A stretch of DNA of 34,284 nucleotides, from NCBI GenBank assembly GCA_029856045.1, contig JAHQWG010000024.1, forward strand, positions 1-34,284, written 5' to 3'. The notes beneath the pieces are model-generated. The model was not told the origin of the DNA, did no database searches, and saw nothing but the letters and a program-made list of their open reading frames with translations. The position numbers were made by a program, and so were the translations under genes. Below, one piece after another: positions 1 to 34,284 of this stretch; position 1 is the stretch's first letter; every line of letters begins with the position of its first letter. The stretch is from Promethearchaeia archaeon (GTDB taxonomy: Archaea > Asgardarchaeota > Lokiarchaeia > Sigyniarchaeales > SOKP01).

Positions 1-1186
1 AAATATAATATTGGTTTGGTTCTTTATAATCAAGGTCGCAAGCAATAGATATATATTCAGTTATATTATCATTATTAATATCGGGAATTTCGTATATTTT
101 TACTCCGGATTTCATAAATATTCTTTTAACTGATGTATAAGGAGAAATAGTTAGTTGAGATGAATATATTGGATCAGTAATATTAGCCATATCATAACAT
201 AAAACATTATCCAACTCAAGACCTGAAGCCCCAGAAATTAATCTTAAATATCCATCATCAGCAGCAATAAGAATATCATCATAATTATCATAATTAATAT
301 CACTAATAATTTTAATATCGTCAATAGAATTAGGAACCTCTACTTCACCATACCCCATTCCTACATAAGCTGGGAGTGCTGTTTTCTGAACATCAAATGT
401 CCAGAGACTTATCCCATCTTTTGAGTCAAAAGCCCCTAATTTTCCCTCCTCCGAACCAGAAATAATGGTATCAAATCCATTACCATTTATATCTTCTAAC
501 ACTTCTAATTTCCAAATATCATTAGTAAAATCATTGTTTTTTATCCATAATTCATTTCCATCTTTTCCACTCACGACAATCAATCTGAACCATGAAGAAA
601 TTGCAATTTCAGGCACAGAATCATCATTAATATCATTAATAATTTTGATATCCCAAGTATTGGTAATAAAATCATGCGTTGCATATGTTGTAGGATCAAT
701 ACCTTCTATTGTAGGTTTAAATTTCCATATTTCTGAGCCATTGTTGGAAGCTATTGCAATTACATTCGGATATTCTTGATCATAGGTAATAAGAACAAGA
801 TCATCTGCTAAATCACCTGAAATATCCTTGATAGTTTCAAAATTAATAACACTTCCAAATGTCTTATAACTAATATTGATTAATCCATTTAAAGTGATTG
901 TTGCAATACCCCCATCTGTTCCGACGATTATAAATTTTTCTCCTCCACTAGTAAAACTAACTAATCTTGGTTGCATTGTGGCCCCTGTACCTGGTAATCC
1001 TTTACCTAATTTCCATAATATTGAATCTACACCAGAGTCTTCTGCTTGGGTTTTAATATTATTATTTAAATCTGGATTAGCATAATTCAATGGAATCATA
1101 CTTATCAAGGGCATTATTAAGATAAGAATTAAGAAACTCAGTCCTAAGATTTTCCTTGTTAATCTTTTCTTTAAAATGATTTTCAT
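1..1186 (-). CDS. Secreted FG-GAP/VCBS-like beta-propeller protein (C-terminus outside window)
   Basis: An uninterrupted minus-strand frame runs from an ATG at 1186 to the left edge, so the C-terminus is missing and about 395 residues are visible. The N-terminus is a signal peptide or membrane anchor: basic residues (KKRLTRK, 7-13), then a hydrophobic stretch of about 20 residues. The rest shows repeated blade-like units with Asp/Asn-rich turns such as DINDDSVPE, DINGNGFDT, DINYDNYDD and DINNDNITE, each spaced between strands and followed by motifs like SGKDGNELW or SGASGLEL. This is the pattern of calcium-binding FG-GAP/VCBS or PQQ-like propeller repeats in extracellular proteins. It is likely secreted or surface-anchored, with an adhesion or binding role, and no enzymatic residues are recognisable. 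It is divergent from the HEAT-like gene starting at 1329. Family confidence is good; the specific function is unknown. Confidence 0.8.
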   Translation of the reverse strand, partial: MKIILKKRLTRKILGLSFLILILIMPLISMIPLNYANPDLNNNIKTQAEDSGVDSILWKLGKGLPGTGATMQPRLVSFTSGGEKFIIVGTDGGIATITLNGLINISYKTFGSVINFETIKDISGDLADDLVLITYDQEYPNVIAIASNNGSEIWKFKPTIEGIDPTTYATHDFITNTWDIKIINDINDDSVPEIAISSWFRLIVVSGKDGNELWIKNNDFTNDIWKLEVLEDINGNGFDTIISGSEEGKLGAFDSKDGISLWTFDVQKTALPAYVGMGYGEVEVPNSIDDIKIISDINYDNYDDILIAADDGYLRLISGASGLELDNVLCYDMANITDPIYSSQLTISPYTSVKRIFMKSGVKIYEIPDINNDNITEYISIACDLDYKEPNQYYI

Positions 1187-1328
1187 ATATAAATCACATT
1201 TGATTTCTTTTTAAATTGCTATTTAAAGTAAATAAAGGTATAATAGTTACCTTAGAATATTATTATTCACTTCCTTTATTTAATGTTTTATGTTTTTATA
1301 AAAATTTTAATTAATAATCGGATCGGAT

Positions 1329-2078
1329 ATGAAAAAAGTAAATAATATAATTGATTTTTTAGAAAGAAATACCGATTTAGATAATCAAAATAATAATTCT
1401 TTAGATGAGTTAAATAATCAAATTCTTAAATTGGCTAAAAATCCAAGTTCCAACAATTTACAAATAATTATTTCATTAATAAAAAAAATGTCACCGGAAT
1501 TAATTGCAAAAGTTATATTAAATCTTGTTTATGCTATTGGAGAAATCGGAAAAAGTAATGAAATCCCATCCGATATAATCAAATTTTTAAATGATTTTTA
1601 TTATAAATCCGATCAATGGGTAAGAAAGGAAATAATTGAATCATTAGGTAAAATTGGAAAGAGCCAAGATTTCGATGAAAACTCGATTCAACTATTTTAC
1701 AATTCTTTAAAAGATGATTATGTTGAGTTAAGACTAAAAACATTAGAGATTTTAGCAACAAATAAGAAATATCTATCAATTAAATATGCTTACATTCTAA
1801 TATCTTTCTTAGATAATCAAAATTTTGCCATAAAAGAGAATGCATCAAAAATATTGAAGATGCTTATAAAAGAAGAGAATACTTTAGTTGAAATTTTAAC
1901 AAATTCTAAATTAAAATTAAATAAATTTCACATAAGGAATTTGGTAGTTCTTTTTTCAGATTCTATTTTCAAATTACATAAGTTAAAAGAGGCAATAGAT
2001 AATTCAAATTTAGCGGAGAAAATTAAGGAAATCTTTTTTTCAGAGATTGATACTATAATTAAAATAATAAGTAAATAA
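1329..2078 (+). CDS. HEAT/armadillo-like alpha-solenoid protein
   Basis: 249 residues, nearly all helical. The middle (about 55-190) has consecutive amphipathic helix pairs with HEAT-like features: VILNLVYAIGEIGKS, WVRKEIIESLGKIGKS, VELRLKTLEILATN and FAIKENASKILKMLI, each with a conserved small or hydrophobic face. Repeats of this kind are protein-interaction scaffolds. There is no signal peptide or membrane segment, so it should be cytosolic. The ATG at 1329 follows a weak purine-rich GGATCGGAT stretch. The gene is divergent from the secreted propeller gene and convergent with the CoA-transferase gene, with only about 10 bases between the two stop codons. The partner is unknown. Confidence 0.7.
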   Translation: MKKVNNIIDFLERNTDLDNQNNNSLDELNNQILKLAKNPSSNNLQIIISLIKKMSPELIAKVILNLVYAIGEIGKSNEIPSDIIKFLNDFYYKSDQWVRKEIIESLGKIGKSQDFDENSIQLFYNSLKDDYVELRLKTLEILATNKKYLSIKYAYILISFLDNQNFAIKENASKILKMLIKEENTLVEILTNSKLKLNKFHIRNLVVLFSDSIFKLHKLKEAIDNSNLAEKIKEIFFSEIDTIIKIISK

Positions 2079-2088
2079 GTAATGTTTT

Positions 2089-4008
2089 TTATTTTCTTTT
2101 TTTTGTGATATCCATGGTAAAGGTTGTAATTCCTCCTTCAATTTGCGTTCCAATTAATGGATATCCTGAATTATGAATTATATGAAGCATTGGTTTATTT
2201 TGCAAAAGTATTGATCCAGAAAATGTATTATATCGCAATTCACGTGCAATAGTTGCTAAATAATTTAATAAATATTTTGAAATACCCAATCCTCGCCATT
2301 CTTTACGCACAGTAAAAGCTAATTCACTATTTGAAGGCATAAACGTCTTAAAAAATCCACCTATTCCTACAATTTTTGCATTTCCATTATTTTCATATAT
2401 AGCAACTATGATCATATCCGTCGAATAGTCAATATTGACATAAGGTTGAATTTTTTTGTGTCGAAAATCCATAATAGGCGAAAAAAATCTATAATATCGA
2501 TCTTGTTTATCTAAGGAATAGTAAAGGTCTTGTAACATTCTTTCATCAGTTGGTTTTATAGGTCGAATTTCTAATGAAACATTATTTGATAAGATTAATC
2601 TAGTCTCATACTTTTCAGGATATAAACAAATTCTCCCATCAACTGAAATTGGTAATTTTTGATCTGAATACACGTAATGCCATTTTTTTGCATGTTCTAG
2701 TAATTCTTCCCGAAAATCCGGATGTGCTATATTAATCATCTGAAGAACTCTTTCTCTTATACTTTTTCCAAATAAATATGCTATTCCCCATTCAGTTATA
2801 ACGTAATGAACATCTCCACGCGTAATTACAACTCCTGTCCCTTGTGCTAAGTAAGGCACTATTCTTGAAATAACTTTTCCATCTAGTAGAACAGCCGTTG
2901 AGGGTAAAACTATAATTGGCTTTCCTTCTTTACATCTTCCCGCTCCTCTAATAAAATCTACTTGCCCTCCTATACCACTGTAAAAATTATGTCCAAGGGA
3001 ATCTGCATTAACTTGCCCTGTTAAATCTACAGTGAGTGCTGCATTTATTGCAACTTGCTTTCTATTTTGAGCAATAATGAATGGATCATTAACATAATCA
3101 GATGGGTGAAATTCAACACTTGGGTTATCATCAACAAAATCATAAAGTCTGCGAGAACCCATCACAAAAGAAGTAATAATTTTATCTTTATGAATTGTTT
3201 TCTTTTTACAAGTCACAATACCTTTTTCAACTAAATCAACCACACCATCTGAAAAAACCTCACTATGAACACCAAGATCTTTTTTATCATCTAAATATCT
3301 CGTAAATGCATTAGGAATCTGACCAATACCCATTTGTAGAGTTGACTCATTTTCAATTAATGAAGCTACAAATTTTCCAATTTTATTTGCAACTTCATTT
3401 GGAGGTTCATAATTAAATTCAATTATATTGTGATCAGATAAAATAAATGCATCAATATCATTCATATGAATAAATGAATCACCCAATGTTCTCGGCATAT
3501 TGGGATTGATTTCGGCTACAACAAAATTAGCTTCTTCCGTAATTGGCTTCACTATATCGACATTAATCCCAAAACTACAGAATCCAAATTTATCTGGAGG
3601 ACTAATTTGGATAAGGGCAGTATCCAAATGCATATGTCCTTGCTTAAAAAGACGAGGAATCTCAGATAAAAGCATTGGAGTATAATCTGCTAATCCTTCT
3701 TGAATCGCTTTTCTAAGGCTTGCTCCAATAAAAAAAGCGTTATGTCTAAAAAGATCTTCTATTCCACTAGCGGTTTCATAATAATTAAGATCACTAAGGC
3801 TTAAAAAATGTAATATCTCAACATCTGGAAGCGTTGGTCCAAGTTCTATTAATTTTTTAATAAGATCAATGGGTTCAGAACAACCGGAGTCAATGAAGAT
3901 CCTATCTCCTGGTTTAATGAATTTTGTAATTGCCTTCTCTATTGAAACTTGCTTTTTGGAATAGTTTTTTAGCCATTCAGGATTTTTATTAATATTTTTA
4001 TTGGGCAC
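2089..4008 (-). CDS. Acetyl-CoA hydrolase/CoA-transferase fused to a GNAT acetyltransferase domain
   Basis: 639 residues in two parts. Residues 1 to about 465 match the acetyl-CoA hydrolase/4-hydroxybutyrate CoA-transferase family: GVHSEVFSDG at 246-255, where Glu250 is the candidate CoA-thioester-forming glutamate; GSRRLYDF near 284-291; and the glycine-rich segment SGIGGQVDFIRGAG at 344-357. Residues 478-635 are a GNAT fold with the acetyl-CoA-binding motif VRKEWRGLGISKYL at 567-580. The first part is expected to move CoA between acids and acyl-CoAs; the GNAT part may acetylate the enzyme or a partner protein, as proposed for other acyl-CoA enzymes with fused GNATs (inference). The start is a GTG at 4008; an AGAAGGA stretch about 19 bases upstream is far for a Shine-Dalgarno. 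The substrate cannot be told from sequence. Confidence 0.88.
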   Translation of the reverse strand: MPNKNINKNPEWLKNYSKKQVSIEKAITKFIKPGDRIFIDSGCSEPIDLIKKLIELGPTLPDVEILHFLSLSDLNYYETASGIEDLFRHNAFFIGASLRKAIQEGLADYTPMLLSEIPRLFKQGHMHLDTALIQISPPDKFGFCSFGINVDIVKPITEEANFVVAEINPNMPRTLGDSFIHMNDIDAFILSDHNIIEFNYEPPNEVANKIGKFVASLIENESTLQMGIGQIPNAFTRYLDDKKDLGVHSEVFSDGVVDLVEKGIVTCKKKTIHKDKIITSFVMGSRRLYDFVDDNPSVEFHPSDYVNDPFIIAQNRKQVAINAALTVDLTGQVNADSLGHNFYSGIGGQVDFIRGAGRCKEGKPIIVLPSTAVLLDGKVISRIVPYLAQGTGVVITRGDVHYVITEWGIAYLFGKSIRERVLQMINIAHPDFREELLEHAKKWHYVYSDQKLPISVDGRICLYPEKYETRLILSNNVSLEIRPIKPTDERMLQDLYYSLDKQDRYYRFFSPIMDFRHKKIQPYVNIDYSTDMIIVAIYENNGNAKIVGIGGFFKTFMPSNSELAFTVRKEWRGLGISKYLLNYLATIARELRYNTFSGSILLQNKPMLHIIHNSGYPLIGTQIEGGITTFTMDITKKRK

Positions 4009-4098
4009 ATAATTACTAATGAAGATTCCTTCTAATATTTTATTTTATTTTTAAAAAGAGAGAGGTGATTTGATATATAACCTTTTATCCATCTCTAT

Positions 4099-6267
4099 TT
4101 ATTTTTTACTTATGCAATGTCCATTTTTAATTTTAAAATTCTCACATTTAGAACAAAATCCAAATCCATTGATTTTCTCCTTTAATCCATAATTCCAACA
4201 GAGAGGACATAAATAATAATCAAAATATTTACCATTTTTTGATGTTTTTATTCTAAATACATTAAAGCCACATTTTTGACAGTTAGCATTCTTTAGAATG
4301 GAAATAGTCCCTCTTTGAGGTAAAGCAAAAGTAGTTTTACAATCTTCTGACTTACAAGCCAAAAATCTTGTTTTCTTTTTTGTTCTTATAACAACCATCG
4401 GTGCTTTTTTGCATACCGAGCATAGAGATTTAGTTTCTTGCCGCTTCTTTTCTTGAATTGAAATTTGTGAATCTTCAAACTTTTTTAAAAAGATAGGTTT
4501 CCGCTTCCTGAATTTATCAAATAAATTTAGAAATTCTTGCCTAATTTTATCGGATATTAACTTCCAGTCAGATATTCCCTCTTTGATCTGTTCCAAATGA
4601 GTTTCTATGTGAGCAGTGAAACTGGGTTGCAAAAACTCTAACCAAATATCTTTTAGATTTTCAATTAGAGTATAACCCAATTCTGTAATGTGAGCGGATA
4701 ATTTTTTTCTTTTAATATAACCTCTATCCAGTAATAGTTTGATCATACTAGGTCTCGTACTTTTTGTACCGATTTTGTTTATTTCCATCAGCTTTATTAA
4801 GCTGTTATCTGTGTATCTTGGCAGTGGTTTTGTTTCCCTATCTTCGAGTTTAATTGATTCGATGTCTAATTCCTTTTCCTTATCAGGAAGGATTAAAGGT
4901 GGATTATATTTCTGCATTAAGAATGGAGCAATTTCATATGGTCCTTTATCTATCAATACATCATTTTTTAAAACAAAGTCTTCATTTCCGACGGAAAAGA
5001 TACACTTAGTTTTAATTGCCTTTCCCGGGCTAGAAAAAAGTGATAAATAATATCTCGCGAGTAGGTCGTATACTTTGGAATGGAGTTGGGAAGGAAAGAT
5101 TTTATCTGTTAAATCTACACTTTTTATCGTAGTGATTGGAGGGTGGTCCTGTGCATCTTTTTTACCTTGATTGGGAACAGTTCTATTTTTATTTATTAAG
5201 AATCGAGAGAAATCTCCATAATCTGTATGTGTAAGAAATTGAGTAATATTTTCTATATGGTTAAAATTTTCCTTATATTTGTCTGTATCCGTTCTTGGAT
5301 AGGTAATTAACTGATTAAGATAAAGATCTTCCATAATCTTCAATGCATGTATAGCTGTAACATTTGAATGTTTAATAATAAGTTGTAAGGCTTTAGAAGT
5401 ATTTAGAGGTGTGGGAGGATATTTCAAAATGGTTCTAGAATTTTTATTTTTTATGTATCCATTTCTTTCATTCCGAATTTTGTTAAAAACAGTTTCTGCA
5501 GTTTTCTTATCTTGAATGGGATTTTTAAGATTCGGGCAAACATATTTGAACCCATTATTCTCTACGATCGCATTAATTACCCAAAACGGTTTTGGTATAA
5601 ATTTTCTAATTTGAGTCTCTCTTAAAAATATTAGATATAAAAGACATGTTTGAACTCTTCCAATAGAAACGAATTGCACATTAGCTTTCTTTATCAAAGA
5701 CTTCAATGTTAAAGAAACTTCTCTTGTGGCTGAAAAACCGATAATTGCATCGATAATAGCCCGTGCCTCACCTGCATAAGCCCAACCCCATTTAGGTTGT
5801 ATCTGATTGTTATAAGCTCTAATAATATCCTGTTTTTGAAGCGAACTAAGCCATAATTGACTTATCTTAGTAATATTTTTAGAATTTTTTACAACTGAAT
5901 ATGCGTCAACTAAGCCTATATTACAACCCTCGACATCCGCATCGGTACCTATGATACAAGAATTAACATTCGCTTTCTTAGAGACAGATTCTAATAAACG
6001 GATGTAGTTATTTGCATATATAGAAGGGAATTTAAAAATTGAGTCGGAATTTATTAAAATATCACGGGGATCAGTCTTAGTCCAACTCTTATACTTATCG
6101 GTATTACGATATTCTTTAATATGACCGCGTAGAGGAACTACATAAATATTTTTATCTTTAATGTAATAATAGGATAATTTATTAAATAATAATTTATCAG
6201 GTATCCCTATTGCATTTGCAATAGCTTCTGCTGCCTTTCTTTTTTCACAAATTATTAATTCATTCAA
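4099..6267 (-). CDS. topA: Type IA DNA topoisomerase (archaeal TopA/Top3-like) with C-terminal zinc fingers
   Basis: 722 residues. The N-terminal TOPRIM domain has Glu8 and the acidic motif TDADVEG at 108-114, corresponding to DxDxEG, for metal binding and strand religation. SIGRVQT at 201-207 corresponds to the conserved SxGRVQT of type IA enzymes, though the usual Pro after QT is replaced by Cys. The active-site tyrosine is Tyr323 in QLITYPRTDTD, which would form the 5'-phosphotyrosyl intermediate. After about residue 645 there are Cys pairs (CSVCKK, ACKSEDC, CQKCGF, CPLC, CSKCEN) that can form about three zinc fingers for single-strand DNA binding. The protein should relax negatively supercoiled DNA or decatenate single-stranded regions. 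There is no helicase domain, so it is not reverse gyrase. The start is ATG at 6267, divergent from the permease at 6510. Confidence 0.93.
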   Translation of the reverse strand: MNELIICEKRKAAEAIANAIGIPDKLLFNKLSYYYIKDKNIYVVPLRGHIKEYRNTDKYKSWTKTDPRDILINSDSIFKFPSIYANNYIRLLESVSKKANVNSCIIGTDADVEGCNIGLVDAYSVVKNSKNITKISQLWLSSLQKQDIIRAYNNQIQPKWGWAYAGEARAIIDAIIGFSATREVSLTLKSLIKKANVQFVSIGRVQTCLLYLIFLRETQIRKFIPKPFWVINAIVENNGFKYVCPNLKNPIQDKKTAETVFNKIRNERNGYIKNKNSRTILKYPPTPLNTSKALQLIIKHSNVTAIHALKIMEDLYLNQLITYPRTDTDKYKENFNHIENITQFLTHTDYGDFSRFLINKNRTVPNQGKKDAQDHPPITTIKSVDLTDKIFPSQLHSKVYDLLARYYLSLFSSPGKAIKTKCIFSVGNEDFVLKNDVLIDKGPYEIAPFLMQKYNPPLILPDKEKELDIESIKLEDRETKPLPRYTDNSLIKLMEINKIGTKSTRPSMIKLLLDRGYIKRKKLSAHITELGYTLIENLKDIWLEFLQPSFTAHIETHLEQIKEGISDWKLISDKIRQEFLNLFDKFRKRKPIFLKKFEDSQISIQEKKRQETKSLCSVCKKAPMVVIRTKKKTRFLACKSEDCKTTFALPQRGTISILKNANCQKCGFNVFRIKTSKNGKYFDYYLCPLCWNYGLKEKINGFGFCSKCENFKIKNGHCISKK

Positions 6268-6474
6268 TATCTTTACTAGAAAAGTGAGAGAATTTGTTTT
6301 CTATAAAAAATCTTAATAATTGTATAATTTAAATAAATATATTACTAGTATGTATCTGAATTTTTAATATATTTTCCGAGAGGATGTATATAAATAAAAA
6401 TTTTTACGTTAAATCATCATAATCAACTATTAAGGATCTATAATTGTAATATTTAAGAAATATCATCATACACG

Positions 6475-6491
6475 TAAGATTTAAAATCTTA
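6475..6491. promoter_or_regulatory. Short palindrome in the divergent promoter region
   Basis: TAAGATT, three bases, then AATCTTA form a perfect 7-bp dyad ending 18 bases before the permease ATG. It lies in the 242-base gap between the divergent topoisomerase and permease genes. It could be an operator or the stem of a small 5'-UTR hairpin. In such AT-rich DNA a dyad this short can arise by chance. Confidence 0.25.
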
Positions 6492-6509
6492 AGTTTATTA
6501 GTGTAAATC

Positions 6510-7808
6510 ATGGAAATTATTAGTGCTATTCTTGTTTTTATTATTTTTATTATCATTCTTATTTCATATAGTAAGGAAAAATTGGATTTTGTAAGTATTT
6601 CCTTGTTGGGAATGATCTTATGCATAGTTATTGTAAGTCTAAGCACACCAATTACATTTGAAGAATTTATGGATTATATTGAATTTAAAGCGCTTATTGT
6701 TATTTTAAGTATGCAAATAATTACTCAAATTTTACAAGAGTCGAATGTATTGGAATATGTTGCAATTAGGATGTTTCGTTTGTCAAGGGGAAATCAGCGA
6801 TTATTTTTATATATAATTTGTTTGACTGGAGCTATATTAGCTGCAGTAATTTCTGATGTTGTTGTTGCATTAATCTTAGTTCCAATAATAATAAGGATAT
6901 GTAATTTTTTAAAAATAAAAGCTGGCACTTATTTACTTGGTTTAACAATTATTATTAATATTGGAAGTATTCTTACACCATTTTCTTCTGGAGAAAATAT
7001 TATTATCGCCCAACATTTCCAACTTGATACACTTTATTTTATTACGTACTACTGGCCCATCGCATTAATATCACTTTTCCTAACAATTCTTTTTATTGAC
7101 ATCCTAATATTAAGAAAAGAACCAAAAATGGAGCCTGAGCAAAGTCAATTAATAATGGAGATCCTTGATCCATCGATGGTAATAACTAATAAGAAATTAT
7201 TCACATTCAATGGAATAGTTTTTCTATTAACAATAATATGTTTTGTTATATTTCCAGAAATATATATTATAGCATTAATTTCAGCTATGTGCATGGTTCT
7301 TGTAAATAATAAACGCGGAGATCGTCCTTTAAAAGAAATTTTAAAAGAGATCAATTGGGAAGTTATATTCTTTTTAATTGCGTTATTTGTAGTGATTGGA
7401 TGTTTGCAAATTGTTGGAATCTTTGATTTGTTTCAATTGGGCGCATTACAAGATTTTAATATATATATCGTAAGTCTAATAATTTTATTGAGTGTAAGTT
7501 TATTGTCAGGAGTTTTAGCAAACACTCCTACAATGTTAGTTTTTTTACCAATTGTTGATAGTTTGATTGGAGATTATAATTTTTCATCAGTTCCCCTAAT
7601 ATTTGCTTTATTAATTGCTGTAAATTTGGGGGGGAATATCCTGCCCCAAGGTGCTATGTGTGATGTGTTTACCCTTAAAATGGCTCAAGAAAATAAGGTA
7701 GAAAATTTCACTTTTAAAAGATTATTAAAAAATGGAGCGATTTTTGCAGGAATTCATATTTTAATTGCATCAATATACTTAATTTTTCTATGTTTATTTT
7801 ATGGATGA
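6510..7808 (+). CDS. Ion-transporter superfamily permease (ArsB/NhaD/SLC13-like)
   Basis: 432 residues, almost entirely hydrophobic, with about 11-12 predicted membrane segments. It has the two-fold architecture of the IT superfamily: the first half contains a re-entrant-like segment IGSILTPFSSGENIIIA, and the second half ends its core with LANTPTMLVFLP and VNLGGNILPQGAMCD. These are the pseudo-symmetric substrate-binding loops (usually with SNT or GGT-like turns) of ArsB, NhaD, CitM and the P protein. It should sit in the cytoplasmic membrane and move an anion or exchange Na+/H+. The substrate cannot be assigned. No ArsA, ArsC or ArsR is nearby, so an arsenite role is not supported. The ATG at 6510 begins a typical hydrophobic N-terminus. 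Confidence 0.82.
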   Translation: MEIISAILVFIIFIIILISYSKEKLDFVSISLLGMILCIVIVSLSTPITFEEFMDYIEFKALIVILSMQIITQILQESNVLEYVAIRMFRLSRGNQRLFLYIICLTGAILAAVISDVVVALILVPIIIRICNFLKIKAGTYLLGLTIIINIGSILTPFSSGENIIIAQHFQLDTLYFITYYWPIALISLFLTILFIDILILRKEPKMEPEQSQLIMEILDPSMVITNKKLFTFNGIVFLLTIICFVIFPEIYIIALISAMCMVLVNNKRGDRPLKEILKEINWEVIFFLIALFVVIGCLQIVGIFDLFQLGALQDFNIYIVSLIILLSVSLLSGVLANTPTMLVFLPIVDSLIGDYNFSSVPLIFALLIAVNLGGNILPQGAMCDVFTLKMAQENKVENFTFKRLLKNGAIFAGIHILIASIYLIFLCLFYG

Positions 7809-7810
7809 AA

Positions 7811-7816
7811 TTTTTT
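7811..7816 (+). terminator. T-tract after permease
   Basis: Six T residues start two bases after the permease stop codon. Archaeal RNA polymerase commonly terminates at such tracts. In this AT-rich DNA the evidence is weak. Confidence 0.3.
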
Positions 7817-7888
7817 ATAAGTATAACATAACTTTTTATTATACAAAACTAAAAATTATTTAAATTAATTTTTTCAAGGTTGACATTT

Positions 7889-8392
7889 ATGAATAAAATA
7901 GGGTTTTGCTCAGGAATTTTAAGTATTATTATTAGTTTTCTTCAATCTATTCCTTTAGGAATTTACTTCGCCTCTGGAATTTCTTCCTATGCATCAATTT
8001 CACTAAATTTGTTCAGTAATAACAATGTTGATTTTTTTATCTGGGGAACTATCGATCAATCAACATTAGTGGTTCACTCATGGTTAGAATCTAATTTAAT
8101 TAGTTTCTTCATGTTAAATCTTTTTATGATAATTACCGGGATTATAACTATAGTGGGAAGTACAATAGAAAAAATTTCGGGTAAGGCAATAATGTCCCTT
8201 AGTTCATTATTAATACTTATTGTAATCATTTATATCTCTATCTTTATACCGCTAAATAGTATCGAGTTAATTGGCATTTCAATAGATATAATGGGTTTAT
8301 TCACCTCTCTTGGAAATGGTTATTATATATTAATAATTAATTTTACACTCGCTTTAGTTTCTATACGCACTCATCCCCTTGAGACCGATTAA
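7889..8392 (+). CDS. Small four-TM membrane protein, paralogue of the next gene
   Basis: 167 residues from the ATG at 7889. A TTG nine bases upstream in frame is possible, but the ATG gives an N-terminus aligning with the paralogue and has AAGGTTG at a plausible distance. There are about four hydrophobic segments. Shared with the following gene: the N-terminal pattern GF-x2-G-x-LSIII-x-F-x4-P, then an extracytoplasmic stretch with NNV(D/E)(F/Y)F-x-WG-x-I, then three further helices. No catalytic or transport motif is recognised. Tandem duplication is the simplest explanation for the pair. Function is unknown. Confidence 0.7.
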   Translation: MNKIGFCSGILSIIISFLQSIPLGIYFASGISSYASISLNLFSNNNVDFFIWGTIDQSTLVVHSWLESNLISFFMLNLFMIITGIITIVGSTIEKISGKAIMSLSSLLILIVIIYISIFIPLNSIELIGISIDIMGLFTSLGNGYYILIINFTLALVSIRTHPLETD

Positions 8393-8436
8393 ACATAAAT
8401 TAAATTAAAAATAGAATATGTTGGAGAAAATTTAAA

Positions 8437-8916
8437 ATGGGTTTAAGGAAGACTGGATTTGCAGCTGGATTCCTTTCAATAATAATAGCTTTTATTGCAG
8501 GGGTTCCATTTAGTTTTACAAATGAGACAGCTAATTCCATCTTAAATTTTTCAATTTTGATTATCAATAATGTAGAATACTTTTCTTGGGGCTATATTTC
8601 CAATAATGTTGGATATACATCACTTGGATTTAATTCAATTGAAAATTTAATAACAATATTAATTTGGCTGCTTTTTTTTTTACCTGGATTGTTTGGAATA
8701 ATGGCATCTTCCCCTAAATCAATTCCTGAATATTCGAAAAAACTATATAAATTAAATATTTTATTTATATCATTAATCTTGTTTATTTATACTTTAGATT
8801 ATATTTTTAGTTTATTTTCTAGCTTATCTTCTGCATTTTTTGGATTTGGATATTATTTATTATATATAATCCTTATTCTAAATATAATTTCGATAAAAAT
8901 TTTAAAAAAGTCATAA
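8437..8916 (+). CDS. Small four-TM membrane protein, tandem paralogue
   Basis: 159 residues with about four membrane segments. It is a diverged paralogue of the gene ending at 8392: GFAAGFLSIIIAFIAGVP and INNVEYFSWGYI match GFCSGILSIIISFLQSIP and NNNVDFFIWGTI. It starts 44 bases after that gene's stop, with GGAGA about 12-16 bases before the ATG, so the two are probably cotranscribed. The C-terminus is short and basic (KILKKS), suggesting a cytoplasmic end. No known family is recognised. Confidence 0.7.
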   Translation: MGLRKTGFAAGFLSIIIAFIAGVPFSFTNETANSILNFSILIINNVEYFSWGYISNNVGYTSLGFNSIENLITILIWLLFFLPGLFGIMASSPKSIPEYSKKLYKLNILFISLILFIYTLDYIFSLFSSLSSAFFGFGYYLLYIILILNIISIKILKKS

Positions 8917-8977
8917 AATAATCTTTTCTAAATTAACTCGATTCTCTTCAAAATTCTTAAAAAAAAGAAACACGTTA

Positions 8978-9322
8978 TTAGAGAGATTTATAATCTGCAA
9001 AAGCCGCACGTGCTAACCCAACATAATTATCCGAAATCTTGTAATAATTTGTATCATTTTTAGATTTTTTAATTAAAAAATTTGTATCTATTTTCTTTTT
9101 TAATGAAGTCATCATTGTACTTAATGTTACTATACCAATATAGCCAAATCTTTTCGCAAACCTAACTAATTCATTTTCTGAATGCCAATTACCGTCTAAC
9201 ATGATTTCTATGAGTCTATTTTTTCTAACATCTTTAATTCTCTGAATACGATTTAATAACATTGTATAATTAGGCTTATAATATATTTCCTCAATTTTAG
9301 ACAAATCATCTATTTTTTCCAT
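8978..9322 (-). CDS. Small winged-helix DNA-binding protein
   Basis: 114 residues from the ATG at 9322. An in-frame GTG at 9340 would add six residues; the ATG is preferred because it is preceded by AAGAAG, but this is uncertain. The centre (about 35-105) reads as a winged helix: NRLIEIMLDGNWHSENELVRFAKR forms helices 1-2, VTLSTMMTSLKKKI the recognition helix, and FLIKKSKNDTNYYKISD the wing. The N-terminal 30 residues are helical and charged. It is likely a transcription factor or a DNA- or protein-interaction adaptor. It is convergent with the membrane-protein pair, so autoregulation of that pair is not indicated. Confidence 0.65.
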   Translation of the reverse strand: MEKIDDLSKIEEIYYKPNYTMLLNRIQRIKDVRKNRLIEIMLDGNWHSENELVRFAKRFGYIGIVTLSTMMTSLKKKIDTNFLIKKSKNDTNYYKISDNYVGLARAAFADYKSL

Positions 9323-9444
9323 TTTCTTCTTCAAAACCACTATTATGGAATTAAAATTAAATATAAATAAATTATAAAAAAATTAAAAATAAGATAATAT
9401 TCAGGTATTACATTTTATTTTACATAATTGGAGTGTAGAAAAAA

Positions 9445-9756
9445 GTGTCTGAGAAAGTTAATAATATAAAATCTATTATAAAATTAAGTGATTATATCAA
9501 AAACGAAGAAAATTTTAAACATTTATTTGAAATTCAACTTACTCCACCAAATTTAAAAAATTTTAGACCCAGATTTAATTTTGATAAAGGTGGAACTCTA
9601 TTAGTTGGTGATTTAGTTCTAAACCTTGAAGAAGAACAATTTTTAGAGAGTCATCCCTTTCCCGAATGGGTTGTACAATTAATATCAATAGAAAAATTTT
9701 TTTACTTCTCATTTTTTTACCGTTTTTTATTTTTACTAAACCTTAAAATTTTATAG
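9445..9756 (+). CDS. Hypothetical protein with aromatic-rich C-terminus
   Basis: 103 residues from a GTG at 9445, with GGAG 11 bases upstream. The first 80 residues look like a soluble protein (LSDYIKNEENFKHLFEIQL, then a PRFNFDKGGTLLVGDLVL segment). The last 25 residues abruptly become Phe/Leu-rich (FFYFSFFYRFLFLL). This could be a genuine membrane tail, or a sign that the original frame ended or shifted near 9690. I do not recognise the family. It precedes the flavoprotein gene by 59 bases and could share its transcript. Confidence 0.45.
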   Translation: MSEKVNNIKSIIKLSDYIKNEENFKHLFEIQLTPPNLKNFRPRFNFDKGGTLLVGDLVLNLEEEQFLESHPFPEWVVQLISIEKFFYFSFFYRFLFLLNLKIL

Positions 9757-9815
9757 AAAATTATCTTCAGTTCTTAATATCATACAACAATGGAATATTT
9801 TAAGAATTGATTTAT

Positions 9816-11735
9816 ATGAAACTATTAGAACCTTTACTAATAAATAAATTAGAGATTCGAAATCGCATTATAATGCCTGCAATGGAAACAAATTTAGGCA
9901 ATAAGAAAGGAGAAATTACAGAAAAGCTTATGAAATGGTATGAATTAAGAGCGAAGGGTGGAGTTGGATTAATTATTGTAGAACCAGCTTATTTTGAGAA
10001 AAGGGGTAGTAGTACTAAATATATGCTTAGCATTTCAAGCGACAATAAGATTGAAGGTTTTACTAAATTGACAAAATTAATAAAAAAGTATGGAGCAACC
10101 GTTTTATTACAAATATATCATGCTGGAGCTCAATCTCCCTCCATGATAACAAAATGCTCGCCTGTTTCACCTTCTGGTGTTCCTTGCAAATTAACGACAG
10201 ATCAACCATTAGTGTTAAGTAAGCGAGAGATACATGAAATTATAAAGGGATTCACAGATGCTTCAGATAGAGCAAAAAAGGCATCTTTTGATGGGGTTGA
10301 AATTCATGCTGGGCATGGATACCTATTAAACCAATTCCTTTCAGAGAAAGATAACAAACGAACGGACGAATATGGTGGTAGTTTAGAAAATCGAGCAAGA
10401 GCATTAATCGAAACATTAACTGCAGTTAAAGGGAGATGTGGTAAAGATTTCATAGTGTCTTATCGTTTAAATGGTAACGATTACATAGAGAGGGGCTTGG
10501 AAGTTGAGGAAACAGCTAAAGTTGCCAAAATGTTAGAGGATACTGGAGTTGATCTTGTCCATATTTCAGCTGGTATTTTTGATTCAAAAGGATATCCAAC
10601 TGTGCCTTATATGAATTATCCAAAAGGTGTTTTTTCAGAATACGCTGCAAGAGTCAAAAAAGAATTAACAAGAACGCCTGTTGCTGCAGTTGGAAGAATA
10701 AACACTCCAGAAATTGCGGAAGAGATTTTAAAAGAAGGAAAAGCAGATTTAGTGGCAATTGGCAGGGGATTAATAGCAGATCCTTATTTTGTAGTGAAAT
10801 TAAAAGAAGGTAAAAGAAATTTAATTAGGATCTGTATGGGTTGTAATGCCTGTTTAAACCGAATATTAAGTATGAAGTCTGTTGCTTGTGCAATAAATCC
10901 TAATGTAATTGCCTCTGATGAAGATTTTAAGAATGCAAAAGGAAAGAAAAAGGTACTAATAATCGGATCTGGCCCAGGGGGGCTTGAGGCAGCTAGAGTT
11001 TCAAAGTTAAGGGGTCATTATGTATTATTAATTGATAAAGGGGATAAAATTGGAGGCACAATGCATCTTGCAAAAGTGGCTCCTATGAAGGCTGAAGTTG
11101 AAAATGCCATTGTTTTTTATAAGAATATATTAAAAGAATTAGAAGTGGAAATTCGTTTAAATACAGAATTTTCACAAGAAATAATTAGCGAATTTAAACC
11201 AGATGTTGCAATTCTAGCAACTGGATCTGTTCCTTTTATACCACCGATAAAAGGATTAAATCAAACTTCTTATTATGTGTACGATGAAGTTCTTAAAGGT
11301 AAAATACCAGATGGGGAGAAAATAGCAATTGTGGGTGGAGGAATGGTTGGTTTAGAAGTTGCAGAATATTTATCACACTTGAATAAAGCTATAACCATTA
11401 TTGAAATGTTGCAAAGAATTGGTATGAACGTCTATGCGTTTGTAGGAAAGGAAGTAATTCCAATAATCGAAGAGGATAAAAATATCAAGATTTTTGTAAA
11501 TACAAAAGTTGAGGAGATCCAAGATTACAAACTTATCGGTGTAAATAAGAATGGGACTATTATTAAGATTAAGTTTGACGATTTAATAATTGCTATGGGT
11601 GCCCAGCCAAATTGTGAAATTGAACAAGAGGTAAAAAATCTTGTGCCTGAAGTATTTTTAATTGGAGATTATAAAAAAATAAGAAAAATTTTTGATGCTG
11701 TAGAAGAAGGTTACAAAATTGCTCTTAAAATATAA
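9816..11735 (+). CDS. NADH:flavin oxidoreductase / 2,4-dienoyl-CoA reductase-type iron-sulfur flavoprotein
   Basis: 639 residues from the ATG at 9816; an in-frame TTG at 9807 is less likely because family members begin close to KLLEPLxINKLEIRNRI. Residues 1-335 form an old-yellow-enzyme FMN barrel: catalytic-region motifs GVEIHAGHGYLLNQFLS and DEYGGSLENRAR, and phosphate-binding AIGRGLIADP. A cluster motif CMGCNAC with another Cys 12 residues on (near 340-358) should bind [4Fe-4S]. Two Rossmann segments follow, IIGSGPGGLEAARVS (FAD) and IVGGGMVGLEVAEYL (NAD(P)H). This is the layout of E. coli FadH, trimethylamine dehydrogenase and bacterial BaiCD-type enoate reductases. It probably reduces an enoyl or dienoyl compound with NAD(P)H. 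Trimethylamine dehydrogenation is conceivable given the methylamine genes at 26-33 kb, but those are far away and corrinoid-based. Confidence 0.9.
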   Translation: MKLLEPLLINKLEIRNRIIMPAMETNLGNKKGEITEKLMKWYELRAKGGVGLIIVEPAYFEKRGSSTKYMLSISSDNKIEGFTKLTKLIKKYGATVLLQIYHAGAQSPSMITKCSPVSPSGVPCKLTTDQPLVLSKREIHEIIKGFTDASDRAKKASFDGVEIHAGHGYLLNQFLSEKDNKRTDEYGGSLENRARALIETLTAVKGRCGKDFIVSYRLNGNDYIERGLEVEETAKVAKMLEDTGVDLVHISAGIFDSKGYPTVPYMNYPKGVFSEYAARVKKELTRTPVAAVGRINTPEIAEEILKEGKADLVAIGRGLIADPYFVVKLKEGKRNLIRICMGCNACLNRILSMKSVACAINPNVIASDEDFKNAKGKKKVLIIGSGPGGLEAARVSKLRGHYVLLIDKGDKIGGTMHLAKVAPMKAEVENAIVFYKNILKELEVEIRLNTEFSQEIISEFKPDVAILATGSVPFIPPIKGLNQTSYYVYDEVLKGKIPDGEKIAIVGGGMVGLEVAEYLSHLNKAITIIEMLQRIGMNVYAFVGKEVIPIIEEDKNIKIFVNTKVEEIQDYKLIGVNKNGTIIKIKFDDLIIAMGAQPNCEIEQEVKNLVPEVFLIGDYKKIRKIFDAVEEGYKIALKI

Positions 11736-11842
11736 AAAAAATGTTTCTTTTGATACTTATATATCCATTATCTCTAATCTTTGGTAAAAAAAAAATTAAT
11801 CAGAATTCGTTTATAGACACTTTTTATCTTGGCAGTATCATT

Positions 11843-12130
11843 TTAATTCGCATTTGACTTTTGCAAAATTTTACGGTGCTTTATTATATCAAATTTGGTT
11901 ACTGCTAAATTCCCAAAATTATATAAAAATGGATATTTTTGTGCAAATATTTTGATTAATTCAAAACCTTTTGACGTAATCGAATATAACGATTCAGTGA
12001 ATTCATCTAAATTAAATATCGAGATCAATTCGTTTTTCTTAAGAGACTTGCATCGATGATAAAATTTTAATCGATCCCCCTCGATTTTTAGCCGAAATTC
12101 TCTAAAAGAAATAGATTTTAATGAAACCAT
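11843..12130 (-). CDS. Small hypothetical protein
   Basis: 95 residues, basic, no membrane segment. The ATG at 12130 lies just downstream of the T9 tract that probably ends the preceding SDR gene. The middle (LDEFTESLYSITSKGFELIKIF) loosely resembles the wing of a winged-helix protein, where a Y-x-IT-x-KG pattern is common, but the recognition helix is not clear. No family is recognised. It could be a small regulator or a spurious frame, although length and codon use are like its neighbours. Confidence 0.45.
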   Translation of the reverse strand: MVSLKSISFREFRLKIEGDRLKFYHRCKSLKKNELISIFNLDEFTESLYSITSKGFELIKIFAQKYPFLYNFGNLAVTKFDIIKHRKILQKSNAN

Positions 12131-12140
12131 TTAATTAGGG

Positions 12141-12149
12141 AAAAAAAAA
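12141..12149 (-). terminator. T9 tract after the SDR gene
   Basis: Nine A residues on the plus strand give T9 on the minus strand about 29 bases past the SDR stop. The tract is flanked by AGGG and CCCT, which can pair as a 4-bp stem. Oligo-T is the usual archaeal termination signal. Confidence 0.5.
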
Positions 12150-12177
12150 CCCTTATCTTCAAATATATGAAATAAAA

Positions 12178-13722
12178 TTAATCTAAAATATCCGTATAAC
12201 AATCCTCTGGATAGAAGTTATTTTCGTCCTTATCATGATTAGGATACCATATCTGAGCAAAGAATGGATTTTTTTTAGCTATTTTATCATAATTCCAAGG
12301 TGGAGGCAAACATTTTGGGCACCAATGACCAGCTTTAATTATAGTATATGGTTTTGCTTCAAATTCATGATCGAAAGCACATTTCCACTTGAGTGTGGTA
12401 TAAATATCACCGTCCCATTCTGTTGCGAGACATTTTCCTCCTCTAAATTCGGCAGCTCCTTGTAAATCTCCCAATTCAATTTGTTTTTTAGATTCATCAT
12501 AACCGTGGTCAAGTCGGAGCCATTCAAGTTCAGGTTTCATTTGAGGCATATCAACCCCCCAATCGGGGATTGACTCGTAGGTTTCATAATCTTTATAAAA
12601 AGCGGAGATTCTCATATCATTATTGTTTTCATACCAATGGAGCGTTCCATTCTTGGTAGATGCTAACTCTTTCATTCTTTTATATGTTGCTTCTTGAACC
12701 TTCTTTTGTATTTTTGGAAACTTTATGCATAATTTAGCAATTAATTTCAAATACCACGAACTACTTTTAACTAACATTTCATAATAGTCTTCCATTGAAT
12801 CTCTCCAATTATGTATGTATTCATTAAGAATATGACTGTCTTCAAAATATTGCATGTGAAAATTTCTTAATGCAAACCAATTACGCTCTGTGACTGCTTC
12901 AATACTTCCTAATCCATTTATTTCCATTGACTTATTCAGTAAATCATAATATGTACATCTACAAGCAGGCCCTCCAGCCATGTTATATACTCTACGCCAA
13001 AAATCGGAATTATCAGGAATATCCAAACAATTGATAATTCCTTGTCCTGCATCTCTCGCTGTGTTGTTTTCCATAAATGAATCGATTGGTTGATGAAACA
13101 TAATTGGATCTAGCATATTATCTGTAGTCATAATAAAAGTTTGCCGCAATGAAGCCCAATGTTTTATATTTGATTCTAAAACCGCACTTTCTCCATTAAT
13201 CTTAGTTACAGCATAGAAATCAAATATAGAAGGTTTAAGAGGATCTCCTATTCTACCCATGTGAATACTTTGAAGGCGATCACCAGTTTCAGCTACGGTT
13301 CCTATATAAATAAGTTTTATATGCTCTACGCCATTTGGCTGCGACTCAATTGCTTTGACAATATAATGGATTGCCGTGGTATTAACTGCTTTTGCCATGC
13401 TGGGGTTATGATCAGCTGCAGGTGAAATGAACGCCATTGTACAAAGACACCAATCGATTCCATTACATGCTTCTAAGACATCATCATAATTGGTTGCGTC
13501 TCCCCAGACTATTTTCAATCCTTTGCCCTCTACTATTCCATTACCAGTTATCGATTTAATTCCACACTTTCTCTCATATTTCTTAAACAATTTTTTGTTT
13601 TTCTTAGATGGGCGTTGTAAAAGAACAATATCATATTTATCTCTTTTTACCCATAAATTTTTAAAAGCCTCGAATCCCATGGAACCACTTGCTCCAGCCA
13701 AAAATATTTTCTCTCTTTTCAT
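12178..13722 (-). CDS. NAD(P)-dependent epimerase/dehydratase (extended SDR) with C-terminal zinc-binding domain
   Basis: 514 residues. The N-terminal Rossmann fold has the nucleotide motif GASGSMG at 10-16, WGDATNYDD near 73-81 (as in extended SDRs) and the catalytic Tyr170-x3-Lys174 in FYAVTKINGE, so it should be a sugar or isoprenoid-type oxidoreductase, epimerase or dehydratase. A helical middle (300-360) follows. The C-terminus (about 425-500) is separate: WKCAFDHEFEA and HWCPKC, with Cys448, His452, Cys468 and Cys471 as likely zinc ligands, resembling treble-clef zinc domains written C-x3-H...W-CPxC. Such an add-on on an SDR is unusual and may mediate protein or nucleic-acid contact. 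The start is ATG at 13722. The substrate is not predictable. Confidence 0.82.
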   Translation of the reverse strand: MKREKIFLAGASGSMGFEAFKNLWVKRDKYDIVLLQRPSKKNKKLFKKYERKCGIKSITGNGIVEGKGLKIVWGDATNYDDVLEACNGIDWCLCTMAFISPAADHNPSMAKAVNTTAIHYIVKAIESQPNGVEHIKLIYIGTVAETGDRLQSIHMGRIGDPLKPSIFDFYAVTKINGESAVLESNIKHWASLRQTFIMTTDNMLDPIMFHQPIDSFMENNTARDAGQGIINCLDIPDNSDFWRRVYNMAGGPACRCTYYDLLNKSMEINGLGSIEAVTERNWFALRNFHMQYFEDSHILNEYIHNWRDSMEDYYEMLVKSSSWYLKLIAKLCIKFPKIQKKVQEATYKRMKELASTKNGTLHWYENNNDMRISAFYKDYETYESIPDWGVDMPQMKPELEWLRLDHGYDESKKQIELGDLQGAAEFRGGKCLATEWDGDIYTTLKWKCAFDHEFEAKPYTIIKAGHWCPKCLPPPWNYDKIAKKNPFFAQIWYPNHDKDENNFYPEDCYTDILD

Positions 13723-13883
13723 TTTTGATTATACAAGTATTTTTTCTTTATTTTAATCTATTTCGAAGAATTATTATATTTGTTATTCCAATGAATTTGG
13801 GAAAAATATAATTGGGTTAATAGCAGCAAGGAAAATTTTTTAATAATTTCTTATTTTTATAGGTATATTTTTTTGTATATCAA

Positions 13884-14183
13884 TTAAGTTTTCCAATTTT
13901 CCTTCTCCAAATTTAGAAAATTTTGAAGTTCTTCTTGAGTCATTACCGTTAATTCGGTATCTAATTCCACACCAAACTTTTCAATAGAATTTTTTACACT
14001 GTTAATAAGAGAATCTTTGATTGGGATATTTGGGAAGGGTAATGCAAAAATGACTTTAACCTTACTTTCATTTATTTCGATCTTTTTAATCATCCCGAGA
14101 TCAATCAAAGAGCAATCAATAAACGGATGCTTTACTTGTGCTATTTCCTTATGAATTTGTTCTTCTGAGAAATTTTCAGGCAT
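13884..14183 (-). CDS. MIP18/DUF59-family iron-sulfur assembly-like protein
   Basis: 99 residues. It follows the MIP18 (DUF59) pattern: an N-terminal helix, then VKHPFIDCSLIDLGMIKKIEI, strand KVKVIFALPFPNIPIKDSLIN, and a helix followed by a VELDTELTVM strand. MIP18 proteins help deliver Fe-S clusters (SufT, CIA2-like) or activate enzymes. The usual DPE is replaced by HPFID, and the conserved Cys before Pro in the second half is absent (PNIP), as in a subgroup I associate with anaerobes. It ends the minus-strand group that includes the actin homologue, 51 bases after the actin stop. A link to actin is not implied by family knowledge. Confidence 0.75.
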   Translation of the reverse strand: MPENFSEEQIHKEIAQVKHPFIDCSLIDLGMIKKIEINESKVKVIFALPFPNIPIKDSLINSVKNSIEKFGVELDTELTVMTQEELQNFLNLEKENWKT

Positions 14184-14234
14184 TATTTGTTTTTTTTTAT
14201 TAATTTTGGAATAAAAATTTAATTAATTTTCATT

Positions 14235-15353
14235 TTATAATAGATTTTCAGGTATTTCATCATTATAATATTGCTCCCGTGTAACCCAATTTTCTGAAAA
14301 TTCCGGAATCATTCCCAATATTGATCCACCAATCCAAACCGAAAACATGCGTTCCTTAGGAGCAATTATTTTAACAATTTGTATTTTCTTTTTCTTTTTA
14401 GCTAAAGATAATTCTAATTCTTTATAGAGTCTAGATTTAAAATTAGGAAACATTGATGAACCCCCGGAAAGAAAAATATTGCCTAGTAATTTTGGTCTAA
14501 TATCTACATCACACTCTTCTATGCATTCTAAAATTGCTTCATGTAATGGAGTAATTTCTAAATTAAAAAGTGAAGGATTAAAGATTAATTCAGGGATTAA
14601 AAATCTAAGCTTATCTATTTCTAAAATTTCACCATCTGGTAAAGAAAAAGGTTTTTTATATTCTTCAAACCGTGTCGTATCTTCTTTAAAATCCAATGAA
14701 ACAAAACACGCTTTTTCTTTTATAACTCTTATAATTTGTTTCTTAACAGACGAATCTGCAGTAAATCCTGCTTGTTTTAATTGATGTTCCATAAATTCAG
14801 TAATCAAGTTACCCCCAAGATCTAATATCTTAATAGCATGGGATAACTGAAAACCTTCATAAACTGGAACAATTCTAGTGCTACTATCTCCAATTTCAAT
14901 AATTAAACCTGTTTGAAACCCACCCGAATAAAGTGTTAGAAGTGAATCCAAAACTGGATAAAAACTAGCACAATTAAATTTCTCTAAAAAAATATCAAAT
15001 AATTTTCTTTTATCTTGTTTTGGACTTAAAGGATGAACAGCATATAATACATTAGATACAATTGGATCAACACGTAGATTATAAAATATATACTCAAGAA
15101 TTTTTTCATAATAATTCCAATCATGAATTCTACCATTTTGTATCGGATGAAAAAGCTTATATAATCCCATTGCATCTTGGATTTCATTACCTATGCAAAT
15201 GTCACTAATTTTTTCTCCATATGTGATATCTACATTTTGATATTTTGGTACTCCAACTAAAGTAAAAAAAACACTATTTGGATGGTCTTCACCGGCAAAA
15301 CCAATTTTTGTTGAAAATTGTCCTATGTCCATGATTATTGTTACGTTTCCCAT
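14235..15353 (-). CDS. Eukaryote-type actin homologue (actin-related protein) with substituted ATPase residues
   Basis: 372 residues, close to the 375 of muscle actin, and alignable by eye over its whole length. Landmarks: DIGQFSTKIGFAGEDHPN (phosphate loop 1), HPIQNGRIHDWNYYEKI, FYNLRVDP, LYSGGFQTGLIIEIGD (phosphate loop 2), VPVYEGFQLSHAI, IKEKACFVSLDF, NIFLSGGSSMFP, KIIAPKERMFSVWIGGSIL and a C-terminal WVTREQYYND. The DNase-I loop is present at near-normal length. Asp9, Lys16 and Asp156 (actin Asp11, Lys18, Asp157) are kept. Gln14 in P1-loop order, Asp136, Glu153 and Arg160 replace actin Ser14, Gln137, Asp154 and His161. Family knowledge: Gln137 and His161 position the attacking water. The protein should fold as actin and may bind ATP, but hydrolysis is probably weak or different. 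It is 63 bases downstream of the PIG-L gene. Canonical Asgard actins keep Gln137 as far as I know, so this is probably an Arp-like paralogue. Confidence 0.93.
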   Translation of the reverse strand: MGNVTIIMDIGQFSTKIGFAGEDHPNSVFFTLVGVPKYQNVDITYGEKISDICIGNEIQDAMGLYKLFHPIQNGRIHDWNYYEKILEYIFYNLRVDPIVSNVLYAVHPLSPKQDKRKLFDIFLEKFNCASFYPVLDSLLTLYSGGFQTGLIIEIGDSSTRIVPVYEGFQLSHAIKILDLGGNLITEFMEHQLKQAGFTADSSVKKQIIRVIKEKACFVSLDFKEDTTRFEEYKKPFSLPDGEILEIDKLRFLIPELIFNPSLFNLEITPLHEAILECIEECDVDIRPKLLGNIFLSGGSSMFPNFKSRLYKELELSLAKKKKKIQIVKIIAPKERMFSVWIGGSILGMIPEFSENWVTREQYYNDEIPENLL

Positions 15354-15416
15354 TATTGAGACTTACTCTTTTAATTATTTAAACTAATTGAAGCATAAAT
15401 CAAATTTGTCCTTTTT

Positions 15417-16163
15417 TTAAACTAATAATATCCTTAATGGTACATATGTAGTTTCGGGAATATAAGCCTCTCCATATCTAGAATTTATTTCATTGCCTCT
15501 TAATATAGCGGTGTCCTCTGCCCAATCTAGAACGCGTGATAATACTTCTTTTTGTGAGGCATACACTTGATTAAATATTTCTTTTTTCTTTTCCCAATAT
15601 TCTTCAATATCTACGATAATAAAGACTGAACTTTCAATATATTGAAACTTGCAAGAAGGACTCTCATAATAATAAACACCATATGGTATCCAAGATCGTT
15701 CATGTCCTCCATAAGCTTTGCCAGTACAACAGTGATATATTGCCTCTCGAGAAATAAAGGATAAATTTCGGTGCACTCGATGAAAATCAGTGTGATGAGG
15801 TATTAGGATTAAATGTGGTTTATAATCTCGAACCATATTTGTAATACGAGATATTTTCGAACGACTTATTTCTAAAGAAGTATATTCTAACTCTATAAAT
15901 TTACATCTTAAAATTTCTGATAATTTTTTTAATTCATTTTTTCTTTGAGTTAAAATAGTATCTTCTTGTTCATTCTTAGCATAACCCCCTAAACCAGAAG
16001 TAGCAACAACAACACAAATTTCCGCGCCCATTTCCAAGTATTTTAGGAGTGTTCCACCGCAACTTACTATTTCATCATCCGGGTGTCCTGCAAAAACCAT
16101 AATTCTTTTGGGAACAACTATAGGAACATCTTCTTCACATATAATAAAACGCTTTTCTGGCAT
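15417..16163 (-). CDS. PIG-L/LmbE family deacetylase
   Basis: 248 residues. The zinc-site motif AGHPDDE (25-31, with His27, Asp29, Asp30) and a later DFHRVH (126-131) supplying another His are the signatures of the PIG-L/LmbE N-deacetylase family, which includes GlcNAc-phosphatidylinositol, mycothiol, bacillithiol and antibiotic deacetylases. There is no signal peptide or membrane anchor, so it is probably cytosolic. Length is normal for the family. It is 63 bases upstream of the actin gene on the same strand and could share a transcript. Possible substrates are GlcNAc-bearing lipids or thiol precursors; none can be chosen from sequence. Confidence 0.87.
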   Translation of the reverse strand: MPEKRFIICEEDVPIVVPKRIMVFAGHPDDEIVSCGGTLLKYLEMGAEICVVVATSGLGGYAKNEQEDTILTQRKNELKKLSEILRCKFIELEYTSLEISRSKISRITNMVRDYKPHLILIPHHTDFHRVHRNLSFISREAIYHCCTGKAYGGHERSWIPYGVYYYESPSCKFQYIESSVFIIVDIEEYWEKKKEIFNQVYASQKEVLSRVLDWAEDTAILRGNEINSRYGEAYIPETTYVPLRILLV

Positions 16164-16332
16164 ATGATATAGCTTTTTTGCCGTAATATTAAAAATTTAT
16201 TAAAAAAAATCCTCTCAGATTAATAATTAAAAACTTAAATAGAACAAATTTTTTAAAATCCAACAACTACTTCAATTTAAGTTAAAGTATCTATGATTAG
16301 TCTGTATTAATATAAAATTAAATAATAGGTAT

Positions 16333-17025
16333 TTAATCTCCGCGCATAATTTTTTTTAAACGATTTAATTCATCTAACATTTCATCTCTTAAAGTACTTA
16401 AACTTCCTCCTGCTTGAGATGCAACCGTTGGACTAGGTGTAGTTGGAGGTGTTCCAAGAGATGGTGCTGCAGGGGGTCCAGAACGCTTTGCAAATGAGGG
16501 AGTCGAAACTACTGGACCAGCCTTAGAAGGTGGTCCTGCTTTTCCTGGAGCTGGTGGTAATTTTGGTGGGGGAGGTAAATTTTTTGAAGGTGGTCCAGCA
16601 TTTATAGGTGGTCCAGCATTCGTAGGTGGTCCAGCCTTCGTAGGTGGTCCTGATGGGGGTCCTTTTTTAACTGGAGGTCCTGGTCTTTTAGGCGGTCCTG
16701 ATATCGGTGCAGATGGTGTTGCTGCAGCTGATGGAACGGCAGTAGTTTTTCCGCCAGCTCCACCTAATAAAGCGAATAAAGTACTTGCGGCTTGAGTTTT
16801 TGCAGTACCACCAGCTTCTACTTCCGGAGTTAGCTTTACTGAAGAAGAACTAACTGTTTTTCCTTTTACGACTTTAACTCCTTTAATATCATTCTCTGCT
16901 TTTTTCAAGGATTTACCAAAGTCATTTATTGTATCAACTGTATCCTGTAAAACTTCAGATAAATCACCTAAACTTTTACGAAGATATTTAATAACCCGTG
17001 TAACTGTTTTTTCATCAGAAGGCAA
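16333..17025 (-). CDS. Proline-rich (GPP-repeat) protein with C-terminal amphipathic LKKI helix
   Basis: 230 residues. The N-terminus (1-50) is a charged helix suited to coiled-coil formation (VIKYLRKSLGDLSEVL). Residues 81-92 are small and hydrophobic. About 110-195 is low-complexity with some nine GPP units in roughly six-residue repeats (AGPPTNAGPPINAGPPSK) and a PPPPKLPPAP core. The last 20 residues form an amphipathic helix with MLDELNRLKKI. Polyproline tracts recruit profilin-, SH3- or EVH1-type domains, and an amphipathic helix ending LKKx is the shape of WH2 actin-binding motifs; an actin-regulator role is inferred mainly from the gene lying two genes upstream of the actin homologue. 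The start is TTG at 17025: an in-frame TGA lies just upstream and GAGTGAT sits five bases before it. No known family is recognised. Confidence 0.75.
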   Translation of the reverse strand: MPSDEKTVTRVIKYLRKSLGDLSEVLQDTVDTINDFGKSLKKAENDIKGVKVVKGKTVSSSSVKLTPEVEAGGTAKTQAASTLFALLGGAGGKTTAVPSAAATPSAPISGPPKRPGPPVKKGPPSGPPTKAGPPTNAGPPINAGPPSKNLPPPPKLPPAPGKAGPPSKAGPVVSTPSFAKRSGPPAAPSLGTPPTTPSPTVASQAGGSLSTLRDEMLDELNRLKKIMRGD

Positions 17026-17030
17026 ATATA

Positions 17031-17037
17031 ATCACTC
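17031..17037 (-). promoter_or_regulatory. Shine-Dalgarno that fixes the TTG start of the proline-rich gene
   Basis: Minus-strand GAGTGAT is five bases from the TTG at 17025 and overlaps an in-frame TGA, so no longer start is possible. The gene has no early in-frame ATG. Confidence 0.5.
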
Positions 17038-17295
17038 AAATTATAAAATTATGATCATTTAATTTAATATTATATATGAAATGAAATTTTTTAAATTTAT
17101 ATGCTAATTATATTTTTTCGGCTTAAAAAATTAATTAAATGTATAAAATATCACAATATTATAAGAATCTCATTTTAAAAACTTATAAGGTTTTATTAAA
17201 ACTAATTCTCTGATTTTTAATTTTAATTTAATTAAATTATTTAAATTACGAAATAATGACACTTTAGGAAAATTAAAAAAAGAAAAATGATGGAA

Positions 17296-17571
17296 TTACG
17301 CCGACTGAAGCTGAAAGAGTATTGAAGCGTGAGGTATGAAAAATTTATCTTTAGATTTAATTACAACTGTGTGGAAATACTCGGCTAAACCTAAAAACCC
17401 TCTTATAACAGATTCATCTTCTTCAAAGGTAAATCTTACACTCGCTATCGCTGATTTTCCAGAAAAACTAACGTCTTCATAAACCCGCTCATCTATTAAT
17501 GGAATCTTGAGTTCGTTTACAATTTCATAAACACGTTTGATAAATAATTCTTTTTTAGGCAAGATTTTCAC
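17296..17571 (-). CDS. Small hypothetical protein
   Basis: 91 residues from a GTG at 17571. It reads as an alpha/beta fold: a long N-terminal helix (KKELFIKRVYEIVNEL), then alternating strands (SAIASVRFTFEE, TVVIKSKDKFFIPHASILF). No membrane segment, no Cys and no catalytic motif. I do not recognise a family. It stands alone between AT-rich gaps of about 270 and 230 bases, so it is probably a single-gene unit. Confidence 0.55.
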   Translation of the reverse strand: MKILPKKELFIKRVYEIVNELKIPLIDERVYEDVSFSGKSAIASVRFTFEEDESVIRGFLGLAEYFHTVVIKSKDKFFIPHASILFQLQSA

Positions 17572-17803
17572 TGTAAATTTTAAATCTTAATTTTATAATT
17601 AATTTAAATTGATTATAATATAAATTATTTTATATTTATTATATTTATACGTTTTCCATTTTTAAGTTATGTCAATTTAAAAAAAAATATTGAAATTAAT
17701 TTGATTTAAATTTGGATTTCTCAAGAGCATAAAAAAGAAAAATTTTTTCAAACCTTTTAAATGTCAATTAATCAAGTGGATTTCAAAAAGAAATCAGGAA
17801 ATC

Positions 17804-18805
17804 TTATTCTTTTAAACCGTTTGCAACTTTTATTAAAAAATCACTTATAATCGTTGCTTGACCCATAAAACTATGAGAATTAAGATACTTTCTTTCTGGC
17901 TTCTCTAAAAACAGAACATTTTCATTTGGCAATTTTAAGGCTTCTTTTATTTTTAAGGCCTCTTCAAAATCAATTTGTATGTCTTTTTTACAATGTACAA
18001 GATATACTCTATCTTTATCGGGAATGGGGGTTTTTCTATCAAAAAAATATCTTGGAGACATTTCTCTATTAATTTCTTCTAGTGGTACTGTTAGATTTTT
18101 CGTAATTTTTCTTTTTATTATTTTAATAAAGATGCCAGTGACTGTGTATATTTTTCTTTTATATTTATTAAAAAGCTCTAATAAATCATAAGATGCTGCT
18201 AATCCTACAATTTTTTTAAGTCTTTTATCTTGATATCCTTGGGATAAAGCCGCAATTGCGCCCATTGAATGTCCCATCATAATTAATCGGTTCCCATCAA
18301 CCTCATCCAAATTCTCTAAAAAATTAATTGCATTTTTAACATCAGACATGATACCTACAAAATCATTCGAATTAAATTTCTTTTTTTTTGATTCACCGTG
18401 TCCTCTTGCGTCATAACATAAAACTGTAAACCCATTTAAGGCTAGTGGTATAATAAAATGAAAATATCTTTCTTTTTTTGATGCATACCCGTGATGAAAT
18501 AAAATTCCAATTTGTTTTTCTTTTGGATCACTTTTTTTATCTCTTATAACTAATCCTTTGAGATATTTACCTGGGATTTTGGATGGAATTTCAACTTTTT
18601 GAATATTTACTAAAGAAGTCGAGATCCATTTATGGTATGGCCAAAATAGATATTGGGAATATACAAATAGTAAAGATAGAGTATTGATAATTAGTACTGC
18701 TAAGGATATAAAACCAAAAATGATATTGATTAAAAATAAAAGGTAAGTAGCATAGATTGAGACCGTTAGAATAAGAGATAATAATATTATTCGAAATTCA
18801 ATCAT
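17804..18805 (-). CDS. Membrane-anchored alpha/beta hydrolase
   Basis: 333 residues. The first 55 residues are two membrane helices (LLSLILTVSIYATYLLFLI and FISLAVLIINTLSLLFVY). The hydrolase core has HHGYASKKE (oxyanion region, 104-112), YDARGHGES (131-139), the nucleophile elbow GHSMG with Ser180, candidate acids Asp275 or Asp279, and His311 in NSHSF. The fold resembles serine aminopeptidase/monoacylglycerol lipase-like S33 hydrolases, so it likely cleaves an ester or amide, possibly a lipid, at the membrane. The start is ATG at 18805. No operon partner is evident; the next minus-strand gene begins upstream at 19435. Confidence 0.85.
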   Translation of the reverse strand: MIEFRIILLSLILTVSIYATYLLFLINIIFGFISLAVLIINTLSLLFVYSQYLFWPYHKWISTSLVNIQKVEIPSKIPGKYLKGLVIRDKKSDPKEKQIGILFHHGYASKKERYFHFIIPLALNGFTVLCYDARGHGESKKKKFNSNDFVGIMSDVKNAINFLENLDEVDGNRLIMMGHSMGAIAALSQGYQDKRLKKIVGLAASYDLLELFNKYKRKIYTVTGIFIKIIKRKITKNLTVPLEEINREMSPRYFFDRKTPIPDKDRVYLVHCKKDIQIDFEEALKIKEALKLPNENVLFLEKPERKYLNSHSFMGQATIISDFLIKVANGLKE

Positions 18806-18940
18806 AATATGAAATTTATAATAAATATCTCTTAAAAGTATTGATTTATATTATAAAAATTAAAATTTATTTTAAATTCCGAGTGATTATTGGGAAATAA
18901 GGATAGTATACTTGACAAATGAAATTATGATAGTTTTCTA

Positions 18941-19435
18941 TTATGTTTCATGATTCCTTAGAATAGATTCTATTTCTTCAACTATTTGTTTATCTTTAAT
19001 AACATTTTTAAATAAACAAATAAGGGTTTTAAGTCCTATTGCATAAGTTTGGGGGCAATATGATGCCCAAGAATTATAAATTTGCTGGATATCTTTAGTG
19101 ATTAGCTTTTTCTTCAAAATATCAGACAGTATTTTTGTTTCACCATAAAAATCTTTAATCTTTTTGGAACATTCTCTAGGTAAAAGATTAAATTTTGGAG
19201 TTAAATCTGTAAATTCTTTATCAGAATAAAAATTGCTAAAAATTTCTAAATTATCTAATATTGGTTGTAATTGACGTTCATTATTGGCAGAAGGTAATGC
19301 GGCAATATTATTATTCAATCGCATCATTTCTCTCATATGCTTATCTATATCAATACTGATTGATTCAGCAACACTCCTTTTTCTTGCCCGTTTTTTTAAA
19401 GCTTCTGCTATAAAATCTGCAAAAAATTTTTTCAT
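18941..19435 (-). CDS. Hypothetical helical protein
   Basis: 164 residues, nearly all helical. The N-terminus is basic (EALKKRARKRSVAES), which could bind nucleic acid or membrane surface. The rest has four or five amphipathic helices, with one pair of Cys residues (ECSKKI, SYCPQT) too far apart for a clear zinc site. There is no signal peptide and no recognised motif. It is divergent from the THEP1-like gene starting at 19564. Confidence 0.55.
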   Translation of the reverse strand: MKKFFADFIAEALKKRARKRSVAESISIDIDKHMREMMRLNNNIAALPSANNERQLQPILDNLEIFSNFYSDKEFTDLTPKFNLLPRECSKKIKDFYGETKILSDILKKKLITKDIQQIYNSWASYCPQTYAIGLKTLICLFKNVIKDKQIVEEIESILRNHET

Positions 19436-19563
19436 AATATTATTTTAATTAGAAAAATTTTTAAAAGTTATTTTTTAAATTTCTTATTTGCTAATTACTA
19501 TAAAATTGATAATAGCATTTTTTAGAACGAATACAAATTTATTATAAGAGATTGTGGAAGAAT

Positions 19564-20112
19564 ATGAAAAAAATTTCAAAAATTTTAATAACTGGTCCCC
19601 CTAGATGTGGTAAAACAACATTGGTCTCCCGAATTTCCACTGAACTTAAGAAATTGAACAATGAAATTTTCGGGTTCATTACTGAAGAGGTTAAGAAAGG
19701 TCAAAAGCGAATAGGATTTAGAGCAATTGATATTAATTTAAAAAATGAATGTTGGCTATCTCGTAAAACAAATAAAAAAACTCAATATATGGTGGGCAGC
19801 TACAATGTATTTATTGATGAGTTTGAACAATTTCTTGAAAAATGCTTTGAGAACTTTTCAATTGACAATTCTAATAATCTAATAATAATAGATGAGATAG
19901 GAAAAATGGAATTATTTTCGCACAAATTCGTTTCTTTGATTTCTGAAATGTTCAAATCAAAAAGTTCTATATTAGCAACAATAGGTCAAAAATTAAGGCA
20001 TCCAGTTAAAGATATGTTGCTCCAAATGAAAAATATTAAAATATATAATTTAACTCGAAATAATTTTGATGAAATTAAATCCAACCTTATTCAAATGCTT
20101 TTAGAACAATAA
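19564..20112 (+). CDS. THEP1-family nucleoside-triphosphatase
   Basis: 182 residues from the ATG at 19564; an in-frame TTG at 19552 is less likely. The Walker A motif is GPPRCGKTT at 11-19, followed by FGFITEEVKKGQKRIGFRAID and by Walker B LIIIDEIGKMELFS, where DEIGKME is characteristic of THEP1-type NTPases (Aquifex aeolicus aq_1292, human cancer-related NTPase). These hydrolyse ATP and GTP slowly and are suspected to act as nucleotide or RNA kinases. Length is normal for the family. It runs towards the coiled-coil gene pair. Confidence 0.88.
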   Translation: MKKISKILITGPPRCGKTTLVSRISTELKKLNNEIFGFITEEVKKGQKRIGFRAIDINLKNECWLSRKTNKKTQYMVGSYNVFIDEFEQFLEKCFENFSIDNSNNLIIIDEIGKMELFSHKFVSLISEMFKSKSSILATIGQKLRHPVKDMLLQMKNIKIYNLTRNNFDEIKSNLIQMLLEQ

Positions 20113-20151
20113 AAAAATAGAGAAAAAAACAAGTTTTAAAAAAAAAGAATT

Positions 20152-20883
20152 TTAAGGCATAGAAATAGTGTTATTAGTTTCATCGAGATTGATAATACCT
20201 TTTACAGCTAGTTGTTTAATCGTCCGAACAGCCATGATTGGAGGTATATCAAGTTTTTTTTTCAAATCATCAAGCTTACAACTACCCTTTTGCATAATAG
20301 TTGTGATAATCTCAACTTCAGGAATCTCTTCATCTGAATATTCCATTAGAAATGACACAAAGAAATTATTGCTTTTTAGTTGGCTTAATTTATTATCTAA
20401 CTCTTCCAATTTTTCTTTTGAAAAAGTAGTTTTTAGTTCATTCTCCCTACGTTCATTGTCAAGTGTTATTTGATCTAACTCAGTTTTTTCAGATTCTTTT
20501 GTAGTAATTTTTTCATTTAAAGAATCTAGTTTTGAAATAAGATTTTCTAATTCAAACTGTGGTTTTTTCAACTCATCGGTTGCTGTTTCAAGATTTTTAT
20601 TTAAATCTGTGTTTTTTGTGGATAATTCTTCTCTTTTTGCTTTTTGTTCTAGGATTTTTTTATCTAATTCTTCAGATTTGATCTTTAATTCAGTTGTTTC
20701 AGAATTTTGTTGGTGTATTGTATCTTCTAATTTTTTAATTTCTTTTTGTTCAGATTGCATATTTTTCCAAGTCAAACTCAAATGCTGGATAATTTCTTCA
20801 TTATTTTTCTGTAAAGATTTCTTATATGTATCAAATGCACCTTCAAATTGTTCTATTAACGCCAAAATTTCTTTTGAGTTCAT
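20152..20883 (-). CDS. Coiled-coil protein with C-terminal winged helix (second of a coupled pair)
   Basis: 243 residues. About 40-175 is a long coiled coil rich in Glu, Lys, Leu and Asn with heptad spacing (KIKSEELDKKILEQKAKREEL). About 185-243 forms a winged helix: VEIITTIMQKGSCKLDDLKKKL, then PPIMAVRTIKQLAVKGII (recognition helix) and NLDETNNTISM (wing). Its ATG overlaps the stop codon of the preceding gene by one base (TAATG), which indicates translational coupling and fixes the start. The two proteins share architecture and likely pair as a heterodimer (inference). A role in DNA or chromosome organisation, or in membrane complexes with winged helices, is possible; no family is recognised. 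Confidence 0.68.
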   Translation of the reverse strand: MNSKEILALIEQFEGAFDTYKKSLQKNNEEIIQHLSLTWKNMQSEQKEIKKLEDTIHQQNSETTELKIKSEELDKKILEQKAKREELSTKNTDLNKNLETATDELKKPQFELENLISKLDSLNEKITTKESEKTELDQITLDNERRENELKTTFSKEKLEELDNKLSQLKSNNFFVSFLMEYSDEEIPEVEIITTIMQKGSCKLDDLKKKLDIPPIMAVRTIKQLAVKGIINLDETNNTISMP

Positions 20884-21644
20884 TAAAAACCAACCTCTTC
20901 TTTTAAGATAACTGTTCCAGCAGTCTCATCATATTTAATTGGTCCATTTAGCTCAACCATTTTTCTAAGAACTTTTATAATTTGTTCTTCTTTCATATCT
21001 ACAGCTGCGCTTATTTTTTTTATTTCTAGAGATGTACCTTTTTGTAGAGTTTTAATAACTTGCATTTGTGAAGAGTGGATATAATCTTTCTTTATTAATA
21101 ATTTCATAGCTTCCACTCTATTTCCAAAGGACTCAACAATTTTACTTTTTTTTTCAAAATCATTGCCAAGTTGAAGTTGAATTTCTATTAATTTAGCTTC
21201 AAAAACTTCCTTTAATTTTGTTAATTCCCGAATTTTAGTTTCCAAATCTTTTAAACGCTCACTTCGATTTTCAAATTCTTTTTTTGTTGTGTTTATTTTT
21301 TCTAAAGTCTCTGTCAGCTCATTTCGTATAGATTGAATTATATCCAATAATTTTTGACGTTCTATAGTTAATTCATTAATTTCCTCCTCTAAATTTGAAA
21401 TATTTCGATTATTTTGAGAAATTTTGTTTTTTAATGAATTGATATTATCTGTATTGGATTCTATTGTTTTTAAATTAGAATTTTTTTCTTCTTCAAATTT
21501 TTCAATTAATTCTAAGATCTTTTTAGTGTGTTCTATTAATTTAGGCATTGAATCTTTATTCAATCCGTTAATTCCTTCAATTATTGATGAAATTTTCTTT
21601 AAAGAAGTTTTTACTTCAGTTATATAACTCATAATATAACTCAT
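20883..21644 (-). CDS. Coiled-coil protein with C-terminal winged helix (first of a coupled pair)
   Basis: 253 residues if the ATG at 21644 is used; a TTG at 21659 and an ATG at 21632 are also in frame, and no strong Shine-Dalgarno settles the choice. Residues about 40-165 are a long coiled coil (LEEEINELTIERQKLLDIIQ, DLETKIRELTKLKEVFEAKL). Residues about 195-253 form a winged helix: SSQMQVIKTLQKGTSLEIKKI, then MKEEQIIKVLRKMVEL and a wing PIKYDETAGTVIL. It is a diverged architectural match to the following gene and overlaps it by one base. No Walker motifs, so it is not an SMC ATPase. Confidence 0.68.
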   Translation of the reverse strand: MSYIMSYITEVKTSLKKISSIIEGINGLNKDSMPKLIEHTKKILELIEKFEEEKNSNLKTIESNTDNINSLKNKISQNNRNISNLEEEINELTIERQKLLDIIQSIRNELTETLEKINTTKKEFENRSERLKDLETKIRELTKLKEVFEAKLIEIQLQLGNDFEKKSKIVESFGNRVEAMKLLIKKDYIHSSQMQVIKTLQKGTSLEIKKISAAVDMKEEQIIKVLRKMVELNGPIKYDETAGTVILKEEVGF

Positions 21645-21716
21645 ATAATCTACTTGCAATATTTAATTCTTTCTAAAAGATTTAAAACTATATAAAATCG
21701 CAATTTGATAAAAATT

Positions 21717-21726
21717 AAAAAAAAAA
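21717..21726 (-). terminator. T10 tract after the pyrophosphatase gene
   Basis: Ten A residues on the plus strand, so T10 in the minus transcript, 38 bases past the pyrophosphatase stop and before the coiled-coil pair. This suggests the two are separate transcripts. Confidence 0.5.
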
Positions 21727-21764
21727 TAGAAATAAGGTTTATTTTATGTTTTCTTATTGAACTC

Positions 21765-23891
21765 CTAGAATATTATTAATCCTGCTCCAGCATTGAACAT
21801 CATGAGTAAGCCCAGAAAAATTGATGCTGTTAGAGACATTACTACCAATAAAGTATTAATTGAAGGGCCCGCTGTGTCTTTAAATGGGTCACCAACAGTA
21901 TCTCCGGTAATTGACGCCTTATGAACATCTGTTCCTTTACCACCCAAATTCCCATCTTCAATCCACTTTTTAGCATTATCCCAAGCACCTCCAGCATTAG
22001 ACATCATAATTGCAAAGACAAATCCACTTAGAATAGCCCCCGCTAAGAAAGCCCCAAGTGCCGCAACACCAAACAAAATTCCGACAGTTAATGGTATTGC
22101 AATTGAAATAATACTTGGAAAAACAAGTTCTTTCAATGAACCTTTTGTTGCAATATCAATGCATTTATTAAAATCTGCGGCTTCTTCTCCTTTTAAAATC
22201 TTTGGATTAGATTCAAATTGCCTTCTAATTTCATCAACCATTTTAGCAGCATTTCTCTGAACAGCAAGAATCAATAGAGCAGAGAATAATGCTGGAACAA
22301 CAACTCCAATAAAAGCGCCTATTAATACATTTATTTTAAGTAAGTCCATTGCTTGGATAGTTCCTGCTTGTATATTATTTGCTTCTGTTGTAAATGAAAA
22401 CATTAATGCAAGTACTGTTAAATTTGCGGCTCCAATTGCAAACCCTTTAGTAATTGCTTTGGCTGTATTTCCAGCAGAATCCAAACGATCTGCTGTACGT
22501 ATTACCTCATCACCTAAATCTCCTTGTTCTGCTATAGCACGTGCATTATCTACAATAGGGCCATAAGCATCGTTAGATACAATTGTTCCTACAATAGCAA
22601 GCATTCCGACTGCAGCCATTGCTACTCCAAAAACTCCACCTAATAAAAAAGCAACAGCCATTGCAACAATTACTCCTAAAGCAGCAGGTACTACACTCAT
22701 GAGCCCGTAGGAGAACCCACTAAGAATGACAACAGCATGACCTTCTTTAGCAGCTTCTGCAATTGATCTTGTTGGTTTTTTATCATCTCTTGTGAAATAA
22801 TCACTCGTAAAACCAATTATTATTCCAGAAAAGAGTCCAATTACAGCTGCACCCCAATTTCTCCACAACATAATTATTTCACTACTTGTTAATCCTATTG
22901 TCATAATTAAAGTAAATAATGCAGCCAATCCAGCAAAAATCAATGTTGATAAATAGGTACCACTGTTTAAAGCTTTACCAGGTTCATCGGATCCTTTTAA
23001 TTTTATTATATATATTCCTATTAGAGATGCAATTAAACCTACACCGCATAAAACCACCGGAAATACAACATAGATAAATCGAGATTCTGTTGTTAAAGTA
23101 ACATCAACAATCATAGCTAAAGATGCAGCTAACATCATTGCAGCAATAATTGAAGCAACATAGGAGTCAAAAAGGTCACTACCCATTCCTGCAATATCTC
23201 CAACATTGTCTCCCACATTATCAGCGATTGTAGCTGGATTTCGGGGATCATCTTCCGGAAGATCATATTCAGCTTTGCCTACTAAATCAGCGCCTACATC
23301 AGCCGTTTTTGTATAGATTCCTCCTCCACATTTCATAAATAATGCAACGCTACTTGCACCAAAACTAAATCCTAAGACAATGCTAGGATCAGGAATAATC
23401 ATATACCAAATAGACAAACCGATTAAAGCAACACCCACCACTGCAAGCCCCATAACTGCTCCACCAAAGAAGGCAATATTAAATCCTTCTTTAGTTCCCT
23501 TGGTACATCCTTGAGCTGCTCGAGTATTTGCTTTCACACCTACATACATTCCTAACCAGCCTGCGAACATTGAACCAACAGCTCCAGTTGTATAAGCAAT
23601 CACTTGTTCCCAATTTAACGCACCAGAAACAGCTCTTGTATATGTATCACTAGTTTCGAATGGAGAAGGCAAAAATAATAAGGCAATTGCAAGACAAGCC
23701 ACAAAAATACCTAATATTTTGTATTGAACTTTTAGATAAGTTGTTGCTCCGGACTCGATGTATCCTGCAACTTCTATCATTTTTTCATTGCCAGGATCCT
23801 CTTTTAATACCAAATATCTAAAATATAGTGCCATTGCTATAGAAATAATCCCTGCAATTAAAGCAACAAATATAGTTAATGGTACTGCCAT
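21765..23891 (-). CDS. hppA: Membrane-bound proton-translocating pyrophosphatase, K+-independent type
   Basis: 708 residues, about 16 membrane helices, normal length. The pyrophosphate site is intact: DVGADLVGKAE at 198-208, DNVGDNVGD at 224-232, SNDAYGPIVDNA at 439-450 and, near the C-terminus, a second Asp-rich loop with GDTVGDPFKDTAGPS. In GNTAKAIT the Lys478 and Thr481 match the Lys/Thr pair of K+-independent enzymes such as that of Rhodospirillum rubrum, where K+-dependent ones have Ala and a small residue. The gate region reads SDLFDSY, with Asp242 where many family members have Glu. The enzyme should pump H+ out of the cytosol using PPi from biosynthesis. ATG at 23891. It is flanked by a T10 tract and by a 752-base noncoding gap upstream. 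Confidence 0.96.
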   Translation of the reverse strand: MAVPLTIFVALIAGIISIAMALYFRYLVLKEDPGNEKMIEVAGYIESGATTYLKVQYKILGIFVACLAIALLFLPSPFETSDTYTRAVSGALNWEQVIAYTTGAVGSMFAGWLGMYVGVKANTRAAQGCTKGTKEGFNIAFFGGAVMGLAVVGVALIGLSIWYMIIPDPSIVLGFSFGASSVALFMKCGGGIYTKTADVGADLVGKAEYDLPEDDPRNPATIADNVGDNVGDIAGMGSDLFDSYVASIIAAMMLAASLAMIVDVTLTTESRFIYVVFPVVLCGVGLIASLIGIYIIKLKGSDEPGKALNSGTYLSTLIFAGLAALFTLIMTIGLTSSEIIMLWRNWGAAVIGLFSGIIIGFTSDYFTRDDKKPTRSIAEAAKEGHAVVILSGFSYGLMSVVPAALGVIVAMAVAFLLGGVFGVAMAAVGMLAIVGTIVSNDAYGPIVDNARAIAEQGDLGDEVIRTADRLDSAGNTAKAITKGFAIGAANLTVLALMFSFTTEANNIQAGTIQAMDLLKINVLIGAFIGVVVPALFSALLILAVQRNAAKMVDEIRRQFESNPKILKGEEAADFNKCIDIATKGSLKELVFPSIISIAIPLTVGILFGVAALGAFLAGAILSGFVFAIMMSNAGGAWDNAKKWIEDGNLGGKGTDVHKASITGDTVGDPFKDTAGPSINTLLVVMSLTASIFLGLLMMFNAGAGLIIF

Positions 23892-24155
23892 ATTTTTTCA
23901 CGTTTCGATAATTTCTTAATTTTTTAATTAAATTTTATTTAAATTAATTCAGTTTAATAACAAATTAACTTTAAATCTTATTATTTAAAACAATTTAATT
24001 CGATTTCAGAACTCGTTATTTAAAATATTGTATTATCGTCAGATTATTATTTCCTATAAATCGAAATGGATATTCTACTATTCGTAAATTAGAAGAGAGT
24101 ATTATAGTAATATTATGTTTTTTCTAAAATCGAAAAATGTATTATGTTATTCCAG

Positions 24156-24234
24156 AAATCGAAAGATCCTATAGTGGAATATCTAAATGTTACCCTTTTC
24201 TATTTTCTGAAAATTATATTACATCTTTCGATTT
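24156..24234. repeat. 12-bp perfect inverted repeat with 55-base spacer
   Basis: AAATCGAAAGAT at 24156-24167 is the exact reverse complement of ATCTTTCGATTT at 24223-24234. The right arm lies inside the repeat copy at 24176-24243. It could form a long hairpin in RNA or be a paired protein-binding site. Confidence 0.55.
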
Positions 24235-24243
24235 TTAGAAATA
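24176..24243 (+). repeat. Intergenic repeat, copy 1
   Basis: 68 bases sharing about 88 percent identity by eye, without gaps, with 25909-25976. The best conserved core is TACCCTTTTCTATTTT. Both copies are in gene-free DNA. Confidence 0.7.
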
Positions 24244-24577
24244 TATATTCCCATTATAAAATGTTAAAATAAGAAAAGACTCAAGGAAATAATTAAGAAA
24301 CTTAGAATTATTCCAAAAATTTAAGATAATATAAAATATATTTTAAATAATACAAAATTGGAGTTTATTTGTTCCATAATAATTCAAGCAAGAGATTTTT
24401 TTTTTATCAGGACCATTAAAAGAAGCAATTTCTTCAAAAATAATTTTATTAAAAATCATGATCATATTTTCATTAAGGAAACGTATGATTATGCTTGTAT
24501 TATTGTTAATACAAATGGAAAGAACTTTAAGAGAGCAGTTTTTTTAAATTTTTACAAAATCCCAATTTTTTATTGAA

Positions 24578-24587
24578 AAAAAAAAGA
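24578..24587 (-). terminator. T10 tract after the MscL-like gene
   Basis: Ten A residues on the plus strand, T10 in the minus transcript, about 56 bases past the MscL stop. Confidence 0.4.
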
Positions 24588-24643
24588 AATAATTTTTAAA
24601 TTTCATCTTAATTTTTAGTAGAGAAGTATAAAAACTATTTATT

Positions 24644-25009
24644 TCAATCAATGCCCATTCTTTTTGTAATCTTCACTATTAAGAAAATTACAAGAGCTAC
24701 GATAAGAAATGTTATCAAAGTCCCAATGAAATGCCCAATTCTAAAAGGTCCAACAACAAGAGATTCCCATTCGACGCCAGGCAAGAAAACAGAGACTATC
24801 GGCATAATTAAATCGTCAACAAGTGCTTGAATTACTAAACCAATATATATCCCCATAATAAAGGCAACTGCAAGTCCAAGAACCTTATATTTTGTAAGAA
24901 AAGCCTTGAATTCTTCCAACAAATTTTTCGGTGGGGGTGGAGGGGGTGGGGGGGTGAGTAACTCTCTAATTTGTTTCAATTCATCTAACATTTTATCTTC
25001 TTTAGACAT
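24644..25009 (-). CDS. mscL: MscL-family large-conductance mechanosensitive channel with N-terminal octaproline
   Basis: 121 residues. The core from about 30 matches MscL: an N-terminal amphipathic helix EEFKAFLTKYKVLGLAVAF, TM1 continuing to LVIQALVDDLIMPIV, a short periplasmic loop GVEWESLVVGPFRIG, TM2 GTLITFLIVALVIFLIVKI, and a short tail. MscL opens under membrane tension to release solutes. The unusual part is residues 1-28: a charged helix (MLDELKQIRELL) followed by eight consecutive prolines before the channel. MscL normally begins directly with the amphipathic helix, and its cytoplasmic bundle is C-terminal. Translating eight prolines should need aIF5A. ATG at 25009 with GTGAG five bases upstream. 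Confidence 0.88.
   Translation of the reverse strand: MSKEDKMLDELKQIRELLTPPPPPPPPKNLLEEFKAFLTKYKVLGLAVAFIMGIYIGLVIQALVDDLIMPIVSVFLPGVEWESLVVGPFRIGHFIGTLITFLIVALVIFLIVKITKRMGID
24930..24956 (+). other. G-rich tract with G-quadruplex potential
   Basis: The octaproline codons give runs of five, five and seven G on the plus strand within 27 bases, in otherwise AT-rich DNA. The seven-G run could supply two of the four G-tracts. It is the template strand of the channel gene, so any quadruplex would be in DNA, not in the mRNA. Confidence 0.45.
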
Positions 25010-25249
25010 TTAACTCACGTTTTAATAATTATTCTACTTATTTATTTTAAAATTTGTAATTTAATTGTAAAATTCATGTTTTTTTCCCAATATTTATATC
25101 TTATTGTAAAAATTTTAAAGCAATTTAAAAAATGTAATAAACGTAATTTTATGGAAGAAATCAATTTTGTTAATTTAAGAATAATTAAAACGCATCAAAA
25201 ATAAATTCTCAAAAAAGTAAACTGAATAAATTTTTATTTTTTGGTAATG

Positions 25250-25684
25250 TTAATTTCTTCTATTTTTTATTTTTATATTCATCAATATACCTGTTCCGCT
25301 AATAAAAAAAGTGCAGCTTAAATAAACTCCTAAAAATAACATTATTTGAGACATATACCAATGAGTAAAAGATAAATTTTGAAATGCAAAAGAAAATAAA
25401 AAATAATCGATAAAATTTGCAATAACTTCACAAAACCCAATTTCAATTAAAATAATGCCTTTCTGTCTTTGGGTCAAAATATCATAGATCATCAAATTAA
25501 CTCCTAGAATATATAAACTTATAATAATAAGTGTGAAAAGACAAAGCGGGGCAATAAAGGATTCAGGTCCAAAAATATTTGGTGGTTGGATTTGAGTAAA
25601 CATGAATAGATATAATAAAAACCAGCCAAAAGTTAGCAACAATCCAATTATTATTATATATATTCCCTTTTTCTTATTTTCCAT
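25250..25684 (-). CDS. Hypothetical four-TM membrane protein
   Basis: 144 residues with four hydrophobic segments: GIYIIIIGLLLTFGWFLLYL, the SFIAPLCLFTLIIISLYILG region, a FCEVIANFIDYFLFSFAF region and a final MLFLGVYLSCTFFISGTGIL. It ends with a basic tail (KIKNRRN). No family or charged pore residues are recognised. TGGAAAAAACAG precedes the ATG at 25684. It lies 240 bases upstream of the MscL-like gene on the same strand, with repeat-containing gaps on both sides of the pair. Confidence 0.65.
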   Translation of the reverse strand: MENKKKGIYIIIIGLLLTFGWFLLYLFMFTQIQPPNIFGPESFIAPLCLFTLIIISLYILGVNLMIYDILTQRQKGIILIEIGFCEVIANFIDYFLFSFAFQNLSFTHWYMSQIMLFLGVYLSCTFFISGTGILMNIKIKNRRN

Positions 25685-25908
25685 CTGTTTTTTCCATTTC
25701 CTTGTGTTTTTTGTTGTATTTAAAGTCTCCCTATTAAATTAAAGACATTTACATGGGAAAAAAGTATCATAGTATGTAAATTTTTATAGATAGACATGAT
25801 ATTTTCGAATAACATTATATTTTAATATGACTCTTTTCAAGTTTTCGAACTTTATGTTATGTCCTACTATTTATCGAAATAGATAATATTGTGACAGTAT
25901 TTCCTAAT

Positions 25909-25976
25909 GAAATATCCAAATATTACCCTTTTCTATTTTCCGAAAATTATATTATATCATTCGATTTATAGAAATA
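25909..25976 (+). repeat. Intergenic repeat, copy 2
   Basis: Same orientation and length as 24176-24243, with about eight substitutions and no gaps. The core TACCCTTTTCTATTTT is identical. Immediately upstream, TTATCGAAATAGATAA recalls the TCGAAA elements next to copy 1. Confidence 0.7.
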
Positions 25977-26028
25977 GATCATCTTGGCGTATTACATTTT
26001 GATTGAATTTTAGTGTAATATGTAAATG

Positions 26029-26038
26029 TATATAAAAG
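26029..26038 (+). promoter_or_regulatory. TATA-box-like element before the hairpin
   Basis: TATATAAAAG on the plus strand fits an archaeal TATA box, which would place a start site about 25 bases on, inside or just after the hairpin at 26039-26062. No plus-strand gene follows, so it would drive a noncoding RNA if real. Chance matches are common in AT-rich DNA. Confidence 0.25.
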
Positions 26039-26062
26039 TTCGTGAAACAGCTCTTTCACGAA
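26039..26062. other. Perfect 9-bp stem-loop
   Basis: TTCGTGAAA, six-base loop CAGCTC, TTTCACGAA. It lies about 83 bases past the SAM methyltransferase stop on the minus strand. It may be an RNA hairpin at the end of the methyl-transfer transcript or an operator. No T-tract follows on the minus side, so it is not a classic intrinsic terminator. Confidence 0.5.
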
Positions 26063-26144
26063 GAAACATATACTTCTACAGAACATCCTGGTATTATTTG
26101 AATCAAGATCTATATTTGATATATCGGATTCACTATTTTTCTTA

Positions 26145-26804
26145 TTAAATAATATTATAAGATGTTATCCAAAAATAAGTTAATAATTTTACATTAAGAT
26201 TTTTTATATTATCTCCAAGAATTGGAGCAAATTCATTTTTTTTAGGGAAATTTTTTACAATTTCATATTTTCTTCCATCTTCTAAAGTCCTTATTTGATA
26301 TGTATTCCCTTCATTATCTATTCTTGATATAGGAGTACTACTATTTTTGGTATATAGGTTATCAATAAAAACCACTAAGGCATCTGATTGAAGTTTAGAG
26401 TGAAAAATATTAAGAAATGTTTTTAACTTAGATTTCAAAATATGCGACCACCAGAAACCACTAAAACCAGCGGAAAATTTCCCCTTAATTTTATTTATAG
26501 AGAGCGAATCATCCTGAATAAAGGTAACATTATTTGAAGTATATTTTTTATTTCTTGCGATTTGAAGAACTTCTTGGTTAATATCAGTTGCAGTAACTAA
26601 ATTTGCAACAGAAGCAATAGTTTCAGTCCAGTAGCCAGTTCCACATGCAATTTCAAGAACATTGTGTCCTTTAAATAATTTTTTAAGAATAGAATGAATT
26701 GAAGCAATATCTTTTTGTCGTTCAGGTCGTTGATAAGTTTTCTCATATTCAATTGCTCGATCTGCATAATATTGGATGAGTTTCTTATCTCGATTTTTTT
26801 TCAT
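26145..26804 (-). CDS. Class I SAM-dependent methyltransferase
   Basis: 219 residues. Motif I VLEIACGTGYWTE near 49-61, motif II-like LVTATDINQEVL and motif III-like FIQDDSLSINKIKGKFS are typical of class I methyltransferases of the UbiE/Methyltransf_11/25 type. AAGGAAAG before the ATG at 26804 is a good ribosome site. It begins 27 bases after the MttB-like stop, so it is the last gene of the methyl-transfer cluster. It could methylate a small molecule or an amine related to the MttB substrate (inference). The short C-terminus ends in ordinary sequence, with no sign of truncation. Confidence 0.82.
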   Translation of the reverse strand: MKKNRDKKLIQYYADRAIEYEKTYQRPERQKDIASIHSILKKLFKGHNVLEIACGTGYWTETIASVANLVTATDINQEVLQIARNKKYTSNNVTFIQDDSLSINKIKGKFSAGFSGFWWSHILKSKLKTFLNIFHSKLQSDALVVFIDNLYTKNSSTPISRIDNEGNTYQIRTLEDGRKYEIVKNFPKKNEFAPILGDNIKNLNVKLLTYFWITSYNII

Positions 26805-26831
26805 GAATCTTTCCTTAAATGATTTAATTTA

Positions 26832-28256
26832 TTACAAATATTTAGAGACAATTTTATTCAATTCATTTGCAAGAGATTCGTTAATTGGTTTTATGGGGGT
26901 TTTATTTGATAATTTATCAGCTTCTTCATGCGCTCTTTTTCTTGCGGATTTTGAACCCAATTTTTTCCATGAATCGCGTGTCTTTCTATCAATTATTGAA
27001 CTTGGAAAAAATAATTCTTTTCTAAAAAGTTTTAAAGTAGATGGGTGAGATAAAAATTCTTCTTTCTCTCCATAATCTTTTAGAATTTCTAAAGCAAATG
27101 GAGACCCATAATCCTCAATACCTTGAAGGAATCTTTTAACCATTCCAATAATTTCATTATCAATTAAAAGTTTTTCAATACTTTGTGTAGATTCAAAATC
27201 AAGCATTCCGGGACCTGAAATCATATTAATTCCAGCTAATCCGGCTAGAAGTGCCCCCATTCCTGCTTCAAAACCAGCTTGAGCATCTGGAACTTTTGCA
27301 TCACTTAGACTCATATAAGCGTGTGTTGGCATTTTTAAAAATTTGCCCATTTCTGTGTCAGCAATGTTTATCATCATTGTCTCTATAGCTCCCATCGGTG
27401 TTGTGCCATGTTTCATATCCATTACTGCTGGTGATCCACCCCATATTAATGGTGCTCCACGTTTTGTTAATTGAGCAATTACAACCCCAACAAGGGTTTC
27501 GGCACAATGTTGAGTAATTGATCCCAACAATGTAATTGGAGCACTTGCACCAGCCAATGGCATTGAAACAAACTCAGATGGAACCATACTTTTAGCAGCA
27601 TCAATAACTGATTGAGTAGTAAGATCTGACCACTTTAAAGGTGGGCTGGGGCAAGCGTCAAAGATTGCGAATGGTTTTCTCGCTAGATCATCTTCAGATA
27701 ATCGGCAAGCTAAAAGAATTTCCCGCATAATTGAAAAACTTTCTTTACGAAATGTTCCGGTTACTACAGGTTTATAACAATTAGAAAGAGCAATAAAAAG
27801 TCGATGCCAATCTTGCGCTTCTTTAGGCACATCTTGATAGATTAACGCAGTGCTTTGAGCTTCAATATATTTTAATTGTTCAACGATTTTTGAAAATTTA
27901 ATGAAATCATTCGAAATAGCTTCTCTAATTTCGCCTGTATTCTCATCCAAGATGAAAATTGCAGCGGATCCAGGATCAAAATGAACTTGGTCATCTTTCA
28001 ATGAAATATGTTCCTTACCCTCTCGGTCAAATAAGGTTATTTCATTTGGAACCGATTCTAAACATTTATCAACTAAGTCACGTGGGATGTAGAAGCGTTG
28101 TTCCTTATAGTTAAGCCCTTGTTGCGAAAATAAATCTATAGCTTCTTGATTTTCTATGAAAACTCCTTGAGTTTCTAAAATATCTTTTGCTTCCTCAAAA
28201 ATTAATTTCTTGTGCTCATTATCTAATAACTGAACTTTTGGTTTAATAATTGGCAT
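26832..28256 (-). CDS. Trimethylamine methyltransferase (MttB) superfamily protein, non-pyrrolysine, copy A
   Basis: 474 residues, the normal MttB size. Superfamily landmarks: an N-terminal ETQGVFIEN, PVVTGTFRK, SMPLAGASAPITLLGS near 231-246, GAPLIWGG near 267-274 and SLSDAKVPDAQAGFEAG at 316-332. The frame is continuous with no internal TAG, so it is a non-Pyl member. Characterised non-Pyl members (MtgB, MtpB, MtcB) demethylate quaternary amines such as glycine betaine, proline betaine or carnitine and pass the methyl to a corrinoid protein. It lies 29 bases after the homocysteine methyltransferase and downstream of a corrinoid protein. It is clearly diverged from copy B, so the two may have different substrates. 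Confidence 0.88.
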   Translation of the reverse strand: MPIIKPKVQLLDNEHKKLIFEEAKDILETQGVFIENQEAIDLFSQQGLNYKEQRFYIPRDLVDKCLESVPNEITLFDREGKEHISLKDDQVHFDPGSAAIFILDENTGEIREAISNDFIKFSKIVEQLKYIEAQSTALIYQDVPKEAQDWHRLFIALSNCYKPVVTGTFRKESFSIMREILLACRLSEDDLARKPFAIFDACPSPPLKWSDLTTQSVIDAAKSMVPSEFVSMPLAGASAPITLLGSITQHCAETLVGVVIAQLTKRGAPLIWGGSPAVMDMKHGTTPMGAIETMMINIADTEMGKFLKMPTHAYMSLSDAKVPDAQAGFEAGMGALLAGLAGINMISGPGMLDFESTQSIEKLLIDNEIIGMVKRFLQGIEDYGSPFALEILKDYGEKEEFLSHPSTLKLFRKELFFPSSIIDRKTRDSWKKLGSKSARKRAHEEADKLSNKTPIKPINESLANELNKIVSKYL

Positions 28257-28285
28257 ACTAAATTTTTTTCGATTAAATCATATAT

Positions 28286-29167
28286 TTATAATGAATCAAT
28301 AATTTTACATATTTCCATAATTGTTTGAGGCGATGTTCCACAACATCCGCCAACAATTTTTGCTCCCAAATTAATCATATCATGAATATCTCTTGCATAA
28401 TCTTTTGTTGGATATTCATAAAACGGTTTACCATTTTTATCAATTTTTGGTTGTCCTGCATTTGGTTTAGCTGAAAGTGGCTTATTAGTTAATTTAATAC
28501 TCTCTTCTATTAATCCAATCATATCGTTAGATCCAATAGTACAATTTGCTCCAATTACATCTACTTTTTCCCGTTCCAATATTTGAATACATTTTTCAAG
28601 AGAATCACCCATTATCGTAAAATAACCCCTTGGAGTTTTATTATATGTCATTGAAGCTATAATCGGTTTTTCAGAATTTTTTTTAACTGCTCGAATTGCT
28701 GCTTGCATTTCTTCAATATCTGAAATTGTTTCAATATGCCAGAGATCAACTCCATTTTCTAGAATTTTTACTTGATTAGCAAAACTGGACTGCCATTGTT
28801 CTGAAGTGGTATTTCCTACAGGTGGCCTAAATTCACCACTTGGTCCAATATCGCCCACAATTAAACAGGTAGGAGGACATGCCTTTTTTATATTTTCAAG
28901 TGCTTTTTCATTAATTTCTTTAATTCGATCTTCAAGTTTATATTTTTTTAAATTTAATGAAGATGACCCAAAAGTGCATGTTTGGCACATATCTGAGCCG
29001 ACATCATAGTATGATTTATGTATCTCAGAAATAATATCAGGTTTCTCAATATTCAATAGATCAGGAATCTTACCAGGTTCGATTCCTCGTTTAAATATTT
29101 CTGTACCCATAGCTCCATCAAATAAAATTATCTTCGAATCATTTTTTAACCAATCATGGAATAACAT
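28286..29167 (-). CDS. Homocysteine S-methyltransferase-like protein (MetH N-terminal type)
   Basis: 293 residues, one TIM-barrel module. It has FDGAMGTEI at 16-24, HIETISD at 144-150, and the zinc thiolate set Cys209 (GANC) with Cys275-Cys276 (GGCCGTSP), which activates homocysteine in MetH, BHMT and MmuM. Length equals the stand-alone homocysteine domain. It sits between the corrinoid protein and an MttB-like gene with 29-base gaps, so its methyl donor is probably the methylated corrinoid protein, giving methionine (inference). GGAGG 12 bases before the ATG at 29167 supports the start. Other methyl acceptors remain possible. Confidence 0.88.
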   Translation of the reverse strand: MLFHDWLKNDSKIILFDGAMGTEIFKRGIEPGKIPDLLNIEKPDIISEIHKSYYDVGSDMCQTCTFGSSSLNLKKYKLEDRIKEINEKALENIKKACPPTCLIVGDIGPSGEFRPPVGNTTSEQWQSSFANQVKILENGVDLWHIETISDIEEMQAAIRAVKKNSEKPIIASMTYNKTPRGYFTIMGDSLEKCIQILEREKVDVIGANCTIGSNDMIGLIEESIKLTNKPLSAKPNAGQPKIDKNGKPFYEYPTKDYARDIHDMINLGAKIVGGCCGTSPQTIMEICKIIDSL

Positions 29168-29179
29168 TTTAACAATATT

Positions 29180-29184
29180 CCTCC
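29180..29184 (-). promoter_or_regulatory. Shine-Dalgarno of the homocysteine methyltransferase gene
   Basis: Minus-strand GGAGG, 12 bases before the ATG. It is stronger than most ribosome sites in the window. Confidence 0.55.
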
Positions 29185-29196
29185 AAATTTTAAATT

Positions 29197-29844
29197 TTAT
29201 ATATGCAGGAGAGATTTAGCTAATTCAACTGCTTCTACAGCATTTCCAGCATAACCATCTGCACCGCATTCTTCAACCCATTTACTTGTAACCGGAGCAC
29301 CACCAAGTATTACCTTAAATTTATTGCTAATTCCCTTTTTTTTCAAGATTTCTACAACTTTTTTCTGTCCTAACATAGTAGTTGTTAAAAGTGCTGATAC
29401 TCCTATAATATCAACATTTTTTTCAATTGCTTCATCAATAATCTTTTCAGCGGGAACATCGGCACCCAAATCATAAACCTCAAAACCATACGCTCTTAAC
29501 ATTGTTGCAACAATTGTTTTCCCGATTGAGTGAATATCACCTTCAATAGTTGCTATTACAACTTTTCCTAATGTTTTTCTTTCTATACCGCCCTGTAGAT
29601 GAGGTATGAGAAGATCCAAGCAATCTTGCATGATTTTTGCCCCTCTCATCAACTCTGGAAGGAAAAATTCACCCGCATCCCATAATTCTCCTACGCGCCG
29701 AATTCCTGCTCCAAACCCTTCTTCAATAACATTAAGTATATTTAAATTTTCATCAATTGCTTTATTGGCTAATTCTGTGGCTTTATCTTCATTTAAATTA
29801 ACGATTGCATCAGAAATTTCTCCATATAAGTTTTCTTGAGACAT
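29197..29844 (-). CDS. Corrinoid protein (MttC/MtbC family)
   Basis: 215 residues. Residues 1-85 are the four-helix cap typical of methyltransferase cognate corrinoid proteins (GFGAGIRRVGELWDAGEFFLPELM). Residues 93-215 are the Rossmann-like B12 domain with DIHSIG at 103-108; His105 should be the lower cobalt ligand. The following GVSALLTTTM and GGAPVTSKWVEECGADGYAGNA complete the B12 signature. It shuttles methyl groups between the MttB-like enzymes and an acceptor methyltransferase. GGAGAGAG six bases before the ATG at 29844 is a strong ribosome site. It is 29 bases upstream of the homocysteine methyltransferase gene and about 140 bases past the second MttB-like gene. Confidence 0.95.
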   Translation of the reverse strand: MSQENLYGEISDAIVNLNEDKATELANKAIDENLNILNVIEEGFGAGIRRVGELWDAGEFFLPELMRGAKIMQDCLDLLIPHLQGGIERKTLGKVVIATIEGDIHSIGKTIVATMLRAYGFEVYDLGADVPAEKIIDEAIEKNVDIIGVSALLTTTMLGQKKVVEILKKKGISNKFKVILGGAPVTSKWVEECGADGYAGNAVEAVELAKSLLHI

Positions 29845-29850
29845 ATTATT

Positions 29851-29858
29851 CTCTCTCC
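29851..29858 (-). promoter_or_regulatory. Shine-Dalgarno of the corrinoid protein gene
   Basis: Minus-strand GGAGAGAG, six bases before the ATG at 29844. This suggests high translation of the shared methyl carrier. Confidence 0.6.
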
Positions 29859-29986
29859 TATTCTAAAAAATTATCCAAATATATTAAAACAAATAAACTA
29901 ATGTATTATAGATTTTCTATTATTTGTTATTTAAATCTTACAAAAATAAAGATTACTTAGATAAATTGAAAAAATCTTTGATTATT

Positions 29987-31420
29987 TCAAGCCGATGATG
30001 TAAGATTTCGTTGTGCTTTCTTAACTATTTCTTCCAGTTCTTTAGTCACATCATCTGCAAGTCGTTCGGGTTTATGGGTTGCCAAGATCTCCTCTTTGCG
30101 TTTTCGGCAGCGTTTTTCCATACTAGAAGCCCCTTTATTAATCCAAGTATCATAATACTCCCTGTCTAAGAGAGTCGGGAACCATAATTCATTTCTGAAA
30201 TGTTCAACTGTATGTTGTTTATCAAGAAAAGAACCTTTGGGACCAACCTTTTCAATAATATCAATAGCGAATGTCTTTTCTTCAAAGTTTATTTGTCTGT
30301 TGATGCTTTCTACATATGAGATGATTTCAGATTGCATTACAAGAAAATCTAAAGAACTTGCCTGATCTACACCACAGATTCCCATATGACCAAAAATATC
30401 AGCTCCAGCTGCAGTTCCTAATGCCAGAGTTAAACCACACTCGAGACCAGCTTGGGCATCTGGTCGTTTAGAATCAGTTAGCCCTACATTAATATAGACA
30501 GGCAAATTATAATACTTACCCATCTGAGTCATTGCAACACTGAATATAGCCTGTTCAGGACCGCTGAAAATTAATTGCGTGGTTTTCATATCAAAAGCAT
30601 GGCATATCCCACCGTAGCATACCGGTATTCCTTCGCGTATGAGTTGAGTAATACATATTCCAGCTAAAATTTCAGCGTTTTCCTGAGCTAATGTTCCTGC
30701 AATTGTAGCAGGCGCAGATAATCCCATTTGAGCCATAGGCCCAATTGAAACCGGCATATTAAGTTGAGCAGTTTCAAATAGTAGGTCAACTCCGTTAAAT
30801 GGAAAGGACAGAGGACTTACCGGTTCAAGTAGGGGATGAAACATTGGTAATTTCTGGGCTTTTTTCTCATCTCCTCTAAGGGCGATAATAATATCTACTA
30901 TAAATTTTGCTGAAGCTCTATCATGGAACCAGAATATAATCGGTTTAGTAGTATTTTTTATAGTTTCAAACGCCACTGCTACACATCGCCATGCCACTGG
31001 AAGTTCATGTGGGTCTGCCATGGCTCCTGGTATGGTAATTTTTTCCAAAGCATCGGCAAATTTAACAGCAGTCGCGACATCATTAAGAGATGAATATCTC
31101 CGTTTATTATCAATATTATCAATCCATAGTGCTTGACCGCCTGAAGTGTTGTAATTACGTTTCCCAAGACCAAACTCAGCCTTTTTCGAAAGATCTCGTC
31201 CATAAAGAGTGAAATTTTTTCCCGCTTTTGAAAGCAGCTCCATTACTAAATCAGCTGAAATTCTTACTCGTTTATCTTTCATATCCACATTCGCCCCTCT
31301 CTCGGCGAAACGTGATAAAAGCTCATCATGCGGGATAATTACACCAATCCTCTCAAGTATTATAAGAGATTTTTGGTGTATTATATTAATCTGCTGTTCT
31401 GTAAGCACTTTTGCGATCAT
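29987..31420 (-). CDS. Trimethylamine methyltransferase (MttB) superfamily protein, non-pyrrolysine, copy B
   Basis: 477 residues from the ATG at 31420; a TTG two codons upstream is also in frame. Superfamily features: ILERIGVIIPHDELL, FTLYGRDLSK, PVSIGPMAQMGLSAPATIAG, GIPVCYGG and GLTDSKRPDAQAGLECG, the last matching the SDAK-PDAQAG segment of copy A. No internal TAG, so it is not a pyrrolysine enzyme. It probably demethylates a quaternary amine or related compound towards the corrinoid protein next door. It lies about 140 bases upstream of the corrinoid gene and 142 bases past the MFS transporter stop. Confidence 0.9.
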   Translation of the reverse strand: MIAKVLTEQQINIIHQKSLIILERIGVIIPHDELLSRFAERGANVDMKDKRVRISADLVMELLSKAGKNFTLYGRDLSKKAEFGLGKRNYNTSGGQALWIDNIDNKRRYSSLNDVATAVKFADALEKITIPGAMADPHELPVAWRCVAVAFETIKNTTKPIIFWFHDRASAKFIVDIIIALRGDEKKAQKLPMFHPLLEPVSPLSFPFNGVDLLFETAQLNMPVSIGPMAQMGLSAPATIAGTLAQENAEILAGICITQLIREGIPVCYGGICHAFDMKTTQLIFSGPEQAIFSVAMTQMGKYYNLPVYINVGLTDSKRPDAQAGLECGLTLALGTAAGADIFGHMGICGVDQASSLDFLVMQSEIISYVESINRQINFEEKTFAIDIIEKVGPKGSFLDKQHTVEHFRNELWFPTLLDREYYDTWINKGASSMEKRCRKRKEEILATHKPERLADDVTKELEEIVKKAQRNLTSSA

Positions 31421-31522
31421 TGACAATTGAACAATTATACTTAACTTTATATAAAACTTTTTATGGAAATTTTATTAGGCTTCGTGTTTGGAATATTTTG
31501 AGATATAGATTAAGTTTATTTT

Positions 31523-31537
31523 AAAAAAAAAAAAAAA
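31523..31537 (-). terminator. T15 tract after the MFS transporter
   Basis: Fifteen A residues on the plus strand, T15 in the minus transcript, 25 bases past the transporter stop. It is the longest homopolymer in the window I noticed and suggests the transporter is at least partly a separate transcript from copy B MttB. Confidence 0.6.
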
Positions 31538-31562
31538 TTTGAGATAAAATAAACTTTTGTAA

Positions 31563-33005
31563 TTAAAAGCCGAATTCCTTCAATTGCTTTCTAATTTCTA
31601 ATGTTTTTTCAGGTGTTAGAGGGTATTTTTGCCAAAATATAATTGTACAAATTAATAAAATAATGGCTGGAATTACACTCATATGAAAACGAATCCCCAA
31701 TTGTGCTGGAGCTGATTGACTAGTTGCTCCTTCTACAAATCCAGTGAGTATATGAATAAATGTAAATATTGCGATTTGAGCTCCTCGAGAAAGCCGTGAT
31801 AGGAAAGCTACAACACCTACAGTTGCACCCCTTACATCTGAACGAGTTAATACCACTCTTTCATCAAGCACGTCCGAAAAATAGATTGTTGTTAGAACCC
31901 AGAGGTTTCCCATTGTGAAACCCAAAATAAACATGTAAATCATCGAATCAATTACACCTATATAAAAAGTGGTTAAAAAACACCCTATAACTAGCAATAC
32001 CCCCCCAATCACTGCAGTTTGCTTATTATTGTTATTTTTTTTAGCAAACCAAGTCCAGAACGGAACCGATACCAGCGCTCCAGTAAGAAAAGATGCGAAT
32101 AGAAGGATCATATCAAGTTCTGTAGGTAAGTCACTCACCAAAACAAAATTCGCTGCATATGGAATAGAAGCTGTCATAGAACCGGTGACTATCATAAATC
32201 CAAAGAAGATTATGACATAATATACAAAACTTTTTTGTTTTAAGGTGGACTTCAATGCTTCTATGAAACTTTGACGTTTTTTCTCGCTTATATAATAGCG
32301 GTCAATGAGTTCTTTGTTCTCTTTCATTCCAAATAGGCATAATATTGAAACGGGTGCAATCGTACCAATAATAATCCAAACCATTGAGATATAAGCGACT
32401 TGGTTGTTTATACCTCCAAAAAGACCAAGTAATATTGGTGGGACGATATTAGCGACCGGTAATGCCATCATAGAAAGAGGAGTTCCCCAGCCTCTTGCCT
32501 TTCTACGTGCTGGACCAGTTCGAAATTTGTCAGGAAAAAGAGCATCAGCATTTACAAAACAAAGTGTTGTTAAAGAATCAAATAAGCAGGTTGTAAATAT
32601 GATCCACCCAAAAAATGGCATTGGATTCGTTGCAGCATCGCCAGCTGGTGGCATAAATACAAGGGCTAAAACAAAATTGGCGGGTAAGATGCCTATAATT
32701 ATCCAAATAAATCTTTTACCATACTTTCTTGTGAATTTCGTAATGCGATCAGTGAGGTGTCCTATAAGTGGATCATTAACAGCATCCCATAATGTAAAGA
32801 TGAGCATAGCCAAAAAGATTAATAACGTGTCTAAACCAACCACGACTTCATAAAAGAAAAAAATGTAGGCATTAAAAACTCCATATGCTAACCCGTTCCA
32901 AAAACCAGCACTGCCATAAGAAATCGTATTGAGAGTTGATGGTATTTTATAGGCTCCTTCATCAGTGGATTTCTCCTTATCTTTATTTTTTTTTACTTCA
33001 TTCAT
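31563..33005 (-). CDS. MFS transporter of the GPH (MelB-like) cation symporter family
   Basis: 480 residues, 12 membrane segments. The N-terminal half has LWDAVNDPLIGHLTDR, the GPH signature with acidic residues that bind the coupling cation, and the following R-KYGKRF loop. Charged cytoplasmic ends (KNKDKEKS, and EIRKQLKEFGF at the C-terminus) suit an integral membrane symporter. GPH proteins carry sugars, but related MFS members occur beside MttB-like genes, so here the cargo may be a methylated amine (inference from context). AAAGGAG 10 bases before the ATG at 33005 is a good ribosome site. It precedes the MttB copy B gene on the same strand, with a T15 tract between. Confidence 0.85.
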   Translation of the reverse strand: MNEVKKNKDKEKSTDEGAYKIPSTLNTISYGSAGFWNGLAYGVFNAYIFFFYEVVVGLDTLLIFLAMLIFTLWDAVNDPLIGHLTDRITKFTRKYGKRFIWIIIGILPANFVLALVFMPPAGDAATNPMPFFGWIIFTTCLFDSLTTLCFVNADALFPDKFRTGPARRKARGWGTPLSMMALPVANIVPPILLGLFGGINNQVAYISMVWIIIGTIAPVSILCLFGMKENKELIDRYYISEKKRQSFIEALKSTLKQKSFVYYVIIFFGFMIVTGSMTASIPYAANFVLVSDLPTELDMILLFASFLTGALVSVPFWTWFAKKNNNNKQTAVIGGVLLVIGCFLTTFYIGVIDSMIYMFILGFTMGNLWVLTTIYFSDVLDERVVLTRSDVRGATVGVVAFLSRLSRGAQIAIFTFIHILTGFVEGATSQSAPAQLGIRFHMSVIPAIILLICTIIFWQKYPLTPEKTLEIRKQLKEFGF

Positions 33006-33015
33006 TTATAAAAGA

Positions 33016-33022
33016 CTCCTTT
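33016..33022 (-). promoter_or_regulatory. Shine-Dalgarno of the MFS transporter gene
   Basis: Minus-strand AAAGGAG, 10 bases before the ATG at 33005. Confidence 0.5.
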
Positions 33023-33222
33023 CTTTTTTAAAAAATTTTAAATAGAATTCAAATATATTTGATTGATCTTTTATTTAAAGCTTTCTTGCTTAGAAAATTT
33101 GGAAATTATAATATTTTGCAAAAATAGTGCATTAAAAATATACAATTATTGAACTCATAACACCAATTAGAATTAGACTAGTTATTTTTTTTTCTTTTTT
33201 TTTCCGTTTTTTAAGTAGTTCC

Positions 33223-34281
33223 TTATCTATCTTGTTTTTCTAACCTTTCTAATGTTTCTTTAATTTTTTTCAATTCAACTTTTAAATCTTCGCCTTGTTT
33301 ATTTTCTCCTTTTCTCCTACTTTTTAATTCTTCTTCATCAATTTTTTTTAAAAGAATATTATTTTTCAGTTCTTCTGAAATTATTTTTTTAATTTCCTTT
33401 AAAAATTGATTGCGGGGAAGCCCATTTATTTCCATTATTCTTTCCCTTACTGCAGATCTAATAAATTCTGATTTCGACTGATTAGTTTTTTTGGCAAATA
33501 TTTCAATTTCTTTTAATTCATTTTCATTTACCAGAAATTTGACTTGATATATTCTTTTTAACGTTTCTTCGACTTTTTTTAATTCTTCTCTACGTTTTCT
33601 TCTCTCTTCTTCTCTCGCTTTTAACGCTTCTTCGGGGGGTTCTTTAAAATATTTACCATTTTTATGAGATGGTATAAAATCTTCTTTATATTCTCTTATT
33701 ATCGCTTTTCTAAGACTACTTGATATTCTTTTATTATAAATTGATTTCCGAATAATAATTTGATGAATCAACTTACCAATTGCTTTTTCTAAATTGCTAT
33801 TATCATTTATTGAAGTTTCAATGTAATCAACTAATCCCTCTTTTTTAACAAATTCACGATATTTTTTTCTATCAATGGTTTTAAGGTTTTCAATTAAATC
33901 AAATTTATTTCCAATTAATAGGAGTGGCCATCTATTTAAATTAATGTTATTCCAAATTTTTTTAAGACATTTAGAGTGGTATTCAAAAGTTTCTGGATTA
34001 GATAGGTCGAAGACAAATAAAACAGCTGAGGTTCCGCTGTAATATTGTTCATGGAGCTTTTCAAATTTTTTATCATCAATAAAATCCCAAATTTGAAGAT
34101 TATAATTATTTTCATCAACCAATACTGATTTTTGAAAAAAATTTACACCAATTTTTAATTTCCAATCTTCTTTTTCTTCGAATAGTTTTTTAGCATATTG
34201 TTCCATTATATTAGTTTTCCCAACCCCTGACTTTCCAAGAACTATAATTTTAAATTCATCTTTAAATTCTTCTTTACTCAT
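33223..34281 (-). CDS. Rab/Ras-type small GTPase with degenerate switches and a C-terminal ribbon-helix-helix-like segment
   Basis: 352 residues; a usual Rab is about 200. Residues 8-178 are a Ras-fold G domain: P-loop GKSGVGKT at 16-23, LKIGVNF at 42-48 (switch I), IWDFIDDKKF at 64-73 (switch II), VLFVFDLSNPETF, NKFD at 125-128 and ETSIND (G5). Lys43 replaces the switch I Thr (Ras Thr35), and the WDxxGQ Gly and Gln are Asp69 and Asp70. Residues 217-245 are a charged helix. About 244-285 reads as a CopG-type ribbon-helix-helix: strand YQVKFLV, helix ENELKEIEIFAKKTN, turn QSKS and helix EFIRSAVRERIMEI. A coiled coil follows to the end. There is no C-terminal prenylation Cys. It probably binds GTP but hydrolyses poorly; the added segment could bind DNA or dimerise. 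ATG at 34281. Confidence 0.88.
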   Translation of the reverse strand: MSKEEFKDEFKIIVLGKSGVGKTNIMEQYAKKLFEEKEDWKLKIGVNFFQKSVLVDENNYNLQIWDFIDDKKFEKLHEQYYSGTSAVLFVFDLSNPETFEYHSKCLKKIWNNINLNRWPLLLIGNKFDLIENLKTIDRKKYREFVKKEGLVDYIETSINDNSNLEKAIGKLIHQIIIRKSIYNKRISSSLRKAIIREYKEDFIPSHKNGKYFKEPPEEALKAREEERRKRREELKKVEETLKRIYQVKFLVNENELKEIEIFAKKTNQSKSEFIRSAVRERIMEINGLPRNQFLKEIKKIISEELKNNILLKKIDEEELKSRRKGENKQGEDLKVELKKIKETLERLEKQDR

Positions 34282-34284
34282 GAT

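Follow-up and report, generated by a model that had tools for sequence, protein, structure and literature searches.

Background

Actin-related proteins (ARPs) of Asgard archaea have already been reported. The study on Candidatus Lokiarchaeum ossiferum describes a lokiactin along with three ARPs (UYP44126.1, UYP44711.1 and UYP47647.1), and an RT-qPCR analysis of the transcripts of all four in which those of lokiactin were the highest (PMC9834061). Hence, the prokaryotic parallel to the eukaryotic Arps, which the initial annotation of the locus considered here had raised, is anticipated by published work. The passages of that study consulted contain no discussion of the catalytic residues of Asgard ARPs, and a search of the open-access literature, with most subscription journals lying outside it, recovered no description of substitutions in their nucleotide pockets. 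Among eukaryotic relatives, Arp8 (INO80) has Glu at actin position 137 and Ser at position 161 and holds ATP tightly with a low basal ATPase activity, a part in hydrolysis having been proposed for its Glu266; Arp4 does not hydrolyze ATP (PMC3510490). Arp2 and Arp3 resemble the protein described below in being divergent actins that occur beside a canonical actin, but unlike it they keep Q137, D154 and H161. Relative to the Asgard Arps already known, what is new in the present case is a fixed rewrite of the pocket and a conserved neighborhood with a proline-rich protein.

Identification and phylogenetic position of ArpA

The protein is encoded in a 34,284-nucleotide stretch of a Lokiarchaeial genome (contig JAHQWG010000024.1), the whole of which constitutes the window, and the name ArpA was coined for it in the present analysis:

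14235..15353, minus strand: ArpA, actin-related protein of 372 aa; complete ORF with an ATG start, orthologs and a predicted structure

The initial annotation had thus delimited a real and intact open reading frame, leaving unsaid that it lies on the minus strand. Residues 5-363 of ArpA match the Pfam Actin family (PF00022; E=3.9e-88; score 296 bits, curated cut-off 27) and eukaryotic actins are matched with E about 1e-87, which bears out the earlier statement that the whole protein aligns with eukaryotic actin. ArpA is a full-length actin homolog of the actin/Arp branch. An AlphaFold model built from 87 actin-family sequences (an earlier one from 20 orthologs was poor, with a pLDDT of 69, and was set aside) has a pLDDT of 90.3 and a pTM of 0.88, the D-loop (41-49) alone being unsure, and superposes on actins with a TM of 0.90-0.93. 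According to this model ArpA possesses the four-subdomain actin fold. Its hits in BFVD are confined to Hsp70 folds and a distantly related viral actin-related protein.

In a 59-row tree the ArpA sequences form one clade (support 100/100) on a long stem, outside the lokiactin clade (99/96), and ArpA stands alone once more when the longest branches are left out (35-row tree). The best trees join it to neither Arp2, Arp3 nor Arp4, and AU tests rejected none of the constrained placements, be it with human Arp4 (p 0.24), Arp3 (p 0.40) or Arp2 (p 0.14), or as a lineage arising from Lokiarchaeal lokiactins (p 0.32). Its earlier designation as an actin-related protein is upheld by this separate clade, which the best trees place apart from canonical lokiactins; a position within canonical Asgard actins, which the initial annotation had named as an outcome that would speak against it, is not seen in those trees, and placement with the Lokiarchaeal lokiactins stands unrejected by the AU test. 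Because ArpA is narrowly distributed (see below), we tentatively favor an origin by duplication within the order, an independent parallel to the Arps and kinship with a eukaryotic Arp being further candidates.

The same genome (3.34 Mb, Lokiarchaeia) carries three PF00022 genes. One encodes a canonical lokiactin (L002; G000:C27:401092-402174) with Q137, D154 and H161 present, as had been anticipated by the suggestion that a canonical actin is encoded elsewhere. ArpA therefore combines the two features by which an Asgard ARP is recognized in the usage of PMC9834061, namely an Asgard actin homolog that lies outside the lokiactin group in the best trees and a lokiactin in the same genome, and it is a Lokiarchaeal actin-related protein. 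The third gene, L003 (L003:1441-2643; C36:158706-159905 in this genome), is more diverged and is part of another altered clade of actins (L156-L185) that is common in the family to which the genome belongs, and whose substitutions are separate from those of ArpA. At Asp154 the members of this clade have Asn; at His161 they mostly carry Tyr and near Gln137 mostly Glu, and there is a deletion around Gly74. Two single divergent actins lie outside the three main groups: L198 (genome G118) has Lys at 161 with Asp154 kept, and the match region of L200 (genome G092) has an internal stop. Gelsolin-domain proteins are also encoded in the genome with ArpA, and the profilin model PF00235 recovered nothing convincing in it.

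The rewritten active site

To establish residue correspondences, ArpA was aligned with actin by HMMER and, together with Asgard homologs and actin/Arp references, by MAFFT. Among the reference sequences, those of human Arp4 and Arp2 agree with solved chains at every position, and that of Arp3 differs from its chain at one. The following sites distinguish ArpA:

15306..15329, minus strand: phosphate loop 1, ArpA residues 9-16 (DIGQFSTK), at actin 11-18 (DNGSGLVK)
15033..15035, minus strand: ArpA H107, at actin Ala108 in the Pro-rich loop; His in 51/57 orthologs
14946..14948, minus strand: ArpA D136, at actin Gln137; D in 50, G in 6 and E in 1 (n=57)
14895..14897, minus strand: ArpA E153, at actin Asp154; E in 52 and D in 5 (n=57)
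14874..14876, minus strand: ArpA R160, at actin His161; Arg in 57/57

Both alignments are free of gaps between actin residues 137 and 161 and confirm the assignments made from the sequence in the initial annotation for D136, E153, R160 and phosphate loop 1. The elements of the predicted structure occur in the order found in actin (strand 130-135, helix 136-144, strand 149-154 and strand 159-165), with D136 beginning the helix and R160 sitting in the last strand, matching Q137 and H161 in actin. Given this order and the close superposition on actins, no register shift brings a Gln or His to the catalytic positions; such a shift, which had been raised earlier as a structural check, is ruled out by the gap-free alignment together with the predicted structure.

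In phosphate loop 1 the D, G and K are kept, with S14 changed to Gln and G15 to Phe; across the 57 orthologs S14 is Gln in 51, G15 is Phe or Tyr in 55, G158 is Ser in 55, and H73 is mostly Lys or Asn. The nucleotide-holding residues D11, G13, K18, G156, G182, R210, K213, E214, G301 and G302 are invariant or nearly so in the same set. A comparison with lokiactin (asgardactin 01, including the copy in the same genome and UYP47028.1 of L. ossiferum) brings out the selective nature of these changes: the two share the actin fold with 44% identity over their full length and both keep D11, G13, K18, G156, R210, K213 and E214, whereas lokiactin keeps Q137, D154, H161, A/P108, H73 and T/S14, none of which is kept by the ArpA consensus, and the two branch apart in the best trees. 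The substitutions are not due to chance, since Arg is found at 161 in 57/57 orthologs, position 137 is always D, G or E (57/57), position 154 is always E or D (57/57), and dN/dS between close relatives is 0.05-0.14. The flipping of His161 in actin is governed by two residues of the Pro-rich loop, Ala108 and Pro109, and the Q137A mutant has low ATPase activity (PMC10062479); therefore, partner residues of the hydrolysis trigger have been altered together in ArpA. This constellation suggests a pseudo-ATPase, which would keep nucleotide bound without actin-type hydrolysis.

Close parallels to this pocket come from the nuclear Arps. Arp8, like ArpA, has an acidic residue (Glu) in place of Gln137 and has lost His161 (to Ser), and the phosphate loop 1 of Arp4/BAF53 (DIGSYTVR) resembles the DIGQFSTK of ArpA, Arp4 also being without Gln137 and His161. 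However, the nuclear Arps carry large insertions, whereas ArpA is actin-sized (372 aa) and without them, its residues at positions 154 and 161 being E and R.

Distribution and selective constraints

Orthologs of ArpA occur in 61 genomes from two families of one Lokiarchaeal order, namely in 54/65 genomes of its own family and 7/8 of the second, with 47-94% identity, and were found nowhere else among 228 Asgard genomes. The genomes that have it include Candidatus Prometheoarchaeum sp. and Candidatus Harpocratesius repetitus. An ArpA profile cleanly delimits the family, with full-length members scoring at least 582 bits and all other Asgard actins at most 396 bits. In the case of L. ossiferum, the primer sequence was not found in the compared genomes of the order, and peptides from the translated primers were used instead. 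The UYP44126.1 primers, as printed in the study, encode GGENEP and YPVRGA, which among the sequences compared occur only in ArpA, and both printed primer positions are offset from these peptides by an equal number of codons. Because of this specificity and equal offset, UYP44126.1 is very probably an ArpA ortholog of the Gly137 type, and, judging from the primers used in the published RT-qPCR, the ortholog in L. ossiferum is transcribed.

A permutation test on weighted per-site entropy was used to compare position sets in ArpA and lokiactin. The nucleotide pocket is among the most conserved parts of ArpA (P 0.001), as in lokiactin, and the hydrophobic cleft is also conserved (P 0.012), with the D-loop being variable (P 0.003). 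At the positions taken, on general background about F-actin contacts, to form the filament interfaces, the lateral subdomain 1/3 contacts are far more variable in ArpA than in lokiactin (rank +0.32, P<0.001), the lokiactin sample being small (5.5 effective sequences); for the barbed-end longitudinal and the pointed subdomain-4 surfaces of ArpA the same test shows no greater relaxation than in lokiactin. As the position sets follow general background on F-actin and the lokiactin sample is small, the relaxed lateral contacts support, and do not prove, the proposal that ArpA builds no F-actin-like filament of its own.

Gene neighborhood

Several genes accompany ArpA in the window and in the genomes of its relatives:

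15417..16163, minus strand: PIG-L family deacetylase, 64 bp upstream of ArpA (PF02585, E=7e-20)
16333..17025, minus strand: proline-rich protein with GPP repeats, the motif LPPPPKLPP and a near-invariant C-terminal LRDEMLDELNRLKKIMRG
8978..9340, minus strand: 120-aa protein, winged-helix-like by eye, with no confident Pfam match

The PIG-L gene lies directly upstream of ArpA in 25/49 loci of its own family and 2/7 of the second, and the proline-rich gene lies upstream on the same strand within 3.5 kb in 37/49 own-family loci. The gene for the 120-aa protein is directly downstream of ArpA in 44/49 own-family loci; in the window it lies about 4.9 kb away with other genes in between. These intervening genes (window 9807-14183) include an FMN oxidoreductase, a 3-beta-HSD-like gene and FeS-assembly genes, and since they are missing at the same place in relatives they are probably a genome-specific insertion or rearrangement. 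In 4/7 second-family loci (L125, L126, L128 and L129; Prometheoarchaeum and Harpocratesius) the gene directly upstream of ArpA instead encodes a Ras-family GTPase. It is similar to one at window 33223-34281 (minus strand), where PF00071 and PF01402 are matched by one ORF, an unusual fusion of a Ras-family GTPase with a ribbon-helix-helix-like C-terminal part. A topoisomerase gene is also kept near ArpA, and therefore plain synteny could account for part of the conserved neighborhood. The proline-rich and PIG-L genes also adjoin in a genome without ArpA (G085:C120:5533-6896), and the pair is thus independent of ArpA. PIG-L paralogs number 8 in the genome of ArpA itself.

In the proline-rich protein, an apparently helical N-terminal part is followed by GPP repeats and an almost invariant C-terminus (LRDEMLxELxRLKKIMRG). 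Searches recovered no Pfam match and no meaningful PDB match for it; inspected by eye, its C-terminal helix bears at most a tentative likeness to WH2 or to the VASP tetramer. Similar C-termini close proline-rich proteins in distant Asgard families, several of them with an N-terminal membrane segment; the module is found in L232, L233, L235, L237, L242 and L243, in the last of these inside a Ras-like protein. From these sequences the C-terminal module emerges as a lead for a putative new regulatory module, which may or may not be connected with actin.

Functional implications

The best-supported inference, which we regard as evenly poised between right and wrong, is that ArpA holds nucleotide without actin-type hydrolysis and acts as a regulator beside lokiactin. 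In its favor are, among other points, the lokiactin and gelsolin-domain proteins of the same genome, the precedents of Arp8 and Arp4, and the low ATPase of Q137A actin. The actin fold (in the predicted structure) and the nucleotide pocket are kept in ArpA, and replaced are the residues that in actin activate the water (Q137 and H161), position metal and water (D154), control His161 (A108) and sense the gamma phosphate (S14, G15, H73 and G158). Under this proposal ArpA would bind ATP (or ADP) tightly with slow or absent hydrolysis, and R160 together with D136/E153 might form a network of charges close to the gamma phosphate. Given its relaxed lateral and D-loop surfaces beside a conserved hydrophobic cleft, it would form no F-actin-like filament of its own, and may instead work in partnership with lokiactin or with lokiactin regulators, as a regulator, cap or nucleator, like eukaryotic Arps. 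The different nucleotide cycle and the regulator role suggested in the initial annotation would both agree with these features. If the initial annotation is read as saying that such residues must abolish hydrolysis, it goes too far, given the low basal ATPase of Arp8 with its Glu 137 and Ser 161 (PMC3510490). By analogy, an acidic residue at 137 could still share in hydrolysis, as proposed for Arp8 Glu266.

This latter point bears on the view that ArpA is an actin in its own right that builds filaments under another ATPase cycle, in which Asp136 (or Glu153) would be catalytic in place of Gln137; in bacterial actins an acidic residue takes the catalytic role. Consistent with such a cycle are the D or E at 137 in 51/57 orthologs, a pocket as conserved as that of lokiactin, barbed longitudinal and pointed subdomain-4 surfaces that are no more variable than those of lokiactin, and the similar role proposed for Arp8 Glu266 (PMC3510490). 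However, one subclade, of the Prometheoarchaeum type, has Gly 137 and Asp 154, and still Arg 161, and thus there is no fixed catalytic base in ArpA; moreover, His161, Ala108, Ser14 and His73 have all been replaced and the lateral contacts are relaxed, which leaves this view doubtful. Unlikely, and less probable again, is a scaffold subunit outside the lokiactin cytoskeleton, comparable to nuclear Arp4/Arp8 in chromatin remodelers, with ATP in a structural role. The PIG-L enzyme, the proline-rich protein or the Ras-like GTPase would be candidate partners, since a PIG-L gene immediately precedes ArpA in both families (25/49 and 2/7 loci), the proline-rich gene lies upstream in 37/49 loci and the GTPase gene immediately upstream in 4/7 second-family loci, but the neighbors of ArpA differ between the families, the proline-rich/PIG-L pair also occurs in G085 without ArpA, and PIG-L paralogs are numerous (8 in this genome).

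That ArpA might be a relic, a lokiactin duplicate that lost catalysis and is decaying, is scarcely credible. The active-site substitutions and the unrejected origin from Lokiarchaeal lokiactins (AU p 0.32) would fit it, but the ORFs are intact, ArpA is kept in most genomes of the two families (54/65 and 7/8), and the published RT-qPCR on L. ossiferum shows transcripts of UYP44126.1, very probably its ortholog (PMC9834061). The kept nucleotide-holding residues, the conserved pocket and the dN/dS of 0.05-0.14 likewise argue that it is no decaying copy, and this last measure rules out a decaying pseudogene.

A bolder extension of the regulatory reading, which we consider a long shot, is that ArpA is a dedicated prokaryotic Arp, permanently ATP-bound, that works on lokiactin filaments by capping or nucleation, assisted by the neighboring proline-rich protein, whose C-terminal helix module LRxEMLxELxRLKxIM, recurrent in proline-rich and membrane-anchored Asgard proteins, would be an unrecognized actin-regulatory element. 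If true, the regulation of actin assembly by an Arp and a proline-rich factor would be older than eukaryotes.

Eukaryotes have helper actin-related proteins, and ArpA looks to be their counterpart in a prokaryote. Single Asgard genomes display the split between one canonical actin and a catalytically rewritten Arp, and in 61 genomes the latter can be followed by its residue-level signature. As a small protein whose relatives include cultured organisms, ArpA offers a test of whether Arps arose from duplicates of actin that had given up hydrolysis, and likewise of whether Arp-type regulation predates eukaryotes.

Follow-up and report, generated by a model that had tools for sequence, protein, structure and literature searches.

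The gene at positions 33223-34281 on the minus strand encodes a protein of 352 residues (P0001), in which a Ras-like domain is followed by a first copy of a conserved motif, a ribbon-helix-helix (RHH) domain and a second copy of the same motif. The explanation that we favour, at a probability of roughly 0.55, is that this Lokiarchaeal protein binds DNA sequence-specifically, regulates its own expression and carries a Ras-like head as well as WH2-like arms. It would act as a DNA-anchored actin binder, either in the manner of ParR, with the RHH domain on promoter-proximal repeats and a tail on actin, or as an actin-sensing repressor. Dimerisation is a property of the RHH fold, and the RHH domain of this protein would, to judge from its fold, dimerise as well. 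Its QVKFLV strands would enter the paired GTAC half-sites that surround the TATA box of its operon at a spacing of 11 bp and would thereby repress this operon; what has been observed is that these sites are conserved and rare.

Domain layout and relatives of the fusion

The window, by which we mean the whole stretch of 34,284 nucleotides that was analysed, is contig C23 of a genome of 3.34 Mb in 55 contigs. The open reading frame runs on the minus strand from 34281 to 33223 over 352 codons without a stop; an earlier reading made from the letters alone (the sequence-only reading) had given its coordinates correctly and without the strand. That reading had also proposed that a small GTPase is joined here to an RHH-like segment, and this fusion is borne out by one uninterrupted reading frame in which the G domain (residues 11-175; 33757-34251, minus strand) matches Pfam Ras with an E-value of 1.5e-32 and the RHH domain matches Pfam RHH_1 above its cut-off.

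The RHH domain covers residues 246-285 (33427-33546, minus strand) and consists of the strand QVKFLV and helices at residues 253-266 and 270-286. RHH_1 matched residues 251-282 with 21.8 bits in the whole protein, against a cut-off of 20.5, and with an E-value of 9.7e-6 when a 50-residue piece was searched. At the same place in the window protein, the NikA-like, DUF6290 and NCBIfam aCcr1 models each scored below their own cut-offs, so that RHH_1 alone passes among the RHH-type models; PHROGs and NCBIfam gave only weak RHH labels. Across the family the signal was broader: in the RHH regions of 20 members, searched at E≤0.01, the NikA-like model matched 19, DUF6290 17 and RHH_1 6 (the former two we take to be RHH families). 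The strand-helix-helix order of CopG/Arc type that had been suggested for residues 244-285 is thus upheld at the level of sequence, both by the profile search of this region and by the family-wide matches.

Against this stands a PDB search with a sequence profile built from the RHH region, in which no RHH chain came up; the C-terminal 126 residues alone gave chance matches only. The AlphaFold2 model of the full-length protein, built from an alignment of two near-identical rows, had a pLDDT of 44.7 and was set aside. An AlphaFold2 monomer of a 57-residue piece reached a pLDDT of 75 and placed helices at residues 253-266 and 270-286 as expected, with the strand region drawn as a helix. The Foldseek matches of this model were weak (best E-value 3.2), and seven of the 13 listed are presumably RHH proteins such as CdbA, CopG and antitoxins, and its closest structural neighbours were likewise weak (best Z 3.7). 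The segment downstream of the RHH domain, which had been described as a coiled coil, turned out not to be a plain coiled coil: residues 290-345 form the second copy of the conserved motif.

Relatives were sought with the C-terminal 129 residues over 79 genomes of the order, and 29 of these contained a match at E≤0.01. Judged by their open frames, GTPase-RHH fusions are encoded in 10 genomes, the window's included, which belong to two Lokiarchaeal genera (g1 and g7); homologues therefore keep the fusion. Three genomes encode fusions of a leucine-rich repeat (LRR) domain to the RHH domain (L013, L016, L026), and the remaining relatives are stand-alone RHH proteins with frames of mostly about 119-179 residues. 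In an alignment that includes L009, identity between the window protein and the nine other GTPase-RHH fusions ranges from 46 to 91%, and the strand QVKFLV is common to all ten. The fusion is no assembly accident, because the L009 protein (91% identical) and eight further aligned proteins retain it. Between the window gene and L009, dN/dS over the whole gene was 0.48. By region, the ratio was highest, and constraint thus weakest, in the copy-1 region (0.70), followed by the G domain (0.56) and the RHH domain (0.34), and it was lowest in residues 287-352 (0.14; 3 synonymous and 2 other differences); it should be noted that these ratios rest on few differences (15.3 synonymous and 33.7 other over the whole gene). 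Lastly, the LRR-RHH genes L175 and L176 of two g7 genomes lie in the same gene neighbourhood as the GTPase-RHH genes L166-L173 (the product labels of the neighbours at this locus are our assumption). It therefore seems that in g7 the head domain has been exchanged above a constant RHH part, with an LRR domain replacing the Ras-like head at the same locus in these two genomes.

Promoter boxes upstream of the family

CopG, Arc, RelB and the archaeal aCcr1 are RHH autorepressors that act on paired half-sites at their own promoters. Sites of this kind were apparent when 360 bp upstream of 24 family genes were read. All eight g7 GTPase-RHH genes carry the sequence ATGTAC[TA]TATTC[AG]GTACAT immediately upstream of ATTTATA, which resembles a TATA box, and about 40 bp further on they have another GTAC pair; much of their remaining upstream sequence is variable. 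We then scanned 29 genes for pairs of palindromic tetramers (not all A/T) spaced 9-12 bp apart within 250 bp, using 300 dinucleotide shuffles per gene to judge significance. GTAC pairs with a spacing of 11 bp lie within these 250 bp at 14 of the 16 genes whose RHH strand is of the Q-x-K type. For L176, which has a Q-x-K strand, the GTAC pair lies just beyond the 250-bp limit, and L009, also of this strand type, has no pair at its own start and a box at the operon promoter instead. GATC pairs were found at nine of the ten genes in which the strand is of the F/L-x-K type, and at L213 there is only one GATC. No gene of either strand class carries the pairs of the other class (0 of 26). Neither half-site pair was present within 250 bp upstream of L021, with the strand QITFWL, or of the distant L215 and L216, and the genes with a single pair (L175, L030, L025, L038 and L027) reach p-values of 0.010-0.063 only. 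As a tree of the RHH domain (49 columns) has one change between the GTAC and the GATC class, the match between strand residues and sites represents one event and not many.

The strict boxes are rare. In 11 chosen genomes, a genome-wide search for ATGTACN7GTACAT yielded 13 sites, every one of which lies 53-307 bp before an RHH-family gene or before the dehydrogenase gene of the presumed operon, and a control pattern had no matches in the same 11 genomes. A triple GATC was found at one place each in eight of nine chosen genomes, 27-76 bp before the RHH gene, with no matches for the control; the genome without it is G050, and G038, which contains L213, was left out of that search. A looser double-GTAC pattern was present in four of six genomes, at the RHH gene in three and away from it in one (G014), and had no match genome-wide in G017 and G029. 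Before the stand-alone RHH gene L217, five GTAC tetramers follow each other at exact 11-bp steps (G001:C156:18410-18457), an array that resembles the iterons of plasmid centromeres.

The start of the window gene lies 3 bases from the contig end, so that its promoter falls outside the contig and its box had to be placed by synteny with G011. In L009 the box occupies 5042-5060, upstream of the gene for a short-chain dehydrogenase, which is itself followed by the GTPase gene. The only exact box in the window's genome is on contig C8 at 815-833, before the same dehydrogenase gene. On one contig of G011, the counterparts of C8 and of the window lie next to each other with about 145 bp between them, which makes it probable that the window gene comes second in an operon headed by the C8 box.

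DNA binding, which the sequence-only reading had put forward, thus receives indirect support from the conserved paired half-sites at family promoters and from the finding that the strict boxes occur nowhere else in the genomes searched. On the strength of these promoter boxes, we regard it as very probable that the RHH domain binds DNA and acts as a repressor of its own operon. The window protein would then have its RHH domain and the paired half-sites at its own promoter in common with the RHH autorepressors named above, whereas these lack the Ras-like or LRR domain and the WH2-like motif of the present family.

In g1 genomes, a Cdc6/Orc1 gene and a tyrosine recombinase (L009 2653-4482 and L229 1394-3223) are found next to the operon, and there is perhaps a replication origin near the g1 operon. 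We set this proximity aside as evidence for an origin or centromere because, in the contexts scanned, it is confined to three g1 genomes with the gene or a remnant of it. The remnant, in G013 (L177 7850-8125), retains residues 260-351 only and lies near the recombinase gene; GTACN7GTAC does not occur in the 16 kb around it.

The conserved motif on both sides of the RHH domain

The sequence-only reading did not contain the motif that flanks the RHH domain. Copy 1 occupies residues 189-243 approximately (33553-33717, minus strand) and is homologous to Lokiarchaeal WH2-like proteins of about 50 residues. Copy 2, at residues 290-345 approximately (33247-33414, minus strand), has the core EELKNNILLKKIDEEEL, which is more canonical than that of copy 1. 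A profile of 15 motif copies, among them the copy-1 row of the window protein (profile A2), matched 71 of the 79 genomes of the order at E≤0.01 and found both copies in the window protein, with E-values of 6.2e-22 for copy 1, whose own row is in the profile, and 1.6e-4 for copy 2. A second profile, A4, was made from 22 stand-alone proteins of about 50 residues, with the window protein excluded. It matched 71 of 79 genomes at E≤0.001, and in 69 of the 79 the match lies in a short frame (34-108 residues, mostly 48-68; one with an internal stop). A4 recognised copy 1 with an E-value of 1.0e-5 in its own genome; the scores were 27.2 bits for copy 1 and 15.4 bits for copy 2, against 11.1 bits at most in 1000 shuffles. 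Elsewhere in the phylum, A4 matched in 2 of 148 genomes (G213 and G221); these weak matches lie inside proteins of 267 and 395 residues and were rejected as members of the motif family.

The motif occurs in several settings. The stand-alone family of about 50 residues (MTPVGKELKEEIKKGVSLQKVDEEDL...), which has a WH2-like core, is exemplified by L080 4084-4233 and, in the window's own genome, by G000:C27:302540-302689. Among the stand-alone RHH proteins, 12 of 14 carry the motif, after the RHH domain in ten and before it in two (L025 and L038). It precedes the RHH domain in the long GTPase and LRR fusions and is absent from the short GTPase-RHH fusions, which make up 6 of the 10. Proteins of about 490 residues in four f3 genomes (L074, L075, L076 and L077) have 9-11 motif-like stretches each, several of them weak, and a 253-residue protein of the window's genome (L073) also carries the motif. 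In two g6 genomes (L069 1489-2268 and L070 948-1790), a profilin domain is followed by the motif and a further C-terminal part. The profilin part matches Pfam Profilin below the cut-off, with E-values of 0.0035 and 0.01, and in the PDB it matches four chains with E-values from 9.8e-11 to 8.7e-7, one of which is annotated as profilin, the others being Asgard profilins (the PDB entries 5yed, 5yee, 5zza and 5zzb, annotated as uncharacterized, are taken here as Asgard profilins).

The likeness to WH2 emerged from profile searches of the PDB. When A4 was run against 177,635 PDB sequences, an N-WASP chain came first with an E-value of 7.4e-5 summed over three repeats, and a second N-WASP chain and a MIM peptide were the other WH2 members among the 15 matches listed, with unrelated chains standing between the WH2 ones. 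For 16 hand-picked motif rows, N-WASP and Spire chains took the first five of eight places (E-values 0.0013-0.1), and the same rows reversed gave three matches, none of them to WH2; we take 2d1k and the Spire chains to be WH2. Both sets of matches gain from summed repeats, with no single repeat shown at an E-value below 0.1. The RHH-linked form of the motif (profile A2), in which the linker is longer and the LKKV core degenerate, did not retrieve a WH2 chain from the PDB; copy 2 retains the helix and LKKI. Pfam WH2 was nowhere above its cut-off in motif-family proteins or in the genomes of the order that were searched, and was not among the matches listed for the 22 small proteins. The genome search with Pfam WH2 produced 24 weak matches in 18 of 78 genomes, four of them inside motif-family frames, and also matched in 7 of 14 control genomes, so that it supports the WH2 reading weakly. 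As there was no pass with Pfam WH2, the motif is named WH2-like and not WH2.

The small proteins have a helix, a G and an LxKV-like core, which they share with the WH2 motifs of N-WASP and Spire and with the motif of Asgard gelsolins, in which WH2-like motifs have been described (PMC9433394). Unlike in the gelsolins of that paper, the motif found here forms a separate protein family of about 50 residues, is repeated within longer proteins and is fused to RHH, LRR, GTPase and profilin domains. Among the open-access papers searched, none came up that describes an independent WH2- or thymosin-like family from Asgard archaea; where Lokiarchaeota and thymosin are mentioned together, the paper concerns crenactin. 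Profilin and gelsolin are already known as Asgard actin regulators and are named in two papers whose main text does not mention WH2 (PMC9834061, PMC12993045); a review that treats both Asgard archaea and WH2 is PMC12050087.

The profilin fusion and the multi-repeat form fit an actin role of the motif, and from these sequence relationships the two flanking WH2-like motifs most likely bind actin. If they do, a monomer-binding and assembly layer of the Lokiarchaeal cytoskeleton could be tested with short peptides. An alternative that we regard as possible, albeit on the unlikely side, is that the protein is a plain autorepressor, in which the G domain or LRR senses a ligand or a protein and the flanking motifs are helical linkers without any relation to actin. 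Such a role would suit the occurrence of the strict boxes at the family's own promoters only, in the genomes searched, as well as the absence of the motif from 6 of the 10 fusions and the failure of its RHH-linked form to match WH2 in the PDB. It does not sit well with the homology of the motif to stand-alone and profilin-fused forms that have a WH2-like core, with its presence before or after the RHH domain in 12 of 14 stand-alone RHH relatives, or with a dN/dS that is lower in the stretch around motif copy 2 than in any other part (on 3 synonymous and 2 further differences).

The Ras-like domain and the comparison with known systems

The best PDB matches of the G domain are Rab7 and Rab11 chains. 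In all ten fusions, the P-loop (GKSGVGKT in the window protein), NKxD and ETS, i.e. G1, G4 and G5, are intact. In Ras proteins, the gamma phosphate is contacted by the switch Thr and Gly. Of the ten fusions, nine have Lys and one has Ile in place of the switch I Thr, L024 having a Thr one residue later, and the Gly and Gln of DxxGQ are lost in all ten, with sequences such as DFIDD, DFIHN and DIIDD in their place. For comparison, we inspected 33 other GTPase frames of the window's genome, the four weakest of 37 other GTPase matches having been left out. The Gly is kept in 32 of these and the Thr is in register in 30; of the three without it, two look shifted and one has Ser. One of the 33, L156, has ExxG for DxxG. 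Another GTPase of this genome, in a 547-residue frame (L146 104-1744), has no DxxG Gly (WDIGAQ).

Since G1, G4 and G5 are kept and the switch Thr and Gly are gone, the G domain of the fusions likely binds guanine nucleotide and is unlikely to make a GTP/GDP switch, and owing to the loss of the switch residues we file it as a Ras-like fold and not as a switching GTPase. The Ras-like head would probably hold its nucleotide without the usual switch, and because it appears unable to switch, we propose that it serves as a fixed docking or nucleotide-loaded domain. Hence the nucleotide-switched protein that the sequence-only reading had envisaged, in which GTP or GDP would alter the affinity of the RHH domain for DNA, is not supported. 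We consider this idea improbable: the intact P-loop, NKxD and ETS of all ten fusions and the operator evidence that places the RHH domain on DNA speak for it, but the switch I Thr and the switch II Gly and Gln are missing from all ten, unlike in most GTPases of the same genome, and boxes of this kind also occur with genes in which an LRR domain stands instead of the G domain.

In eukaryotes, actin is nucleated by dimerised WH2 motifs, and the WH2-like features brought out by the PDB profile searches would allow the RHH domain to be merely a dimeriser that gathers G domains and WH2-like motifs for actin nucleation, with DNA playing no part, but this is very improbable given the conserved, rare promoter boxes that track the strand residues.

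Among the Rab-like GTPases of Asgard archaea, 74 related sequences were reported in MK-D1, of which 35 are single-domain proteins and 26 are combined with roadblock or longin domains, and some have unassigned domains (PMC10933270). They resemble the window protein in having a Rab/Ras-like G domain, and multi-domain forms occur among them, but the fusions described here have lost the switch residues; the main text of that paper does not mention the ribbon-helix-helix (PMC10933270). No description combining ribbon-helix-helix, small GTPase and Asgard was found in the open-access papers searched.

The favoured reading of a DNA-anchored actin binder has its closest functional parallel in ParR. ParR works on about ten iterons, as in plasmid R1, whereas the window family has two GTAC pairs. 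In the type II system ParMRC, an RHH dimer of ParR binds repeats that the promoter can split, and it is autoregulatory (PMC5016525). The ParR tail occupies a pocket of the actin-like protein, much as actin modulators do (PMC5016525). The window protein shares with it the layout of an RHH domain at promoter repeats and a tail proposed to bind actin, and adds a Ras-like or, in relatives, an LRR domain that is absent from ParR. The ParR family was not among the Pfam matches of the window protein and its relatives. When the contexts of RHH genes were scanned with one actin query (E≤1e-6), which could miss a divergent gene, an actin gene came up only in that of the window, 18 kb off. The likeness to ParR is therefore one of a similar way of working, and we claim no membership. 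MRTF and other RPEL proteins are transcription factors that sense actin through a monomer-binding motif. They are alike to the window protein in concept only, as no sequence relation was shown; Pfam RPEL was not among the matches listed for the window protein, its relatives or the small proteins.

It is possible that the fusion forms a DNA link to the eukaryote-like actin system. More tentatively, and with doubts that we would not hide, we suggest that the RHH proteins as a family have actin-binding WH2-like arms, some with a frozen Ras-like or LRR head, and one promoter site per genome, and that they might either anchor actin to the chromosome, like ParR, or let the level of actin monomers control a gene, like MRTF. 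The motif protein of about 50 residues might then correspond, in archaea, to beta-thymosin, and the forms with repeats or a profilin domain to Spire-like factors of actin assembly. If the motif binds actin, the RHH proteins would tie the cytoskeleton to defined DNA sites, with a bearing on how these close relatives of eukaryotes segregate their chromosomes or control their genes.

Several other genes may be mentioned. The window encodes an actin-family protein of 372 residues (14235-15353, minus strand; Pfam Actin E-value 3.9e-88) about 18 kb from the RHH gene and on the same strand. Near the actin gene is a gene for a proline-rich protein of 230 residues (16333-17025, minus strand) with many PP runs, a short charged C-terminal stretch and no Pfam match, which we presume to be a possible profilin ligand. 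Two adjoining coiled-coil-like proteins are encoded at 20152-21659 (minus strand), one of which has a C-terminal MarR-like match below the cut-off. In L087, a small WH2-like gene (4969-5139) is located about 3 kb from an actin-like stretch (8313-9140), which shares 32% identity with residues 56-326 of the actin encoded in the window.
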